The notes below the pieces were generated by a model. The model was not told where the DNA came from. It worked only from the letters and a program-made list of their open reading frames with translations, and did not search any database. A program made the translations under genes and the position numbers. Source: Archangium sp. (GTDB lineage Bacteria > Myxococcota > Myxococcia > Myxococcales > Myxococcaceae). From it: a DNA stretch of 64,000 nucleotides. Where the stretch lies: the NCBI GenBank assembly GCA_030695565.1, contig JAUYRZ010000085.1, positions 124,001-188,000 of the forward strand, given 5' to 3'. Below, in pieces: positions 1 to 64,000 of this stretch; the stretch's first letter is position 1, and every line of letters begins with the position of its first letter.

Positions 1-450
1 CACCTCGAGCGTCTTCATCACGTCGTACTGGCGGCGCACCATCGAGAGCAGCTTGCGGTTCTCGCGCTCCAGGTCGAGCTGCTCGAAGGCCAGGAAGAGG
101 GTCACCTTCAGCTCGGTGTCGTCCCAGGGCTTGGTGAGGAACCGGTAGATGTTGCCGTGGTTGATCGCGTCGACCGCGGTCTGCATGTCGGCGTGACCGG
201 TGAGCATCAGGCGCATCGTGTCGGGGTAGCGATCGCGCACGATCTTGAGGAAGTCGAGGCCGGTCATGTTGGGCATCAGGTGATCGCTGATCACCATGTC
301 GACCGGCTGGTCCTTCATCACCGCGAGGCCTTCGGCGGGCTCGGAGCCGAAGAAGAGCTCGTACCCCTCCTTGCGCAGGCTGCGGCGCAGCGCGTGAAGC
401 ACGTTCTCTTCGTCATCGACAATCAGGATCCGGCGGGGCGGAAGGGCCAT
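1..450 (-). CDS. Response regulator, RpfG-type receiver domain (3' end outside window)
   Basis: Reading the minus strand from the ATG at 450 gives an open frame that runs off the window edge, about 150 residues so far. It begins MALPPRRILIVDDEENVLHA, a receiver domain with the acidic pair DDE near residue 11. The phospho-acceptor Asp lies in VISDHLMP, and the conserved Lys lies in the FLTKPWDD segment. The 'TGHAD...AINHGNIYRFLTKPWD' stretch is typical of receivers attached to HD-GYP, histidine-kinase or GGDEF outputs (RpfG-like), and closely resembles the first receiver of the 1097-residue hybrid kinase at 34062..37355. A helical linker (LERENRKLLSMVRR) follows, so an output domain probably continues beyond the edge. 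Its identity cannot be told from here. Confidence 0.85.
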   Translation of the reverse strand, partial: MALPPRRILIVDDEENVLHALRRSLRKEGYELFFGSEPAEGLAVMKDQPVDMVISDHLMPNMTGLDFLKIVRDRYPDTMRLMLTGHADMQTAVDAINHGNIYRFLTKPWDDTELKVTLFLAFEQLDLERENRKLLSMVRRQYDVMKTLEV

Positions 451-495
451 GTGAATCTCCTCGGGGTGTGGGACTTCAAGGCAGGTGCCAGCGGA

Positions 496-1680
496 TCACG
501 GCGTGATTGCGGGCGTCTGGGCTGAGGGGGAGGGGGGTGACGCGCTCCCCTGGGGTACGACCCACCCGGAGCTGGAGCGCAGCGCCTGGACGATGCGGGC
601 CTGCACGTCGGGTTCGACCCACAGCACGCGCACGCGGCCGTTGGTGCGGGTGACCAGCACGCGCTGGCCTTCAGCGGGCACCGGTTCGTGCACGGCGAGC
701 TGCTCGAGATCACCCAGCCGGCCACCGGCCACCACCACGTGCGAGAACCCGGCGCAGGCGCCTTTGAGGCACTCGATGGGGCTGACGGCGAGCTGGGTGA
801 CGATGAGCCCGGGGTGAGTCGGGTGTTGGTGTGACTGGCGCCCGGTGACCTGCACCAGGGCGATCTCCGAGGCCCGGCTCACCGCGGCAGGCAGGGGCTC
901 GGCGGCGAGGCTGATCGCGGGCACCAGCGCGACCAGGGCGAGGCGGCGGCTGCGTTTGAGCAGGGCGAGCATCATCATCGGCAGCAGCAACCAGACGGGC
1001 GAGCTGGCGGTCGAGCTGCAGCCGGCGAACACCGGGGGCACCGCAGACGGCTCTGGCTCCAGGCCGTACAACGAGAGCAGGCCGTCACGATCGTCGGCCT
1101 TGAGGGTGCGCTTGCTCACCTCGCCGGGGGGCGCCGAGGGGTACATCACCAGATCCTCGGTGGCGTTGTTGTGCATCAGCCCCAGCACGTGGCCCAGCTC
1201 GTGGGTGATGGTGTTCTGCACGTCGTCGAACTGGCGCTCGTCTTTTGCCGCTTCGGGCAACACCTTGAAGCGGTGCGACTCGACGTTGAAGGCCACGTCG
1301 GCGTCGAGCAGCTCGTTGGTGCGCGCGTTGAGGGTGACCAGGGTCACCGCCAGCGCGTCTTCAGAATAGGGCCAGTCTTCCAGCACGAGGATCGAGTTCT
1401 GGTTGTCGCTGGCGCCGACCACGTAGCCCATGGGCTTGCCTTCACCGATGGTCATGGAGACCTCGAGGTACGGCGTGGCGTCTTCGAAGTTCTTCACTGC
1501 GGCGGCGATCGCCGTCTCAGCGCGCGAGTCGCGGAGGAGCTGACCCGCCTTCGCGTCGAGCACCATCACCAGCGGCTTGCCCCAACGAACGAGATCACCT
1601 TCGGAGTCGGTGCGGACATCCCACGCGGCGCAGGGAAGACTCAGGGTTAGGCAGAGGAGAGGAAGAAGTTTGTGCAGCAC
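496..1680 (-). CDS. Matrixin-like secreted metalloprotease fused to a second secreted domain
   Basis: 394 residues with an N-terminal signal peptide (cleavage near AAW, residue 20). A zinc-protease motif HELGHVLGLMH lies at 160-170 (metzincin HExxHxxGxxH), with a Met-turn VMYPS at about 178-182, as in matrixin (M10) proteases. At 219-246 the protein carries AGCSS, a hydrophobic stretch and KRSRR, which looks like a MYXO-CTERM-type surface-sorting tag. Such tags normally end a protein. Here the frame continues for about 150 residues. It goes first through a signal-peptide-like LALVALVPAISLAA, then through a beta-rich region (EIALVQVTG..., VLVTRTNGRVRVLWVE) resembling proteins often encoded beside such proteases. 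A fusion of two adjacent genes by loss of a stop codon is inferred. Protease assignment is strong; the fusion reading is moderate. Confidence 0.8.
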   Translation of the reverse strand: MLHKLLPLLCLTLSLPCAAWDVRTDSEGDLVRWGKPLVMVLDAKAGQLLRDSRAETAIAAAVKNFEDATPYLEVSMTIGEGKPMGYVVGASDNQNSILVLEDWPYSEDALAVTLVTLNARTNELLDADVAFNVESHRFKVLPEAAKDERQFDDVQNTITHELGHVLGLMHNNATEDLVMYPSAPPGEVSKRTLKADDRDGLLSLYGLEPEPSAVPPVFAGCSSTASSPVWLLLPMMMLALLKRSRRLALVALVPAISLAAEPLPAAVSRASEIALVQVTGRQSHQHPTHPGLIVTQLAVSPIECLKGACAGFSHVVVAGGRLGDLEQLAVHEPVPAEGQRVLVTRTNGRVRVLWVEPDVQARIVQALRSSSGWVVPQGSASPPSPSAQTPAITP

Positions 1681-1821
1681 GGTGAACCTCCGTGCCGTGC
1701 GTTGAGCAGCCTGCGTGCCATGGGCTCTTCCGAGCGGGGAGCGCCGCTCGGCTGGAGTCGCGCGTCGCAGGTGGGCCCGAGCTGACCCGCATCACGGCGA
1801 ATTCACGAACATGACGCGCCA

Positions 1822-2442
1822 TCAACATGTCTCGTTTGGGCCCTCCTCCGATTCAAAACTCGAAGCGTCCGGATCGATCACCGGTGGCTTCTTGCCGAGC
1901 CCGAAGGCCCCCTTGAGCACCCGCTCGAGCCGCTCCGCCTCGGCCTGCTGAGAAGGCGGAATGTGCGCGACGAGCACCTCTCGAAGCAGACCGCCGTCAC
2001 GTTCGAAGTCGACGCACAGACAGCTCGCCCCATCGGCCTGCGGCAGCAGCTCAGCCGCGCGCACCGAATCGAACGGCACCACCAGGGTGAGCGCATGGCC
2101 CGCGATGGGCGAGGTGAAGTCGAGGCGCAGACTCACCGTTCCAAAGTTCGCCACGAAGCGGCGCTGCCGTTTCTCGAACCGCTCCATCAGCACGGCCGCG
2201 CCGATGCCCGCGGCGCCGAGCACCACCAGCACGAGGGCGGTCGAGAAGTCGGCCTGCAGAATCAACGCGCCGACCGAGAAGAGCAGAAACGCGACGCCAC
2301 CGAGCCAGAGCGCACTGGAGCGCCAGGTGGCCTTCCGCTTGGCGGTCTCGCCGATCAGCATCGACGGCTCGTAGCGGAGCGACACGTCGCCCAACGCGGT
2401 GGGCGCGGGGTTGCTCTCGAGCGCGTCGGAGAAGCTCGCCAT
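1822..2442 (-). CDS. Conserved membrane protein of unknown function
   Basis: 206 residues from the ATG at 2442 (MASFSDALES). I prefer this start to one 33 bases upstream because the preceding gene's TGA (2444-2446) lies directly before it as TGAAATG, which suggests translational coupling. Two adjacent hydrophobic segments (about residues 45-80: LWLGGVAFLLFSVGALIL and TALVLVVLGAAGIGAAVL) form a membrane hairpin, flanked by a basic loop (ERFEKRQRR). The C-terminal half is a soluble domain (LRLDFTSPIAGHALTLVVPF..., CLCVDFERDGG), possibly PH-like, ending in an acidic tail. I recognise no family. Confidence 0.7.
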   Translation of the reverse strand: MASFSDALESNPAPTALGDVSLRYEPSMLIGETAKRKATWRSSALWLGGVAFLLFSVGALILQADFSTALVLVVLGAAGIGAAVLMERFEKRQRRFVANFGTVSLRLDFTSPIAGHALTLVVPFDSVRAAELLPQADGASCLCVDFERDGGLLREVLVAHIPPSQQAEAERLERVLKGAFGLGKKPPVIDPDASSFESEEGPNETC

Positions 2443-2443
2443 T

Positions 2444-2800
2444 TCAGTGAATTCTAAACCTCGCCGCCGCCGCAACGGCGCAGGTCAGGGCCAGAGCAGC
2501 CGAATGAACGACGCCGAAACGCTCCAGGCTGTGGCCGAGGCCTCCGTAGAACTTCCGGGCCAGCAGCAGGAGCACGAGGGAGAGGCCGTACGCTCCAGCG
2601 AGGTCAGCGATCGGCACGTTCGCCAGACTGCCGATCCCGAACTCCGTCAGCCCGAGGCCCGCGGCCAGGAGCAAGGTGAGCCAGGGGTCTCGCTCCTTCG
2701 TGAGCTTCATCGCGGAACCCACCACCGCAATGAGCAGAATCTCTGAAGGCCCTGCCCGGCCTGGCTTTTGTTTCAAGTCTTCGTGGAGGTCTGAAGGCAT
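2444..2800 (-). CDS. Small integral membrane protein, unknown function
   Basis: 118 residues starting MPSDLHEDLKQKPGRAG. Four hydrophobic stretches are visible (SEILLIAVVGSAM, WLTLLLAAGLGLTEFGIG, LAGAYGLSLVLLLLA, HSAALALTCAVAAAA), so most of the protein sits in the membrane. It is immediately upstream of, and probably coupled to, the membrane gene at 1822..2442 through TGAAATG, so the two products may act together. No family recognised and no catalytic motif seen. Confidence 0.6.
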   Translation of the reverse strand: MPSDLHEDLKQKPGRAGPSEILLIAVVGSAMKLTKERDPWLTLLLAAGLGLTEFGIGSLANVPIADLAGAYGLSLVLLLLARKFYGGLGHSLERFGVVHSAALALTCAVAAAARFRIH

Positions 2801-2830
2801 GAGTTCATCGGAACAGACATCTCGCCCGCT

Positions 2831-3520
2831 TCATCCCTGCATGGCAGACCAACCAGAGGTCTTGGGCTGTGTCTCCCACTTGCTCTGATTCAGAAGCGTC
2901 TGACTTCCTTGCTCCCTCGCAGCAAGCCACTGGTCATGCGTCAATGGGACGAGTTGGAGAACGTTCAGACTCATCTTTCCGTTCAAATCTCCGGTCGCGG
3001 CCAACAGGTAGCGCTGGTCTTCCATGCGCTTGCTCAGGTTGGGGAAGTCAAGAAGAGCTGCCTCTTCACGAGCAGGCACGAGAACGAAATCTCTCAGGCC
3101 AAAGAACTCGGCCCCCCAGAGATCAAAAGCGTTGAACGCCCGCTCATCGACGCCGGCAGAAGCGACATCATGCGAAAGCATGAAGAGAAACTGGGCGATC
3201 CTGGGCTCGGAGGACTGTGAGTAGGCGATAAACTCCACATGCGGCGCGGAGCCTGATGGCGTTTGGGGGACGAGGCTCAAGCCAGCGGTCAGATAGGTGT
3301 AGTGGTCTCTCCCAGCACGAGGTGCGAATTCGAGCACCAGGAACTCGGGCCGGTTCGGCAGTTCCATCCCCGGATTCGGCTTCCACTCGTTGCTTGGGTC
3401 ACCGAGGAAGTCGACCACATGGGAGATCCAGCGCGAACGAGCCGCCCACTGAGCTTCCACAATCCATTGAGCCGCGCTCGTGGGGGCACGTTCCTTCTTC
3501 TTTCCAAACCATCCAAACAT
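2831..3520 (-). CDS. Suppressor-of-fused (SUFU)-like domain protein
   Basis: 229 residues beginning MFGWFGKKKERAPTSAAQW; cytoplasmic, with no signal peptide or membrane segment. The central pattern resembles the bacterial SUFU-family fold (Pfam PF05076): 'YLTAGLSLVPQTP' followed by 'PHVEFIAYS', then 'FGLRDFVLVPAREEAALLDFP' and 'LLQLVPLTHDQWLAAREQGSQTLL'-type segments. In that family the motif 'L.P.t..E..Q....G...L' near the C-terminus is characteristic. Bacterial members are often immunity proteins of polymorphic toxin systems. No toxin gene is adjacent here, so that role is not supported. Family call is moderate and function unknown. It sits just downstream of tRNA-Glu but is separated from it by a terminator. 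Confidence 0.6.
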   Translation of the reverse strand: MFGWFGKKKERAPTSAAQWIVEAQWAARSRWISHVVDFLGDPSNEWKPNPGMELPNRPEFLVLEFAPRAGRDHYTYLTAGLSLVPQTPSGSAPHVEFIAYSQSSEPRIAQFLFMLSHDVASAGVDERAFNAFDLWGAEFFGLRDFVLVPAREEAALLDFPNLSKRMEDQRYLLAATGDLNGKMSLNVLQLVPLTHDQWLAAREQGSQTLLNQSKWETQPKTSGWSAMQG

Positions 3521-3574
3521 GGTCGTTTCCCTCTCACCGCCTGCACTGCGGTCGATCTCCCCCCAGAAACGCCA

Positions 3575-3602
3575 AAGGCCCCGAGGGTGAGCTCGGGGCC
3601 TT
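3575..3602 (-). terminator. Terminator hairpin downstream of tRNA-Glu
   Basis: An 11-bp perfect stem (AAGGCCCCGAG / CTCGGGGCCTT) with a 6-base loop, followed on the minus strand by TTTGGCGTTTCT. It separates the tRNA-Glu transcript from the SUFU-like gene. The U tract is imperfect. Confidence 0.65.
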
Positions 3603-3632
3603 CAGTGTTTGCCCGGGGACGTCCGGGACTTT

Positions 3633-3705
3633 TGACCCTGCCGGGATTCGAACCCGGGTTTAAGCCGTGAGAGGGCTCCGTCCTAGGCCACTAGACGACA
3701 GGGCC
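3633..3705 (-). tRNA. tRNA-Glu (anticodon CTC)
   Basis: A 73-base cloverleaf reads on the minus strand from 3705. The acceptor GGCCCTG pairs with CAGGGTC. The D arm contains GTCTAGTGGCCTAGGAC, typical of bacterial tRNA-Glu. The anticodon loop is CTCTCAC (anticodon CTC) on a GAGCC/GGCTT stem, and the T arm is CCGGGTTCGAATCCCGG. The discriminator is A; the 3' CCA is not encoded. It decodes GAG, the dominant Glu codon in this GC-rich sequence. Confidence 0.95.
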
Positions 3706-3738
3706 GATCCGCAACAACGAACTGCAAAAGCGGCGCGG

Positions 3739-3767
3739 GAAGTACGGGAATCGCGCCGGAGTGTCAA
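3739..3767 (-). promoter_or_regulatory. Putative sigma-70 promoter of tRNA-Glu
   Basis: On the minus strand a consensus -35 TTGACA (3762-3767) is followed after 17 bases by TACTTC (3739-3744), a weak -10. Initiation would give a leader of roughly 25-30 bases before the tRNA at 3705. Supported by motif and position only. Confidence 0.5.
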
Positions 3768-3816
3768 CCCACTTGTTCACGTTCGATTCGCCATGAAGCT
3801 GACCGTGAAAAACGAA

Positions 3817-3847
3817 GCCCCGGGTCCTCTTTCAGAGAACCCGGGGC
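3817..3847 (-). terminator. Strong intrinsic terminator downstream of tRNA-Gly
   Basis: The minus strand forms a 14-bp stem (GCCCCGGGTTCTCT with AGAGGACCCGGGGC, one G-U pair) with a GAA loop, followed by TTCGTTTTT. A classical rho-independent terminator for the tRNA-Gly transcript. Confidence 0.85.
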
Positions 3848-3853
3848 GACTTG

Positions 3854-3926
3854 AGCGGCGGAAGGGATTCGAACCCTCGACCCTGAGCTTGGGAAGCTCA
3901 TGCTCTACCAACTGAGCTACCACCGC
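3854..3926 (-). tRNA. tRNA-Gly (anticodon CCC)
   Basis: A 73-base cloverleaf on the minus strand from 3926. The acceptor GCGGTGG pairs with CCGCCGC, with one T-G pair. The D arm contains AGCTCAGTTGGTAGAGC. The anticodon stem TGAGC/GCTCA encloses TTCCCAA, giving anticodon CCC. The T arm is GAGGGTTCGAATCCCTT. The 3' CCA is not encoded. It reads GGG codons. Confidence 0.95.
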
Positions 3927-3935
3927 GTGGTTCGA

Positions 3936-3965
3936 TGAATAGCCGCACCCGCTTCGGTGCGTCAA
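3936..3965 (-). promoter_or_regulatory. Sigma-70 promoter of tRNA-Gly
   Basis: Minus-strand TTGACG (3960-3965) and TATTCA (3936-3941) are separated by 18 bases, and the expected start lies within a few bases of the mature tRNA 5' end at 3926. Both hexamers are one or two bases from consensus. Confidence 0.7.
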
Positions 3966-4153
3966 CGCTTTCGACTACTTCTTCACTTTGCGGTGAAATG
4001 GAAGCACGCACCCAAAGTTGAGCAGCAGGCGTCACGAGGCCGCGCCCTGCCACAACCGAGCGAACACCCGCAGCGTGGTATGAGCCGCCCGCCTCGGGTG
4101 TCCCACGCGAACGGGCTCGCGTGTCACAAGCACCGGCAGGGAGTGGTCTTTCG

Positions 4154-4669
4154 ATGGGGCCGCCAACGAGCGGAGGGCTGACCCGTGACGAGGTGCAGCG
4201 TCTCTATGCGCAGTTCGCGCCGGTGGTGTTCCGCCGTGCCCGGGTGCTGCTCGCTCGTGACGCGGACGCGTGGGACGTCGTCCAGGAGGTTTTCGAGCGC
4301 ATGTTGACCCACGGTGCAGCCTTTCGCGGCGAGTCGAGACCGATGACGTGGGTCTACCGCGTCACCACCAACGTCGCGCTCAACCAGATCCGCAGCCGCA
4401 AGCTGCGCGAGCCGTTGTTGACCGTCGTGCCGATCGAGCCCTCGACCTCGGTCGATGACGTGGAGGCGCGCCAGTTGCTCACGCGCTGGCTGGCGCACCT
4501 CGATGATCGCGAGATCGAAGTGGCCAGCCTGCTCTTCATCGACGGGCTCACCCAGCAGGAGGTCGCCGACGTGCTCGGCCTCTCCCGCAAGACGATCGTG
4601 CGCGAGGTGGAAGAGCTGCGGCAGAAGCTGGAAGCGCTCGGTGCGTTGCCGGAGGGAGTCGAGTCGTGA
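4154..4669 (+). CDS. ECF-type RNA polymerase sigma factor
   Basis: 171 residues from ATG 4154. This start is preceded by GGGAG about ten bases upstream; an in-frame GTG at 4121 is the alternative. Region sigma-2 is visible at about residues 14-75 (QRLYAQFAPVVFRRARVLL, DAWDVVQEVFERML, SRPMTWVYRVTTNVALNQIRSR). Region sigma-4 lies near residues 105-155 (DREIEVASLLFIDGLTQQEVADVLGLSRKTIVREV), the HTH that binds the -35 element. It overlaps the downstream anti-sigma gene by 4 bases (GTGA), the usual arrangement of an ECF factor held by its own membrane anti-sigma factor. The linked caspase-like gene is a likely target or partner. Confidence 0.92.
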   Translation: MGPPTSGGLTRDEVQRLYAQFAPVVFRRARVLLARDADAWDVVQEVFERMLTHGAAFRGESRPMTWVYRVTTNVALNQIRSRKLREPLLTVVPIEPSTSVDDVEARQLLTRWLAHLDDREIEVASLLFIDGLTQQEVADVLGLSRKTIVREVEELRQKLEALGALPEGVES

Positions 4670-5241
4670 GCGAACATCTGTCTGCGCTGCAGCTCGATGA
4701 GGTGGTCGCGGGGCTCGGCGAGGCGCCTGCGCACCTGAGCCATTGCGCGCAGTGCAGGCAGCGGGTCGAGCAGCTGCGTGCGCAGAGCGCGGCGTTCATG
4801 GCGCGCCCGGAGGCGAAGCGGCAGCTCGAGGCGCTGGCGCCCAACCCGCAGCGGGGATCGTTCTTGCGAGTGCTCGCCATCGCGCTGCCGCTGGCCGCGG
4901 GGATCGCCTTGTTCTTCGCCTGGCCGCGCGCGGTGCCTGAGGACCGGGTCAAGGGCGCTCCGACCCTCCTGCTGCTGGATGGCGCGGGGAACACCGTGAC
5001 GCATGCGACGCCGGGCAGCCGGCTGACGCTCGCGGTGGGCGCTGCGGGGTTCTCGCGCGTCGAAGTGTTCGCGGTCGATGCGGAGGGAAAGAAGGAGTCG
5101 CTGTATTCGGGCGCAGTGACGGCAGGGGCGCGGGTGCCGCTCACGCAGCTCGAGGTGACGCCCGGTGATGTGACGGTGACCGCGGTGTTCGAGCGCGACG
5201 CTCAACGGGAGAGCGTCAGCGTGAAGTTGGCCGTTCCATGA
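4666..5241 (+). CDS. Membrane-anchored zinc anti-sigma factor
   Basis: 191 residues, GTG start inside the sigma factor's stop (GTGA). A zinc-binding anti-sigma (ZAS) motif H23-x3-C27-x2-C30 (HLSHCAQC) lies in the short cytoplasmic N-terminal part. One transmembrane helix follows at about 66-85 (FLRVLAIALPLAAGIALFF). The periplasmic part of about 100 residues has a beta-rich look (TLLLLDGAGNTVTHATPGSRLTL...). ZAS proteins sequester the cognate sigma factor at the membrane until a periplasmic or redox signal releases it. Its own stop overlaps the caspase-like gene start (ATGA), so all three genes are translationally linked. Confidence 0.85.
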   Translation: MSEHLSALQLDEVVAGLGEAPAHLSHCAQCRQRVEQLRAQSAAFMARPEAKRQLEALAPNPQRGSFLRVLAIALPLAAGIALFFAWPRAVPEDRVKGAPTLLLLDGAGNTVTHATPGSRLTLAVGAAGFSRVEVFAVDAEGKKESLYSGAVTAGARVPLTQLEVTPGDVTVTAVFERDAQRESVSVKLAVP

Positions 5242-6869
5242 TGCGTTGGACGATAAAAGACCTCTCCTTGCGAAGCGGGGAGAGGTCGGCCGAAGGCCGG
5301 GTGAGGGGGCTTCGGGGTGCGCCATTGGCCCCTCACCCCAACCCTCTCCCCGCTTCGCAGGGAGAGGGAGTTCTTCTTCTGATCACGCTGCTGATCGCCC
5401 TGCCCGCCTCCGCTGAAGGCCGGCGCTTCGGTCTGGTCGTCGGAGAAAACCGTGGGCTGGCCGCCGAAGAGCAGCTCCGCTTCGCCGAGACCGACGCGCG
5501 GAAGGTGAAAGAAGCCCTCGTCGACGTCGGCGGTTTCGCCGCGCAAGACGTCACCGCGGTCGCCGGAGCCGATGCCACCACCGTGCGCACCGCCCTCACC
5601 CGGCTTCGGGAATCGATGGGCCCCGGACCCCACGAGCGGCTGATCATCTACGTCTCCTCACACTCCGGCGACGGCATGCTCCACCTCGCGGGCACCGAGC
5701 TCCCGCTGCAGGAACTCGTCGACTTCATGCGCGCGGCCCCGGTGCAGGTGGGGCTGCTGGTGATCGACGCCTGCCAATCAGGCCGCGTGACGCAGCTCAA
5801 GGGCCTCAAGGCCACCGGCGTCCCGGCGACGCGCATCGAAGCCTCGGGGGTCGAAGGCCGCGTGCTCATCTCGGCTTCGGGCGCCGACGAATACGCGCAG
5901 GAGAGCGATGCGCTGCAAGGCAGCTACTTCACCCACTACCTCGTGACCGGCCTGCGCGGCGCCGCCGACACCTCGCGCGACGGCAAGGTCACGCTCGACG
6001 AGGTGTATGGCTGGGCCTGGGCGCGCACCATCGAGGCCACCTTCTCTTCTCGTGGCGGCGTGCAGCGCCCCGCGTTCTCGGTCGACCTGCGGGGCGCAGG
6101 TCAGCTCATCCTCGCGGAGCCCCAGCGCAGCGTCTCGCGGCTGACCCTCGACGTGCGCGCTCCGGGCCGATGGCTGGTGGTCTCCGAGGCCACGGGCAGC
6201 GTGTTCGCCGACGTCGACAAGGCGGAAGGTCCGGTCTCGCTCGCACTGCCGCCGGGCAGTTACCGCGTGCAGCTGCGGGTGCCTGACGGCGTGATGGAGC
6301 GCGTGGTGGTCGTGCCCGCGACGGGCGGCGCCACCTTGACCGGCGGTGATCTCGAGCAGGCGTCCTTGCTCCGCGTCGCGAGGAAAGGCGGTGAAGAGAC
6401 CCGGCTGGTGATCTCCGCCGGAGCAGGCATCGCTTCGGGGTTCCTGAGCGGCCTCGTGGTGCAGCCCGGCGCCGAGCTGCGCGTGCGCCGCGACGGGTAC
6501 CTGCTGGGCCCGCTCAATCAGCTCTCCGCGGCCTTCGCGTGGCGTGAGGGCACTTCGGCCACCTTTCACCAGACCGAGCTCGAGCTGCGCCTCGGCACGG
6601 GACACCGGTTCTCCTGGTCGCGCGCCAGCCTCGCCCTCGGCGTGGAGACGGGGCCGATGCTCATTCTTCAGGACGGCCTGCCCGACGGCACCGCCCGCAC
6701 CAGCCTGGGTCTGGCGCTCGCGCTCGCGCTCGAAGGCCGGGTGCGCCTGGTGGGCCCGCTCGAGTTCTTCGTGCACGGGACGGCGGGCGGTGCGGTGGTG
6801 AAGAAGCTCACCGGCACCACCCTCGCCCCTCGCCTCGGCGGCACCGTGGGGTTGGCGCTCGGCTTTTGA
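5238..6869 (+). CDS. Secreted caspase-like protease (peptidase C14) with C-terminal beta-barrel-like region
   Basis: 543 residues, start at the ATGA overlap with the anti-sigma gene. Residues 9-44 are the translation of an inserted palindromic repeat, followed by a signal peptide core (VLLLITLLIALPASA, 45-59). The caspase fold begins RRFGLVVGENRG. The catalytic His is H142 in YVSSHSGDG, and the nucleophile is C179 in VIDACQSG, both intact. After about residue 290 there is a PEGA-like beta domain (APGRWLVVSEATGSVFADVD...). The last 150 residues or so alternate hydrophobic and polar residues and end in GLALGF, like a small outer-membrane barrel. A secreted, outer-membrane-tethered caspase homologue under an ECF/anti-sigma switch is inferred. 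Confidence 0.8.
   Translation: MMRWTIKDLSLRSGERSAEGRVRGLRGAPLAPHPNPLPASQGEGVLLLITLLIALPASAEGRRFGLVVGENRGLAAEEQLRFAETDARKVKEALVDVGGFAAQDVTAVAGADATTVRTALTRLRESMGPGPHERLIIYVSSHSGDGMLHLAGTELPLQELVDFMRAAPVQVGLLVIDACQSGRVTQLKGLKATGVPATRIEASGVEGRVLISASGADEYAQESDALQGSYFTHYLVTGLRGAADTSRDGKVTLDEVYGWAWARTIEATFSSRGGVQRPAFSVDLRGAGQLILAEPQRSVSRLTLDVRAPGRWLVVSEATGSVFADVDKAEGPVSLALPPGSYRVQLRVPDGVMERVVVVPATGGATLTGGDLEQASLLRVARKGGEETRLVISAGAGIASGFLSGLVVQPGAELRVRRDGYLLGPLNQLSAAFAWREGTSATFHQTELELRLGTGHRFSWSRASLALGVETGPMLILQDGLPDGTARTSLGLALALALEGRVRLVGPLEFFVHGTAGGAVVKKLTGTTLAPRLGGTVGLALGF
5267..5370. repeat. Full-length palindromic CTCTCCC/GGGAGAG repeat, inside a coding sequence
   Basis: Two inverted half-sites, each with a short internal palindrome: CCTCTCCTTGCGAAGCGGGG and CCCCGCTTCGCAGGGAGAGG, joined by a GGTGAGGGG...CCCCTCACC inner stem. 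It lies wholly within the caspase-like CDS and keeps the frame. It is the same family as the copies at 33966-34060, 55287-55329 and elsewhere in the window. Confidence 0.85.
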
Positions 6870-6872
6870 TCT

Positions 6873-6910
6873 CCCTCTCCCCCCTCGCGGGGAGAGGAAA
6901 GGGTGAGAGG
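6873..6910. repeat. Half-length CTCTCCC/GGGAGAG palindromic repeat
   Basis: CTCCCTCTCC...GGGGAGAGG followed by GGGTGAGAG, directly after the stop of the caspase-like gene. It could act as a transcript-end hairpin, but it has no U tract. Confidence 0.6.
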
Positions 6911-6988
6911 CCGATCGCCCTGAGATGTCCCACGAGGGGCGGCGCAAGTGTCGAACCCCCGACCGATGACAGCTAAGAGGGCGCTCGC

Positions 6989-7639
6989 ATGAAGTTCCGC
7001 ACGTCCCGCGCTGCCCTGTTCTTCGGCCTGGTGGCGGCGGCCTGCTTCGATCCGCTCTACGAAGAAGGCGCGCACCTGACGCCTGGCTGGGTGCTGTGTT
7101 GCCCCTCCGGCGTGGTCGACACGTGTTTCTGCGAGTCGGCCAGCTCCTGTCAGCCCGAACCGGTCGCTTGCGCAGGAGGCCGATGTGCCGCGGTCCAGGC
7201 GTTGTGCACCCTTCACCCCAACCAGGATGCGGGCGTCGGCGGCGGCAACGGGGCTGGCGGCGGTGGCGCGGGCGCGGGCGGAGGGAGCGGCGGTGGTGCG
7301 GGAACGGGCGGCGGTGCAGCAGGTGGCGGCGGCGGGACGGCCGACAGCGGCGTGTATCTCGACGCCGGCGTGGTCGACGCTGGGCTCTCCGATGCCGGCG
7401 CTGGCGGTGGATCGGGCGGCGGCACCGGCGGAGGATCAGGCGGCGGCACCGGCGGTGGTACCGGCGGCGGATCAGGTGGCGGCACCGGCGGAGGAACGAG
7501 CACTTCGTTCGAGTTCTGTTGCCTCAACGCTCGCGTGACGACCTGCGCCTGCCCCCTCAGCGGTTGCACCAACTCGTCTTTCACGCCGTGCCCCGGCGGC
7601 GGGTGTGTCCCGGGCAGCAACGCCGAGGTCTGCCGCTGA
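6989..7639 (+). CDS. Lipoprotein with two Cys-rich modules joined by a Gly-rich linker
   Basis: 216 residues with a lipoprotein signal peptide ending LVAAAC (Cys at about 19). Two similar Cys-rich modules flank the middle: 'WVLCCPSGVVDTCFCES...C...C..GRC' near 30-75 and 'FEFCCLNARVTTCACPLSGC...CPGGGC' near the C-terminus. Both share the CC-x6/7-TCxC start, which suggests an internal duplication. The linker is a long run of Gly/Ser/Thr repeats (GGGSGGGTGGG) interrupted by Asp-Ala-Gly motifs (DAGVVDAGLSDAG), typical of myxobacterial surface lipoproteins. No enzyme motif. Probably surface exposed; function unknown. Confidence 0.75.
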   Translation: MKFRTSRAALFFGLVAAACFDPLYEEGAHLTPGWVLCCPSGVVDTCFCESASSCQPEPVACAGGRCAAVQALCTLHPNQDAGVGGGNGAGGGGAGAGGGSGGGAGTGGGAAGGGGGTADSGVYLDAGVVDAGLSDAGAGGGSGGGTGGGSGGGTGGGTGGGSGGGTGGGTSTSFEFCCLNARVTTCACPLSGCTNSSFTPCPGGGCVPGSNAEVCR

Positions 7640-7642
7640 ACT

Positions 7643-7659
7643 CTCTCAGTCACTGAGAG
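7643..7659 (+). terminator. Small hairpin after the Cys/Gly-rich lipoprotein gene
   Basis: Perfect 7-bp stem CTCTCAG/CTGAGAG with a TCA loop, three bases after the stop codon, followed by CAGGTGTTTTG. Termination or 3'-end protection is possible; the T run is displaced. Confidence 0.4.
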
Positions 7660-7706
7660 CAGGTGTTTTGCCCGCTTGGCGCGATCCGTGCTCAACGGGT
7701 CGGCCG

Positions 7707-8741
7707 ATGACGCGGCGCTCCCCAATTCGATGTTCGATCACGACATTCGCGAAGCGTGTCGTCTTCTTTCTCACAGTGACCGTTAGTTCACTGGCGCTCG
7801 CGCAGGCCGTACCGACCATCGGTGCCAGCGGTGGCGGCGAATCGATGGTTCCCTACCGGGGCACCAGCGTCTCGTACGGCGCCTCGAGCACGGTCTACAA
7901 CTACTCCGAGTCGACGCTGGCAGTGAGCCACCGCCTGGGTCTGATGCCCGAGTGGCACTTCGGCGACGTCCTCACGCTTCGCAGCCGCTTCTTCCTCACC
8001 CAGGAACTCACTCAATCGGACAGCACCACCTACCGCTCCGAGGTCGAGCTCTCTGATCTCTGGCTCGACGCGGTGTGGGGCGGCTTCCGCGAGCGCGTCA
8101 CCGGCATTCGCATCGGGGCCGATCTCCGGTTCACCCTGCCCACCTCGAAGTTCTCGCAGTTCTCCAGCCGCATCATGACGGTCGGCCCCGGGGCGAACGT
8201 CTCGAAGACCTTCAAGGTGCTCGGCGGCCTGACCCTGGTCTACTCCGCGCGTTTCACAGGCCGCTTCCACCGGTTCACCACCCGGCAGAACCTGGGCCCG
8301 GCGATCTCGAACGCGGGCTGCGGCGGCACCGTCACCACCACTGACTTGATCGACGCCACCGCCTGCCGCACCAACACCGGCGTGACCAACATCATCTTCG
8401 ACGTCATTCACGGGCCCACGGTGGTGTTCAACCCGCATGCGCGCCTGAACATCGCGGCTTCGCTCTTCATGCAGCGCGGTTGGGTGCCGGCGCTTTCGGC
8501 CACCGAGTTGGTGCCCGCGGTGCCCATGCAGACCCGCGACTTCATCGGCTTCAGCCTCGGCGTCACGTACCAGCCGTGGGACGTCGTGGGCTTCACCCTC
8601 GGCGCGTTCACCTTCGCCAACCAACTCGATTCGGAGGGGAAGACCATCTTCCCCCTCTTCAACCGCAACACCGTCGCGTCCCTCGACGCCACTTTTGATC
8701 TGGAAGCCGTCGTCTCGAGCATCACCAAGGAGAAGAAATGA
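7707..8741 (+). CDS. Predicted outer-membrane beta-barrel protein
   Basis: 344 residues from ATG 7707. An in-frame upstream ATG at 7605 overlaps the lipoprotein gene and is unlikely. The signal peptide ends VSSLALAQA. The rest alternates aromatic/hydrophobic and polar residues in barrel-like strands (TLRSRFFLTQELTQ, LTLVYSARFTGRFHRF, DFIGFSLGVTYQPWDVVGFTLGAFTFANQL) with turns rich in Asp, Gly and Asn. No enzyme motif. Its stop overlaps the ATG of the next gene (ATGA), so it is probably made together with the giant metalloprotease lipoprotein and may support that protein at the outer membrane. The coupling is inference. Confidence 0.7.
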   Translation: MTRRSPIRCSITTFAKRVVFFLTVTVSSLALAQAVPTIGASGGGESMVPYRGTSVSYGASSTVYNYSESTLAVSHRLGLMPEWHFGDVLTLRSRFFLTQELTQSDSTTYRSEVELSDLWLDAVWGGFRERVTGIRIGADLRFTLPTSKFSQFSSRIMTVGPGANVSKTFKVLGGLTLVYSARFTGRFHRFTTRQNLGPAISNAGCGGTVTTTDLIDATACRTNTGVTNIIFDVIHGPTVVFNPHARLNIAASLFMQRGWVPALSATELVPAVPMQTRDFIGFSLGVTYQPWDVVGFTLGAFTFANQLDSEGKTIFPLFNRNTVASLDATFDLEAVVSSITKEKK

Positions 8742-11700
8742 GTCGCCCCTCTCTCACCGTCCGTTTCCTGGCCGCATCGGCCGCGCTGGCCTTCACCGCT
8801 GGCTGCGCCATCGAGCAGGATCCCATCAACCGGGTTCAGCCGAACTACTACGACAAGACCTTCTTCGTCGGGGCTGACTTCCAGGGCGTGAAAGACGACC
8901 CCGAGTTCTACAGCCAGTCGACCCTCGTCGACGTCGGCTACGGTGCCGGCCAGGACGGCCTGTTCACCAGCACCTACGCGCAGCCGCTCTCGCGCGTGAA
9001 GTGGCAGGTCACCGAAGGCCGCCTGATCGCCCGCCTCGCCTACGAGCGCGTGAAGGACACCGACGGCAAGGGCGTGGGCAAGGCCACCAACGACGGCATC
9101 GTGGTCGCCTCGTACCCGATCACCAGCCACTTCGACATTCGCCGCCAGTACAACCCACAGACCGGCGAGCAGCTCAACGTCATCGAAGAGAACACCCAGG
9201 ATCGCCCCTGGTTCGAGCGCCAGTTCATGCGCGTCAACTGGTCGCGCAACGAGTCGACCGACAACTACGAGTTCGACACCCTCTCGCAGATGGGCGTCTA
9301 CGGCGGCGTGCACTACACGCCCCTGGCCTACGACGTGACCGACCCGGCCGACGAAGACGCGCCGCACATCGACGCGGCCAGCGGCTACCTGGACATCACC
9401 AACAAGGCCTTCGCGGTGCCCGAGATGGTGACCATCGAGCAGTGGGGCTTCACCTTTCCGGCCTGCTTCCTCGACGCCGACATCGGCGGCGGCGGCGCGC
9501 CCACCACGCAGTGCTCGCCCGTCGAGCTGACCATTCGCAACTCGTTCCGCAAAGTGCCTGACAACGACTACGAGCCGGCCGACTGGGACGGCTACCGTTT
9601 CCAGGCGTTCGGCGCGTTCACCACCGATCGCAAGGGCTACGCGCGTGAGTACGGCATGACCGACACGCAGTGGCACCGCTTCATCAACCGCTACAACCTG
9701 TGGGACCGCAGCCACTTCTACACCGACCCCGTCGCCAAGACCGGCGCCGTGGCCTGCTTCACCAGCGGCACCACTCCGGTGGGCGCCGACGCGCACCGCG
9801 ACGTGAACGACAACGGCACCGAAGACGAGTGCGAAACGGTGGGCGGCGGCTCGCGCTGCGACACCTTCAGCCAGAAGTGCACCCTGCCCTTCCGCGACCG
9901 CGTGGTGAAGCCGGTGGTCTGGTACTACACCGAAGGCAGCAACCCTGACTTCTTCGACGCCAGCCGCGAAGCGACCCACGAGTGGGACGTCGCGCTGCGC
10001 AGCTCGATCCAGGCGGCCCGCTACACCGAGTGCGTGCGCACCAAGGGCAGCGGCTGCAACGAAGCCTCGCCCATGTACTTCGGCCAGCAAGACGACAACC
10101 ACGACGCCATCTGGCTCGCCAAAGAAGTCGATGACTGCCGCGCCGGCCTCTACGTCTCGGCCGTCGACTGCGAAGCGCTGGCCGACACCCTCGGCGCCGA
10201 GCGCAACATGCCCCCCGGCGTGATCGCGCTGGCCAAGATGCAAGAGGCCGCCGTGCTCTGCCACAGCCCCGTCGAAGCGAACGACCCCGCCGCGTGCGGT
10301 TCGCCCCGCCTGCCCGCCACCCTCACCTCGGCGCTCTGCTTCTCCGCGCGCCTCGAGGGCAACACGGAAGTGCAGAACGAGTGCCGCAAGGCCCTCAACG
10401 TGCGCAAGGGCGACCTGCGTTACCACGCGATCAACACCATCGTGACGCCGCAGACGCCGTCGCCCTGGGGCATCATGGTCGACGGCCACGATCCGCTCAC
10501 CGGCGAGAAGGTCTCGGCCAGCATCAACGTCTGGTCGCACGTCACCGACCTGTGGAGCCAGGGCGTGGTCGACACCGCCCGCTACATCAAGGGCGAGCTG
10601 ACCACCGCCGACGTCACCGAAGGCACCTACGTGCGCGACTGGGCCAGCGCGGCCGAAGCGGCCAGCACCGGCGGTTCGCTCGCCCACCTGGGCCCCGATG
10701 AGCAGAAGCGCCAGCTGGCGGCGTCGCTGGGCGCCGACATGGTCAACCTCGACGCCAAGCTCGAGCAGATCAAGGGCAGCACGGCCTTCAAGAAGGCCAA
10801 GGCCATGCGCGCCGAGCTGAGCGACGTGCGCTTCGACGCGAAGCAGGGCAGCACCACCCGGGCGATCTACGACGCGCGCCGCAAGCACGCCCTCGACACC
10901 CCCACCGAAGCGGCGCTCACCACGCGCACCATGCAGCAGCTGGCGGGCAACGTCTCGAGGTTCGACACCAGCAGCATGCTGGCCTTCGCCTCTCCGTTGC
11001 GCGGCGCCAACCCGGCCATCGCGCGCGAGCTGAAGCAGGCCCGTGAGCTGGCGCTGGCTGAACGTGGCGCCTGCATCATGCACGAGTCGCCCGCCCCGCT
11101 GGGCATCGCCGATCTGGCCAACGTGCTCGAGGCGAAGTTCGGCCCGTTCAACCCCGCCGCCTCGAAGGCCGACCAGGCTGCGCACGCCGAACGCGCCCGC
11201 CGCTACGTGGCCCAGCGCGCGCACTACGCGGTGCTGACGCACGAGATCGGTCACTCCATCGCGTTGCGCCACAACTTCGTCAGCTCGTCCGACGCGTGGA
11301 ACTACCGCCCGCAGTACTGGCAGCTGCGCACCGACAACGGCACGAACACCACCAAGTGCACCGCGGTGGATCCCACGGGCAGCTGCCTGGGGCCCCGCTC
11401 CCTCGACGCGATCAACGCGAACGAGCGGGCGAACCTGCTGAGCATGTTCATGCAGTCGTCCACCATGGACTACGCCGGTGAAGCGACGCAGGACTTCCTG
11501 GGCCTGGGCGCCTACGACTTCGCCGCCACCCGCATGTTCTACGGCGACGTGGCCGCGGTGATCGACGACCCGCAGATGCGCGCCGGTTCTGACAAGGCGC
11601 GCGGCGCGCTGGGCAAGATCGACAACTTCGGCGGCATCCTGGGCATCAGCTTCGACGTGGGAGACGGCGCCGGTGGCACCGACCCGATTCACTACACCGA

Positions 11701-13468
11701 GCTGCAGTCGAACTTCGGGATGATCCGCGACTGCGTGGCGGTCGACCCGGCCAAGTACCGCCCCGCGACCTGGCACGAAGAGTCGATGGGCACCTGGAAC
11801 CCCACCGTCGACGGCTTGATCGTTCAGGTCAACGGCGCGTACCAGAAGTGCCGCCAGATTCCGGTCGACTACATCAACTGGTCGCTGCTGCGCGCCGCCC
11901 GCCCCAACGAAGCCGCCAACGTGCGCTCCACCAAGGTGATCGACCCGTTCAGCCGCGTGCGTTTCCCCTACGGCTTCGCCACCGATCGCTGGGCTGACCT
12001 GGGCAACCTCTCGGTCTACCGCCACGACAACGGGGCCGACCCGTACGAGCTGTTCGACTTCCTGATCACCCAGCAGGAGGTGAACCACATCTTCGACAAC
12101 TACCGCCGCAACCGTCAGACGTTCTCGGTGCGCACGGCCTCGGGCCGCACCCTCTCTCGCTACAACGAGAAGCTGCGTGACGCGGCCAAGGGCATGGGCC
12201 TCATCGCGAACATCTACAAGGATTTCGCGGTCGAGGTTGGCTACGACTACGACACCCTCTGGCCGTACCTGGGCACGCTGCTCTTCAGCGAGAACCTGGT
12301 GGCCTCAGGCCTGGGCTTCGATCACTTCGCCCGTCAGATGTCGCGCCCGCAGTCGGGCCCGCACAGCCTCGAGGGCGGCATTCTGCGCTCGACGCTCGAC
12401 ACGGTGGCCAACCCCGGCAACACGGTGGTCACCATCCCCAACGGCGCCACCGGCTACTTCGGCAACGTGACCTTCGGCGGCCGCCCGATGGAGAACGCGC
12501 TGTCGGAGACCAACGGCGAATACGACAGCGAGTTCACCATCAACGTGGGCAGCTACTACGACAAGGCGTGGGCCCCGATGTTGATGACGGAGTCGGTCGA
12601 CAACTTCATCTCGGACAGCCGCCGTGACTTCCTCGATGGGCGGTACCGCGCCGTCTCGATGGCCGACCTGTTCCCCGAAGGGTACCGCCGCTGGTTGGGC
12701 AACAACCTCACGGGCGACGACGCGATGAAGGGCAGCCGGCTGGCCGCCCAGAACGGCGTCCCCACGGTCGAAGGCGGCTTCCCCGCCGCGGGCATCGGCT
12801 ACATCTCGTGGTGGAAGCCCACCCCGGAGATCTGCTTCCAGTCGGCCAGCTCGCTGGAGTGCGGCGTCACGCCGGCCAACAGCATCGTGATCGACCCGCA
12901 GATCGGTTGGGAGCAGCAGAAGTTCCTGATCGCGATGACGCTGATGTACCTGCCTGAGAACGCGCAGCAGGGCTGGCTCGATCAGATGAACATCTGGGAG
13001 CTGGGCGCCGACACGGACCCGGGCTTCGCCAACCGCATCGAGCTGCACCTGCCCGAGGGCAAGGTGTACATCGCGAAGACGTTCGGCAAGGAGACCATGT
13101 TCGGCAAGACGGTGCAGCGCGGCGTGGCAGCGCGCATGCTCCAGTACGCCAACGAGCTGGTCGAAGCGGCGTACGTGACCGACCCGGGGCCTGACCGCGA
13201 CGGCGACACCGTGCCGGACTGGACCACCCCTCGCATCGTGGCCGGCAAGGCCGTGGTGAAGTTCGACCCGACCATCGACTCGATCAACGCGCAGGGCGGC
13301 GTGGTCTCGGGCCGGCCGGGTTGTGATGCCACCGACAGCACCCAGTGCACCTGCACGTCGAACCGGGCGTGCTTGCTGCTGCAGAAGTACACCGAGCTGC
13401 CGTTCTTCATGCGCCAGGCGATGCGTGACTACGGGCTGGCGAACCCCAGCATGAAAGGCATTTACTGA
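8738..13468 (+). CDS. Giant metzincin-like zinc metalloprotease lipoprotein
   Basis: 1576 residues with a lipoprotein signal (AFTAGC, Cys near 22). The zinc site HEIGHSIALRH at 835-845 has metzincin spacing (HExxHxxxxxH) but Ala where the family usually has Gly. It is followed by NF and later by a Met-turn SSTMDY (Met910). The arrangement resembles zinc-dependent proteases with a DUF4953 domain, although the large size and N-terminal half (aromatic, Asp-rich strands, residues 30-450) are not assigned. It is full length, followed by a good terminator, and has strong GC3 codon bias. Likely role: extracellular or surface proteolysis. Confidence 0.82.
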   Translation: MSRPSLTVRFLAASAALAFTAGCAIEQDPINRVQPNYYDKTFFVGADFQGVKDDPEFYSQSTLVDVGYGAGQDGLFTSTYAQPLSRVKWQVTEGRLIARLAYERVKDTDGKGVGKATNDGIVVASYPITSHFDIRRQYNPQTGEQLNVIEENTQDRPWFERQFMRVNWSRNESTDNYEFDTLSQMGVYGGVHYTPLAYDVTDPADEDAPHIDAASGYLDITNKAFAVPEMVTIEQWGFTFPACFLDADIGGGGAPTTQCSPVELTIRNSFRKVPDNDYEPADWDGYRFQAFGAFTTDRKGYAREYGMTDTQWHRFINRYNLWDRSHFYTDPVAKTGAVACFTSGTTPVGADAHRDVNDNGTEDECETVGGGSRCDTFSQKCTLPFRDRVVKPVVWYYTEGSNPDFFDASREATHEWDVALRSSIQAARYTECVRTKGSGCNEASPMYFGQQDDNHDAIWLAKEVDDCRAGLYVSAVDCEALADTLGAERNMPPGVIALAKMQEAAVLCHSPVEANDPAACGSPRLPATLTSALCFSARLEGNTEVQNECRKALNVRKGDLRYHAINTIVTPQTPSPWGIMVDGHDPLTGEKVSASINVWSHVTDLWSQGVVDTARYIKGELTTADVTEGTYVRDWASAAEAASTGGSLAHLGPDEQKRQLAASLGADMVNLDAKLEQIKGSTAFKKAKAMRAELSDVRFDAKQGSTTRAIYDARRKHALDTPTEAALTTRTMQQLAGNVSRFDTSSMLAFASPLRGANPAIARELKQARELALAERGACIMHESPAPLGIADLANVLEAKFGPFNPAASKADQAAHAERARRYVAQRAHYAVLTHEIGHSIALRHNFVSSSDAWNYRPQYWQLRTDNGTNTTKCTAVDPTGSCLGPRSLDAINANERANLLSMFMQSSTMDYAGEATQDFLGLGAYDFAATRMFYGDVAAVIDDPQMRAGSDKARGALGKIDNFGGILGISFDVGDGAGGTDPIHYTELQSNFGMIRDCVAVDPAKYRPATWHEESMGTWNPTVDGLIVQVNGAYQKCRQIPVDYINWSLLRAARPNEAANVRSTKVIDPFSRVRFPYGFATDRWADLGNLSVYRHDNGADPYELFDFLITQQEVNHIFDNYRRNRQTFSVRTASGRTLSRYNEKLRDAAKGMGLIANIYKDFAVEVGYDYDTLWPYLGTLLFSENLVASGLGFDHFARQMSRPQSGPHSLEGGILRSTLDTVANPGNTVVTIPNGATGYFGNVTFGGRPMENALSETNGEYDSEFTINVGSYYDKAWAPMLMTESVDNFISDSRRDFLDGRYRAVSMADLFPEGYRRWLGNNLTGDDAMKGSRLAAQNGVPTVEGGFPAAGIGYISWWKPTPEICFQSASSLECGVTPANSIVIDPQIGWEQQKFLIAMTLMYLPENAQQGWLDQMNIWELGADTDPGFANRIELHLPEGKVYIAKTFGKETMFGKTVQRGVAARMLQYANELVEAAYVTDPGPDRDGDTVPDWTTPRIVAGKAVVKFDPTIDSINAQGGVVSGRPGCDATDSTQCTCTSNRACLLLQKYTELPFFMRQAMRDYGLANPSMKGIY

Positions 13469-13494
13469 GCGCGAGCTGATCGCCTGAAAAAGTG

Positions 13495-13528
13495 AAACGC
13501 CGTGACGCCAGCAAGGGTCACGGCGTTT
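13495..13528 (+). terminator. Intrinsic terminator after the giant metalloprotease gene
   Basis: Stem AAACGCCGTGAC / GTCACGGCGTTT with a 10-base loop followed by TCTTTTG. It ends the plus-strand run of genes that starts with the ECF sigma factor. Confidence 0.85.
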
Positions 13529-13539
13529 TCTTTTGAGAT

Positions 13540-13583
13540 CCCCTCTCCCTTCAGGCCCTTCAGGAGAGGGTCAGGGTGAGGGC
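13540..13583. repeat. CTCTCCC/GGGAGAG palindromic repeat
   Basis: CCCCTCTCCCTTCAGGCCCTTCAGGAGAGGGTCAGGGTGAGG, one half-element with the conserved TCAGGGTGAGG arm, in the convergent space between the terminator and the chorismate mutase gene. Confidence 0.75.
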
Positions 13584-13832
13584 TCAACGAAGAGGAACAC
13601 CGATGATCCGATCGAGGATCGCCGAGATCGCATCTATCGAAAGCCCGAGCGACTCAGCCTGGGCCAACAACCGAGAACGCAACTCGAGCTCCCGAGCCGG
13701 ATCGATGCGGGCCACCTGGTGCTGCTGTTTCCAAGCCCAGATCTCCTCGACCACCGACGCCCGCCGGGCGAGCAGCTCGATCAACTCCGCATCGAGCGCA
13801 TCCAACTGAGCGCGCATCTCCGCCAGCTTCAC
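13584..13832 (-). CDS. Chorismate mutase (AroQ-type, monofunctional)
   Basis: 82 residues, all helical, the usual size of a stand-alone AroQ domain. The order is right: 'MRAQLDALDAELIELLARRASVVEEIWAWKQ' (helix 1 with the catalytic Arg of LLARR and the Lys of WKQ), then 'PARELELRSRLLAQAESLGL', then 'AISAILDRIIG'. AroQ proteins convert chorismate to prephenate for Phe and Tyr synthesis. Start ATG 13832 overlaps the stop of the U32 gene (ATGA), so the two are translated together. No other aromatic-pathway gene is nearby. Some small AroQ-fold proteins serve other purposes, so the biochemical role is likely but not certain. Confidence 0.8.
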   Translation of the reverse strand: MKLAEMRAQLDALDAELIELLARRASVVEEIWAWKQQHQVARIDPARELELRSRLLAQAESLGLSIDAISAILDRIIGVPLR

Positions 13833-16468
13833 GGAGACAACGTCCTCATGGTGCCCGCGGTGACGCCGAACTGCTCATGCACCTCGAGGCGTTGCTGCAG
13901 CTCGGAAGGTGAACACTTCCCGGCGAGCACGTCTTGCCAGGCCGCGAGCACTGAGCTGCAGGTCGCCTGATCTTCCCAGACGAACTCGACGCGGAACCGT
14001 TTGACGCCCGCCTTGATCAACCGCGGCACGGCCTTGCCCGCGCTCTGCGCCTGCGCGTTGAACACGGTGTTGCGGCACCCGATGTCGACCACCACGGGGT
14101 GTTGGCGGCCTTCCCTGTCTTGCAGCGCGATCTTCTGCTTCTCGCACGGCCGGCCGCAGGTCCTGAAGTCGCGCCCCTGCGAGATGGTGTGCGCGTAGAC
14201 GCAGTGTTCGGTGTGGAAGGTGGCGATGTGGTGATGCACCGCGACGGTGATGCGCTCCGCAGGCACCGAGCCGAGCATCGCGTGCAGCTGGGTCTCGTCG
14301 AGGTCGTGCGCGGCGGTGAGCGTGTCGCAGCCCATCGCGAGCAGGTGCCGCGCGGTGACCGAGTTCGTCACGTTGAGCGAGAAATCACCGTGCACCACCG
14401 GCCCCGCGACGGTGGACCTGGAGAAGTGAACCAGCCCGCCCCAATGCCGCACCAGCACCGCGTCAGGCGCGAGCTTTTCGATGCGGCGATCGATGCCGTC
14501 TTCACCGGGCTTCTGCACCCGCGTGGTGGCGATCACCACGTGCAGGCCCGCTTCGCGCGCCCGAGCGACGGCTTTCTCGAGACCGACGAGCTCCATCCAA
14601 TCGAGCTCGACCTCAAGAAGACCCGCTGCGATCACCGCCTCGAGCTGAGGAGCCGTCCGCACCAACGGAATCAACCGCGGCTCGGCAGGCGCGACCCACG
14701 GCCGGCGTGCAGGCAAGGTGGCCGCCTGGGCCGCCAGCTGCGCCGCGACCGGCACCGGCGAGATCTCATGACGGCAGCCAGCGAGCACTTTGGGCTCGAG
14801 CTCAGCGACCAACGAGCGCCGCAACGCTTTGAGGGCAGGCGGCGGCAGATGAAGCCCGGCACCGAGACCATCCAACTGCACCTCGGCGAGCCGGAACGGC
14901 GTGCCACCAAAGCTGCCCAGCTTCTCCGAGAGCAGCTCGACGCCCAGGCTCACCTTCGACGCGGCGCTCAACACGCCCTCACTGCGGCCGGTGACTGAGA
15001 CACCCTTCCCCACGTTGCCCAGCGCGGTGGCCACGGCGGTGAGCGGCTCACCGAGCGCACCCGACACCACCAGCTTCACCGGAATGTTCCCCAGCGCGCC
15101 GCGCATGCCTTCATCGACGGCCGCGTTCGCATCGGCGGTCAGCCGGGGATCACTCGAGAGCCACACCTTGTCGCCTGCGCGCACCCGCGAAAGATCTGGA
15201 CCCGGCCTGCCAAACCGCAGCCACCAACCACCAGGCGCAGCCTCCACGCCGAAGAGCGGGCCACCCGGTTCTTCGTCTTGCGGACGACCGGTATCGAAGC
15301 CGACACCGCAGCCGGGGATCGGATCGGGCAGCTCGAGCGGAACACCTCGATTGTCGGCCGGGTTCGCGCCACCGATCACCGGCAGCGACACCTTGGTGGC
15401 TCCGAGCGGCTGGCCCCGCTTCCCGATCGCCACCCCACCCGTCGCTTCGCGTTTCGCGCGGCGAATGCGCACCGCACCTGGCTTGAGCTCGACCACTTCA
15501 CCGAGCAGCGCGCCGCGGTTCTTGGGGAAGCGGCCCTCCACCATGCTCTGGTGATCCGAGCCGCCGAGAAACCCATCGGAGAACCCGCGCGAATACGACA
15601 CGGCCATGCGGCCCAGATCGCGCTGGAGCTGCTGCTGCGCCTCGGGTGACTTGTCGCGCTGCTCCGCGATCGCATCACGCCAGCGTTTGTACCCCTCGAC
15701 GGCCGACAGCACGTACGCCGGGCCCTTGAGCCGGCCTTCGATCTTCAGGCTCGCCACGCCGATGTCCGACAGCTCGGAGACCGCGCGCGCGCCGGCGAGA
15801 TCCATCGGGCTGAGCAGGTACGCCACGTCGCCCAGGTCACGCACTTCGCCGTCGACGACCAACTGGTACGGCAAGCGGCACGACTGTGCGCACTGCCCGC
15901 GATTGGCGGAACGACCGCCCCAGGCTTCCGAGGTGAGGCACTGGCCGCTCCACGACATGCACAAGGCGCCGTGAATGAAGACCTCGAGCTGCAGCGACGT
16001 GCCGCGCGCGAAGGTGCGGATCTCGTCGACCGACAGCTCGCGCGGCACCACCACGCGCGTGGCCCCCAGCTGCTGCGCGAACGCTGCGCCTTCGGGGCTG
16101 GAGATGGTCATCTGCGTCGAGGCATGCACCTCGAGCGTGGGAGCCACCGCGCGCGCCAGCAACGCCACCGCGGGATCCTGCACGATGATCGCGTCGACGC
16201 CGGCCGCCGCACACGCACGCAGCACCGACTCGGCAAACGACAGCTCGTGCTCGAACACCAACGTGTTCAACGTCACGTAGGCGCGAGCCCCTGCGCGGTG
16301 AATGCCATCGACCAGCGAAGGCAACCGCGCGACCGAGAAGTTGGTCGCCCGCGCGCGTGCGTTCATGCCTCCGTCGAGACCGAAGTAGACGGCATCGGCA
16401 CCGGCGGCGAGCGCAGCCGCGAGGCTGTCGTCATCACCTGCCGGAGCGAGGATCTCGGGGACCTCCAT
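13829..16468 (-). CDS. U32-family protein, RlhA-like (23S rRNA hydroxylation) candidate
   Basis: 879 residues. N-terminal U32 domain: 'MEVPEILAPAGDDDSLAAAL', 'GADAVYFGL', and the signature EVFIHGALCMSWSGQCLTS. Cysteines at 170, 177, 193 and 197 are placed as for an iron-sulfur site. The long C-terminal part, with a second Cys set (HCVYAH..., CGRPCEK, IGCR), matches the large U32 class with a DUF3656-type region. E. coli RlhA, which makes 5-hydroxycytidine in 23S rRNA, belongs here. That protein is about 650 residues; this one is longer. It precedes and overlaps the chorismate mutase gene. RlhA was reported to depend on prephenate-related metabolism in E. coli, which fits the pairing. Family firm; exact substrate inferred. 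Confidence 0.8.
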   Translation of the reverse strand: MEVPEILAPAGDDDSLAAALAAGADAVYFGLDGGMNARARATNFSVARLPSLVDGIHRAGARAYVTLNTLVFEHELSFAESVLRACAAAGVDAIIVQDPAVALLARAVAPTLEVHASTQMTISSPEGAAFAQQLGATRVVVPRELSVDEIRTFARGTSLQLEVFIHGALCMSWSGQCLTSEAWGGRSANRGQCAQSCRLPYQLVVDGEVRDLGDVAYLLSPMDLAGARAVSELSDIGVASLKIEGRLKGPAYVLSAVEGYKRWRDAIAEQRDKSPEAQQQLQRDLGRMAVSYSRGFSDGFLGGSDHQSMVEGRFPKNRGALLGEVVELKPGAVRIRRAKREATGGVAIGKRGQPLGATKVSLPVIGGANPADNRGVPLELPDPIPGCGVGFDTGRPQDEEPGGPLFGVEAAPGGWWLRFGRPGPDLSRVRAGDKVWLSSDPRLTADANAAVDEGMRGALGNIPVKLVVSGALGEPLTAVATALGNVGKGVSVTGRSEGVLSAASKVSLGVELLSEKLGSFGGTPFRLAEVQLDGLGAGLHLPPPALKALRRSLVAELEPKVLAGCRHEISPVPVAAQLAAQAATLPARRPWVAPAEPRLIPLVRTAPQLEAVIAAGLLEVELDWMELVGLEKAVARAREAGLHVVIATTRVQKPGEDGIDRRIEKLAPDAVLVRHWGGLVHFSRSTVAGPVVHGDFSLNVTNSVTARHLLAMGCDTLTAAHDLDETQLHAMLGSVPAERITVAVHHHIATFHTEHCVYAHTISQGRDFRTCGRPCEKQKIALQDREGRQHPVVVDIGCRNTVFNAQAQSAGKAVPRLIKAGVKRFRVEFVWEDQATCSSVLAAWQDVLAGKCSPSELQQRLEVHEQFGVTAGTMRTLSP

Positions 16469-16473
16469 GCGAG

Positions 16474-17361
16474 TCAGTGGCGCAGCCGCGCGTCTTTGAG
16501 GCCCGAGACGATCGCCACGTGGTCGCCGACCTTGAGCGCGTCGTAGAGCTTGAGGATGTCTTCGTTCGAGTGCCGCACGCAGCCGTGGCTGACGTCTTCA
16601 CCGAGCTGCTTGTTGTTCGAGGTGCCGTGGAGCTCTTCACCCGAGCGCGACCCATCAGCCCAGGAGAGATCGAGCAGCCGCGGACCGAACACCGGGCCAC
16701 CCCACAGCCGCTGACCGAGCGCGAGTGACTCCGCCTCGCCGAGCTTGGTGGTGACCTTTTTGAAGCCCTCGTCCGTCGAGGTCGCCTTCGCGCCCACCGC
16801 GTTCATGAGGATCTTCTCGAGCTTGCCCTGCTTGTCGAAGAGGAAGGTGCGGTGCTCGTCTTTGAGCACCACCACGCGCACCGGCTTGCCTTCGAAGAAG
16901 GGCACCGGCACGTTCTTCGACTGGCCCTGCTGACCCGCCGCGGGAGCGAGCGAATCGAGCGCGCGCAGCGTGGCCGCGTCGACGATGCCCGTGGGCTTCA
17001 CGTCGGGGAACATCTTCGAGGCGTTGACCTGGAAGTTCTTCACGGCCTTGGCTGACATCGGGCCGAAAGAACCGTCAGCCGCGTTGGGCAGCGCGAAGCC
17101 CATGTCGGTCATCGCCTGCTGCAGCTTCTTCACGCCTTCGCCCTTGGCGCCGGAAGTCAACGTGCCGCCCGCGAGCACGGCGCCGAGCTGAGCGTCGCCT
17201 GCAAAACGGGGGTTGAGCATCGACGGGCCCGTCGGGCGTGTGCCAGGGCGCGTACCGGGCGCCCACGCCGGGTTGGTGGGATCAGGCTGCGGCGCGGGAG
17301 GCGTCGGCGGCGTGGGGGTGGTGGCGACAGGTCCGTTGTTGCGGCCGATGGGAGCGGGCAT
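16474..17361 (-). CDS. L,D-transpeptidase (YkuD) with peptidoglycan-binding domain
   Basis: 295 residues. A Pro/Thr-rich N-terminal region (residues 10-45) with no clear signal peptide is followed by a peptidoglycan-binding type-1 domain at 68-136 (GEGVKKLQQAMTDMGFALP, DGSFGPMSAKAVKNFQ). The YkuD catalytic domain occupies about 160-290. The active site is HGTSNNKQLGEDVSHGCVR with H245, S258, H259 and nucleophile C261. These enzymes make 3-3 peptidoglycan cross-links or attach proteins to the wall. The lack of an obvious export signal leaves either an upstream start or non-classical export open. Five bases separate it from the U32 gene downstream. Confidence 0.85.
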   Translation of the reverse strand: MPAPIGRNNGPVATTPTPPTPPAPQPDPTNPAWAPGTRPGTRPTGPSMLNPRFAGDAQLGAVLAGGTLTSGAKGEGVKKLQQAMTDMGFALPNAADGSFGPMSAKAVKNFQVNASKMFPDVKPTGIVDAATLRALDSLAPAAGQQGQSKNVPVPFFEGKPVRVVVLKDEHRTFLFDKQGKLEKILMNAVGAKATSTDEGFKKVTTKLGEAESLALGQRLWGGPVFGPRLLDLSWADGSRSGEELHGTSNNKQLGEDVSHGCVRHSNEDILKLYDALKVGDHVAIVSGLKDARLRH

Positions 17362-17394
17362 GAAGGTCCTCAGTAGCAGGTTTGGGCAGCGAAA

Positions 17395-18012
17395 TCAGTG
17401 GTGCGCCTGGCGCCGGGCCGCCTCGACGACCAGGGCGATCAGCGAGCTCGACGAGGTGATGCGTTTGCCTTCGATGCGGGTGCGCAGGGCCACGCAGAGG
17501 TCCCACGCCTCCTGGGTGGTGAGCGGGCGGCGGGCGGCCTTGCGACCTTCGTTGCTCACCAGCACCGTCAGCTCGCCCGACCTGGCGTCGAGCATCACGT
17601 CGATGTCTTCGCGGGGCGTGCGGCCGGCCAGCAGCACCACGGCGCCCAGATCGCTCACCGAACGCGGGGCGAAGTCAGCCAGGGTGGTGGGGAAGATCGC
17701 GTCGTTGACCGCCTTGAGCACGTGGCCGGTGATCGAGTCGACCCACGGCACGTTCTGCTGGAAGCGGGCGAGCGCGGGGCCGATGTCACGCAAGTCGGAG
17801 CGGCTCAGCTCGGCTTCGTCGCCTTCGTGGGTCACCACCCGAAACTCGCCCGAGGTCTCCATGAAACGCAGCTCGACGTCCTTGCCGCCGACCTGACCAC
17901 GCACCGCCGCTTCACCGGACTCTTCGATGCGCTCGACCTCGTTCACGCGGAAGGCCTGGAACGGGCGGGGCTGGGTGGTGAAGCGGGGGGTGGGCGCGCT
18001 GTCGTTGATCAT
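17395..18012 (-). CDS. Conserved hypothetical protein, cytoplasmic
   Basis: 205 residues from ATG 18012 (MINDSAPTPRF). An upstream in-frame ATG at 18090 would add a basic tail rich in Arg and is less likely. No signal peptide or membrane helix. The protein alternates short strands (VRGQVGGKDVELRFMETSGEFRVVTHEGDEAEL) with helices (LRDIGPALARFQQNVPWVDSITGHVLKAVNDAIF). The C-terminal part ends RRQAHH. No family recognised. It lies upstream of the L,D-transpeptidase on the same strand with a 33-base gap, so co-transcription is likely. Confidence 0.6.
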   Translation of the reverse strand: MINDSAPTPRFTTQPRPFQAFRVNEVERIEESGEAAVRGQVGGKDVELRFMETSGEFRVVTHEGDEAELSRSDLRDIGPALARFQQNVPWVDSITGHVLKAVNDAIFPTTLADFAPRSVSDLGAVVLLAGRTPREDIDVMLDARSGELTVLVSNEGRKAARRPLTTQEAWDLCVALRTRIEGKRITSSSSLIALVVEAARRQAHH

Positions 18013-18178
18013 GTTCTCGTGGGCTCCTGCGACAGTTCTCGGAGCCGCCCTCCGGCCGCGCGCGACACCCGTACGGACCTTTCGCGACATCGAAATTAAC
18101 CAGTTAGTTCAATGACTTAGGGCGACACGCGCGACAAGAAGCGCCAGGACCGGTTAGCAAGCCCCCGGGGGATTCAAC

Positions 18179-18538
18179 ATGCGCTGGTTCATCGCCGTGC
18201 TCGCCGTGGTGTCTGCTGCTCCAGCCTGGTCCGCGGATCCGCTCAAAACGGATCCCGACAAATACAAGCTCGTCGAGGAGAACGCGCGCGTTCGGGTGCT
18301 GCGGTTCCACGACAAGCCGGGCGACAAGAGCACGCAGCACACGCACCCGGAGTTCGTGCTCTACGCGCTCTCTCCGTTCAAACGCCGGCTCATCTTCCCC
18401 GATGGGAAGACGATGGAGCGCGAGTTCAAGGAAGGTGAGGTGGTGCTGATGCCCGCCCAGACTCACGTCGGCGAGAACATCGGCACCACCGACACCGAGG
18501 TGTTGCTGGTCGAACTCAAGGAACCCGCTCGGAAGTGA
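18179..18538 (+). CDS. Exported small cupin-domain protein
   Basis: 119 residues with a signal peptide (MRWFIAVLAVVSAAPAWS, cut before ADP). A single cupin fold is visible. Motif 1 is 'KSTQHTHPEFVLYALSPFKRRLIF', with the metal-type HxH and E. Motif 2 is 'GEVVLMPAQTHVGENIGTTDTEVLLVEL', with a conserved His. The protein therefore probably binds a divalent metal in the periplasm. Cupins of this size carry out varied reactions, and the substrate cannot be deduced. It stands alone on the plus strand between two minus-strand groups. Confidence 0.75.
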   Translation: MRWFIAVLAVVSAAPAWSADPLKTDPDKYKLVEENARVRVLRFHDKPGDKSTQHTHPEFVLYALSPFKRRLIFPDGKTMEREFKEGEVVLMPAQTHVGENIGTTDTEVLLVELKEPARK

Positions 18539-18547
18539 AGGACTTTT

Positions 18548-18583
18548 CGCCCTCACCCCGACCCGATGGGAGAGGGAGTTCCT
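18548..18583. repeat. CTCTCCC/GGGAGAG repeat, partial
   Basis: CGCCCTCACCCCGACCCGATGGGAGAGGGAG: the inner CCCTCACCCCGACCC arm and a GGGAGAGGGAG arm, with the loop side shortened. It lies between the convergent cupin and 428-residue genes. Confidence 0.6.
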
Positions 18584-18587
18584 TATT

Positions 18588-19874
18588 TCAAGGCGCCAAG
18601 ATGATTCGCGGCGCGGAGAGCGCCTGACGAACCTGCGCGAGCGCGGGCTCTGACGCCGCCTCAGCCTCGGTCATGCGGCGAACGTAGATGTCGCGCCCAC
18701 CCGACACGGCCTGCTTGAGCTCACCGAGCAGCGTCATGGCGGCATCCAGCATGGTCTTCGCCTCCTGCGCGCCCTTCGCTTCAGCCGCCACGCCACCCTT
18801 CTCCTTCAGGTGATCGCCGAAGCGCTTGATCGCGTCGCGCGACTTGACCTGATCGAACGCCGCGAGCGCTTCTTTCACCGACTCGGTGCCCACCTTGATC
18901 AACCGCACCTGCGTGCTGCTGCGGAACTCGGGCGCCGGCACCTGCAGATCCGTGAACGCGCCGAGCAGCCCTTCTTCGGCCGCCTTGAACTGAAAGGGCA
19001 CCACGTCGAGGAACAGGAACAACGGGTCGATGCCCTGCTTGGCCGCGGCGAGCTCTTCGTCACCCAGCGGCGGGAAGGTGGCCGGCGCGCCCACGAACAG
19101 GAGCGGCATCACGACCTCCTGCCAGAACTCTTCAGCAGCGGGCCCCGTGTTGGTGGTCGCGCTGTTGAGCAGACCCACCGTCTCGACGACGCGCGGTGCA
19201 CGCGCAGCCTGGGTGATGATGGGCTTGCCGCCTTCGAGCCGGTTGAGCGCACCGACCAGCTGCTGCTCGAGCTGCTTCTTCAGCTCTGCCGGCAGCCGGG
19301 GCGCGCGGTTGATCGCGTCGCGCAGATCGATCGACAACCGCTCGGGCGCCGAGTCCCACGCCTGCTTGAGCTTGGCCGGATCGACCCCCACCACCTGCAC
19401 GAAGCCGGGGTCGAACAAGCGCATGTAATCTTCAGGGCCCAGTCGCATCGGCTGGCCGCCGCCCGCGCCGAACTTCGCCTGCGCGAGCGAGGTGCGGATG
19501 GTCTTGGTGACCTCCTCGACCTTCTCGAGCTTGCCGGCGCCCAGCGCATCGACCACCGCGCCGAACGGGGCGAGCATGATCAAGGCATCGGGGAAACCGA
19601 GCGAGGCGCCTTCCGGAGTCTCCCGGTAGGGGAACCAGAACGCCTGGTACTCCGTGTGGAGCCGCTCCCCCATCGCCGCCGCGAGGCCGAGCGCGATCAC
19701 CTGGTGCTCCTGCTGCTGAGGATTGAAGGGACCTCCGAGCAGCTTGATCACGGCCTGCTCGATGTCGGCCCAGCTGTCCTTCACCAGATCGACGGGTTTG
19801 CCCGCGACCTGCGCGAGAACGGCGGACACCTGCTGAAAGGCTGAATCGAGCTGCGGCGGTCGGGGCATCGACAT
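18588..19874 (-). CDS. Hypothetical protein, alpha-helical, cytoplasmic
   Basis: 428 residues starting MSMPRPPQLDSAF. No signal peptide. Short hydrophobic runs (HQVIALGLAAAMG, DALIMLAPFGAVVDALGAG) are probably buried helices rather than membrane spans. Long helical stretches are separated by Pro-rich turns. A possible partner-binding surface is suggested by charged helices near residues 330-400. No catalytic motif recognised. The codon bias matches the neighbours, so it is a real gene. Function unknown. Confidence 0.7.
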   Translation of the reverse strand: MSMPRPPQLDSAFQQVSAVLAQVAGKPVDLVKDSWADIEQAVIKLLGGPFNPQQQEHQVIALGLAAAMGERLHTEYQAFWFPYRETPEGASLGFPDALIMLAPFGAVVDALGAGKLEKVEEVTKTIRTSLAQAKFGAGGGQPMRLGPEDYMRLFDPGFVQVVGVDPAKLKQAWDSAPERLSIDLRDAINRAPRLPAELKKQLEQQLVGALNRLEGGKPIITQAARAPRVVETVGLLNSATTNTGPAAEEFWQEVVMPLLFVGAPATFPPLGDEELAAAKQGIDPLFLFLDVVPFQFKAAEEGLLGAFTDLQVPAPEFRSSTQVRLIKVGTESVKEALAAFDQVKSRDAIKRFGDHLKEKGGVAAEAKGAQEAKTMLDAAMTLLGELKQAVSGGRDIYVRRMTEAEAASEPALAQVRQALSAPRIILAP

Positions 19875-19911
19875 GGTGCGCGGGCTCGTATCACGTCAGG
19901 GCCGAATCGAA

Positions 19912-19957
19912 ATCCCCTCGAAGAGGAGACCGCCCCTTTCAGAGGGAGAGGGAGACC
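19912..19957. repeat. CTCTCCC/GGGAGAG repeat, partial
   Basis: CCCTCGAAGAGGAGACCGCCC followed by TTTCAGAGGGAGAGGGAG, a degenerate copy just downstream of the RelA/SpoT gene, overlapping its last codons. Confidence 0.45.
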
Positions 19958-20982
19958 AGCTCGCCGGCGACCTTCTGGGCCTTGCGCTCGTCTCCGGGAA
20001 ATTCGGTCTCGAGGTACACGCGGGTGAGGCGGCCGACCTTGTTGATCGCCAGCGCCTCACCGCGAATCACGCTGAGCAAGGCAATGAAGAGCAGCGAATA
20101 GCCGCGCTGCACCTCGGTGATCGATTCAGGCGCGAAGCCCAGCGAGCCTTTCGCGAACTCGAAGTACTTCGGCAACGCGCCCTTCACGGCTGATCCGTGC
20201 TTCTCGATCGCGGCGACCACATCTCTCGTGGTCTCCAGGCCCGACGACCGGAGCAGCTTCACCAGGTAGTCAGGGAAGAAGTGCGCCTGGCCGAACTCGG
20301 TGTCGAGCGCCTGGGCAATCTCGCGATCGAGGGCCTCGATCGCCGGCTGACGCACCAGGGCGTCGAGCGAAACGAGATCGATCGGCAGCGCCCCGCTCTT
20401 CGCCAGGGTCGAACGCGCGGCCTCCCGTGACGAAGCGAGCTCGCGGCGAATCGAGACGAACTCCTGGTCGGCGATCTCCAGCAGACCCGCCACCCGGCTG
20501 AAACGCCGGCGAATCAGCTCGGGCATCGCGTCATCGACCTTGTAGCCGAGGTCGTGCTCCACCTCGGCCCACGCGTGCTGGAGCACCGTGCGCAGCTGAA
20601 TCTCGAAACGGAAATCCGGATGCGGGCCATCCGCCACGCCGCACACGTAGTGAATCGATCGATAGCCGGCGGGTTTCGTCTTGTCGGCCGAGTGCGTGAA
20701 GTCGACGCGGAAGTGCTGCTCGATGAGCCGCGAGACCTGCTCCAGGTGATCTTCGAAGTAGGTGGCCACGCGCAACGCCACCAGATCGGTCACGTCCCAC
20801 AGCTGGCGGTAGGTCTTCTCGGGCCGCGACAACTTGTGCGCCAGGCTCGCCGGGCTCTTGAGACGCCAGGTGACGAACTGCACAGGCACGCCCGCACGGG
20901 CCAACAAGGCGAGCAGCTCGGCTTCCAGTGTTGCGCCCAGCGCGATCAGGGTCGCGCGACGCTCTTCGAACTCGTTGACCAT
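19939..20982 (-). CDS. RelA/SpoT-type alarmone synthetase domain protein
   Basis: 347 residues from ATG 20982 (MVNEFEERRATL). Synthetase-fold motifs are in order: 'WRLKSPASLAHKLSRPEKTYRQLWDVTDLVALRVATYF', then 'KPAGYRSIHYVC', then 'FRFEIQLRTVLQHAWAEVEHDLGYK'. The E-x-Q-x-R-T...H-x-W-x-E series is diagnostic of RelA/SpoT (p)ppGpp synthetases. There is no HD hydrolase domain and no TGS/ACT region, so it is a small alarmone synthetase type. An additional helical C-terminal region of about 150 residues (from AGLLEIADQEF) is longer than in RelP/RelQ. Substrate preference (GTP, GDP, ATP) is not deducible. It is divergent from the 955-residue lipoprotein with 28 bases between starts. Confidence 0.8.
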   Translation of the reverse strand: MVNEFEERRATLIALGATLEAELLALLARAGVPVQFVTWRLKSPASLAHKLSRPEKTYRQLWDVTDLVALRVATYFEDHLEQVSRLIEQHFRVDFTHSADKTKPAGYRSIHYVCGVADGPHPDFRFEIQLRTVLQHAWAEVEHDLGYKVDDAMPELIRRRFSRVAGLLEIADQEFVSIRRELASSREAARSTLAKSGALPIDLVSLDALVRQPAIEALDREIAQALDTEFGQAHFFPDYLVKLLRSSGLETTRDVVAAIEKHGSAVKGALPKYFEFAKGSLGFAPESITEVQRGYSLLFIALLSVIRGEALAINKVGRLTRVYLETEFPGDERKAQKVAGELVSLSL

Positions 20983-21010
20983 CGACGCCAGCGTATAAGG
21001 TGCGCGGCTC

Positions 21011-23878
21011 ATGCGCTGCCTCAGTCTGTCCATCGTGCTGTTGCTCGTGGGCTGCGCAACCACTGCCCCCCGGTTCGACCAGGAGCTCGCCACCAGCTTC
21101 GCGCAAGACGACATGCGCAAGGTGGTGACCGCGGACGCCGAGATCTACTACCCGGCGCAATACGCCGAAGCGGCCAAGCGGGTCGCAGCGCGCGCCTCTG
21201 AATGTCTCGAGGCGATGCGAGCGCACGACGTCACCCAGCGCGCGTACGGCCGCGCCCTGCTCTTCCTGACCTCGGCCAACTACAACAACGCGTACGTCGG
21301 CGGGCAGTCGGGTGGTGAGCCGCTCCAGGTGGTCAACCCGCTCTCCGCCACCTCGGAGTTCTTCCACTGGTACGGGCTGGGCGGCGCCGACGTCGGCGAT
21401 GTCGCGTGCCACGAGATGTTCCACTTCGTGCACTACGAGCAGGTGCACGGCTTCTGGGAAGTGGTGAACACGGTGTTCGGCCCCGTGTTGCCGCCGCAGG
21501 CGTTCCTCGAGCGCTGGTTCACCGAAGGCGTGGCGCAGTTCTACGAAGGCCGCATCGCTCGCAGCGTGGGCCGGCCATTCAGTCCGGTGTACCGCGGCAG
21601 CTTCGACTCGTTCGTCGCCATGCGGGGCGGCGCGGTGTGGCCCGGCGATCTGTCGCTGGGGCAACGTGAGCTCGCTCCGTACAGCGGCGCGTACATCACC
21701 GGCCTCTACTTCACCGAGTGGCTGGTGGCGAAGTACGGCGAAGACAAGCTGTGGAAGCTGATGGACCTCCAGGGCCGCAGCGTCTTCTCGCCCTTCGGCG
21801 CGACGCTTCGTTTCAAAGAGGTCTACGGGCTCTCCACCGGCGCGTTGATCGACGAGTGGTCGAAGGATCTCGCGGCGACGCTGGTGGTGCGCACCCGGCC
21901 TTCCGAAGAACGTTCCCTGCTCGCCGATGTCGGCCAGGTCGCACGGCTCGCGTCACACCCGGCGAGTGGCACCCTGGCCATCGTCTCATCAGGCAACGAG
22001 CAGGTACCCATGCTGCGAATCCTCGAGCGCGATGGAACGGTTCGGGTGGAGCGCCGGCTGGCAAAGCTGGGCACCGATCGCGACTACGTCTTCGTGGGGC
22101 CGGGCAGCATGAGCGGGCTCTCGTTCACGGCAGATGGGAAGTTTCTCTACCTGCTCAACGACGACCTGATCGATCGCGGCGATACGCGCGCGCAGATCTG
22201 GAAGGTCGATACGCAGACCGGCGAGGTGCTCAAGGTCTACCAGGACGTCGGGCGCGGCATGGGCGGCGCGGTCTCGGCCGATGGCCTCACCTTCACCTTC
22301 GTCGACTTCCCTGCAGGCAAGTCACGCATCATCGAACGCGAGCTGGAGGCCCGGCTCGATCGGGTGGTGGCCGAGTTCCCCCTGGGCGTCTCCGTCTCGG
22401 CGCCGCAGTGGAACGCCGCGCACACGCAGCTGGTGTTCTCGCGCCTCGACTCGAACGGGTGGAACCTGGTGTTGCTCAGCGAAGACGGCACCAGCCGCGA
22501 CCTGACCACCGACGGCGCGTTCAACTACGCCGCGAAGTGGAGCGATGACACCCACCTCATCTTTGCGCGCACCGCCGGCAAATACCTGCAGGCCCACCGG
22601 ATGGATCTGGCGACCGGTGTCATCGAGCGGCTCACCGACACGCCGTACGGCCTGCTCGATCCGGCGCCCGTGGGGAGTGACGTCGTCGCGGTGGTGCGCG
22701 ATGGAGTTCACTGGTCCATCGACACCATGCCGGGCGCCTCGAAAGAGACCTTCACGCCCGAGCCCGTCGCCATTCCCGAGAAGCACGAGCCGGCGCCGCT
22801 CGAGGTGACCTCCGACGAGAAGTACTCCTCGCTCGAGCAACTGTTCGTGCCGCAGCTGCGCGTGCCCAGCGGAACCTTCGGGTTCGGCCCGAACGCGAGC
22901 GACGGTTCGCCCACCTTCAACGGCTCGGTGGCGCTGTCGCTGATGGGCCGCGATCGGCTCGGCAAACACACCTGGGCGATCAACGGCTACCTCGGCCTCC
23001 CGGCGCTGGAGAACCAGCTGCAGCTCGGCTACCGCAACCTGACCCTCGCGCCGTGGTCGTTGATCGCCAGCGCCGAACGCACCGCCTACGCGACCGAGGC
23101 GTATTGGACGGGCGGCCTCTACGCGTCGCGCACGGTCTTCACGGTGCCCCTCTTCTTCGGTGTGCAGACCGAGGTGTGGCAGCCGTTCGGGCAGGCGGCC
23201 GAGAAGTTCATCGGGCCCACCTTCGCGATCTCGTACGCCGCGGGTGACAGCACCGCGTACGCCGGGGCCCAGCGCACCTTCAACTTCTCGCTCGGTGTCT
23301 CCGCCTACCCGCGGTTCCTGGCCAGCGAGCGCGACATGCTCGACCTGCGCAGCTCGGTGGGGCTCTCGTTGCCGCTGCCCTTCTCGAAGCGCCATTCGTT
23401 CTCGGTCTCGGCGACGGGCCGCGCCTTGCCCGGTGCACCGGCGGGCGCGTTGCGCGTGGGCGGCACCTCGTCACTGACCACCTTGTTCGAGCGCGGCAGC
23501 ACCGACCCGTTCCCGACCGGGCCCGGGGTGTACCTGCCGGGAACCCTGGTGGAAGGCGTACGCGGCTTCGACGACTTCGCGCTGCGGGCGCAGTACCTGG
23601 CGCTCTTCAATGGGCGCTACCGGTACAGCTTCATCATCGATCGCGGCTTCGCGTCGTTGCTCTACATCTTCCCTTCGATCTTCTTCCGGCAGGTCGACGT
23701 GGAGGCCTTTGGGGCAGCGGCGATCACCGAGTCGCAGGTGGCGCGCAGTGCGGGCGCGGCGATTTCTTTCCGCACCTCGATCGGCGGCTTCATCCCAGTC
23801 TCGCTCACGTACCAGTTCGCCTGGCGTTTCGACTTCGGGCTGCCGCCGCTCCATGTGGTCGGTGTGTCCTTCGACTGA
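21011..23878 (+). CDS. Lipoprotein combining gluzincin-like peptidase, TolB-like propeller and OM barrel
   Basis: 955 residues. Lipobox VGC at 13-15. Zinc-peptidase motif HEMFH at 134-138 with a downstream Glu (E172 in WFTEGVAQFYEG), the peptidase-MA/M1-like pattern. Residues about 300-600 contain repeated 'SFTADGKFLYLLNDD', 'AVSADGLTFTFVD', 'WNAAHTQLVFSR' units, a TolB/WD-like beta-propeller. Residues from about 620 to the end have alternating strand patterns with aromatic girdle residues (LPALENQLQLGYRNLTLAP, NGRYRYSFIIDRG) and end LHVVGVSFD with a terminal aromatic-acidic pair, as in BamA-type barrels. The three-part layout implies a surface or periplasmic peptidase anchored in the outer membrane. 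Each domain is seen; the combination's job is unknown. Confidence 0.8.
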   Translation: MRCLSLSIVLLLVGCATTAPRFDQELATSFAQDDMRKVVTADAEIYYPAQYAEAAKRVAARASECLEAMRAHDVTQRAYGRALLFLTSANYNNAYVGGQSGGEPLQVVNPLSATSEFFHWYGLGGADVGDVACHEMFHFVHYEQVHGFWEVVNTVFGPVLPPQAFLERWFTEGVAQFYEGRIARSVGRPFSPVYRGSFDSFVAMRGGAVWPGDLSLGQRELAPYSGAYITGLYFTEWLVAKYGEDKLWKLMDLQGRSVFSPFGATLRFKEVYGLSTGALIDEWSKDLAATLVVRTRPSEERSLLADVGQVARLASHPASGTLAIVSSGNEQVPMLRILERDGTVRVERRLAKLGTDRDYVFVGPGSMSGLSFTADGKFLYLLNDDLIDRGDTRAQIWKVDTQTGEVLKVYQDVGRGMGGAVSADGLTFTFVDFPAGKSRIIERELEARLDRVVAEFPLGVSVSAPQWNAAHTQLVFSRLDSNGWNLVLLSEDGTSRDLTTDGAFNYAAKWSDDTHLIFARTAGKYLQAHRMDLATGVIERLTDTPYGLLDPAPVGSDVVAVVRDGVHWSIDTMPGASKETFTPEPVAIPEKHEPAPLEVTSDEKYSSLEQLFVPQLRVPSGTFGFGPNASDGSPTFNGSVALSLMGRDRLGKHTWAINGYLGLPALENQLQLGYRNLTLAPWSLIASAERTAYATEAYWTGGLYASRTVFTVPLFFGVQTEVWQPFGQAAEKFIGPTFAISYAAGDSTAYAGAQRTFNFSLGVSAYPRFLASERDMLDLRSSVGLSLPLPFSKRHSFSVSATGRALPGAPAGALRVGGTSSLTTLFERGSTDPFPTGPGVYLPGTLVEGVRGFDDFALRAQYLALFNGRYRYSFIIDRGFASLLYIFPSIFFRQVDVEAFGAAAITESQVARSAGAAISFRTSIGGFIPVSLTYQFAWRFDFGLPPLHVVGVSFD

Positions 23879-23906
23879 GGGCGCCCAGACTGGTAGGGTC
23901 TGGCCC

Positions 23907-24263
23907 ATGCGTCGTCCGATCAACGGCTTGTTCCTCGCGCTGAGCCTCTCGTTGGGGGCCTCGGCTTTTGCTGCCAACGAGCGCCGGCACAAGCCGTCGG
24001 AGTACCAGGAGATCACCGACGAAGATCGCACCGCCGCCCGGGAGAAGGCGCGCTCGCGGGTGAGCAGCTGGCGAGAGACCGAGCTGCCCCCCGAGTACGA
24101 GTTTCCCTGGATGCAGATCGGCTTCGTGGCCCTCGCCTTCGTGGTGGCCACCCCGTTCGCCATCGGCGCGTACAACCGGCACGCCGCCGAAGTCAGGGCG
24201 ATCGCCGAAGCGAGCAACACCAGCCCCCGCAAGCGAGTGAAAGCAGCACCAGCAGAAGAGTAA
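23907..24263 (+). CDS. Small membrane protein with N-terminal signal sequence
   Basis: 118 residues from ATG 23907. Signal peptide (LFLALSLSLGASAFA), then a charged, Arg/Glu-rich segment (residues 24-62), one transmembrane helix (WMQIGFVALAFVVATPFAIGAY, about 68-90) and a basic C-terminus. The topology puts about 45 charged residues in the periplasm. It lies 28 bases after the 955-residue lipoprotein on the same strand and is probably co-expressed. No family recognised. Confidence 0.65.
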   Translation: MRRPINGLFLALSLSLGASAFAANERRHKPSEYQEITDEDRTAAREKARSRVSSWRETELPPEYEFPWMQIGFVALAFVVATPFAIGAYNRHAAEVRAIAEASNTSPRKRVKAAPAEE

Positions 24264-24267
24264 CCCT

Positions 24268-24392
24268 GGTGATCCCCTCTCCCTCGGAGCGAAGCCGTTC
24301 CAGCGGAACGCTGGGCGAGCGTAGCTGGAGCGAAGCGGAAGATGCGCCGAGGCGAAGCGACCCGAAAAGTAGGAGAGGGTCAGGGTGAGGGC
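24268..24392. repeat. Long CTCTCCC/GGGAGAG repeat with an internal 80-base insert
   Basis: GATCCCCTCTCCCTC opens the element and AGGAGAGGGTCAGGGTGAGGG closes it. The middle contains a hairpin-prone segment with GTTCCAGCGGAAC and AGCGAAGC motifs. It is the longest copy in the window; its right arm forms the last codons and stop of cobB. Confidence 0.7.
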
Positions 24393-25111
24393 GCCGACTC
24401 CGAGAACAAGCCCGGCAAGATCTCCCCACTCTTCCCAGTCAAAACGCGATCAAACCGAGCCGAGTACTCAGCACTCGGAGCCGCATCGACCAACCACGTC
24501 TGCCCGCCCACCGAGCGAGCCGCATCCACGAGCCCGGCCGCCGGGTAGACCATCCCCGAAGTCCCCACGGCGATGAAGACGAGCCGTTTCCCCGCCTCCT
24601 CGATGAACGCCTCGACGCGTTGAAGATGCGCCGGATCCAACATCTCCCCGAACCAAACGATGTGAGGCCGGATCGCGCCGCCACACGTCTCGCAGCGGGG
24701 CAAAGGGGCGGCGAAGTACGTCTGCGCATCCGCGAACGGCACGTTGCACCGCTCGCACCGGCTCTGAAAGAGCTCGCCATGAATCGCCAGCATCCGCCTG
24801 CTCCCCGCCCGCGCATGCAGACCATCCACGTTCTGAGTCGCGAGCAGAAACCGCTCCCCCAGCCGCGCCTCCAACTCCGCCAGCGCCACATGCCCGGCGT
24901 TCGGAGCGACCTTCGCCGCCCCTTCCCGGCGCAGGCTGTAGAACCGCCACACCAGCAGCGGGTCCGCCGCGAAGCCTTCCGGTGAAGCGACCTCCTCGAC
25001 CCGGTGGCCTTCCCACAACCCGTTCATCCCGCGAAACGTGGGCACCCCACTCTCGGCCGAAACACCTGCACCCGTGAGCACCAGCACCCGGCTCTGCGAA
25101 TCGAGTTTCAC
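24380..25111 (-). CDS. cobB: NAD-dependent protein deacylase, sirtuin (CobB-like)
   Basis: 243 residues. Sirtuin motifs in order: GAGVSAESGVPTFRG (NAD binding, 14-28), TQNVDGLH with catalytic His in AIHGEL, a zinc ribbon C-x2-C...C-x2-C (CERC, CETC), and GTSGMVYPAAG. The tyrosine-arginine pair in FYSLRR (near 57-62) matches the class III, Sirt5/CobB pattern that accepts acidic acyl groups (desuccinylation) as well as acetyl. The product removes acyl groups from Lys in the cytoplasm. The C-terminal APSP-stop is supplied by the palindromic repeat. Divergent from the Tudor-like gene, whose start lies 9 to 18 bases away. Confidence 0.92.
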   Translation of the reverse strand: MKLDSQSRVLVLTGAGVSAESGVPTFRGMNGLWEGHRVEEVASPEGFAADPLLVWRFYSLRREGAAKVAPNAGHVALAELEARLGERFLLATQNVDGLHARAGSRRMLAIHGELFQSRCERCNVPFADAQTYFAAPLPRCETCGGAIRPHIVWFGEMLDPAHLQRVEAFIEEAGKRLVFIAVGTSGMVYPAAGLVDAARSVGGQTWLVDAAPSAEYSARFDRVLTGKSGEILPGLFSESAPSP

Positions 25112-25120
25112 GAGCGTAAG

Positions 25121-25753
25121 ATGCCACTCATGGCCCGTGAATTGCGCATTACAGAGGAGACCCGGGGGGTGCTCGCGTGCGTCTGGCAGCTCAAGGCGAA
25201 GCCCAGCCTGGTGATCGACACCGCAGCGGTGGCCGCGGTGAAAGACGCGCTCAAGTGCACGGTGCCCGACGAGGTGCTCGCGCTCTTCGCCGCGGAAGGC
25301 GCGTCACTGGCGGTGATGCCCGCCCTCACGCTCGAGGTGACGACCTTCTTCGATGCCACGCACGGCAAGGGCCACTGGCGCACGGAGCTCCAGTTCGACC
25401 ACGTGGTGTTTGCGCGGCTTCCCAGTGATGACGCCGAGCCGCTGTATGCGTCCTTTCGTCGGGGCGATTCACCGACGCTGGCCCTGTGGCACGCGCGAAG
25501 TCCGCAACCCGGGGGCATCGCGATCACCATCGAGGACTACGCCAAGCGCCGCTGGGGCGAGCTGCCCGAAGTGGACGGCAGGGCCTTCAAGCCGGTCGTC
25601 GACCTGCCGCCGCCCCCGCCCGCGCGCCAGGTAATACACCCGACGTTCGGTCAAGGCAGGGTGCTCGATCAACGCGACGACAAGCTGCGCATCGACTTCG
25701 GAGCGGCCGGTATCAAGACCATCGCGGAGCGCTTCGTCAAGCCAAGGCCCTGA
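25121..25753 (+). CDS. Unknown protein with C-terminal PcrA/UvrD-type Tudor-like domain
   Basis: 210 residues from ATG 25121 (MPLMARELRI); ATG 25130 is an equal alternative. The first 150 residues or so (LACVWQLKAKPSLVIDTAAVAAVKDALKC, LALFAAEGASLAVMP) look like an SMI1/KNR4- or DUF-type alpha/beta domain, unassigned. After a Pro-rich linker (DLPPPPPARQ) the last 40 residues read VIHPTFGQGRVLDQRDDKLRIDF...GIKTIAERFVKP. This closely matches the C-terminal Tudor-like domain of PcrA/UvrD helicases that contacts RNA polymerase. Finding it without a helicase suggests an RNA-polymerase- or DNA-repair-associated adaptor, which is inference. Confidence 0.65.
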   Translation: MPLMARELRITEETRGVLACVWQLKAKPSLVIDTAAVAAVKDALKCTVPDEVLALFAAEGASLAVMPALTLEVTTFFDATHGKGHWRTELQFDHVVFARLPSDDAEPLYASFRRGDSPTLALWHARSPQPGGIAITIEDYAKRRWGELPEVDGRAFKPVVDLPPPPPARQVIHPTFGQGRVLDQRDDKLRIDFGAAGIKTIAERFVKPRP

Positions 25754-25804
25754 TATCGCTTCGTTTTTCGGGAGATGTCAGTGCCCCTTGGTACACCGCT
25801 CGTC

Positions 25805-26590
25805 ATGAAACACGCGTACTCCGTGGCCGAAGTCGCAACGCTCCTGGGGCAGCAGCCCGCGGTGACCCGTGAGCTGATCCGCTCGACCTTCGACGGACCC
25901 CGCGACCTGCTCTCGTTTCAGGATCTGGTGCTGGTGCGCGCCGCGCGTGATCTGGCTGAGCGCAAGGTGCCCAAAGCGAAGATCACCGAAGCCCTCAACC
26001 GGGTGCGCGGCGAGCTGCCTTCCGATGAACCGCTCTCGTCGGTCACCATGCAGAAGGTCGGCAAGGAGCTGGTGGTCAACGCCGGCGCGACCAAGTGGAA
26101 CGCCGCTTCAGGCCAGCAGCTGCTCGATCTCGACCGGGCACCGCGGGGCGCCACCTGGCTGCGGCCGGTGCCCACCCGCGATGCCGACGCCTTGTTCGCC
26201 AGCGCCGTGCAGATGGAGGAGACCGAAAACCCCGGCGCCCTCGAGGCCTATGCCGAGGCCGTCGCCGCCGATCCCCACCACGCCGACGCGCACGTGAACC
26301 TGGGGCGGTTGCTGCACCAGCAGGGCCGGCTGCACGAAGCCGAAGCGCACTACGTCGCGGCCATGGTGTCGCGGCCCACCGATGCCACGGCCTGCTTCAA
26401 CCTGGCCGTGGTGCTCGAGGATCTCGGGCGCATCGACGACGCGATCGCCCGCTACCGCGAGACGCTGGAGTTGGATCCGAACGTGGTCGACGCCTACTTC
26501 AACCTCTCCCGCCTCTACGAAAAGAAGGGGGAGAAGGTGGCCGCCATTCGCAACCTGAAGGACTACCGGCGCCTCAGCGCACCTCGTTGA
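25805..26590 (+). CDS. MerR-like DNA-binding domain fused to TPR repeats
   Basis: 261 residues from ATG 25805; an in-frame ATG at 25775 is the other candidate. Residues 1-70 (YSVAEVATLLGQQPAVTRELIRSTF, FQDLVLVRAARDLAERKVPKAKITEALNRVR) follow the MerR winged-helix plan. A short middle segment ends in a Trp-containing loop. Residues from about 140 on contain three to four TPR units (ALEAYAEAVAADPHHADAHVNLGRLLHQQG, EAEAHYVAAMVSRPTDATACFNLAVVLEDLG, AIARYRETLELDPNVVDAYFNLSRLYEKKG). The protein probably regulates transcription while binding a partner. Its 3' end overlaps the convergent DHS-like gene by 17 bases. Confidence 0.75.
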   Translation: MKHAYSVAEVATLLGQQPAVTRELIRSTFDGPRDLLSFQDLVLVRAARDLAERKVPKAKITEALNRVRGELPSDEPLSSVTMQKVGKELVVNAGATKWNAASGQQLLDLDRAPRGATWLRPVPTRDADALFASAVQMEETENPGALEAYAEAVAADPHHADAHVNLGRLLHQQGRLHEAEAHYVAAMVSRPTDATACFNLAVVLEDLGRIDDAIARYRETLELDPNVVDAYFNLSRLYEKKGEKVAAIRNLKDYRRLSAPR

Positions 26591-27743
26591 CGCTCCACTC
26601 GATCGTCGCCATCAGCTCCTTGCGGCGCTTCTGCACGTCGACGTCGAGGTACTTCACCGCGTCCTTCATCTTGTCCATCAGGCGGAAGGGCTTTCGCTTG
26701 CTCTGCTTGACCTGCATCAGCGCATGCACGAGCCACGGGAAGACGGCGGTCACGTCGCAGTGCACGTAGACCGAGCCGGTCTCCACCGCGTCGGCAGACA
26801 CCTTGCCCCAGGTGTGGCCTTCACCGGCAGGGCAGCTGGAGAGCGCGCCGTTGTCGACCGGGTCGACGCAGAACTGCACGTCGATGTCGAAGCCCGAGGT
26901 GGGCACGTTGAGAATTTGGTCGAGCAGCGGCTCGCCCTGGAGCGTGTAGTTCTTGGGCACGCCGCCACCGAGAATCCACACCGCCATGCGCTTGGAGAAG
27001 TGGTGCCGGCAGTAGTGCTGGATGGCCGCCATCTCGTAGACGTCTTCGTTGATGTCGAGCTCGAACTTGAACTCAGGGCCCAGCAGCTTCTTGAGCTTCA
27101 CCACGTTCAGGAAGATCGACCCGTCCTGCACGGCGCCCACGAAGATCGGCACGGCGCGGCGGTAGCAGGTCGACAGGAGCGAAGGCTGCTCGACGCCCAG
27201 CTCCTCCTCGATCGCGTTCATGTGCTTGCCGAGCAGGTAGTGGAACTCGGGCGTGGTCATCTTCTTCTGGAAGTCGGCGTGGCGGATGATCGCGGAGAAG
27301 AGCCGGTCGGTGTCGAGCAGCACCTCTTCGGCGAAGCCCAGGTCGTAGATGCGAATGATGCGCGCCGTGCGGTACTGAATGTCGCCCGCGTTGGGGTTCA
27401 CCTCGCGGATGTGGTGTTTCAAGACGCGGTGAGCGTCGTGGTACAGGTTCGCGCCCGTGGTGGTGATGGCGCTGATCACCCCCGTCTCGACCAGGGGAAT
27501 GATGCAGCTCTGGTGGAGACCTGCCGGCGTCATGGCGCCCGACAGGGTGAGGAAGACGGCCGCGTTCTCTTCGAGTGACCGGCGCATCAGCTCGAAAGCC
27601 GTGCGCTCCTGGCGGCCCACGTAGGCGCCAAAGGCCGTTTCGAGCAGCTCGATGGCGGTCTCTTTGCCGGTGATCGGCCGAGGGTTGACTCGGCGGGCTT
27701 TGTCATACGTCTTCCGAAGCGTCTGCTGGGTCTTGGTAGCCAT
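26574..27743 (-). CDS. Deoxyhypusine-synthase-family enzyme
   Basis: 389 residues from ATG 27743 (MATKTQQTLRK). Family motifs seen: ATTTGANLYHDAHR-type NAD-site segment at about 94-104 (TTTGANLYHD), GGGVPKNYTLQ at 259-269, and TWGKVSADA with K314. In eukaryotic deoxyhypusine synthase the Lys of the WGK motif carries the aminobutyl intermediate. Bacteria lack eIF5A, and bacterial members of this family act on free polyamines (for example making homospermidine) or have no known target. The catalytic lysine is intact, so activity on spermidine is likely. No polyamine genes are adjacent. Expressed from its own minus-strand promoter region, divergent from the lipoprotein at 27797. Confidence 0.8.
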   Translation of the reverse strand: MATKTQQTLRKTYDKARRVNPRPITGKETAIELLETAFGAYVGRQERTAFELMRRSLEENAAVFLTLSGAMTPAGLHQSCIIPLVETGVISAITTTGANLYHDAHRVLKHHIREVNPNAGDIQYRTARIIRIYDLGFAEEVLLDTDRLFSAIIRHADFQKKMTTPEFHYLLGKHMNAIEEELGVEQPSLLSTCYRRAVPIFVGAVQDGSIFLNVVKLKKLLGPEFKFELDINEDVYEMAAIQHYCRHHFSKRMAVWILGGGVPKNYTLQGEPLLDQILNVPTSGFDIDVQFCVDPVDNGALSSCPAGEGHTWGKVSADAVETGSVYVHCDVTAVFPWLVHALMQVKQSKRKPFRLMDKMKDAVKYLDVDVQKRRKELMATIEWSVNEVR

Positions 27744-27796
27744 GAGCGCGGGCGGTATACACCCGAACCTCAACACGGCCGATCTGGAGTTTTCCT

Positions 27797-29773
27797 TTGA
27801 AGAAACTGACTTTGCCCCTCGCTGCGGTCCTCACCCTCCTGGGCTGCAACTGCCGCGACATGCAGCCCGCGGGCACCGTTCCTGACTTCGTGCCCACGCC
27901 CACCGCGCTCAGCTTCTCCGCCTGCCCCACGCGCGACGAGAACAACCTGGCCGTGGCCGGCGTGTTCCCCGACACCAAGAAGTTGAGCATCACCAACCAG
28001 GGCCGCGTCGATGGCGAGCTGGCGCTGACCCTCAGTGGCGCCGGCGCATCGTCTTTCACCCTGGGCAGCGGCCTGCCGACCTCGATCGCCCGCCTCGGCG
28101 ACGTGGAAATCCCCATCTCGTTCTCCCCCACCGCCAAGGGTGACGTGCGCGCCGATCTGACCATCGACGACAAGACGGACAGCACGGAGAACCGGGTCGT
28201 CACGCTCATCGGCTCGGGCATCAACCTGCCGGCGCAGCCGTCGATCGAGACGGCCCCTCAGAAGAAGGACGCCAGCGGCTTCCTCACCTGCACCGCCGAC
28301 AGCCCGATCTCGGAGTGCACCCTCGACTTCCCCGACACGCTGATGGATCAGTCGGCCACCCTGCAGCTGAAGATCCGCAACCGCGGCTGCCCCGCGCTCA
28401 AGGTCACCGCGATCGAGATCGACGGTTCGACCACCCCGGGCACCAACGACGGCTTCACCCTCGACTCGCCGTCTTCTTCGCCCAGCGAAGGCTCGCCCAT
28501 CCTGCTCTCCACCGCGGACGGCACCGATGAGACCACCATCACCATCCGCTTCACCGCGACGGACGACGGCTCGGGCTCCAGCTCGCAGTCGCACTACGCG
28601 GTGCTCACGCTCAAGAGCAACGACCCGGTGATCGGCGACGGCGCGGCCAACCCGGCCCGTCTCACCATCCAGGCCAACGCGATCAAGCCGAGCATCTACG
28701 TCTCGCCCACCAGCTGTAACTTCACCAACGCGCAGGACGTGTGCGGCAACGCGACGCGCATTCAGAACAAGGCGAACTTCCGGGTGACCAACGACGGCAG
28801 CACGCCCATCGCGATCTCCGGCGTGCGGTTCCGTTCGTCGGGCGGCACCACCAGCAGCGACAGCCGCTTCTCCATCACCCAGAACGTGGCCGGCCAGATG
28901 ATTCAGCCCACCGCCAGCGCGACCATCGAGGTGACCGAAGTCGATCAGCCGCTGCTCGTCTCCGACCAGCTGGAGATCGTCGCCGACATCCCCGGCATGG
29001 GCGCAGGTTCAGGTGGCACGGTGGTGGTCTCGGTGATCAGCGGCATCAAGCCCTGCCTCACCACCGACCCGATGGATGAAGTGGACTTCGGTGACCCGTC
29101 GGAGGAGCTGACGGCAAAGCTGATCACCATCCGCAACGGCGCAAGCTGCGGCACGTTGAAGATCGACTCGTTGAGCATCCGCCACCTCTCGGCAGCAGAA
29201 TTCTTCACCTTCATCGAGCCCATCGTCCCGCCGAACACCAGCTTGCCTGCCGGTGGATCAGTTCAGGCGACGGTTCAGTACCGTCGGCCTACCTCGGGCG
29301 GAATGCAACTCGCGGAATTGAAGATTGCAACGAACGACACGGACTACGGCGCCCCCAACTACAAGCAGCTGCTCCTCCGCTCGAACGCCGCACTCGACCA
29401 GATCCCCCAGGCGGGCATCACGGCCTGCCAGCCGGCCCAGCTGGTCAACGATCCGAACTGCGTGATGGGCGCGCAGACCTCCGCCTCGTTCAACCTCTCG
29501 ATGATCAACCCTGACGAGATCACCTTCTCGGGCGCGACCTCGACTGACAATGGAATGGTGCGCGAGTACCGCTTCACCCTGCTCCCGCCCATCCCCGGTG
29601 GGGCCACCAGCGCGGCGCTGCAGAACAACGGCATGCGCACGATGACCGACAAGGTGAAGCTCACCATTCCCCCGGGCGTCACCGGCACCTTCCGCATCGG
29701 TCTCGAGGTGTGGGACGACCGCGGCCAGAAGTCGGCCAACACCGACGTGATCACGGTCAACATCTACCCGTGA
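27797..29773 (+). CDS. Lipoprotein with repeated ASH/HYDIN-type (choice-of-anchor D) beta domains
   Basis: 658 residues. The start is TTG at 27797, with GGAG eight bases upstream. Lipobox LLGC (Cys 17). It has at least three tandem immunoglobulin-like domains of the 'choice-of-anchor D' sort. These show as repeated 'LSITNQGRVDGELALTLSGAGASSFTL', 'PISFSPTAKGDVRADLTIDD' and 'VVTLIGSG', and again 'LQLKIRNRGCPALKVTAIEIDG', 'TITIRFTATDDGSG', 'AVLTLKSND'. Cysteine pairs (FSACP, CTLDF, CNF...CGN) suggest a disulfide per domain. The product probably sits on the outer membrane as an adhesion or scaffold protein; no catalytic site seen. Confidence 0.75.
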   Translation: MKKLTLPLAAVLTLLGCNCRDMQPAGTVPDFVPTPTALSFSACPTRDENNLAVAGVFPDTKKLSITNQGRVDGELALTLSGAGASSFTLGSGLPTSIARLGDVEIPISFSPTAKGDVRADLTIDDKTDSTENRVVTLIGSGINLPAQPSIETAPQKKDASGFLTCTADSPISECTLDFPDTLMDQSATLQLKIRNRGCPALKVTAIEIDGSTTPGTNDGFTLDSPSSSPSEGSPILLSTADGTDETTITIRFTATDDGSGSSSQSHYAVLTLKSNDPVIGDGAANPARLTIQANAIKPSIYVSPTSCNFTNAQDVCGNATRIQNKANFRVTNDGSTPIAISGVRFRSSGGTTSSDSRFSITQNVAGQMIQPTASATIEVTEVDQPLLVSDQLEIVADIPGMGAGSGGTVVVSVISGIKPCLTTDPMDEVDFGDPSEELTAKLITIRNGASCGTLKIDSLSIRHLSAAEFFTFIEPIVPPNTSLPAGGSVQATVQYRRPTSGGMQLAELKIATNDTDYGAPNYKQLLLRSNAALDQIPQAGITACQPAQLVNDPNCVMGAQTSASFNLSMINPDEITFSGATSTDNGMVREYRFTLLPPIPGGATSAALQNNGMRTMTDKVKLTIPPGVTGTFRIGLEVWDDRGQKSANTDVITVNIYP

Positions 29774-29779
29774 GCTGAA

Positions 29780-29816
29780 GGCCCCCGGCCCTCTCCCCAC
29801 TGGGGAGAGGGAGTAC
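29780..29816. repeat. CTCTCCC/GGGAGAG repeat, partial
   Basis: GGCCCTCTCCCCACTGGGGAGAGGGAG, a short perfect hairpin between the convergent lipoprotein and Rrf2 genes. It could serve as a bidirectional transcript end. Confidence 0.65.
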
Positions 29817-29817
29817 G

Positions 29818-30267
29818 TCAGGCGCGCAGCAGCGGCGAGCGGTGCGTCAACGAGCGCATGGCCAGCTTGTCGAGGCGGGTGTTCCGGTAGACCTCGAGCA
29901 TGCGCTCCTGCCCGAGTGACCAGACTGAGAACATGGTGCACGTCGAGGTGAAGTTGCAGCCGCCGTGATCCTTCTCGGTGCACACGTTGACCGAGATCGG
30001 GCCTTCGACGGCCTGGATCACGTCGAGGAAGCTGACTTGAGAGGCAGGCACCGCCAGCGAGTACCCGCCGTGCGAGCCACGCACTGATTTCACCAGCCTG
30101 GACTTCACCAGGGTCTTCAGGATCTTCGCGAGGAACTCCTCGGGAATGTCCATCTGCCGGGCAATCTCCCGAAAAGACGTGGTGATCCCGTCGGGCAAGG
30201 AGGCGAGGAAAAGCATCGCCCGAGTGCCGTATTCAATCTTCCGGGAGATCTGGAAGGCGTGCTGCAT
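29818..30267 (-). CDS. Rrf2-family transcriptional regulator
   Basis: 149 residues beginning MQHAFQISRKIEYGTRAML. Winged-helix signature: 'ISRKIEYGTRAMLFLA', 'SFREIARQMDIPEEFLAKILKTLVKSRLVKSVRGSHGGYSLA'. Three Cys follow in NVCTEKDHGGCNFTSTC (C-x7-C-x5-C), like the cluster ligands of IscR/NsrR/RsrR, so an iron-sulfur cluster sensing iron, NO or redox state is likely. The first spacing is longer than the usual IscR one. Divergent from the PHP gene with 23 bases between starts, a natural place for an autoregulatory operator. Confidence 0.88.
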   Translation of the reverse strand: MQHAFQISRKIEYGTRAMLFLASLPDGITTSFREIARQMDIPEEFLAKILKTLVKSRLVKSVRGSHGGYSLAVPASQVSFLDVIQAVEGPISVNVCTEKDHGGCNFTSTCTMFSVWSLGQERMLEVYRNTRLDKLAMRSLTHRSPLLRA

Positions 30268-30290
30268 AGCGGAGTAACAGACCGTTTAGC

Positions 30291-31106
30291 ATGATCGACC
30301 TCCACTCGCACACGACCGCTTCCGATGGGCAGTACCCGCCCCACGAGCAGGTCGCGCTGGCCGCCAGGGCAGGCGTCACGGTGCTCGCGGTGACCGATCA
30401 CGACACCGTCGCCGCGTTGCCTGCCTGCGAGGCGGCCGCCAGGGCGAAGAACATGCGGTTGGTGCCCGGCATCGAGATCTCCTGCATCCACCACCGGCGC
30501 GAGGTGCACATCCTCGGGCACTTCATCGACCCGGTTGCCCCGAAGCTGGCCGCGTATGCAGTGCAGCTGGTCGACGAACGCGGCAAGCGCATGGAGCTGA
30601 TGGTGAAGAAGCTGGTCGCCCAGGGCGTGCCCGTCACCATGGAGCAGGTGCGCGAATTGGCCGGCGAGGCCACCCTCACCCGGCCTCATCTGGCGCGCGT
30701 GCTGGTGGAGCTGCGGGTGTGCTCCTCGATGAAGGAGGCGTTCGATCGTTTCCTGGGTGACGGAAAGTCGGCGTGGGTGCAGCGGTTCGAGCTCCCGGTG
30801 GATGCGGCGATCACCTTGATTCACGGCGCAGGCGGTACGGCGACCATCGCGCACCCGGGTAGCTCGCGGGTCAATCGGCTGGAGGTCGAGACCATGGCCA
30901 AGGCCGGGCTCGATGGGATTGAAGTGATTCACAAGGATCACCCGCCCAGCCAGCGTGAACTGTTCGCGAAGTGGGCAAAGGAGTTCAGTCTCATCTGCAC
31001 CGCGGGCAGCGACTTTCACGGCGAGAAGGTCGCGCCGGATCGGCACTTCGGATCGGTCGGCATGGATCCGGGTCAGTTCAAGCAGCTCGAAGCGCGCCGA
31101 ACCTGA
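30291..31106 (+). CDS. PHP-domain phosphoesterase, YciV/RNase AM-like
   Basis: 271 residues. PHP metal-site motifs: MIDLHSHTTASDG, TDHDT, ISCIHHRREVHILGH, a central 'IAHPGSSR', and 'CTAGSDFHGE' at the C-terminus. This is the order of the PHP family that includes E. coli YciV (a 5'-3' exonuclease RNase AM acting on oligonucleotides and rRNA 5' ends) and cyanobacterial 3',5'-bisphosphate phosphatases. The length (about 280) agrees. No signal peptide, so cytoplasmic. Divergent from the Rrf2 gene. Confidence 0.85.
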   Translation: MIDLHSHTTASDGQYPPHEQVALAARAGVTVLAVTDHDTVAALPACEAAARAKNMRLVPGIEISCIHHRREVHILGHFIDPVAPKLAAYAVQLVDERGKRMELMVKKLVAQGVPVTMEQVRELAGEATLTRPHLARVLVELRVCSSMKEAFDRFLGDGKSAWVQRFELPVDAAITLIHGAGGTATIAHPGSSRVNRLEVETMAKAGLDGIEVIHKDHPPSQRELFAKWAKEFSLICTAGSDFHGEKVAPDRHFGSVGMDPGQFKQLEARRT

Positions 31107-31132
31107 GCTCCCTCTGGGAGAGGGAGCTCTAC
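31107..31132. repeat. CTCTCCC/GGGAGAG repeat, minimal hairpin
   Basis: GCTCCCTCTGGGAGAGGGAGC, an imperfect hairpin of about 8 bp between the convergent PHP and FecR-domain genes. Confidence 0.5.
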
Positions 31133-32061
31133 TTCTCCTTCCACAGCCCCGGATCGATCGTAGGCGCCTTCACCGTCGTATCCAGCTCCACCGCCGCCGA
31201 AGACTTCGCCTGAGTTCCGCCGACACTTCTCGCCTGAACGCTCAACGAGTTCTTCCCCTCCTTGAGAAAGACCGGCACCTCGAAGTGCCCCCGCTCATCG
31301 ACGCTGACGATCTTCCCCTGCACCTCGACCAGCGCACCCGGCTGCACATCGCCCTTGAGCACCAGCTTCGGCGTGTTGATGGTCTTCTTCGTGGGCATCG
31401 AGACCTTGAGCAGCAACGACGACGGAATGGTGATCGGCGCACTCGGCGCCTGCCCCGGCTTCACGATCGACTGCTGCCCCGCACGAACGATCACCACCCG
31501 GCCTGCGCCCGAGAACGAGACCTCACCACTCTCGGTACCCACCGCGACCGTGCCCAGGCCGTTGCTGGCGATCGTGAACACGCCGCCATCCGTGGTGGCC
31601 GAAGCATCGCTGCCCGTCGCGCGCACCTCGAAGGTGTGCCGGCCCTGGCCTCTGACGGTGGCCTTCGCCATGCCTGATTCGAGGAGCAGCCTGGTGATGC
31701 TCTCCTTCAAGTCGCCGATACCGACCTCGGTGCCGGGCTCCATCTTCACTTCCCAGGTCTCGCCGCCGACGAGCACGGCGTAGCTGCCGTCGGTGGTGCG
31801 CACGCCGTCGCTGGGCAGCAGCGCGTCACCGGGCTTCGCGTCTTGCCAGCCGCCATCGAGGCCGCGGCGGATCTGCACGGTGCCGGTCAGCTCGCCCAGG
31901 CGGATCTCCACGGGGCGAGGGCCTGCATCGACCACCGTCACCGGCGGCACCACGACCTGCACGGGCTGCGAAGAAGGCTCGGCCAGGAACAACCACCACG
32001 CCAGCGGCACCATGGCCACGATGGCGATCAGGATGAGTGCGAACCGGACGCGGGGGGACAT
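31129..32061 (-). CDS. FecR-domain membrane protein with Ig-like C-terminus
   Basis: 310 residues. One N-terminal transmembrane anchor (FALILIAIVAMVPLAWWLFL). A FecR domain occupies about residues 50-190 (IRLGELTGTVQIRRG..., GDALLPSDGVRTTDGSYAVLVGGETWEVKMEPGTEV). Then a beta domain runs from about 200 on (INTPKLVLKGDVQPGALVEVQGKIVSVDERGHFEVPVFLKEGKNSLSVQAR), of the type seen in secreted adhesins. FecR domains outside TonB regulation appear in myxobacterial surface proteins. The gene sits 21 bases upstream of the histidine kinase start on the same strand's downstream side, so the two may share a transcript. Confidence 0.75.
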   Translation of the reverse strand: MSPRVRFALILIAIVAMVPLAWWLFLAEPSSQPVQVVVPPVTVVDAGPRPVEIRLGELTGTVQIRRGLDGGWQDAKPGDALLPSDGVRTTDGSYAVLVGGETWEVKMEPGTEVGIGDLKESITRLLLESGMAKATVRGQGRHTFEVRATGSDASATTDGGVFTIASNGLGTVAVGTESGEVSFSGAGRVVIVRAGQQSIVKPGQAPSAPITIPSSLLLKVSMPTKKTINTPKLVLKGDVQPGALVEVQGKIVSVDERGHFEVPVFLKEGKNSLSVQARSVGGTQAKSSAAVELDTTVKAPTIDPGLWKEK

Positions 32062-32082
32062 CTGTGCTGCTCCTTACTCGAT

Positions 32083-33954
32083 TCAGCCGGTGATGCCCTT
32101 CCCCTGCCCGCCCACATCGATCACCGCCGCACCTGCCTGTTTGCGAGTGCTGCCGACCGCCTTCAAGAACAACGAGAAGCGCGCACCTCGACCCGGCTCG
32201 CTCTGCACCTCGAGGCGCCCCTGGTGTTCCTGCACCACCCGGTACGCCACCGCGAGGCCGAGGCCGATGTTGGTCCACACGTCTTTGGTGGTGAAGAACG
32301 GCTCGAAGATGCGGGTGAGGTTCTCAGGCGCAATGCCCTTGCCGGTGTCGGCGATGATCAACGTCGCGCCGTCGGTGGTGGGCTGCACGGTCACCGTCAG
32401 TCGTTTGCTGAGGGTGGTGGTCATCGCGGTGCGCGCGTTGGTGCACAGCTGCGCGATCACCTGCTCGAGCTGCTCCGAGTCGCCGTCGATCATCACCGGG
32501 CTCGTGGGCATCACCACCTCGAGCGTCACGCCAGGGGAGCGCTCCTTCTCGAGGGCCATGGTCTTCTTCACCACCGCCGCCAGATCCATCGGCGCCAGCG
32601 CGACCTCGCCCCGCTTCTGTGAGAAGCGGAGCAGCTGCAGGGTGATCTCCCGGCACCGGTGCGCGCTGTCTTCGATCTGCTTGAGCAGCGAGAAGTTGTC
32701 GTCGGTCTCCTTGGTGTCCATCAGGAGCAGCTGCGCGTTGCCGAGGATGCCCACCAGCGGGTTGTTGATCTCGTGCGCGACGCCCGCGCCGAGCTGACCG
32801 ATGGCGGCGAGCTTCTGCGCCTCGAGCAGGTACGCCTGGGCCGCGCGCAGATCGGCGGTGGCTTCGTCGACCTTGCGCTTGAGCTCGTCGTTCCACTGCT
32901 GGAGCCGCGCGCGGGAGAGCTCCAGCTCGGCGCCCATGGCGTTGAAGGTCTTGCCGAGCGCGGTGAGCTCGTCGCCGCCCGTGAGCTCGGCGCGTTTCGA
33001 GAGATCACCTCGAGCAAAGGCGTCGGCCAGGGCGCCCAACTGCTCGAGCCGTGAGGCCAGCCAGCGGGTGAAGAAGATCGAGACGATGACCAGGAGCAGC
33101 ACCGTGCCGCCCATGCCGCCCAGCACGCTCTGCCTCAGCGAGCGGATGGGCCTCCGCGCGGCCTCGAGCGGAATCGAGGTCACCGCGGTGAGCCCGAGCT
33201 TGCCCGGCACCCTGGCGAGTGAGAGCTGCTCGGTGGAAGAGGTGGCGAGGTCGAGACCGGCGCGCACCGCGGCCATGCGTTCGGGATCGAGGGTGGAGAC
33301 CTTCTGGTGCCACTGACTGCTGGCCACCACGCGGCCGTCGGCGTCGACGATCTCGAGAGTGGTGACGCTGGGGGCGTGTTCGACCAGCCACCGATCGAGG
33401 ACCGTCAGGGTGAGCGCCAGCACCACCATGGGGGACGTAGCGCCGCGCGGCCCGACCTGGATGGCGGCGGGCATCCAGGGGCCACCTCCACTGTCTTGAG
33501 CAGAGCCGAGCGCCATCTGGCCGGGTTCACCGAAGGTGGAAAGCGTCACCAGCGGGAGCAGCTTGGCGAGCTCATCGCGGGTGACGTCGATCTGGGGGCG
33601 GCCGTCGAGTTCGTCGACGAGAGGGGCGAAGTCGGGCCGTGCGGGGTCGACCAGGGTGGCCGCGACCACCACGGAAGATTGGCTGGAGAGCAGGCGGAGC
33701 CCGCCCGCGGCTTCATCGGCGGTGACGTTCGGCCAGTCGATCAGCAGCGCGGATTGAGCGAGCGCTTCGAGGGAGACGGCGAGCTGGGTGCCGGTCGCTT
33801 CGGCCGCGGCGGCGGCGAGGGCGCGTTGTTCACGCTCGAGGCGGGAAGCGAGTTCACGTTCGGCTTCACGCAGCAGCCAGAAGCCCGCGAAGGCGAGCGG
33901 GATCACCGCGGCCGCGAGCACGAACAACAGCAGCTTCTGGGACAGCCGCAGCAT
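32083..33954 (-). CDS. Membrane histidine kinase with HAMP domain
   Basis: 623 residues from ATG 33954 (MLRLSQKLLLF). A longer frame opening at 34065 would prepend 37 residues that are just the palindromic repeat in translation, so I reject it. Layout: TM1 (LLLFVLAAAVIPLAFAGFWLL, residues 7-27), a periplasmic sensing region of about 260 residues, TM2 (GGTVLLLVIVSIFFTRWL), HAMP/linker with coiled coil (ALADAFARGDLSKRAEL..., LRAAQAYLLEAQKLAAIGQ), HisKA with His in AHEINNPLVGILGN, and an HATPase (CTNARTAMTTT, IADTGKGIAPENL, GLGLAVAYRVVQEHQG). Partner regulator not identified. It lies directly downstream of the large hybrid kinase, separated by the repeat. Confidence 0.9.
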   Translation of the reverse strand: MLRLSQKLLLFVLAAAVIPLAFAGFWLLREAERELASRLEREQRALAAAAAEATGTQLAVSLEALAQSALLIDWPNVTADEAAGGLRLLSSQSSVVVAATLVDPARPDFAPLVDELDGRPQIDVTRDELAKLLPLVTLSTFGEPGQMALGSAQDSGGGPWMPAAIQVGPRGATSPMVVLALTLTVLDRWLVEHAPSVTTLEIVDADGRVVASSQWHQKVSTLDPERMAAVRAGLDLATSSTEQLSLARVPGKLGLTAVTSIPLEAARRPIRSLRQSVLGGMGGTVLLLVIVSIFFTRWLASRLEQLGALADAFARGDLSKRAELTGGDELTALGKTFNAMGAELELSRARLQQWNDELKRKVDEATADLRAAQAYLLEAQKLAAIGQLGAGVAHEINNPLVGILGNAQLLLMDTKETDDNFSLLKQIEDSAHRCREITLQLLRFSQKRGEVALAPMDLAAVVKKTMALEKERSPGVTLEVVMPTSPVMIDGDSEQLEQVIAQLCTNARTAMTTTLSKRLTVTVQPTTDGATLIIADTGKGIAPENLTRIFEPFFTTKDVWTNIGLGLAVAYRVVQEHQGRLEVQSEPGRGARFSLFLKAVGSTRKQAGAAVIDVGGQGKGITG

Positions 33955-33965
33955 CTCGAGAACGA

Positions 33966-34060
33966 TACTCCCTCTCCCTTCGGGAGAGGGTTGGGGTGCG
34001 GGCCTCCCGAAGAAACACGCCCCTGACCCCGACCCTCTCCCGAAGGGAGAGGGAGACAAG
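33966..34060. repeat. Full-length paired CTCTCCC/GGGAGAG palindromic repeat
   Basis: CTCCCTCTCCCTTCGGGAGAGG...GGTGCGGG, a variable centre (CCTCCCGAAGAAACACGCCC), then the inverse GACCCCGACCCTCTCCCGAAGGGAGAGGGAG. The two half-elements are reverse complements, and each folds on itself. It lies between the two histidine kinase genes and is the best reference copy of the family here. Confidence 0.85.
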
Positions 34061-34061
34061 T

Positions 34062-37000
34062 TCATGCAGTTCGTTGAGTCGTATCTGCCTGATCGCTGCG
34101 CAGCACCACGCTGCCCGTCACCGCCTTCGCGCGCTTCTTCAGCTCCGCCGCCATGCGCGCGAGCTCAGGGTGATCGACCGTGCCATCCGTCATCACCGCC
34201 GCGATCGACACGCTCATCACGGGGAACTTCCGCCGCTGACCGTACCGATCCTCAGCCTCGATGTACCCGCGCTCACGATCACCCCGCTCGTAATAGAGCG
34301 GGATGATCCGATCGAAGGACTCGATCAACCGCCTGCAGATCGCATCGACCTGGTCGGGCCGCACGATGAACACGAAGTCATCACCGGCCACATGCCCGAC
34401 GAACTCCGAGCCATCGCCCATCTGCGAGACCACTTCCCGCAGCAGATCCGCGGTCTGCTTCACCACGCCATCGGCCTTGGCGAAGCCGTAGAAGTCGTTG
34501 AACGCCTTCAAGTTGTCGAGGTCGAGGTAGCAGAACGCGAACGGAGACTTCTCGCGCAACCGCCGCTGCACCTCGCGTTCGATCGCCGCTGAGCCCGGCA
34601 GCAACGTGGTGGGGCTCGCGCTCGTATCGGCCATGCGGCGGCGAAGCACCGACTCCACCCGCGCCCCCAGCTCGAGCGCATCGAACGGCTTGGTCAGGTA
34701 GTCATCACCACCGAGCTTGAGCGCCCGAACCTTCGCCGACGTATCGCCGCGCGCCGAGATGAAGATCACCGACATCGGCCCGCCCGCCCGATCCGCCTTG
34801 AGCGTCTCGAAGAAGCGGAAACCATCACCATCCGGCAACGACACATCGAGCAGGAGCAGCTCAGGCCGTTTGCGCGCGATGCACGCGGTCGCCTCGGCCA
34901 CCGTGCCTGCGCGATCGACGTCGAAGCCCTGATTCGAGAGCACCTCGGCACAGATCGCGGTGATCTGCGGATCGTCATCGACCACCAGCACGCGACCGCG
35001 GCTGCCCTGGCGCTCCTTGAGCAACGCCTCGACGCTCGACAGAAAGCTCGCGGTGGTCAGCGGCTTGAGCAGGAACGCGCTGGCCCCCGCCCTCAACGCC
35101 TCTTCCCTCACGTCGGCACCCGACACCATCAACACCCGCGCCGCCTTGGTCTCGGGATCGTGGCGGAGAATCTCGAGCAGCCCCAGGCCCTCCACGTCAG
35201 GCAGCCGGTGATCCAGGGTGATCACATCAGGCCGTACCCGGCGCGCCACGGCGAGCGCGTCGTGACCGCGATCAGACACGATCACCTTGAAGCCAGCGCT
35301 GAGCAGCCGCGCCTTGAGCAGCCAGGCGATCTGCGGCTCGTCTTCCACCACCAGCACCGTGCCCCGCGGAGACTTCACGGCCTCGTCGGGGGTGGGCGCC
35401 AGCTCCGGCGGCTCTTCCGGGAAGACGGCGACGAACCGCGCGCCCTCGGCGATCGACTCCGCCCAGATGCGCCCGCCATGCGACTCGACGATGGTGCGGC
35501 AGATCGACAAGCCGAGGCCCGTGCCCGGCAACGAGTGCGTCTTCGCCGAACGCGCCTGCTCGAAGCGATCGAAGATCCGCTCGAGATCCGGCTCGGCGAT
35601 CGCCTCACCTGAGTTCCACACGGCCAGCACCGCGCTGCCCGGCAGCTCCGCCGAGTGGCCCACGGTCACCTTCACCGAGCCCCCCTGCGGGGTGAACTTC
35701 ACCGCGTTGGTGAGCAGGTTGTTGATCACCTGGTTGATCCGGTTCGGATCCGCCAGCAGCTTCACGTCGCTGGCGGTCTCGAAGGCCACCTCGACTTTGC
35801 GCTCGCTGAACGACGGCCCGTAGCGCTCGACGGCCACCTTCACCAGCTCGTCGAGCCGCATGAGCTGAAAGTCCATGCGCATGCCACCCTGCTCGAACTT
35901 CGCGAGGTCGAGCAGATCGTCGACCAGCGCGTTGAGGCGCTCGGTCGATTCACGCGCCATCGAGAGGAAACGCTTCTGCTTCTCGTTGATGTCACCCGCC
36001 AGGCGGTTGAGCACCAGGTCGAGCGCGCCGGCGATGCTGGTCAGCGGCGTGCGCAGCTCATGGCTGATGATGCCGACGAACTCGTCTTTCCGCTGAGCCA
36101 GCAGCTTCTGCTCACTCACGTCGCGCAGCACCAACACCAGGCCCTTGAGCTCACGCGCCGCGCCGGCCACCGGAGTGACCACCAGCTCGAGATCGCGCTC
36201 GTTGAGCCGCAGCTCCTCGCGCATGGTCTTGGCGCCGCCGTACTCCCAGCCGCGCACCAGCTCGAAGGGTGAGAGCCCCAACGTCGCCGTCAGCCGCTCG
36301 AAGTCAGGCCGCGCGTCATCACTGCCGAACCCCAGGAACTCGCGAGCGGCGCGGTTGACCACCACCACCCCGCCCTTCGCGTCGGTCAGGATCACCCCGT
36401 CGCCCATCGCCTCGACCATCTGCTCGATGCGCAGGCGGGCTTCACGTTCGGTCGCCCGCACGTGGGTGATCGCGTCGGTGGTCTGGTTGACCAGCAAGTC
36501 GAGCAGCTCACCGTCGTCGGTGCTGTACGAATCAGGGCGCGTCGAGAAGAGCGCCAGGGTACCCACGGTCTGCTTCTCGGAGACCAACGGCACCGAGATC
36601 GCGCAGGCGAACGTCGAGAGCCCCTCAGCCACGCCGGCGATCTCACCGCCGACGTTGGTGGTCACCTTCTCTTCCGGCAGCACCACCCCGGCCGCCTTGC
36701 GGTGCGCCGACAACACGGAGTCCTTCACATGAAGGAGCGCGCTCTCGTTCATCGCAGTGGTGCAGCGAATGCGCAGCGCGGCGGTCTGACCGTCACTCGC
36801 TTCGATCAGCACCGCGCTCGCGTCATGCGGCAACACGCGGCCGACCGTGGCCAGCAGGCGATCGACGATGGCATCCAGCGAAGGCGCGTCTTTCGCGCTC
36901 TGCCGGCTCACCTCGTACATCACGTTCAACGCCTCGACGCGTTTGTGCAGCGACTCGACCAGGCGCTCCTTCTCTTTGCGCAGCTGAGCGACGGCCAGCG

Positions 37001-37355
37001 CGTTGCGCACCGTCATCGTGAGATCGTTGATGTCCCACGGCTTGGTGACGTAGCGGAACACCTGCCCCTCGTTGATCGCGGAGATCAGATCGTTGGGGTT
37101 CGTGTACGCGGTGAGGAGGATCGTGGTGACCCCGATGCCTTCCTTCCTCGCTTCACGCACGAGCTCGATGCCCGTCATGTCGGGCATCTTCTGATCGGTG
37201 ATCAACAGATCGACGGGCCGGCTGCGCAAAATCTCCAGCGCTTCAGGCCCTGACTTCGCGGTGAGCACGAGCGCGAGCCGGTCGAACATGCGGCAAAGCA
37301 CGTCGAGCACGTTGGGCTCGTCATCGACGCACAGAATGGTTGGCTTCACGGTCAC
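34062..37355 (-). CDS. Hybrid sensor kinase: REC-GAF-PAS-HisKA-HATPase-REC-REC-GGDEF
   Basis: 1097 residues, cytoplasmic (no membrane segment). REC1 occupies 5-118 (Asp54 in TDQKMPD) and resembles the truncated receiver at the window's left edge. A GAF-like region lies at about 160-300 and a PAS at about 310-410. HisKA has H432 in SHELRTPL. The ATPase has N-box NQVINNLLTNA and G-boxes VWNSGEAIAE, GTGLGLSICR. REC2 is at 667-780 (D715) and REC3 at 787-905 (D837). The C-terminal GGDEF-like domain (915-1085) has AGDDF at 990-994 instead of GGDEF. Three receivers in one chain with a kinase suggest an internal phosphorelay ending in a nucleotide-related output. Diguanylate cyclase activity with AGDDF is uncertain. 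Confidence 0.85.
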   Translation of the reverse strand: MTVKPTILCVDDEPNVLDVLCRMFDRLALVLTAKSGPEALEILRSRPVDLLITDQKMPDMTGIELVREARKEGIGVTTILLTAYTNPNDLISAINEGQVFRYVTKPWDINDLTMTVRNALAVAQLRKEKERLVESLHKRVEALNVMYEVSRQSAKDAPSLDAIVDRLLATVGRVLPHDASAVLIEASDGQTAALRIRCTTAMNESALLHVKDSVLSAHRKAAGVVLPEEKVTTNVGGEIAGVAEGLSTFACAISVPLVSEKQTVGTLALFSTRPDSYSTDDGELLDLLVNQTTDAITHVRATEREARLRIEQMVEAMGDGVILTDAKGGVVVVNRAAREFLGFGSDDARPDFERLTATLGLSPFELVRGWEYGGAKTMREELRLNERDLELVVTPVAGAARELKGLVLVLRDVSEQKLLAQRKDEFVGIISHELRTPLTSIAGALDLVLNRLAGDINEKQKRFLSMARESTERLNALVDDLLDLAKFEQGGMRMDFQLMRLDELVKVAVERYGPSFSERKVEVAFETASDVKLLADPNRINQVINNLLTNAVKFTPQGGSVKVTVGHSAELPGSAVLAVWNSGEAIAEPDLERIFDRFEQARSAKTHSLPGTGLGLSICRTIVESHGGRIWAESIAEGARFVAVFPEEPPELAPTPDEAVKSPRGTVLVVEDEPQIAWLLKARLLSAGFKVIVSDRGHDALAVARRVRPDVITLDHRLPDVEGLGLLEILRHDPETKAARVLMVSGADVREEALRAGASAFLLKPLTTASFLSSVEALLKERQGSRGRVLVVDDDPQITAICAEVLSNQGFDVDRAGTVAEATACIARKRPELLLLDVSLPDGDGFRFFETLKADRAGGPMSVIFISARGDTSAKVRALKLGGDDYLTKPFDALELGARVESVLRRRMADTSASPTTLLPGSAAIEREVQRRLREKSPFAFCYLDLDNLKAFNDFYGFAKADGVVKQTADLLREVVSQMGDGSEFVGHVAGDDFVFIVRPDQVDAICRRLIESFDRIIPLYYERGDRERGYIEAEDRYGQRRKFPVMSVSIAAVMTDGTVDHPELARMAAELKKRAKAVTGSVVLRSDQADTTQRTA

Positions 37356-37422
37356 GGGGGGACCTGCAGTGTAGGCCGCTCCAGCCCCGGGTCGAAAAAC
37401 CTACATTGCCTACCTGCCCTGA

Positions 37423-38562
37423 CTACTTCTTCTCCTGCGGCTTGCCCGCGGCGTCGATCTTCTCGCCGTTGCTGATCGACATGCGCACGAGCTCACGGAG
37501 CACCCGGTTGCGCTTGATGTTGCCGAGGATCTCCTTGAGGTCCTCGTACACCGTCGGATCGTTGATCACCGCGCCCAAGGTGCCTTCGCCCGCATTCACC
37601 CGCGAGGTGATCTTCTTCACGTCAGCCACCGCGGAGGCCAGGTCACCCAGCAGCGACTTCGCGTCGCCATAGACCAGTTGGTACACCGCGCCGTCCTTGG
37701 TGGTCTTGGCGTCGTGAATGAGCTTCGCCAGCTCGTCGGCCGCTTCACCGAGGTCGGTCACCGCCATGGCCACCTTCTTGTCGTAGATGAGCGCGTGCAG
37801 TGAGCCCTCGCCGTTCTTCACGTCGGCGAGCAGCACGTCGACCTTGGCCACTGCGCTGTCGAGCCGCACCGCCACCGCCGAGGCGCTGGTGAGCAGGCCC
37901 TTCAGATCGTCGCTCGCCTTCTTGTCGTAGATGAGCGTGTGGGCCACGCCCTTGCCGCCTTCGATCTCCGCCGCGATGTTGCGCGCCGAGCGGATGAACT
38001 GGAGCACGTCGTTCTGGATCTCAGGCGTGGTGTACGACTGCACGCCGGAGCGCAGGTCGCGCGTGATGCCCACCGCGTTGTCGATCACCTCGCCCGTGGC
38101 TTTCAGCAGTGACGAGATGTCGCCCGAGGTGCCGGTGGGCAGCTCGCCGTGGTTGGGCACGATGTCCTTTTCAGGAGAGCCCAGGGAGATGTCGACCGCC
38201 TTGTCGCCGAGCACGCCACGGCCCGTCACGCGCGCGATCGAGTCGGCGCGCAGGCGCTCCTGAAAGCGGTTGCTGATCTCCATGGTGACGATGATGCGTT
38301 TGTCGCCGAGGTCGGGCGCGAAGCTGATCTTCGAGACCTTGCCCACCGTGAGACCACCCAGGCGCACCGGGGAGTCGAGCGCGAGGCCGTCGACGTTCTC
38401 GAAGGCGCCCGTGTAGACGTTGGCTTCTTCGAAGAGCCGGCGCTCCTTGCCGATCACGAAGACCACGATTCCGGCCAGGGCGAGGCCGAGCGCGATGAAC
38501 AGCCCCGCGCGAATGATCACGCGCCGCTCACGCTCTGCTGGATTGACGGGTGCGTCTGCCAT
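37423..38562 (-). CDS. mlaD: MlaD/MCE-family lipid-transport substrate-binding protein
   Basis: 379 residues. One N-terminal transmembrane anchor (AGLFIALGLALAGIVVFVIG, 19-38), then a single MCE domain (ANVYTGAFENVDGLALDSPVRLGGLTVGKVSKISFAP, about 45-130). The remaining C-terminal region of about 240 residues is helical and longer than in E. coli MlaD (183 residues), like the tunnel-forming MCE proteins of other Proteobacteria-related lineages. It belongs to the Mla ABC importer that moves phospholipids between outer and inner membranes. Only three bases separate it from the ATPase gene. The helical tail may extend toward the outer membrane. Confidence 0.9.
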   Translation of the reverse strand: MADAPVNPAERERRVIIRAGLFIALGLALAGIVVFVIGKERRLFEEANVYTGAFENVDGLALDSPVRLGGLTVGKVSKISFAPDLGDKRIIVTMEISNRFQERLRADSIARVTGRGVLGDKAVDISLGSPEKDIVPNHGELPTGTSGDISSLLKATGEVIDNAVGITRDLRSGVQSYTTPEIQNDVLQFIRSARNIAAEIEGGKGVAHTLIYDKKASDDLKGLLTSASAVAVRLDSAVAKVDVLLADVKNGEGSLHALIYDKKVAMAVTDLGEAADELAKLIHDAKTTKDGAVYQLVYGDAKSLLGDLASAVADVKKITSRVNAGEGTLGAVINDPTVYEDLKEILGNIKRNRVLRELVRMSISNGEKIDAAGKPQEKK

Positions 38563-38565
38563 GGG

Positions 38566-39324
38566 TCAGCTCTTCCTCGCGTCGAAGAACGCGCGTACGT
38601 CTGGGTTCGTCGAGGCCTGCATCTCTTTGACCGTACCGCTGGCCACGATCTTCCGTTTCGAGAGCATGGCCATCCTGTCACTGACTCGAAACGCACTGTC
38701 CATGTCGTGGGTGACCACGATCGAGGTGCAACCCAACTGCTTCTTCATCGAGATGATCAACTCGTCGATCACCCGGGTGCTGATGGGATCGAGGCCGGTG
38801 GTCGGCTCGTCGTAGAGGATCACCTCGGGCTCGATGGCGATGGCGCGCGCGAGGCCGACGCGTTTGCGCATGCCTCCCGAGAGATCGGACGGCCGCATCA
38901 GCTCGATGCCCGGCAGGTTCACCATCTTGAGGTTCTTCGCCACCCGTTCGGCGATCTGCGCCTCGCTGAGCTCCTTCAGGTGCTCGCGCAGGGGGTAGGC
39001 GATGTTCTCGCCGACGGTGAGCGAGTCGAACAACGCGGCGCCCTGGAACACCATGGCCACCCGCTTGCGCACCTCGCGGATCTCTTTTTCACCGTAGGTG
39101 GTGACGTCGCCGCCCTCGAAGAGGATGTTGCCGCGATCGGGGTAGATCAGGCCGATGAGGCACTTGAGCATCACGCTCTTGCCCGTGCCAGAGCCGCCGA
39201 TGATCGTCAGCGTCTCGCCGCGACGCACCTCGAGATCGAGGCCCTCGAAGATGCGCTTGGGCCCGAACGCCTTGTAGACGTTCTTCCAGCTGATCAACGT
39301 CTCGCCCACGGCCGTGTTCGTCAC
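38566..39324 (-). CDS. mlaF: Mla ABC transporter ATP-binding protein
   Basis: 252 residues, starting at GTG 39324, which overlaps the MlaE stop as GTGA. Longer frames extend into mlaE and are not credible. Walker A is GGSGTGKS, Q-loop MVFQGAALFDSL, signature LSGGMRKRVGLARA, Walker B VILYDEPTTGLD, H-loop VVTHDMDSAF. The tail (ASTNPDVRAFFDARKS) is typical of MlaF and of its plastid counterpart TGD3. Drives the lipid transporter with MlaE and MlaD, at the cytoplasmic face of the inner membrane. Confidence 0.93.
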   Translation of the reverse strand: MTNTAVGETLISWKNVYKAFGPKRIFEGLDLEVRRGETLTIIGGSGTGKSVMLKCLIGLIYPDRGNILFEGGDVTTYGEKEIREVRKRVAMVFQGAALFDSLTVGENIAYPLREHLKELSEAQIAERVAKNLKMVNLPGIELMRPSDLSGGMRKRVGLARAIAIEPEVILYDEPTTGLDPISTRVIDELIISMKKQLGCTSIVVTHDMDSAFRVSDRMAMLSKRKIVASGTVKEMQASTNPDVRAFFDARKS

Positions 39325-40166
39325 AGGGCGAGGAAGAGCTTGGTGAGGAAGAAGTCCGACAGCAAGACGCCGACCGAGGTGATGGCCACGGTCTCGGTGG
39401 TGGCCCGGCCGACGCCTTCGGTGCCGCCGGTGACCTCGAAGCCTTTGTAGCAACCGACCACGGCGATGATGATGCCGAAGACCGCGCTCTTGGCGATGCC
39501 CGAGGTGAAGTCGAAGATGTCGGCGGTCTCCACAGCCGAGCGGAAGTACTGCTCCATGGGGATGTCGTATTGCGTGGAGCCGACCACGCTGCCCGCCACC
39601 AGCCCGAACACGTCGGCCAGCGCGGTGAGCGTGGGGATCACGATGAAGCAGGCGATCAGCCGCGGGGTGACCAGCTTCTTCACCGGGTCTGCGCCCAGCG
39701 CGGAGATGGCGTCGATCTGCTCGGTCACCTTCATCGAGCCGAGCTCCGCGGTGATGCCTGAGCCGATGCGCGCGCCCACCGTGAGCGCGGTGAGCACCGG
39801 CCCCAGCTCGCGGAAGAGCGTGAGCACCACCACCTTGCCCACGGTGTGCTGAATGCCGAAACGCGCCATGAAGAAGGCGAACTGCAGCGTCATCACCAGG
39901 CCCGCGAAGACGGCGGTGAGGGTGGCCAGCGAGAGTGAACGCGTGCCCAGCATTTCGATCTGGTAGGCGACGGTGCCCATCGAGAACGGCCGGGTGAAGG
40001 CGCGCCTTGCCGCGCGCACCAGCATCACCATCATGCCGCCGAACGCACCGAAGGCGTCCTGCACGCGCGCGGAGAACGGGATGATCGCGGCCAGCTCCTG
40101 CTGGACCATGTCGGAGAGCTCGGTCTGGGCCGGCTCTTCCGGGTGCTGGGGCGTGCTGTCGGTCAC
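39321..40166 (-). CDS. mlaE: Mla ABC transporter permease
   Basis: 281 residues with five or so transmembrane segments in the MlaE (Pfam PF02405) pattern: 'LSLATLTAVFAGLVMTLQFAF', 'FRELGPVLTALTVGARIGSGITAELGSMKVTEQIDAISALGADP', 'RLIACFIVIPTLTALADVFGLVAGSV', 'FGIIIAVVGCYKGF'. The conserved 'GPVLTALTVGARIGSGITAELG' coupling segment is complete. Its ATG overlaps the stop of the upstream lipoprotein gene (ATGA), and its stop overlaps the ATPase start, so the four genes are tightly linked. Confidence 0.93.
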   Translation of the reverse strand: MTDSTPQHPEEPAQTELSDMVQQELAAIIPFSARVQDAFGAFGGMMVMLVRAARRAFTRPFSMGTVAYQIEMLGTRSLSLATLTAVFAGLVMTLQFAFFMARFGIQHTVGKVVVLTLFRELGPVLTALTVGARIGSGITAELGSMKVTEQIDAISALGADPVKKLVTPRLIACFIVIPTLTALADVFGLVAGSVVGSTQYDIPMEQYFRSAVETADIFDFTSGIAKSAVFGIIIAVVGCYKGFEVTGGTEGVGRATTETVAITSVGVLLSDFFLTKLFLAL

Positions 40167-40654
40167 GGCGCGCGCTCCTGGCGGAAGCCGGCGATCAAGG
40201 CCTCGAACTCAGCCTGGTGGACCGGTTCGAGGCCGGTGGGGCTGGCGTAGGTGAAGTCGTGCACGCACCCGTTCTTCTTGAGCACCACCAGGTCGAGCGA
40301 GATCGGTACACCGTCGAGCTTCGCTCTCACCAGCGAACGCATGGCCTCGCGCCCGTCGAGCTGGAACCGGGTCTTGCTGAGCCACTCGCGGTCCGTGAAG
40401 CCGATCACGAGGTGGTTGGTGAGCACGTCGAGCTGCGGATCCTCGTGGCCGGTGCAGGTGGCGTTGATGCCGATGACGTGGCCTTGATCGGAGACCCAGG
40501 CGAGATCGTTGTCGTCGAAGCCCGCGCGGCGCCAACCCTGCGGTTCGACCACGCGGTACGAGAGGCCGTCGCGGGTGAACTTGTCACCCGTCAGTCCGCC
40601 TCGACAGCCCGAGCTCAAGACGACCAACCCCAGGACTGTGATGCTGCGAAACAT
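40163..40654 (-). CDS. Lipoprotein leading the Mla operon, unknown function
   Basis: 163 residues from ATG 40654 (MFRSITVLGLVVLSSGC), which places a lipobox Cys at 17. A longer start at 40675 is less plausible. The mature part (DGLSYRVVEPQGWRRAGFDDNDLAWVSDQGHVIGINATC..., LTNHLVIGFTDREWLSKTRFQLDGREAMRSLV) has mixed alpha/beta content. It overlaps the mlaE start, so it is probably an accessory envelope protein of this lipid transporter. It contains paired Cys (CTGHED, NGCVHD) that could form a disulfide. It lies divergent from lexA. Confidence 0.7.
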   Translation of the reverse strand: MFRSITVLGLVVLSSGCRGGLTGDKFTRDGLSYRVVEPQGWRRAGFDDNDLAWVSDQGHVIGINATCTGHEDPQLDVLTNHLVIGFTDREWLSKTRFQLDGREAMRSLVRAKLDGVPISLDLVVLKKNGCVHDFTYASPTGLEPVHQAEFEALIAGFRQERAP

Positions 40655-40696
40655 GTGGGCGGCAGTGTGCCCCATGATCGGCCCGCGATGAAAAAA

Positions 40697-40732
40697 TTGA
40701 CTCTGTACGGCCGTTCAGGAACCATACTGAAC
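40697..40732 (+). promoter_or_regulatory. lexA promoter with LexA box
   Basis: A TTGACT -35 (40697-40702) is followed by CTGTACGGCCGTTCAGG (40703-40719). This agrees at 16 of 17 positions with the CTRHAMRYBYGTTCAGS LexA box described for Myxococcus xanthus. An inverted partner gives GTTCAG-N8-CTGAAC (40713-40732). The site is 30-60 bases upstream of the lexA ATG, between -35 and the expected -10, and 49 bases upstream of the Mla-operon start on the other strand. Confidence 0.8.
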
Positions 40733-40760
40733 AGAGATCCAGCCTCACACGGAGCCGCCC

Positions 40761-41417
40761 ATGGAAGACATCACCGATCGCCAGAAGGAAATCCTTACTT
40801 TCATTCAGCGAACGACCGAAGACCGCGGTTTTCCCCCGACGATCAGGGAGATCGGCGAGGAGATGGACATCCGCTCGACCAACGGGGTCAACGACCACCT
40901 GAAAGCACTGGAGCGCAAGGGCTTCCTGACCCGCGGCGAGCAGCAGAGCCGATCGCTGGTGCCCACCAAGCGCGCGCGCATGATCCTGGGGCTGGGGTCG
41001 AAGAAGAACTCCGACCCGACGATGCTCGAGATTCCGCTGCTCGGCCGCGTGGCGGCAGGTGCGCCGCTCCTCGCGCAGGAGAACGTGGAAGACACGGTGC
41101 GCATCGACAGCTTCCTGCTCGGTGGCAATGGGAAAGAAGTGTTCGCGCTGCGGGTGAAGGGCAACTCGATGATCGACGATGGCATTCACGATGGTGACTT
41201 CATCTTCGTGAAGAAGGCCCCCAGCGCGGCGGTGGGCGAGATCGTGGTGGCGTTGATCGAAGATGAGGCCACCGTGAAGCGCTACTTCCCCGAAGGCGAC
41301 CGGATCCGGTTTCAGCCGGCGAACAAGGACATGCAGCCGATCTACGTGGCCAAGTCCGAGTTCCGGCAGACGATGATCCTGGGCCGGGTGGTCGGCGTGT
41401 ACCGCAAGATGATGTGA
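40761..41417 (+). CDS. lexA: LexA repressor, SOS regulator
   Basis: 218 residues. N-terminal winged HTH (TPTIREIGEEMDIRSTNGVNDHLKALERKGFLTR-like, residues 26-60). The autocleavage site is A99-G100 in GRVAAGAP. The catalytic pair is S136 in GNSMIDDG and K173 in ATVKRYF. A linker of about 25 residues joins the domains. LexA represses DNA-repair genes and is cleaved when RecA is active. An operator in its own promoter implies autoregulation. Start ATG 40761 follows GGAGCCGCCC. Confidence 0.95.
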   Translation: MEDITDRQKEILTFIQRTTEDRGFPPTIREIGEEMDIRSTNGVNDHLKALERKGFLTRGEQQSRSLVPTKRARMILGLGSKKNSDPTMLEIPLLGRVAAGAPLLAQENVEDTVRIDSFLLGGNGKEVFALRVKGNSMIDDGIHDGDFIFVKKAPSAAVGEIVVALIEDEATVKRYFPEGDRIRFQPANKDMQPIYVAKSEFRQTMILGRVVGVYRKMM

Positions 41418-41453
41418 GATCCCCTCTCCCTCTGGCCCTCTGGGAGAAGGAGT
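41418..41453. repeat. CTCTCCC/GGGAGAG repeat, partial
   Basis: GATCCCCTCTCCCTCTGGCCCTCTGGGAGAAGGAG, an imperfect copy directly after the lexA stop, in the convergent space with the ABC-F gene. Confidence 0.6.
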
Positions 41454-41476
41454 GCAGTTCGTCCCGCTTTTTCTGA

Positions 41477-43429
<1,953 letters not shown>

Positions 43430-43523
43430 GGCGATCCGCGAATACCACGCACAGGCGAGCCGATCCGCGTAAACTCTGAGTCACCACCCATCGTCGTCGC
43501 CCCAGGGGGCTTTGATCACCGCA

Positions 43524-45059
43524 ATGGCGAAGGAACCCTTCGAAGCCGTCAACGCCAATGAGCTGATCGGCAAGGTCCTCGACGGCCGGTACAAGGTCGA
43601 GTCCGTGCTGGGTCAGGGCGGCATGGGCATGGTCTTCAAGGGCATCCAGACCAGCGTTCAGCGCCCGGTCGCCTTGAAGACCCTGCACCCGCAGCTGGCC
43701 ATGGCGCCCACCTTCTTCGAGCGTTTCAAGCGCGAAGCCGAGATGGCCAGCCGACTTCACCACCCGAACATCATCACCATCTACGACTTCGGGAAGACCG
43801 CCGAAGGCCTCTGCTACTACGTGATGGAGATGCTGGAGGGCGAGTCGCTGCGCGATCGCATCAAGCGCGAAGGCCCGTTCACCCTCCGCCAGGCCGCCGC
43901 GATCATCGAGCAGTCGGCCGCGGGCGTGGCCCACGCGCATCACACGCAGGTCATTCACCGTGACTTGAAGCCGCACAACATCATGCTGACCTCGGTCGAC
44001 GGCAACGAGTACGTGAAGGTGCTCGACTTCGGCCTGGTCAAGGCGCTGGAGCAGGAAGAAGAGGAGCAGCTCACCTCCACCGGCCAGGTGCTCGGCACGC
44101 CCCAGTACATGCCCCCGGAGCAGGCGGGCGGCGAGGTGGTCGATCAACGCTCTGATCTCTTCTCGCTGACCGGCGTCTTCTATTACTGCCTCACCGGGCA
44201 CTCACCGTATGGCGCCAACTCGGTGCGCAAGGCGCTCACCCTCGCGCTGGCCGCCAACGTTCCGCCCATCGACACCTACCGCAAGGGCTCGCCGGTCCCG
44301 AAGTCGATCGACGAGTTCATGGTGAAGGGTCTGCGCCCGGAGAAAGAGGATCGGTTCCAGACCGCCGAAGACTTCGTGCAGTCGTTGCACGCAGCGCTCG
44401 CGGGCACCCCCGACTCGGTGCTCGACGCGGTGCCGATCTTCACGGCTGATCCGACGGGCAAGGAGAGCGGCAGTGGCTCGTCGTCGGCCTCCCGCAAATC
44501 AGGGGGCAGCCGGGCGAAGGGTCCTTCGAAGGCAATCTCCGCGGTGTCCCGGCCTCTGCCCCGTCAGGCGTCGCGACTCGAAGAGCGCGCCGTCACCCCT
44601 CCACCGCAACCGCAAGGCGTGCCGCTCGGTGCACTCGTCGGCGTGGTCGCGGTGATCGTGGTGCTGATCGGCGGCGCGGTGGTGTGGAAGATGACCTCCA
44701 AGCCGCCCGAGCCTGATCAGGTGCCGGTGCAGGTGGCCATTGATCAGCCCTCCACCCCTGTGACGCAGAAGGTCGAGCTCGCCCCGGCAAAGGTGGTGCT
44801 CAAGACGAACCCCGATGGCGCCGAGGTTCTGGAGGGCGGCGTGATGATCGGCAACACGCCACTGACGCTCGATTGGGCTCGAGGTTCGACGCGGGAGCTC
44901 ACTTTCAAGCTCGCGGGGCACAAAGATCTCGTGAAGAGCCTCAGGTCTGAGGCTGATCAGTCTTTCGACTTCCAACTCGAGGCCGCCAGCTCACCAAAAC
45001 CGCCCCCAGGCAAGAAGCCCCCCCCGAAAAAGGACCCCGACATCGGCGCGTTTGACTGA
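43524..45059 (+). CDS. Serine/threonine protein kinase with PEGA domain
   Basis: 511 residues from ATG 43524; an in-frame TTG at 43512 is the alternative start. Hanks-type kinase at about 23-290: Gly-loop GQGGMGMV, K52 in ALKTL, HRDLKPHN (D147), DFG at 168-170, APE-like PPEQAGG. After a Ser/Pro-rich juxtamembrane stretch comes one transmembrane helix (ALVGVVAVIVVLIGGAVVW, 369-387). An extracytoplasmic PEGA-like domain follows at about 423-486 (VLKTNPDGAEVLEGGVMIGNTPLTLDWARGSTRELTFKLAGHKDL). Myxobacteria encode many such kinases. Target unknown; the kinase is probably a sensor whose PEGA domain binds the envelope. Confidence 0.9.
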   Translation: MAKEPFEAVNANELIGKVLDGRYKVESVLGQGGMGMVFKGIQTSVQRPVALKTLHPQLAMAPTFFERFKREAEMASRLHHPNIITIYDFGKTAEGLCYYVMEMLEGESLRDRIKREGPFTLRQAAAIIEQSAAGVAHAHHTQVIHRDLKPHNIMLTSVDGNEYVKVLDFGLVKALEQEEEEQLTSTGQVLGTPQYMPPEQAGGEVVDQRSDLFSLTGVFYYCLTGHSPYGANSVRKALTLALAANVPPIDTYRKGSPVPKSIDEFMVKGLRPEKEDRFQTAEDFVQSLHAALAGTPDSVLDAVPIFTADPTGKESGSGSSSASRKSGGSRAKGPSKAISAVSRPLPRQASRLEERAVTPPPQPQGVPLGALVGVVAVIVVLIGGAVVWKMTSKPPEPDQVPVQVAIDQPSTPVTQKVELAPAKVVLKTNPDGAEVLEGGVMIGNTPLTLDWARGSTRELTFKLAGHKDLVKSLRSEADQSFDFQLEAASSPKPPPGKKPPPKKDPDIGAFD

Positions 45060-45066
45060 GGCTCCA

Positions 45067-45095
45067 GGCGGGTCGGAACTCACCCCGCCCGTTTT
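45067..45095 (+). terminator. Possible terminator after the Ser/Thr kinase gene
   Basis: GGCGGGT and ACCCCGCC form a stem with one bulge and an 8-base loop, followed by CGTTTT. Moderate. Confidence 0.5.
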
Positions 45096-45200
45096 CGAAG
45101 GTATTTATCGAGTTACATCAATGGGTTGAACATCGACACGCCGCCGCGCTTGGAGCGTCGGCGCGCTCGGGTATGGTCGCCGCGACCTTCCCGAGACCCC

Positions 45201-46265
45201 ATGACAACCGCCCTCGCCAGCCCCGTCGCCTTCCGTGAGAAGGCTCCAGAACCGCTCTTCGGAGAAGGTCTGCCGCCGGCCAGCGCGTCGCTGCTTCAGG
45301 CGAAGATCAAAGATCTGACCCTCCACCTCGCAGGCACCCGCCTCGAGAAGCTCATTCAGCAGCTCTACGAAGAACTCGAAGCGGCCGGCATCTCGCACCG
45401 CCCCGAGTGCTACCTCTCTGATCAATGGGGTTGCCCGTCGGGCGTGCCGGTCATCGGCATCCCCTTCTATCTGGCTGATCAGAACCTGCTGCAGATCGAA
45501 GACGCCCTCGGCGCAGGCGCTGAGAGTGAACGCGACATCATGATGTACCTGCGTCACGAAGCAGGGCACGCGTTCAACTACGCCTACAAGCTGTACGAGA
45601 CCGAAGACTGGAAGAAGCTCTTCGGCGACTTCGGCAAGCCCTACCTCGACACCTACAAGCCGCACCCCTTCAGCCGGAAGTACGTGGCGCACCTGTCGGG
45701 CTGGTACGCGCAGAAGCACCCTGACGAAGACTTCGCGGAGACCTTCGCGGTGCTGCTCACGCCCGGCAGCAACTGGCTGGAGCGGTACAAGGGCTGGGGC
45801 GCGCTCAAGAAGCTTCAGTACATGCAGGACGTGATCATCAAGGTCGGCCGCACCGAGCCCCCCGTGACGCTCGATGAACGCGACATGGACGTGACCGAGA
45901 TGGAAGAGACGGTGCTCGATCACTACCGCCAGCGCGCCCTGGAAGAGAAGATCGACCTCTCCATCGGTGATCAGCTCGATCAGGACCTCGTCGCGTTGTT
46001 CGAGCCCGAGTCGGTGGGCACCACCCGCGCCGACACCCTGCTGCGCGCCGAACGCCAGGCGTTGATCCATGCAGTCACGCAGTACTCAGGTGTTTCGCGC
46101 GCGGTGGTGAAGTCGGTGCTCGATCATCTGCTCGAGCGCGTCACCGAGCTCAAAGTCACCGTGCACCGCGACAAGGCGCGTGACTACACGACCAAGCTCA
46201 CCGTGTTGCTCACCACGCTCGCGATGAACTTCCTCTACACGGACAAGTTCTTCGACGCCGACTGA
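45201..46265 (+). CDS. Putative zinc metallopeptidase (HEAGH type)
   Basis: 354 residues from ATG 45201 (MTTALASPVAFR); an upstream ATG at 45126 is less convincing. Motif RHEAGHAFNYAYKLYE at 118-133 is a zinc site (H119, E120, H123) as in the putative zinc-binding metallopeptidase family (Pfam PF15887). A third ligand is likely E180 in DEDFAETFAV. Other conserved-looking segments: YLSDQWGCPSGVPVIGIPFYLAD and KPHPFSRKYVAHL. No signal peptide, so cytoplasmic. It is followed after 27 bases by an ATP-grasp ligase gene, and the pairing of ligase and metallopeptidase is the interesting part. Confidence 0.8.
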   Translation: MTTALASPVAFREKAPEPLFGEGLPPASASLLQAKIKDLTLHLAGTRLEKLIQQLYEELEAAGISHRPECYLSDQWGCPSGVPVIGIPFYLADQNLLQIEDALGAGAESERDIMMYLRHEAGHAFNYAYKLYETEDWKKLFGDFGKPYLDTYKPHPFSRKYVAHLSGWYAQKHPDEDFAETFAVLLTPGSNWLERYKGWGALKKLQYMQDVIIKVGRTEPPVTLDERDMDVTEMEETVLDHYRQRALEEKIDLSIGDQLDQDLVALFEPESVGTTRADTLLRAERQALIHAVTQYSGVSRAVVKSVLDHLLERVTELKVTVHRDKARDYTTKLTVLLTTLAMNFLYTDKFFDAD

Positions 46266-46292
46266 TCGAAAGCAGATTACAGTGACCGGTGA

Positions 46293-47363
46293 ATGGCAGC
46301 CGCCACTGTTCCTCCGCTGAAGATCTCCGTTTTGCATTACCAGCCGTCGGGCGACCCGATGGATCCCGTGGTCCAGGACGTCAGTGACGCCCTCACCGCG
46401 CTGGGCCACACCATCAGCTTCATCGCCGTGCACGATCGGGTCTTCGATCTGCTCAAGGCGATCGAGAAGCAGAAGCCCGATCTGGTCTTCAACGTCTGCG
46501 AGACCTTCGCCGACGACTACCGGCTCGAGGTGAACGTGGCCGCCGTGCTCGAACTGGCGCGCGTGCAGTTCACGGGCTCGGGCACCGCCGGGCTGCTGCT
46601 GGCGCAAGACAAGATCCTCACCAAGCAGCTGCTCGAGTACCACGAGGTCAATACGCCCAACTTCCTCACCTTCGATGGTGAGGCGTTCGAGGCGTTCGGG
46701 CGCATGAACTTCCCGTTGATCGTCAAGCCGGCGCGCAGCGACGCGTCGATCGGCATCGGGCAGCACTCGGTGGTCAAAGACTGGGACGAGCTGACCAAGC
46801 GCGTTCGCGAGATCCGCAAGACGCTCAACGACGAGGCGCTCGCCGAGGAGTTCATCGACGGGCGAGAGGTCTACGTGGGCGTGATCGGCACGTCGACCCG
46901 GCCCGAGATTCTGCCCATCGTCGAGCTCGACTGGGGCGCGTGGAACCCCGACGTCCCCAAGGTGAGCGACCGCATCGTGAAGTTCGGCGACATCGGAGAA
47001 GATCACCCTCACCTGGTGATCGCCGAAGACATCTCGCCCGAGCTCAAGGCCCGCATCGAGCGCAGCGCCCTGCTGGCCTACCGGGCCCTCAAGATTCGCG
47101 ATTACGCGCGCGTCGACTTCCGCATCTCCAACAAGACGGGCGAGCCGTTCGTGCTCGAGGTGAACCCCAACCCGTACCTCGAGAAAGACAGCGAACTGGC
47201 CATGGCCGCCGAGCACCGCGGCCTCAACTACGTTCAGCTGATCGAGCAGATCATCGAGTCGGCCGCCGACCGCTACGGGCTCAAGGTGAAGGCCGACAAG
47301 CCCACCACCGGAGAGACCCCGGCCGTCGAAGCCGCGCCCAAAGAACAGCGCGCCAACACCTGA
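46293..47363 (+). CDS. ATP-grasp ligase, D-Ala-D-Ala-ligase-like
   Basis: 356 residues. ATP-grasp architecture: N-terminal Rossmann-like part (ISVLHYQPSGDPMDPVVQDVSDALTALGH...VFNVCETFADD), central domain (GLLLAQDKILTKQLLEYHEVNTP, PLIVKPARSDASIGIGQHSVV), and metal/ATP sites (EEFIDGREVYVGVIG, YARVDFRIS, LEVNPNPYL). The 'VKPARSDASIGI' glycine loop and 'EVNPNP' are diagnostic. It is not MurD/Ddl itself, since the Ddl-type omega-loop pattern is only partly kept. It probably joins an amino acid or carboxylate to an amine using ATP. Encoded right after the metallopeptidase; substrate unknown. Confidence 0.85.
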   Translation: MAAATVPPLKISVLHYQPSGDPMDPVVQDVSDALTALGHTISFIAVHDRVFDLLKAIEKQKPDLVFNVCETFADDYRLEVNVAAVLELARVQFTGSGTAGLLLAQDKILTKQLLEYHEVNTPNFLTFDGEAFEAFGRMNFPLIVKPARSDASIGIGQHSVVKDWDELTKRVREIRKTLNDEALAEEFIDGREVYVGVIGTSTRPEILPIVELDWGAWNPDVPKVSDRIVKFGDIGEDHPHLVIAEDISPELKARIERSALLAYRALKIRDYARVDFRISNKTGEPFVLEVNPNPYLEKDSELAMAAEHRGLNYVQLIEQIIESAADRYGLKVKADKPTTGETPAVEAAPKEQRANT

Positions 47364-47469
47364 ATTGGCCTGTAGCACCCTGTGTGCGGGGGAATTGTTG
47401 GGCGAATTGCTTGATCCGCGCTCGGTCCGGCTCTCACAATCGTCCCCCAGTCCACTGCAAGGAGCGCCC

Positions 47470-47973
47470 ATGAAGAGCCGTTTTCTCCGCACCCTCGCCA
47501 TTTCGATGGCCACCGTCTTGTTCTCCACCGGCTGCATGATGTCGCGCCTGGTGGATCGCGCGTTCCTGGGCATCACGGTGAAGCGCCCGTCGTACGGCGA
47601 TCGCAAGACCACCGGCATCTTCCTGCTGCCCTTCACCTTCGTGCTCGACGTGGCCACCTTCCCCATCCAGGCGTTGCTGGTGGTGATCCTGGGCGACAAC
47701 TTCCCCTTCACCGAAGTGCCGGACGCGCTCTCGAACGTCACGGTGATGCTCGACAGCCCGCAGTTCAAGCAGCTGGGGGAAGCCGAGCAGGCCATCGCGA
47801 CCGCCGAGCTCAAGCAGCTCATCCTCGATCGCAAGCTCACCCCCAACACCGCGCTCGCCCTCAACGAAGACGGCCACTGGACGGTGGTCGAGCTGAGCGC
47901 CGACACGCGCAGCCAGCTGATCGCGCGCGCCCAGCAGCCTCAGTCGCCTGAAGCGCTGGTCTGCGCCCGCTGA
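47470..47973 (+). CDS. Small lipoprotein, YceK/YidQ-like
   Basis: 167 residues from ATG 47470, preceded by AAGGAG. Lipobox FSTGC (Cys about 21). The middle (RPSYGDRKTTGIFLLPFTFVLDVATFPIQALL) recalls the YceK/YidQ lipoprotein pattern. There is a hydrophobic segment (DVATFPIQALLVVILG) and a helical C-terminus (EAEQAIATAELKQLILDRKLTPNTALAL). Outer- or inner-membrane tethered lipoprotein of unknown role. It lies on the same strand as the ATP-grasp gene with a 106-base gap, so a shared promoter is uncertain. Confidence 0.65.
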   Translation: MKSRFLRTLAISMATVLFSTGCMMSRLVDRAFLGITVKRPSYGDRKTTGIFLLPFTFVLDVATFPIQALLVVILGDNFPFTEVPDALSNVTVMLDSPQFKQLGEAEQAIATAELKQLILDRKLTPNTALALNEDGHWTVVELSADTRSQLIARAQQPQSPEALVCAR

Positions 47974-47974
47974 T

Positions 47975-48964
47975 TCAGACGTTGCCGTCGAGGAAGGCGA
48001 AGGTGTCCTTCCAGCAGCGTTGGGCCTGAGGCGTGACCACGAAGGCATGAAAAGCATGGGGCCCGCGGGGATACTCGCGGGCTTCGCTTTTGGTGGAGCC
48101 CAGCAGGTGCAGCGCCTTCACCATGCGCTGCGTGTCGCCCATCAACAGATCCCACGTGCCGCACGGCAGGAAGAACGGCGGCAGCGGTCGGTCGATGCTC
48201 TTCAACCCTTCGAAGGCCACCACCGGGTTGGCGAGCTCCAGCGTGCGTCGATCTCGCAGCGTCACGCCGTGCAGATACGCGTCGGTCACCTCTTCGATGC
48301 GATCGCGGAAGAACGAGGCGTGGTGCGAGAACCGTTCGGGGTTGCTCACCTCGAACAGGCCGCATGCGGCGACCACCGCTTTGGGCGTCACCCCGGTGGC
48401 GAAAGCGTCGCGCGCGTACGGCTCGTCGCGGCGCTGATGCGTCATCAGGGTGAGCGAAGCGGCCAGGTTCGCGCCGGCCGATTCACCCGCCACCACCACG
48501 CGCGAGAGATCACCGCCCAGGCGCTCGGCGTTGGAGACCAGCCACTGCCAGGCCGCGCTGATGTCTTCCACCGCTCCGGGGAACGGGTGCTCGGGAGCGA
48601 GGTGGTAGTTCACGTTCACCACCAGATAGCCGCGGCGCGCGTAGACGAGGCCGAAGAGCCAGTGCGTGTCCTTCGACATGAAGCGGAAACCGCCGCCGTG
48701 CACGTAGAGCACGATGGGCAACGGGCCCACCGCGTTCCTGGGGCGGTACACGTCGAGCGTGTGCGCCACCCGGCCGGTGCGGCGGTAAGGCAGGTTCTTT
48801 TCTACCGAGATCGAGTGGAAGCGCGGAGAGGCGACCGGCAGCCACCCTGCTCCTTTCGCCGCGCCGAGGAAGAAACCGTCGGTGACTGCCGCTCCCACTC
48901 GGCGGCGCAGGCGCGCTCCCAGACCCAGCGACGGACGTTCGATGCGCAGATGCTCGGTCGACAC
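47975..48964 (-). CDS. Alpha/beta hydrolase, HSL-type esterase
   Basis: 329 residues from a GTG at 48964 (VSTEHLRIERPS). A longer open frame from 49072 overlaps the selenoprotein gene in another frame and is not needed. Motifs: oxyanion-hole HGGGFRFMSKD, nucleophile GESAGANLA, and acid/base 'GTWDLLM' and 'GPHAFHAF'. The HGGG and GxSxG arrangement is that of hormone-sensitive-lipase-type esterases. No signal peptide. Start lies 4 bases after the selenoprotein stop, in a three-gene minus-strand group: TSUP permease, selenoprotein, esterase. Confidence 0.85.
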   Translation of the reverse strand: MSTEHLRIERPSLGLGARLRRRVGAAVTDGFFLGAAKGAGWLPVASPRFHSISVEKNLPYRRTGRVAHTLDVYRPRNAVGPLPIVLYVHGGGFRFMSKDTHWLFGLVYARRGYLVVNVNYHLAPEHPFPGAVEDISAAWQWLVSNAERLGGDLSRVVVAGESAGANLAASLTLMTHQRRDEPYARDAFATGVTPKAVVAACGLFEVSNPERFSHHASFFRDRIEEVTDAYLHGVTLRDRRTLELANPVVAFEGLKSIDRPLPPFFLPCGTWDLLMGDTQRMVKALHLLGSTKSEAREYPRGPHAFHAFVVTPQAQRCWKDTFAFLDGNV

Positions 48965-48968
48965 GACT

Positions 48969-49199
48969 TCAGACTCCCATTGCGGCAGAGACGGCGTCGA
49001 CCACGTCTTTCTCGGTCGGGAACCGGCCCATTTCCTTCTTCGCGACGACTCTTCCATCCACGGCGACTTCAAAGATGCCGCCCGAGCCTCTGATGAATTC
49101 AGCCTCGAGCTCGAGTTCTTCCTTCAGCGCGTCTGCCGCACGGGCAGCTCTGGCCAGGTAGCCTCAGGCAGTGCAGTAGGTGATGGTGATCTTCGCCAT
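48969..49199 (-). CDS. SelW/Rdx-type selenoprotein with in-frame UGA (Sec)
   Basis: Reading the minus strand from ATG 49199 gives 76 codons with one internal TGA at codon 12 (49164-49166). Decoding it as selenocysteine yields an Rdx-family protein beginning MAKITITYCTAUGYLARAA. The motif YCTAUGY is the CxxU redox motif of SelW-type proteins, where others have CxxC. The rest (ALKEELELEAEFIRGSGGIFEVAVDGRVV..., RFPTEKDVVDAVSAA) has the beta-alpha-beta-beta-alpha order of the thioredoxin-like Rdx fold, including the 'GxFPxEKDV' end. A ribosome-binding site AAGGAG lies six bases before the ATG, overlapping the TSUP stop. It continues without other stops to 48969. Role: probably a selenol-based thiol redox protein in the cytoplasm. 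Confidence 0.85.
49133..49147 (-). promoter_or_regulatory. Putative bacterial SECIS hairpin
   Basis: Sixteen bases after the UGA the mRNA forms CUGCC-CGUGC-GGCAG, a 5-bp perfect stem with a 5-base loop containing GU. This is the size, position and loop chemistry expected of a bacterial SECIS element read by SelB. Lower stem pairing is weak and was judged by eye only. Confidence 0.6.
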
Positions 49200-49210
49200 G
49201 CGGTGCTCCT

Positions 49211-49975
49211 TCAGGGGGTGTGCATCAGTTCGTAACCGAGCTTGGTCACCAGCGCCAAGACGACCAGCAGCACCACGCGACGCACCAGGGTGTCACCACC
49301 CCTGACCGCGAGGTGGGCGCCGAGGGTGCCCCCGATGAACTGGCCCGCCGCCATGGGGATGGAGACCTTCCAGATGACGAAGCCCTTCCAGGTGAGGAAG
49401 AGCATCGCGGCCAGGTTCGAGGCGAAGTTCACCACCTTCGCGTTGGCCGAGGCCTCCTGCAGGGTGAGGTGGCGCAACACCACGAAGCCGATGATCAAGA
49501 AGGTGCCGGTGCCCGGGCCGAAGAAGCCGTCGTAGGCGCCGAGGAACAGGGCGAGGAACGCGGTCTTCACGCCTGCGCGGGGTGAAGGCACGCCGGTCTG
49601 CACCGCGGGTGGTCGCACGAAGGCCACCACGAAACCGGCCACCACCAGCAAGATGAGCACGAGGGGCTTGAGGACTTTGGGGTCGAGCGCGGTCAGCAAC
49701 GCCACGCCGGCGAAAGAGCCGAGCATGCCCAGCGGGAAGAGCACCTTCGCCCGCTTCGAGTCGATCAGCTTCGCGCGCCAGAACCGGAGCAACGCCGCGC
49801 CGCTGCCGAAGACCGCGGAGCCCTTGTTGGTGCCGAAGACCATCGGGGTGGGCATGCCCGTGGCGAGCAGGGCGGGCACGGTGAGCAGGCCTCCGCCGCC
49901 GGCGATGGCGTCGACCAGGCCCGCCAGCAGCGCGACGAAGAAGAGGCCGACGATGATGAGCGGCGAGAACTCCAA
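49211..49975 (-). CDS. TSUP/TauE-SafE family membrane transporter
   Basis: 254 residues, about eight transmembrane helices. The N-terminal repeat 'IIVGLFFVALLAGLVDAIAGGGGLLTVPALLATGMPTPMVFGTNKG' has the family's conserved GGGG and GTNK elements, and the second repeat contains 'GAYDGFFGPGTGTFLIIGFV'. TSUP proteins transport sulfur-containing anions such as sulfite, sulfoacetate or thiosulfate, and some are near selenium metabolism genes. It is the first gene of the group with the selenoprotein, whose ribosome-binding site overlaps this stop. A transport role for selenium or sulfur here is inference. Confidence 0.88.
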   Translation of the reverse strand: MEFSPLIIVGLFFVALLAGLVDAIAGGGGLLTVPALLATGMPTPMVFGTNKGSAVFGSGAALLRFWRAKLIDSKRAKVLFPLGMLGSFAGVALLTALDPKVLKPLVLILLVVAGFVVAFVRPPAVQTGVPSPRAGVKTAFLALFLGAYDGFFGPGTGTFLIIGFVVLRHLTLQEASANAKVVNFASNLAAMLFLTWKGFVIWKVSIPMAAGQFIGGTLGAHLAVRGGDTLVRRVVLLVVLALVTKLGYELMHTP

Positions 49976-50019
49976 GACGAGGTGCCTCTACGACACAACG
50001 CCCCGCGAGTCGTCGGCGA

Positions 50020-51228
50020 TCAGAACTCGAGGATCAGCGTCGAGCCGTCTTGCGTCGCGCGACGGGGCGCACTGTCGAGATCGATCACGATGCGCGTTCC
50101 GGTGGGCTGCTTTCCGAGGCGCACGGCTGTCGCGTACGGGGGCGCCGAAGGAACGGTGTGGCTCTTCTCGGGTGAGGGCCCGCTGAGATCGAAGACGGCG
50201 CGGGGCGGGCCTGTCAGCAGGAACGCGCGGGTGAGTTTGGCAGCGGAGGTGAGCTCGGGGGTGAGCCGCAGCTCGGTGCCGGCGATCGTCCAGGTGAGAC
50301 TCGTCGCGGCGCCGGAAGGCAGCTTCACGCGGCCCTGCTGATCAGGCTTGTTCGCGCGTTGAGGAGCGGGTTTTGAGGGAGCCGCGGTCGCCGCGAGCGG
50401 AGTCGAGGGGGCCATTGCACCGTTCGCCCCGAGCGCAATCGAGGGTGCACCTTCGGCCCGCGGCGGAACTGAGCCCTCGACTTCGCTCGGGATGACCGGT
50501 GAGGGCGCGGCTTCTTTCGCGATGACCGGTGTTGCCTCGACTTCTGTCGCTGCGACCGGTGCTGCCTCGACTTCTTTTGCTGCGACCGGTGCTGCTGGCC
50601 CCTCACCCCGCCCCTCTTCCCGAAGGGGAGAGGGAGAAACGTGGACGATCGGGGGCGCGGCGACGAGCTCCAGCGCGGGCACTTCCTCTTCCAGCTCAGG
50701 CTCAGCCCCGCCCCAGAAAACGAACACCGCGAGCGCCGCACACGCGACCAACGCCACCCCTGCCGCGAGCGGAAGCCACTTCATCCACCGCTTCTCCGGC
50801 GGCGCCAGCGCGAGCGGCTTCCCCTGATCGAGGTTGTGCACCAGGTACCGCACCAGCTCCTCAGCGCGCGGGTGCATGAACTCGGTGAACTTCACCCCAC
50901 AGCCCGGGAAGCGCTCCGTGACCTCGGTGGTATCGGCCCCGGTCCACACCACCTCGGCCTGGGCGAGCGCGAGCGCCCGGCCCCCGGCTTCCAGCGAGAG
51001 GGCCACCTTCGTGCCGGTCGGCAGCGGCTCGGGCATGCGCACGAACAGCCCATCGCGCGACACGTTCGAGGTGACGGTGCGAATGACGCGCGGCTGGCGC
51101 TCGAGCGTGACCACCCGAATGGGGTGCTCAAAGCGGACCCGCGACTCGCGTTGTTGCCGTTCGATCAACACGGCTCGAGTGTCCGCTACAGGAAGCCACA
51201 GGCAAGTTTCCGGCGACTGCGGCACCAT
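50020..51228 (-). CDS. PilZ-domain protein with membrane segment and AMIN domain
   Basis: 402 residues from ATG 51228; a GTG at 51171 is the alternative start. N-terminal PilZ domain (about 22-135) with c-di-GMP motif RQQRESR...and NVSRDG. One transmembrane helix (WLPLAAGVALVACAALAVFVFW, 151-172). A long Pro/Ala/Glu-rich linker contains repeat-derived sequence (about 196-215, PSPLREEGRGEG, and 246-270, VIPSEVEGS). A C-terminal AMIN domain (about 296-402, GAATSLTWTIAGTELRLTPEL, AVFDLSGPSPEKS, TRIVIDLD) normally targets peptidoglycan amidases or secretins. It links second-messenger sensing to the envelope. Convergent overlap with neighbours is limited. Confidence 0.8.
   Translation of the reverse strand: MVPQSPETCLWLPVADTRAVLIERQQRESRVRFEHPIRVVTLERQPRVIRTVTSNVSRDGLFVRMPEPLPTGTKVALSLEAGGRALALAQAEVVWTGADTTEVTERFPGCGVKFTEFMHPRAEELVRYLVHNLDQGKPLALAPPEKRWMKWLPLAAGVALVACAALAVFVFWGGAEPELEEEVPALELVAAPPIVHVSPSPLREEGRGEGPAAPVAAKEVEAAPVAATEVEATPVIAKEAAPSPVIPSEVEGSVPPRAEGAPSIALGANGAMAPSTPLAATAAPSKPAPQRANKPDQQGRVKLPSGAATSLTWTIAGTELRLTPELTSAAKLTRAFLLTGPPRAVFDLSGPSPEKSHTVPSAPPYATAVRLGKQPTGTRIVIDLDSAPRRATQDGSTLILEF
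50605..50641. repeat. CTCTCCC/GGGAGAG repeat embedded in the PilZ-AMIN coding sequence
   Basis: CCTCACCCCGCCCCTCTTCCCGAAGGGGAGAGGGAGA. In frame on the minus strand it reads SPSPLREEGRGEGP. It is the same half-element as the intergenic copies. Confidence 0.75.
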
Positions 51229-51234
51229 GGCGCA

Positions 51235-51936
51235 GTGCGTGAACACTGGAGCCAACGGCGCGCCCTCCCCGCCCCTCAATTCGAGGCCTTGAGAGACACT
51301 TTCCTCGCCTCGCCCCTCGTGGGCGGGAGCACGCTCGCGGGGCCCTTCGAGTCGAGCCGTGGTTTCGCCGTCACCTTCCGTGAAGGCGGCCGCGCCCGGG
51401 TGCTCGATCGGTTCCCCGCGCTCGCGCCGCACTTCGATCGGGTGCTCGGAGCTCCCGCCCTCCGCGCGCTCACGCCCTTCTGGCGCCGCACCCTCACCCG
51501 CATTCCCAACGCCTGGTACCTGAACGTGCTGTTGGTTTCCCCGGGGGGAACGGTGGCGCGCCACGTCGACGCCACCCTGCGCAAACCCAGCGAGACCGAA
51601 GACGCGGTGCCCGAGGTGGTCTCGGTGCTCTACCTCACCATCCCCTCGAAGAAGGGCGGCGAGCTGCGCTTGTGGAATGGCCCGTCTGAGATCGCCCGGC
51701 TGGTGCCGGAAGAGAACGCGCTGCTCCACTTCCGCGGAGATCTCGCCCACGAGGTGTGCGCCTTCGAAGCGCCCGAAGGGGCTCTGCGCGCGAGCCTGGT
51801 GATCGAGCAGTACCACTTCGCGCCCGACGCGCTCGCCCGGCTGCCCGACTTCCAGCTCGAGTCACGCGCCGGCTTCAAGGCCTACCTCAAGCACCACTCA
51901 GACCGCCCGGCGGGCTCCTTCGACCTGGACTCCTGA
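51235..51936 (+). CDS. 2-oxoglutarate/Fe(II)-dependent oxygenase-like protein
   Basis: 233 residues from GTG 51235 (VREHWSQRRALPAP). No ATG is available in frame nearby, so this start is a guess. Iron-binding triad candidates: HVDATL (His-x-Asp) in GGTVARHVDATLRKPS and a distal His in GDLAHEVCAFE, with an Arg in RASLVIEQY for 2-oxoglutarate. Matches the double-stranded beta-helix layout of prolyl-hydroxylase-like enzymes: 'NAWYLNVLLVSPGGTVARHVD', 'VSVLYLTIPSKKGGELRLWNG', 'ALLHFRGDLAHEVCAFEAP'. Substrate unknown. Divergent start 6 bases from the PilZ gene, convergent with the membrane gene at 51898. Confidence 0.78.
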   Translation: MREHWSQRRALPAPQFEALRDTFLASPLVGGSTLAGPFESSRGFAVTFREGGRARVLDRFPALAPHFDRVLGAPALRALTPFWRRTLTRIPNAWYLNVLLVSPGGTVARHVDATLRKPSETEDAVPEVVSVLYLTIPSKKGGELRLWNGPSEIARLVPEENALLHFRGDLAHEVCAFEAPEGALRASLVIEQYHFAPDALARLPDFQLESRAGFKAYLKHHSDRPAGSFDLDS

Positions 51937-52704
51937 CGACTCGAGGCGCGCCGCCAGGCGGGCCCGGTACTCGTCGAGGGGAAAGAGATCGACCTCTGCC
52001 CCGCCCCGCTTGGTGCCGTCTTCGTGGAAGTCGAAGGGGTCGTCGATGTCCTTGATCAGGCGCAGCATGTAGATGTTGAGCAGCGCGACGGTGGGCACGA
52101 TCACGAACTCCGCGATCGGGGTCTTGAACTTGGCCACCATCATCAGGGTGAGGATCATCACCAGCAGCACCTCGAGCAGCGCGTACGCCGGGGGGAGAAA
52201 CCCGGTGCGGCTGATCACATCGATGCGGCTGATGGCCCTGCGCAGCTTGTCGACCGGCGAGAGCGCGTAACCCGCCGTGCTGCCAGCGCCGTTCTGAGCC
52301 AGGTAGGCGAACGCTTCGCTCATGGCCGACAGGGCGGCGAACACCTGGGCGGTCGTCTGCTTCTTCACCAGCCAGGCTTTGATCGCGTCGGTCAGGGTGA
52401 GCAGGTGGCGCTGGAGCACCCGGGCCTCGACCGCCGGCTTCTGCATCACGGCCAGGGCGAACATGTCGTCGATGGCCTCGAGCGTGGTGGCCACTTCACC
52501 GGGGAGCTTCTCGCTCTCCTTGTAGTCGGACATCGTGCCCGCAAGCAGGAAGCCCGTGAGGAACACCGCGCCGGTGAGCACCACGCCGACGTCGGAGAAC
52601 TCGACGACGCCGCCGAACTGCACCACGAACTCCAGGAACATCTTGAGCCCGGTGACCGCGGCTACGAACGGCAAGGTCGTCAACATCAGCTTCCACTTGA
52701 GCAA
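51898..52704 (-). CDS. Membrane protein, possible bestrophin-like family
   Basis: 268 residues. Two N-terminal transmembrane helices (MLTTLPFVAAVTGLKMFL, VVLTGAVFLTGFLLAG), a cytoplasmic helical region (YKESEKLPGEVATTLEAIDDM), then two more helices (YALLEVLLVMILTLMMVAKF, AEFVIVPTVALLNIYMLRLIK) and a charged C-terminus. The hydrophobic hairpins around 'GTMSDYKESEKLPGEVATTLEAIDDM' resemble bestrophin-like or DUF4239 anion channels, but that is only a resemblance. Overlaps the 2OG oxygenase gene by 39 bases at the 3' ends, convergently. Confidence 0.6.
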   Translation of the reverse strand: MLKWKLMLTTLPFVAAVTGLKMFLEFVVQFGGVVEFSDVGVVLTGAVFLTGFLLAGTMSDYKESEKLPGEVATTLEAIDDMFALAVMQKPAVEARVLQRHLLTLTDAIKAWLVKKQTTAQVFAALSAMSEAFAYLAQNGAGSTAGYALSPVDKLRRAISRIDVISRTGFLPPAYALLEVLLVMILTLMMVAKFKTPIAEFVIVPTVALLNIYMLRLIKDIDDPFDFHEDGTKRGGAEVDLFPLDEYRARLAARLESSGVQVEGARRAV

Positions 52705-52762
52705 TGGGTCCTCTCCTCGAAAGGCAGGAGCAGGCTACCTCACTCGGCGCTAACGTCGAGGC

Positions 52763-53590
52763 ATGCGATTCAAGGGAACAGACAGCTACCTCACCAGCGA
52801 GAGCCTGCGCTCCGCGGTGGATTGCGCGCTGGTGCTCCAGCGACCCCTCCTGGTGAAGGGCGAACCGGGCACCGGCAAGACCCTGCTGGCCGAGGCCATC
52901 TCCAGCGCGCTGGGGCTCCAGTTGCTGACGTGGAACGTGAAGAGCACCACCCGCGCGCAAGACGGCCTCTACGTCTACGACGCCGTGCAGCGCCTGCACG
53001 ACTCGCGGTTCAACGACCACGACGTCAAAGACATCGAGAAGTACATCAAGCTCGGGCCGCTGGGAGAGTCGTTCGCCGCGCCCGAACGCAAGGTGCTGCT
53101 GATCGACGAGATCGACAAGGCCGACCTCGAGTTCCCCAACGACCTGCTGCACGAGCTCGATCGCATGCGGTTCCGGGTGATCGAGACGGATCGTGAGGTG
53201 GCGGCCCAACAGCGCCCGGTGGTGATCATCACCTCGAACAACGAGAAGGATCTGCCCGACGCCTTCTTGCGGCGCTGCGTGTTCCACTTCATCGAGTTCC
53301 CCGAGCAGGAGCTGATGAAGCGCATCGTGGCGGTGCACCACCCCGATTTGAACGACCGCATGATCGATCAGTCGCTGGAGATCTTCTACCAACTGCGCGC
53401 GCTCACCCGGCTGCGCAAGCGCCCCACCACCAGTGAGCTCATCGACTGGATCTCCGCGCTCAAAGCCTCGGGCATCTCCACCGTGAAGCTCGATGAAAAC
53501 CTCCCCTTCCTGGGGGCGCTGCTCAAGCGCGAGCAGGATCTCCAGGCGTTCGCCGAGACGTTCGGGGGCAACAAGCGCACGAGGGCGTGA
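52763..53590 (+). CDS. MoxR-type AAA+ ATPase
   Basis: 275 residues. Walker A GEPGTGKT at 33-40, Walker B VLLIDEID at 111-118, sensor 1 ITSNNEKDLPDAFLRRC, and the arginine finger in the same RRC segment. The MoxR helix-2 insert is replaced here by a long 'TRAQDGLYVYDAVQRLHDSRF'. Coupled to a VWA-domain protein (53597) and a CNBD protein (54772), the classic MoxR-VWA chaperone arrangement that matures metal-enzyme or membrane complexes. The gap to the next gene is six bases. Confidence 0.92.
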   Translation: MRFKGTDSYLTSESLRSAVDCALVLQRPLLVKGEPGTGKTLLAEAISSALGLQLLTWNVKSTTRAQDGLYVYDAVQRLHDSRFNDHDVKDIEKYIKLGPLGESFAAPERKVLLIDEIDKADLEFPNDLLHELDRMRFRVIETDREVAAQQRPVVIITSNNEKDLPDAFLRRCVFHFIEFPEQELMKRIVAVHHPDLNDRMIDQSLEIFYQLRALTRLRKRPTTSELIDWISALKASGISTVKLDENLPFLGALLKREQDLQAFAETFGGNKRTRA

Positions 53591-53596
53591 TCCAAG

Positions 53597-54775
53597 ATGT
53601 TCATTCCGTTCATCTACGAGCTGCGCGCGCGGAAGGTGCCGGTGGGCACGCAGGAAGCCGTTGCGCTCGCGGGCGCCCTGAAAGCCGGCCTGCACGACAG
53701 CTCGCTGGACGGCTTCTATTACGTCGCGCGCGCGCTGCTGGTGCACGACGAGAAGCACCTCGACGCGTTCGATGAGGCGTTCGGCAAGAGCTTCGAGGGC
53801 ATCGAGGGCAAGTCGATCGAGCTGCAACAACAGCTGCTGGATTGGCTCAAAGACGCCGAAGAGCGGCTGCCCCACCTGACGCCCGAAGAGCGCGCGTTGC
53901 TCCAACAGTTCGACCGCGCCGAGTTGGAGAAGCTCTTCGAAGAGCGCCTGCGCGAGCAGAAAGAACGCCACGACAAGGGCAACAAGTGGATCGGCACGGC
54001 CGGCACTTCACCGTTCGGCAACAGCGGGCGCGCCGCCCGGCCGGGCATTCGGGTCGGTGGCAAGGGCGGCATGAAGAGCGCGGTGTCGGTGGCAGGTCAA
54101 CGCAACTTCCGCGAGTACCGCGACGACCTGGTGCTCGACGTGCGGCAACTGGCGCTCGCGTTGCGCAAGCTGAGGCTCTTCACGCGCGAAGGTCAGCCCG
54201 ATGAGCTCGACATCGACGGCACCATCGACAAGACGGCGCGCAACTTAGGCGACCTCGAGGTGGTCACCCGCCCGCCCCGCAAGTCGAACACCCGGGTCAT
54301 CTTGATGATGGACGTGGGCGGCTCGATGGATCCCTATGCGCACCTGGTCTCGCGGCTCTTCACCGCCGCGAAGAAGGCCACGCACTTCAAGGAACTGCGC
54401 ACGTACTACTTCCACAACTGCATCTATGGCCGCGTGTACAAAGACGCGCGCCTCAGCCAGCCGGTGAAGATCTCGCAGCTCTTCGCGGAGACCGATCGAA
54501 AGTACAAACTCATCCTCGTGGGCGATGCGCTGATGGCGCCCTGGGAGCTGATGAGCACCTCGGGCTGGCAGGAAGACGAAGGCGTGGAAGGCGTGATGTG
54601 GATGATGCGCCTGCGCGAGCACTACCCTTCGGCGGCGTGGCTCAACCCCGAGCAGCCTTCGAGCTGGTGGCAGAGCACCATCGACGTCTTGCGCCGCGTG
54701 TTCCCCATGTACCCGCTCACGCTGGAAGGCCTGGGTGACGCGGTTCATCAGCTGACCAAGGTGCGTGTGGCATGA
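53597..54775 (+). CDS. VWA-domain protein (CoxE-like), MoxR partner
   Basis: 392 residues. A helical N-terminal domain (about 1-190) with a basic, Gly-rich spacer (NKWIGTAGTSPFGNSGRAARPG). The VWA domain begins around 230: 'RVILMMDVGGSMDPYAHLVSRLFTA'. The MIDAS loop reads D239-V-G-G-S243, i.e. DxGxS rather than the standard DxSxS, so metal binding may be weaker or altered. Later 'ILVGDALMAPWEL' corresponds to the second MIDAS region. It functions with the MoxR ATPase, probably as substrate recogniser. Its stop overlaps the next start (ATGA). Confidence 0.85.
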   Translation: MFIPFIYELRARKVPVGTQEAVALAGALKAGLHDSSLDGFYYVARALLVHDEKHLDAFDEAFGKSFEGIEGKSIELQQQLLDWLKDAEERLPHLTPEERALLQQFDRAELEKLFEERLREQKERHDKGNKWIGTAGTSPFGNSGRAARPGIRVGGKGGMKSAVSVAGQRNFREYRDDLVLDVRQLALALRKLRLFTREGQPDELDIDGTIDKTARNLGDLEVVTRPPRKSNTRVILMMDVGGSMDPYAHLVSRLFTAAKKATHFKELRTYYFHNCIYGRVYKDARLSQPVKISQLFAETDRKYKLILVGDALMAPWELMSTSGWQEDEGVEGVMWMMRLREHYPSAAWLNPEQPSSWWQSTIDVLRRVFPMYPLTLEGLGDAVHQLTKVRVA

Positions 54776-55284
54776 AGAACGACGCCGATCTGCTGGCCTG
54801 GCTCCCCACGATCGCCATCTTCGGTGGCCTCGAGGAGAAGACGCTCAAGCGCATCATCAAACTGATGGGCGAACACCACTTCTCCCCCGAGGCCGAGATC
54901 TGCACCCAGGGCGAAGCGGGCCGCGCGATGTTCCTGGTGCGCGAAGGCGAAGTGGTGGTCTGCCGCGACAACGAAGAGGGCCGGCGCATGAAGATGGTGC
55001 GCATGGGGCCCGGCGAGTTCTTCGGCGAGATGACCCTCATCGACATTCAGAAACGGTCGGCCAGCGTGGTGGCGCAGAAACCGTCGCTGCTGTTCTCCCT
55101 GAGCAACCGCGACCTCTACACGCTCTACCAGGAAGACGTGCCGGGCTACGTGATGGTGCTCCAGAACATCTGCCGCGAGTTGTCGCGTCGACTGCGAGTC
55201 ACGAACCAACGCCTTCAGACCATGGCGTCGGAGCATGACGACGACGAGCACACGTTGATCCGCCCGGCCGTCAAACGAACGTAA
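54772..55284 (+). CDS. Cyclic-nucleotide-binding (CNBD) protein
   Basis: 170 residues. A CAP-type nucleotide-binding fold, about 12-130: 'LPTIAIFGGLEEKTLKRIIKLMGEHHFSPEAEICTQGEAGRAMFLVREGEVVV', 'MGPGEFFGEMTLIDIQKRSASVVAQKPSLLFSLSNRDL'. The phosphate-binding cassette FFGEMTLIDIQKRSASV is intact, with Glu and Arg. No DNA-binding domain follows; the tail is a helix. So it is a cyclic-nucleotide sensor (cAMP or similar) without its own output, probably controlling the MoxR-VWA pair it is coupled to. Confidence 0.85.
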   Translation: MKNDADLLAWLPTIAIFGGLEEKTLKRIIKLMGEHHFSPEAEICTQGEAGRAMFLVREGEVVVCRDNEEGRRMKMVRMGPGEFFGEMTLIDIQKRSASVVAQKPSLLFSLSNRDLYTLYQEDVPGYVMVLQNICRELSRRLRVTNQRLQTMASEHDDDEHTLIRPAVKRT

Positions 55285-55285
55285 T

Positions 55286-55330
55286 CCCCTCTCCCTTCGG
55301 GCCCTTCGGGAGAGGGTCAGGGTGAGGGGC
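55286..55330. repeat. CTCTCCC/GGGAGAG repeat overlapping the YceI gene end
   Basis: CCCCTCTCCCTTCGGGCCCTTCGGGAGAGGGTCAGGGTGAGGGG: a clean half-element. Its TCAGGGTGAGG arm, read on the minus strand, supplies the stop and last residues of the YceI-family gene. Confidence 0.85.
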
Positions 55331-55814
55331 GCACGTTCACCACCACGACGACCTCAGGCTTCACCTTGAGCGCACCGAACAGGGCGCTGAAAGGCCTGAT
55401 CCCAAACGTTCGCTGATCGACGCGAAACTCAACGCGATTCCCCGAGCGAGTTCCCCGCACCTCGTGCGTCTGGCCGTGCAGGGTCAACGCGCCGACGACC
55501 GCGGTCTGGGTCACCTCAGTCGAGACGAAGCGAATCACCCCGTAGCGCTGCGACTGCAGCACCTCCTGAGTCGCGTTCTTCTCGATCTCCCCGAACTTCG
55601 AGCTCGAGATCATCGCAGGCGCCTCCACCCCGTCCTTCATCGCGGTGACCACGCGCAGCGACGCGGGATCCAGCTCCAACCGCGCCGAGGTCCCCTCCAC
55701 CTCGAGGGTGAACTTCGTCGCCTGGAGCTTGAGATCGTGGGCCACCGCGGAGAGCAGGCCCTCCTTGAAGCTGAACACGATGATCTCCGCTGACGATGCG
55801 TCGTAGCGCGCCAT
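55317..55814 (-). CDS. YceI-family lipid-binding-fold protein
   Basis: 165 residues from ATG 55814 (MARYDASSAEIIVF). The YceI lipocalin-like barrel: 'FKEGLLSAVAHDLKLQATKFTLEVEG', 'LELDPASLRVVTAMKDG', 'KNATQEVLQSQRYGVIRFVSTEV', 'GALTLHGQTHEVRG'. The 'AVAHDLKL' motif is the family signature. No signal peptide here, unlike many members, so it may be cytoplasmic. It ends in RPSP-stop, built by the palindromic repeat. A frame of 587 residues reading from 57080 is only the antisense extension of this gene. Confidence 0.85.
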   Translation of the reverse strand: MARYDASSAEIIVFSFKEGLLSAVAHDLKLQATKFTLEVEGTSARLELDPASLRVVTAMKDGVEAPAMISSSKFGEIEKNATQEVLQSQRYGVIRFVSTEVTQTAVVGALTLHGQTHEVRGTRSGNRVEFRVDQRTFGIRPFSALFGALKVKPEVVVVVNVRPSP

Positions 55815-55844
55815 GGCGTCTGTCTGGCATAGAGCGCAGCGGCC

Positions 55845-56378
55845 GTGATCAAGAAGTTCTCCATCAGCCTCGTCGTGGCGAGCCTCGCACTGCTCGGGGT
55901 CGGCTTCGTGCTCCCCCGCGGTTGGAGAGTGGAGCAGCACGTGGTCATCGCCGCCTCCCCCGCGCAGATCCACGCGCTGCTCTTCGACTTGAAGCGCTGG
56001 CAGGAGTGGTCGGTCTGGAACCGCACGATGGATCCGCTGCTGCGCAACACCTACGAAGGCCCGCATGACGGCGTGGGCGCGCGCTGGTTGTGGCTGGGCC
56101 CCACCATGGGCCGCGGCCAGGTGGTGATCGTCGCCTCCGATCCACAACGTGGCATCGAGCTCGATGAAGCGATCGAGTCGGAGCTGGTGAACGCCCACGC
56201 CTCGTTGACCTTCACGCCCGAGGGTGACGCGACGCGGGTGACCTGGGTCGATGAAGGGACGCTCCCGCCCATCATGGGAGGCTTCTTCCGCGGCCTCGTG
56301 GAGGACCGGCTGGCCGAACACGTCTCGACCAGTCTTCGAAAACTCAAGGCCCTCCTCGAAGACCGGCCCGCCGGCTGA
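55845..56378 (+). CDS. SRPBCC-fold (START/polyketide-cyclase-like) protein
   Basis: 177 residues from GTG 55845 (start IKKFSISLVVASLALLGVG). One N-terminal transmembrane anchor or signal peptide. The SRPBCC fold continues: 'RVEQHVVIAASPAQIHALLFDLKRWQEWSVWN', 'GARWLWLGPTMGRGQVVIVASDPQRGIELDE', 'HASLTFTPEGDATRVTWVDEGTLPPIMG', and the C-terminal helix. Pattern of 'coenzyme Q-binding/polyketide cyclase' proteins: hydrophobic ligand binding, anchored at the membrane. Divergent from YceI with 30 bases between starts. Confidence 0.8.
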   Translation: MIKKFSISLVVASLALLGVGFVLPRGWRVEQHVVIAASPAQIHALLFDLKRWQEWSVWNRTMDPLLRNTYEGPHDGVGARWLWLGPTMGRGQVVIVASDPQRGIELDEAIESELVNAHASLTFTPEGDATRVTWVDEGTLPPIMGGFFRGLVEDRLAEHVSTSLRKLKALLEDRPAG

Positions 56379-56421
56379 GCAGGTTGTCCGCGAGCACGGC
56401 TCGCGGTGTGTTCGAGGGACC

Positions 56422-57675
56422 ATGAGTCCCGACTGGGGCAGTTGGAGCGACCGGTTTCGCTGGCGCGTCTCGAGGCGCGGCAACGTGGTCGAGCTGTGGG
56501 CCACGCCCGCGGCGATCGGCGAACAAGCGGCCCGCCTCGCCGACGAGCCGGTTCGCGCGCTGACCATCGAAAACGCCGACATCGCCGGGGTGGCGGCGCT
56601 CTCGTTGCGAGAGCCGTTTCGAAACCTGCGCCAGCTCTCGGTCGAAGCGAACGGGCTCTCCGGCGACCTGGTGGCCACGCTGGTCGAGCGGCTGCACTCT
56701 CCGCGGCTGCACTCGTTGTCGCTCTCCAGGGTGGCGCTCGAGGGCACCGGGCTCAAGTGGCGAAAGGTGCTCGCGGGGGCGGCTCGTCTGGAGAGGCTCG
56801 AGCTCACGGGCTGCTTCACCAGTGGTGATGCGGCAGCCGCTTTCCTGCGGGAGGCCAGGCTGCCGCGCGTTCGCAGGCTTCGGTTGGCAGACAACGGTTT
56901 GGGGCACGGCGTCGAGGCGATCGCGCTCGAGCTCCGCCGCTCGGGCCGGCGGTTGATCGAGCTCGGGGTGGGGTCAAATGCGCTCGATGGCCCCTCGGTG
57001 TGCCGGCTGCTCGACGGCCTGCGACTCCAGGAGCTGTGGCTCACCCAGAATCCGCTCGGGGCCGAAGGCATGCGCCGCATCGCGCGCGCGCTCGAGGCAC
57101 GGACCCTTCGGCAGATCGGCGTGGCGCGTTGTCAGCTGGGCGACGCGGGCGCGCGCGCGATGGCCTTGTGGCTGGGCGGCTCGACGCTCGAGCACGTGTA
57201 CGCCGACGGGAATGGGTTTGGCGTCGCCGGCGCACGCCACTTCGCGACGCACTGGCGCACCAACCTGGGGGCGGCGCTGTTGCTCGCCGAGAACCAGCTC
57301 GGCGATGAAGGGGTGGAGGCGTTGGTGTCCACCGCGGCCGGTGAACGGCTGCGGCGGCTCGATCTGTCTGGCAATGGGCTGACAGCGAAGTCGGTGCGTG
57401 CACTGGCGCGGTCTCCGCACCTGACGAAGTTGAGGGAGCTCGAGCTGAGCGACAACGAGCTCGGGGATGAAGGGGCGATCGCGTTGAGCGAGTCACCGCT
57501 GTTGGGCCGGTTGTTGGAGCTCGATTTGAGCGCGAACGGCATCGCGCGGGTCGGTGCGAGCGCCCTGGCGGACCGCGCGGGAAGACGGCTGCGGTCGTTC
57601 TGGTTGCTCAGGGGCAACGACGTGCCCGCGATGTTCGTGCAGACCATGCGATCTCACGGCGTCGGCGTGGTTTGA
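56422..57675 (+). CDS. Leucine-rich repeat protein, ribonuclease-inhibitor type
   Basis: 417 residues from ATG 56422. Tandem repeats of about 28 residues with the pattern LxxLxLxxNxLxxxGxxxLAxx: 'LRRLRLADNGLGHGVEAIAL', 'LQELWLTQNPLGAEGMRRIARAL', 'LRRLDLSGNGLTAKSVRALA', 'LRELELSDNELGDEGAIAL', 'LLELDLSANGIARVGASALA'. Seven or more units are visible. No signal peptide, so cytoplasmic, which is unusual for a bacterial LRR protein outside effectors. Myxobacteria carry many LRR proteins of this type; partner unknown. Downstream of the SRPBCC gene by 43 bases. Confidence 0.85.
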   Translation: MSPDWGSWSDRFRWRVSRRGNVVELWATPAAIGEQAARLADEPVRALTIENADIAGVAALSLREPFRNLRQLSVEANGLSGDLVATLVERLHSPRLHSLSLSRVALEGTGLKWRKVLAGAARLERLELTGCFTSGDAAAAFLREARLPRVRRLRLADNGLGHGVEAIALELRRSGRRLIELGVGSNALDGPSVCRLLDGLRLQELWLTQNPLGAEGMRRIARALEARTLRQIGVARCQLGDAGARAMALWLGGSTLEHVYADGNGFGVAGARHFATHWRTNLGAALLLAENQLGDEGVEALVSTAAGERLRRLDLSGNGLTAKSVRALARSPHLTKLRELELSDNELGDEGAIALSESPLLGRLLELDLSANGIARVGASALADRAGRRLRSFWLLRGNDVPAMFVQTMRSHGVGVV

Positions 57676-57712
57676 AAAAACCTCTCCTTGCGAAGCGGGG
57701 CGAGGGAGCACT
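57676..57712. repeat. CTCTCC/GGGGCGAGG repeat, degenerate
   Basis: AACCTCTCCTTGCGAAGCGGGGCGAGGGAGCAC, like the left arm of the element at 5267-5370, located after the LRR gene stop and before the convergent lipase gene. Confidence 0.6.
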
Positions 57713-58826
57713 ACCGAAGAAAGTCGGCGATCACCGTCTGCACTTCATCCAGGCGAAGCATCGCGGTGTGCTCACCGGTGGTCTCGACGATGGTCGCCTT
57801 GATCGGCCTGGGCGGATGCGCGCTCTCCACCAACACCGCCCCATCACCATCACCCCGCAGCGGCTGCGAAAAGTCGAACTGGCCATCGGCCTTCACCGTC
57901 CACCCCTTCACCGTCGGCCGGCCTCTCCCGATCACCACCATCGCCTCCCACCTGGGAGCAGGCCCCTCCTCATCCGCGAGGCTCACCCACAAAGCCCGAT
58001 GCGCCTCGAAGCGCTCCTCCAGCTGCCGCCGGTACGCGGCATCGTTCGCCAGCGACGCGTCCTGGAACACGCCCCACTTCCCCTCCAACCAGGTCGCCGC
58101 GTCGTAGGCTGGCAGATCCCTGCGCGCCCCCTGCGCGTCGAAGAAGAACTCAGGCGAAGCCGGCAACAGCTGCCACGCCGCCGGCATGGTGAGCAGCGCC
58201 TCTGCCGCGAGCAGCTTGGTATTCGCCGAGGTCTTCGAGCCGAGCTGCAGGTCGTCCCACTGGCCCGGCCCCCCCCGAAACGGAGTGCCCACGAACACCA
58301 CCTTCTTCACCGCCGTCTTCACCGCCTCGGGCCCGCGTCGCAGGCACTGCAGCGTCACCAGCCCGCCCATCGAATGCGCCACCACCCGAACCCGCTTCTG
58401 CGGACCCAGGCCCTGAATGAACGCGCACAACCCCGCCCCGCTCTCGCGAAGGTCGAGCCGCCAGTCGTAGGCGTAGGTGATGAACCCGGGCAACGCGCCC
58501 TTCGCCCAGCTCATCCAGCTCGCGTAGATCTCTTCTTCGAAGATGAAGGGGATCACCGTCAGCCGGGTCATCGGCCCGGCTGGGTGGAGCGGCCCGAAAC
58601 GCTGCCCCTCACGTTGACCCGAGAAGGGCAGCGCGAGGGAGCGTTCGCCCTCGCTCAGCGCAGCCCCCACCGAGAGCCACGCCCGCTCACCGCTCTCGGT
58701 CTCGAGGAACCCGCCTTTGTAGCCATGCACGAAGATCGTGACGTCGTCACCCGCAGGCGGGAGCAGGTTCGGCTGAGGCGCCACACACCCCGCCAGCAAC
58801 AACACCAACAAGACGGCGTTTCTCAA
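57711..58826 (-). CDS. Lipoprotein with lipase/acyltransferase-type alpha/beta hydrolase fold
   Basis: 371 residues from TTG 58826, which overlaps the stop of the upstream serine protease (TTGA). This gives a lipoprotein signal peptide (RNAVLLVLLLAGC, Cys14). Motifs: HGYKGGF at the oxyanion hole, nucleophile VAHSMGGLV (GxSxG), and later 'GDGDGAVLVES' and 'TTGEHTAML' as likely acid and His. The layout is that of LCAT/lecithin-type esterases acting on lipids at the membrane. A longer N-terminal frame starting at 58931 would read through the signal region and is rejected. Confidence 0.8.
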   Translation of the reverse strand: MRNAVLLVLLLAGCVAPQPNLLPPAGDDVTIFVHGYKGGFLETESGERAWLSVGAALSEGERSLALPFSGQREGQRFGPLHPAGPMTRLTVIPFIFEEEIYASWMSWAKGALPGFITYAYDWRLDLRESGAGLCAFIQGLGPQKRVRVVAHSMGGLVTLQCLRRGPEAVKTAVKKVVFVGTPFRGGPGQWDDLQLGSKTSANTKLLAAEALLTMPAAWQLLPASPEFFFDAQGARRDLPAYDAATWLEGKWGVFQDASLANDAAYRRQLEERFEAHRALWVSLADEEGPAPRWEAMVVIGRGRPTVKGWTVKADGQFDFSQPLRGDGDGAVLVESAHPPRPIKATIVETTGEHTAMLRLDEVQTVIADFLR

Positions 58827-59794
58827 TTCATCAACGGGGGCTTCCCCGCCTTTCGTGGGGGCGTCAGGTTCGTGCGCAGGTACTTCTCGATCACCAACAA
58901 CAGGCCATCGAAAGCGTCGCGCATCGCCCACGCCTGGTGGTCGACCTCTTTGAGCGCCGAAGCGCGGGCCAACCCGGCGCGCAACGCGGTCTGCACCCCG
59001 GCGCAGTCATCACGGGTGTCGATCAGCCTCTTGGCCGTCTCAGCGTAGATCGCAAAGCAGCGCGCGATGTCGCCCTCGTTGTACGCAGGCGCGCCCAGGC
59101 GAATGGCCTCGGCGATGGTGTCGGTCGTCACCTCGAGGCCCGCAGCCGCGGACCCCTCCAGCAACGAGAGCGGGTGTTCGGGCACGTCGCGTTTCGGAGG
59201 CTTGCGATTGTCGGCCGAGAGCACGCTGAGGGGGAGCTCTTGATTCTGGCGCAGCAACGGCTCGAGGTATTTCCACGGCACGCCGAGCGTCACCACGCCT
59301 TCATCGGTCTCCGCCACCGTCACCACGCCCAGCGCAGTGCCATCGGCGCCCACCAGAGGGCCACCCGACGCATCGGGCGGCACTTCTCCCGTGAGCGAAT
59401 ACACGGTGAGCGAAGCGCCCACCACCTGCACCGCGGTGAGCTGCGCGTCGACCCAGCGCGCGCGGCCTTCTCCGGTGACCATGCCGAACACGTAGACGGG
59501 CTGACCCTCTTCCGCGAGCTTGGCCCCGGCCGCCTTGACGGGCGTGGCGTCGAGCAAGCCCACGTCGAGCACCGCGAGATCGCGCCGGCTGTCGAGCGCA
59601 CAGACCGACTGCACCGGGAGCACGCGCCCGTCGGCCAGGTGCGCGACGATCTCTGGTTCATCGGCCACCACGTGGAAGCACGTGACGATGCGACCGTTCG
59701 GCGCCACGAACCCCAGCCCGTACGACTGCTGGAACTCGAGGAGCACGACGGACGCTGCGGCTTCGAGCGGCGTCATCCCCTGTTCATACTCCAC
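58823..59794 (-). CDS. Trypsin-like serine protease (S1C/HtrA-like core)
   Basis: 323 residues. Catalytic triad visible as H41 in TCFHVVAD, D72 in DLAVLDVG and S143 in PPDASGGPLV. The GxSGGP motif is replaced by DASGGP, which keeps the Ser and the following Gly-Gly. The protease core occupies about residues 10-190 with no signal peptide, so cytoplasmic or lacking a recognisable export signal. The C-terminal part (TTDTIAEAIRLGAPAYNEGDIARCFAIYAETAKR) is helical and not a PDZ domain. Overlaps the lipase start downstream by four bases and is probably translated with it. Confidence 0.82.
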   Translation of the reverse strand: MEYEQGMTPLEAAASVVLLEFQQSYGLGFVAPNGRIVTCFHVVADEPEIVAHLADGRVLPVQSVCALDSRRDLAVLDVGLLDATPVKAAGAKLAEEGQPVYVFGMVTGEGRARWVDAQLTAVQVVGASLTVYSLTGEVPPDASGGPLVGADGTALGVVTVAETDEGVVTLGVPWKYLEPLLRQNQELPLSVLSADNRKPPKRDVPEHPLSLLEGSAAAGLEVTTDTIAEAIRLGAPAYNEGDIARCFAIYAETAKRLIDTRDDCAGVQTALRAGLARASALKEVDHQAWAMRDAFDGLLLVIEKYLRTNLTPPRKAGKPPLMN

Positions 59795-59823
59795 GGAAGC
59801 GGGCTGCGCGCTACAAGCAACCC

Positions 59824-60372
59824 ATGGCCGACGAAGCTCCCCGCCCGTGGACTCAGGTCGCGGTGCGTTCCGTGAGGGATTACCGGATCTTCAGGACCCG
59901 AACCCTCGACGTGACCGATCCGCGCAATGGCAACCCGTATGTCCGCACCGTGATCGACGCGCCCGACTGGGTCAACGTCATCCCCGTCACGGCTGCCGGC
60001 GAAGTGGTGCTGGTGCGCCAGTTCCGTTTCGGCACCTGGAGCAACACCCTCGAGATCCCCGGGGGCATGCTCGACCCGGGTGAAGACGCGCTCACCGCGG
60101 CCACCCGCGAGCTCGAAGAAGAGACCGGCTTCCGGCCCGCGCGCGTCACGGCCCTGGGTGTCTCGCACCCCAACCCCGCCATCCTGGTGAACCGGCTGCA
60201 CAGCTTCCTCGCAGAAGACTGCCTCAAGGTGCACGACGGAAAGCAGGACGGGAGCGAAGACATTCAAGTGGTGCTGGTGCCTCGCAGCGAGCTGCCCCGG
60301 CTCGTGCGCGAAGGGCAGATCACCCACGCGCTGGTGCTCGCAGCGCTGCTCTACGACGTGTGGAAAACGTGA
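59824..60372 (+). CDS. NUDIX hydrolase (ADP-ribose pyrophosphatase-like)
   Basis: 182 residues. NUDIX box GGMLDPGEDALTAATRELEEETGF at about residues 79-102 fits GX5EX7REUXEEXGU. The flanks (TVIDAPDWVNVIPVTAAGEVVLVRQFRFGTWSNTLEIPG) and tail (SHPNPAILVNRLHSFLAEDC) follow the ADP-ribose pyrophosphatase group. It hydrolyses nucleotide-sugar diphosphates to recycle or detoxify them, in the cytoplasm. Starts 29 bases from the serine protease start on the opposite strand, and converges with the WD40 gene after a 2-base gap. Confidence 0.9.
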   Translation: MADEAPRPWTQVAVRSVRDYRIFRTRTLDVTDPRNGNPYVRTVIDAPDWVNVIPVTAAGEVVLVRQFRFGTWSNTLEIPGGMLDPGEDALTAATRELEEETGFRPARVTALGVSHPNPAILVNRLHSFLAEDCLKVHDGKQDGSEDIQVVLVPRSELPRLVREGQITHALVLAALLYDVWKT

Positions 60373-60374
60373 GG

Positions 60375-61301
60375 TCAGGGCACCTTCCACAACTTCACCA
60401 ACCCTGAATCGGCGACCGCGAACCACACGCCGTCGGCCGACACCGTCAGCGTGGTGGTTTCTGAAGGCCAGGTCTGCTCGACCGCCGCCTTCTCGATGTT
60501 CCACAAGCGAACCAGGCCATCGCCCCCGCCCACGATCGCCCGCTTGCCATCGGGCAGCAGGCCCACGCTGGTCACCCGGCTCTTCCGGCGATCGAGGTCG
60601 GCGACCGGGCCCTTGAGCACGGTGACCTGCTTGCCCGCGTCGTTCCACACCCTCACGTCGATGCCGTTGGCGGTCCACGAGGCGATGGTGGCGCCCGAAG
60701 CGGTCATGGTGGTCAGGGGCAGCTCGTTGGGCGTCTTCACCGCCTTCCTCGCCTTGCCCGTCCTGGCGTCGAGCAGCGAAAACGAGCCGTTCGCGCTGGA
60801 GACCAGCAGCGTCTTGCCGTCCGCGGTGAAGCGCGCCGTGCGCCCGCGGAACTCGAACTTCTTGCTGTCTTTGGCCAGCTCATAGACCGCGCCGTTGTCG
60901 CCCAGCCCGGCGACCGCCAGGGTGGTGCCGTCGGGGCTGAAGGCGAGCTCACCCACCGCGTCGGGGTGGGCGATGGCCTTGAGCTGCTCGCCGGTGGCCA
61001 CATCGACCACCCGCACGAACAGCGCCACGTCACCGATCGCCAGCCGCTTGCCGTCGGCGGAGAAGGCCACCGAGGAGAGCTGACCCTGCGCGCCGGTGAT
61101 GGTGCGCACGGCCTCGCCGGTCTTCAGGTTCCAGAGCTTCACCGTCTTGTCGCGGCTGGCGCTCGCGAAGGTGGCCCCGTCGGGGCTGAAGGCGATGGCC
61201 ACGATGCCGTCGGTGTGGCCTCTGAGGGCCCACGGCGTTCCGGGGAGCAGCGCTTCGGGCTCGAAAGCGCCGAGCGTGAGGACGAGTGCCAGGGCGATCA
61301 T
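60375..61301 (-). CDS. Exported WD40-repeat protein
   Basis: 308 residues with a short signal peptide ([12 protein letters not shown]). Seven or so WD-like repeats: '[43 protein letters not shown]', '[36 protein letters not shown]', '[28 protein letters not shown]', and so on to '[17 protein letters not shown]'. A complete beta-propeller. It overlaps the moaC stop by four bases (ATGA at the start), so it follows moaC. The partner is unknown, and linkage to MoaC may be only positional. Confidence 0.85.
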
Positions 61302-61747
61302 CGGTTGTTCTCCTTGCCGCGCGACCAGAGGCCGGAGCGGCCACCACTCTTGTGCTCGAGCCCGATGGCTTCGATCACCATGCCGCGATCTGTGGATTTG
61401 AGCATGTCGTAGACGGTGAGGGCCGCGGCGGAGACGGCGGTGAGCGCCTCCATCTCGACGCCGGTACGGTCGACGGTCTTCACGGTGGCCCGAATTTCGA
61501 CCGCGCCTTTGCTGGGCTTCACTTCGACTTCCACCCCCGACAGGCTGATCGGGTGGCAGAGGGGAATGAGATCGGGCGTGCGCTTGGAGGCCATGATGCC
61601 TGCGATGCGCGCGGCGCCGATCACGTCGCCTTTTTCCACCGTGTTCGAGCGGATTTTCTTGAGCGCAGCGGGGCTCATGCGCACCCGGCCGGTGGCGATG
61701 GCCACCCGCTGGGTCTTCTCTTTGTCACCGACGTCGACCATCTTCAT
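61298..61747 (-). CDS. moaC: Cyclic pyranopterin monophosphate synthase
   Basis: 149 residues, close to the usual 160. Core motifs: '[20 protein letters not shown]', '[31 protein letters not shown]' (the LIPLCHPI box), '[36 protein letters not shown]', and 'HKSGGRSG'. MoaC converts the GTP-derived 3',8-cyclo-GTP to cPMP, an early step of molybdenum-cofactor synthesis, as a hexamer in the cytoplasm. No other moa genes lie in the window. Start is ATG 61747, on the minus strand. Confidence 0.95.
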
Positions 61748-61789
61748 GCCTTCAGCCGTAGCATGAACGGGTGAGGGCCACGCCTCAGC

Positions 61790-62707
61790 TCACCACTCGT
61801 CGAGGATGAACTTGCGCGGGTTCTGCGCGATGCCGTTCACGCGCACTTCGTAATGAAGATGAGGGCCGGTCGAGCGGCCGGTGTTGCCCATGGCCGCGAT
61901 GATGTCGCCGCGCTTCACGCGCTCGCCCGACTTCACCTTGATGAAGGACAGGTGGCCGTAGCGGGTCTTGATGCCGTAGCCGTGGTCGAGCACCACCACG
62001 TTGCCGTACCCACCTTCGAGACCGGCGAAGACCACCGTGCCATCAGAAGGCGAGACGATTTCTTTGCCATGGGGGCCGGCGATGTCGAGGCCGGCGTGCA
62101 TCACGCGCTCCGAGGTGTACGGGTCGAGCCGCGAACCAAAGTCCGAGGTCACCCAACCACGGGTGGGCCAGACGGAAGGAACCGAGGCGAGCAGCGACTT
62201 CTGGTCCTGAAAGTAGGCCTGCAGTTCCTGAAGGCTCTGCTCCTGGCGGGTCGCTTCAGCCGACAGCTTTTCCAGCTTCTGGGCCAGCACCTGCGGGCCT
62301 TCGTTGTCCTTGCTGCGCACGAACTGATTGTCACCTGCGGCGGCCAGCGGCTGCTGCTCGGTGGGGCCCATGGCCAGGTTGCGCTGGGGGTCGCTCAACA
62401 GGGTGATGGCGCGCAGCTTCTGATCGAAACGCTCGACGCGTTCGAGGGTCTGGCCCACGTGCTGAAGTTGCTCGCGGATGACGGCCAGTTCGCTCTTCAA
62501 CTTGAGGTTTTCGTCACGTAGCGCCGGGTTCTCGCGCGCTTCAGAAACCACGCTGAAATAGTGGCCCGTAAATCCGAGCCCGATCAGAATCAGGATCGCG
62601 ACGGCACCCAGCAATTGGTAAATCCAGAGCTTGCGCAGGTGAAAACGCTTCACCTCGGCATGGCGATCCGGAACGACGATGAGGGTGAAGCTCTCGTTCG
62701 AGGACAC
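61790..62707 (-). CDS. M23 (LytM) peptidase with coiled coil and membrane anchor
   Basis: 305 residues. An N-terminal transmembrane helix (LLGAVAILILIGLGFTGHY, about 33-52), a coiled-coil periplasmic region (about 62-170, with 'DENLKLKSELAVIREQLQ' and 'LEKLSAEATRQEQSLQEL'), then a LytM domain (178-300). Zinc ligands H204 and D208 (HAGLDIA) and the HLHYE motif (H283, H285) are present, so the peptidase is probably active on peptidoglycan peptides. The coiled coil resembles EnvC/NlpD-like regulators. Upstream, across 108 bases, lies the PP2C gene, which may share a promoter region. Confidence 0.88.
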   Translation of the reverse strand: MSSNESFTLIVVPDRHAEVKRFHLRKLWIYQLLGAVAILILIGLGFTGHYFSVVSEARENPALRDENLKLKSELAVIREQLQHVGQTLERVERFDQKLRAITLLSDPQRNLAMGPTEQQPLAAAGDNQFVRSKDNEGPQVLAQKLEKLSAEATRQEQSLQELQAYFQDQKSLLASVPSVWPTRGWVTSDFGSRLDPYTSERVMHAGLDIAGPHGKEIVSPSDGTVVFAGLEGGYGNVVVLDHGYGIKTRYGHLSFIKVKSGERVKRGDIIAAMGNTGRSTGPHLHYEVRVNGIAQNPRKFILDEW

Positions 62708-62815
62708 TCATTCCCCTTGTGCGGGCCAGCCCCCCAGAAACGGGGGCGTCAAAACCGCGCGACCCTCGTCGATCAGGTCGGTCTGGCGCAACTGAAAACT
62801 CGCTTTTCTTCGTAC

Positions 62816-63661
62816 TTACGCTTCGACCATCGTCACCACGATGACCGTGATGTTGTCGTCGCCGCCGCGCTCGTTGGCGAGCTCCACCAACTTCCGCGGG
62901 GCGTCTTTGAGCGGGTTCGAAGAGACGACCTGTTGGATCTCTTTGTCCTCGACCAGGTTGGCCAGGCCGTCAGAGCACAGGATGAAGAAGTCGCCCGGCC
63001 GCGCGATCAAGCCCATCACGTCCACCTGCACTTCTTCTTCGAAGCCGACGGAGCGGGTGATGATGTTCTTGTAGCGGGAGTGTTTGGCCTCTTCGGGGGT
63101 GATCATCCCCGCTTTGATCTGCTCATTGACCAGCGAATGATCTTCGCTGACCTGCTGAATCAGATCGCCGCGCACCAGATACGCCCGGCTGTCACCGACG
63201 TGCGCAAAGAGGGCGTTCTCACCCTTGATGCACAACGTGATGACGGTGGTACCCATGCCGGCGAGGCGCGGGTCTTCCTGGGCGGCTTTGAAAATCTCCG
63301 CACAGGCCCGTTCCACCGCACCGCGGAGGAACTCAGGCAGGGGTGAATCCTGGAGGGGGGTTTCGGGCCCGAAAGGATCCTCAGGCGCTTTCTTCGCCCC
63401 ACGCATTTGCTGGTCGATCGTCTCGACCGCAATGCGCGAGGCAGTACCGCCGCCTGCATGCCCACCCATCCCGTCGGCGACCACATAGAGCTGCAGCTCC
63501 TCGTCGATGAGGTAGCTGTCTTCATTGTGGTTGCGCTTCCGACCTACGTCGGTGAGCCCAGCCGAAACCGCTTTCAATCGAGCGCCAGCCGTCTTCGACA
63601 CGGCGCGCAGGTTAGGCGCACCAGCGGCACCCGGCAACAAACCTCTTTCACGCGTCTTCAC
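62816..63661 (-). CDS. PP2C-family Ser/Thr protein phosphatase
   Basis: 281 residues from GTG 63661, overlapping the RecN stop (GTGA). Metal-dependent phosphatase motifs: 'DVGRKRNHNEDSYLIDE', 'VVADGMGGHAGGGTASRIA', 'GMGTTVI', 'ALFAHVGDSRAYLVR', 'DHSLVNEQIKAG', 'RPGDFFILCSDGLANLV', 'GGDDNITVIVV'. The four Asp of the binuclear site are present. In myxobacteria such phosphatases reverse Hanks-type kinase signalling, and one kinase of this kind is encoded at 43524. Coupling to recN is positional. Confidence 0.93.
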   Translation of the reverse strand: MKTRERGLLPGAAGAPNLRAVSKTAGARLKAVSAGLTDVGRKRNHNEDSYLIDEELQLYVVADGMGGHAGGGTASRIAVETIDQQMRGAKKAPEDPFGPETPLQDSPLPEFLRGAVERACAEIFKAAQEDPRLAGMGTTVITLCIKGENALFAHVGDSRAYLVRGDLIQQVSEDHSLVNEQIKAGMITPEEAKHSRYKNIITRSVGFEEEVQVDVMGLIARPGDFFILCSDGLANLVEDKEIQQVVSSNPLKDAPRKLVELANERGGDDNITVIVVTMVEA

Positions 63662-64000
63662 GCGCTGCGTCGCTGAACCTCGACCTGCTTCTTCCGGTTG
63701 CGCTTTGGCTTCACGTGGCGCAGGGCGGATCGGAGCAGGGCTTCGGCCGCGCCCAGGGCTTCCCGGGTGATTTCGACCCCTGAAAGCATGCGCGCCAGCT
63801 CGCGGGTGCGGTCATCACCCGCCTCCAGGGCCTGCACCACCGAGCGGGTTCGCCCCTTCACTTCACCCTTCTCGATGCGCAGGTGCGCGTCGGCGTGGGC
63901 GGCCACCTGGGGAAGATGGGTGATGCAGAGCACCTGCCGGTGACCCGAGATGTCCTTGATCAGCCGGCCCACCACGTCGGCCACCGCCCCGCCGATGCCC
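63658..64000 (-). CDS. recN: DNA repair protein RecN, C-terminal part (5' end outside window)
   Basis: The minus strand reads GIGGAVADVVGRLIKDISGHRQVLCITHLPQVAAHADAH and continues to the TGA at 63658. 'THLPQVAA.AD.H' after a 'GIGG.VA..VG..L' helix is the diagnostic end of RecN, an SMC-like ATPase of recombinational repair. The window holds about the last 114 residues, with the C-terminal tail ELARMLSG...EALLRSA. The ATP-binding head's N-terminal half is outside. Overlaps the PP2C start by four bases. Confidence 0.92.
   Translation of the reverse strand, partial: GIGGAVADVVGRLIKDISGHRQVLCITHLPQVAAHADAHLRIEKGEVKGRTRSVVQALEAGDDRTRELARMLSGVEITREALGAAEALLRSALRHVKPKRNRKKQVEVQRRSA

Follow-up and report, generated by a model that had tools for sequence, protein, structure and literature searches.

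A SelW-like selenoprotein gene with a predicted selenocysteine codon and a conserved in-frame hairpin in Archangium sp.

We conclude that the minus strand of the window, the stretch of 64,000 nucleotides from Archangium sp. analysed here, carries at 48969..49199 a SelW-like (Rdx family) selenoprotein gene in which a UGA codon is predicted to be read as selenocysteine (Sec), and we put the probability of this reading at about 96%. The frame opens with an ATG at 49199-49197 and runs through 76 codons to a TGA stop at 48971-48969, interrupted only at codon 12 (49166-49164), by an in-frame TGA that forms the last position of the CxxU motif C-T-A-U. The translation, with U for TGA, is MAKITITYCTAUGYLARAARAADALKEELELEAEFIRGSGGIFEVAVDGRVVAKKEMGRFPTEKDVVDAVSAAMGV. 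A Shine-Dalgarno-like AAGGAG can be read directly on the same strand at 49211-49206, 6 nt 5' of the ATG. The original prediction, made from the letters of the window, had given these coordinates, the motif, the AAGGAG and the 76-codon frame with one TGA, and all proved correct on re-reading. It had also described the gene as hidden; the frame is indeed absent from a plain ORF listing of the window, but the NCBIfam model CXXU_selWTH detects it once the UGA is read through.

For family profile searches, Cys was put in the place of Sec. Pfam Rdx (PF10262) matched residues 3-71 with 55.2 bits (E 8.4e-15; cut-off 22.6), a match far beyond chance that spans the TGA. CXXU_selWTH (TIGR02174) scored 52.6 bits against a cut-off of 34.2. 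The score with NF041051 (SelTWH_Campy), 70.5 bits, lies under the curated cut-off of 88, so we do not claim membership in that narrower family. An AlphaFold single-sequence model of the product reached a pLDDT of 81.6; its top Foldseek matches were SelW-family structures (2oka, 3dex, 2fa8, 2obk, 2p0g and mouse SelW, 2npb), and model and matches alike display the thioredoxin-like beta-alpha-beta-beta fold of SelW/Rdx proteins. The SelW/Rdx-type assignment originally proposed is thus shared by both profiles and by the structural comparison. The closest PDB protein by sequence is MIEN1 (E 3e-10), which has a CEPC motif with Cys at the Sec position. Similarly, the Cys-containing Rdx/SelW-related proteins Atu0228 (2fa8), that of P. 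aeruginosa (2oka) and SAV_2001 (3dex) share fold and family with the window protein but have Cys where it has Sec. Mammalian selenoprotein W (2npb) agrees in fold and in the position of the redox motif, although the sequence match is weak (E 0.033).

The UGA is conserved across relatives. A selW homologue was found in 61 of 116 related genomes, 60 of which have it with exactly one TGA; counted by homologous places, exactly one TGA occurs in 60/62, and no homologue in the 116 genomes has TAA or TAG in its stead. At codon 12, TGA is present in 57 of the 58 aligned copies and TGC in the remaining one (genome G074), and three more divergent copies outside this alignment have TGA too. The only two sense-codon copies among the 116 genomes, that of G074 and the second copy of G025, both encode Cys. 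Phylum-wide, an Rdx match was obtained in 99 genomes, of which 97 contain a TGA copy; the other sense-codon case at this scale, G130, reads CYRC. The motif near the N terminus is therefore CxxU in the window gene and CxxC in G074, the second copy of G025, G130 and MIEN1, and the homologue alignment suggested by the original prediction returns Sec-UGA or Cys at codon 12.

The presumed SECIS element of the window is a hairpin, CTGCC-CGTGC-GGCAG, at 49147-49133 on the minus strand; its 5-bp stem (CTGCC/GGCAG) starts 16 bases past the TGA and its loop CGTGC lies 21 nt from the UGA. It is placed inside the coding region, whereas the eukaryotic SECIS of mammalian selenoprotein W is in the 3' UTR. 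Published bSECIS rules ask for an apical loop of 3-9 nt with a G among its first two bases, a stem of 4-16 bp, a distance of 16-37 nt from the UGA and an energy of at most -7.5 kcal/mol (PMC13188914). Stem (5 bp), distance (21 nt) and loop (CGUGC) fit, but the energy of the bare hairpin, -6.3 kcal/mol, is outside the limit (-7.6 kcal/mol with flanking bases). The 47-nt stretch that contains the hairpin folds no better than its shuffles (z +0.93) and favours a different hairpin, and with its 5 bp and low stability the window copy stands at the weak end of the homologue set. The SECIS-like hairpin of the original prediction is right in length and position and is kept in homologues, but it gains no support from folding energy by itself. 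We rejected minimum-energy folding as evidence for a SECIS element: recoded controls, being GC-rich, fold equally well, and z-scores across all copies are about zero. The RNA case thus rests on position-specific conservation and, with a window hairpin that is short and not the favoured fold, is a comparative one.

A five-base loop CG[U/G]G[C/U] is found 21 nt past the UGA in 56/56 alignable copies, with G at position 2 and T or G at position 3. When codons are recoded synonymously, the seven pairs flanking it form in 0.736 +- 0.017 of cases; in the actual copies the figure is 0.964. Arg in the loop is encoded by CGT or CGG in all 56 copies; among the remaining Arg codons of the gene, CGC (39/112) is as common as CGG, and CGT is rare (5/112). 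The clearest sign of a SECIS element is a synonymous covariation between two Ala codons, 6 and 10 past the UGA, which read GCC..GCG in 37 copies, GCT..GCA in 11 and GCT..GCG in 8. The pair-breaking combination GCC..GCA was never seen in the 56 copies (Fisher 5e-7, with copies treated as unrelated), and GCT..GCA is not confined to the window's family but also occurs in G094, which belongs to another one. All published bSECIS rules are satisfied by 83% of UGA copies versus 23% of recoded controls. More distant families have a different stem and GGUC or GUC loops, 21-22 nt from the UGA. At one locus of G025 (L073; G025:C44:127670-128265) a Sec copy of SelW (CNSU) lies beside a Cys copy (CVTC); the latter has no such hairpin and provides a natural control. 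The Cys copy of G074 has only a weaker hairpin, at 17 nt.

All four Sec genes, which the original prediction had proposed to look for, are present in the source genome. An Rfam scan of the window returned two ordinary tRNAs only and no SECIS family, so tRNA-Sec was sought genome-wide; it was found (69.1 bits, anticodon TCA) some 63 kb from the window start on the contig that includes the window, together with SelA (547.6 bits), SelB (295.6 bits) and SelD (375.3 bits) in the genome. Sequence by itself cannot separate Sec insertion from a reading of the UGA as another residue (near-cognate readthrough as Trp, or Cys), and the weak hairpin of the window leans toward the latter. We nevertheless regard such decoding as very improbable, given the full Sec machinery, a hairpin constrained as expected for a SECIS, and a UGA that is replaced only by Cys, giving a CxxC site. 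Moreover, UGA-selW co-occurs with SelA, which is present in 58/60 carriers versus 41/56 other genomes (Fisher 4e-4; indicative, since the genomes are related). The two carriers lacking SelA are drafts, each <90% complete, and in one of them (G029, 87% complete) neither SelA nor tRNA-Sec was found. In G074, which has the Cys copy and is 98% complete, SelA was not found and no tRNA-Sec exceeded the cut-off.

Many Myxococcaceae, e.g. G015, G016, G020 and G021, have SelA and tRNA-Sec without SelW, so other selenoproteins must keep the Sec trait there. The complete genome G048 belongs to a genus otherwise equipped with Sec genes but lacks SelW, a full SelA and any tRNA-Sec above the cut-off, an apparent loss of the trait. 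In G012, a second tRNA-Sec-like gene (G012:C1:5182915-5183007; 59.5 bits) lies about 22 kb away from the first, which scores 73.2 bits. In the source genome, three peroxiredoxin-like genes each contain one in-frame TGA, at TPGU (L089; G000:C134:95082-95447), WUPYC (L090; G000:C130:37563-37922) and GULLC (L091; G000:C30:102209-102460, a weak family match). The UGA sites are typical of Sec, each is followed by a G[U/G]-type hairpin at about 21-26 nt, and these genes are probably further selenoproteins of the genome. Formate dehydrogenase was considered as the main selenoprotein of the genome and rejected, as none of the homologues found here has a UGA.

The codons past the UGA evolve as protein. 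Against eight relatives, pooled pN was 0.17 and pS 0.63 over codons 13-62 after the UGA, which indicates purifying selection and a conserved reading frame; over the first 12 codons after the UGA, pS drops to 0.36, as expected of an overlapping RNA element. With the frame conserved, the Sec genes present and Sec-UGA or Cys in the homologues, none of the three refuting outcomes named in the original prediction was observed. An in-frame TGA that splits the frame could in principle mark a decayed Rdx pseudogene in which mutation turned the Cys codon into a stop. This explanation is refuted by phylum-wide conservation: the TGA is common to 60 genomes of many genera and several families, the region beyond it is under purifying selection, and there is exactly one stop, always TGA and never TAA or TAG. 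We likewise find next to no room for a true stop at the UGA that would leave an 11-residue leader peptide regulating the downstream hydrolase gene: the frame does have a closely spaced gene on either side, but the codons past the UGA have a pN/pS well below 1 and match Rdx, and the gene persists in most relatives with different neighbours.

A CxxU protein of the SelW fold is a thiol/selenol redox protein. In the Sec reading, SelB would bind the hairpin and deliver Sec-tRNA-Sec to the UGA, yielding a 76-residue thioredoxin-like protein whose CxxU redox centre is predicted to lie where the first strand ends. Cys9 and Sec12 may then form a selenenylsulphide, as in the SelW family, and by family membership the product would be a small redox protein of the thiol/disulphide or the peroxide-responsive kind.

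Directly upstream on the same strand lies a gene for a TauE/SafE-family membrane protein (49211..49975; PF01925, 161.4 bits), with its stop 11 nt before the selW ATG. Downstream is an alpha/beta-hydrolase gene (Abhydrolase_3; 47975..48964, minus strand; PF07859, 136.8 bits) with a likely GTG start about 4 nt past the selW stop. This spacing suggests that the three genes are probably co-transcribed in the source lineage, with selW in an operon. The TauE gene adjoins selW in 16/58 loci and the hydrolase gene in 12/58, mostly in close genera; in some loci the TauE stop and the selW ATG share an overlapping ATGA, and in others the neighbours differ. We therefore rejected TauE as a conserved partner of selW, which holds in only about a quarter of loci, and treat co-transcription as likely here and shared function as a suggestion only. 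Compared with bacterial SelW-like selenoproteins in general, the TauE and hydrolase context seems confined to the window gene's own lineage. That the cluster is a lineage-specific functional unit, with the selenoprotein working for the transporter, e.g. in sulphur or selenium oxyanion handling, appears rather unlikely; if true, it would tell what a bacterial SelW does physiologically.

SelW-like selenoproteins are well known in bacteria and among the commonest, and the window gene joins this known family, having its PF10262 domain, size, CxxU motif and UGA with a presumed in-frame SECIS. The family is classed with the high-confidence predictions among bacterial selenoproteins (PMC13188914), yielded a count of 10 in an early survey of genomes (PMC1794560) and outnumbers every other prokaryotic selenoprotein family in ocean metagenomes, with 427 Sec versus 56 Cys forms (PMC2398784). 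For Anaeromyxobacter, 11 selenoproteins were reported, and SelW is absent from those listed (PMC1794560); text searches of PMC13188914, PMC1794560 and PMC2398784 gave no mention of Myxococcaceae for the SelW-like family. Our analysis indicates that sequence can suffice for a correct reading of a gene that ordinary gene finding easily misses, and that nearly all SelW-bearing myxobacteria of the phylum retain the Sec form, together with a clear SECIS signature at synonymous sites. They offer a culturable group in which to ask what bacterial SelW does, a function treated in the papers cited here as predicted rather than experimentally settled.
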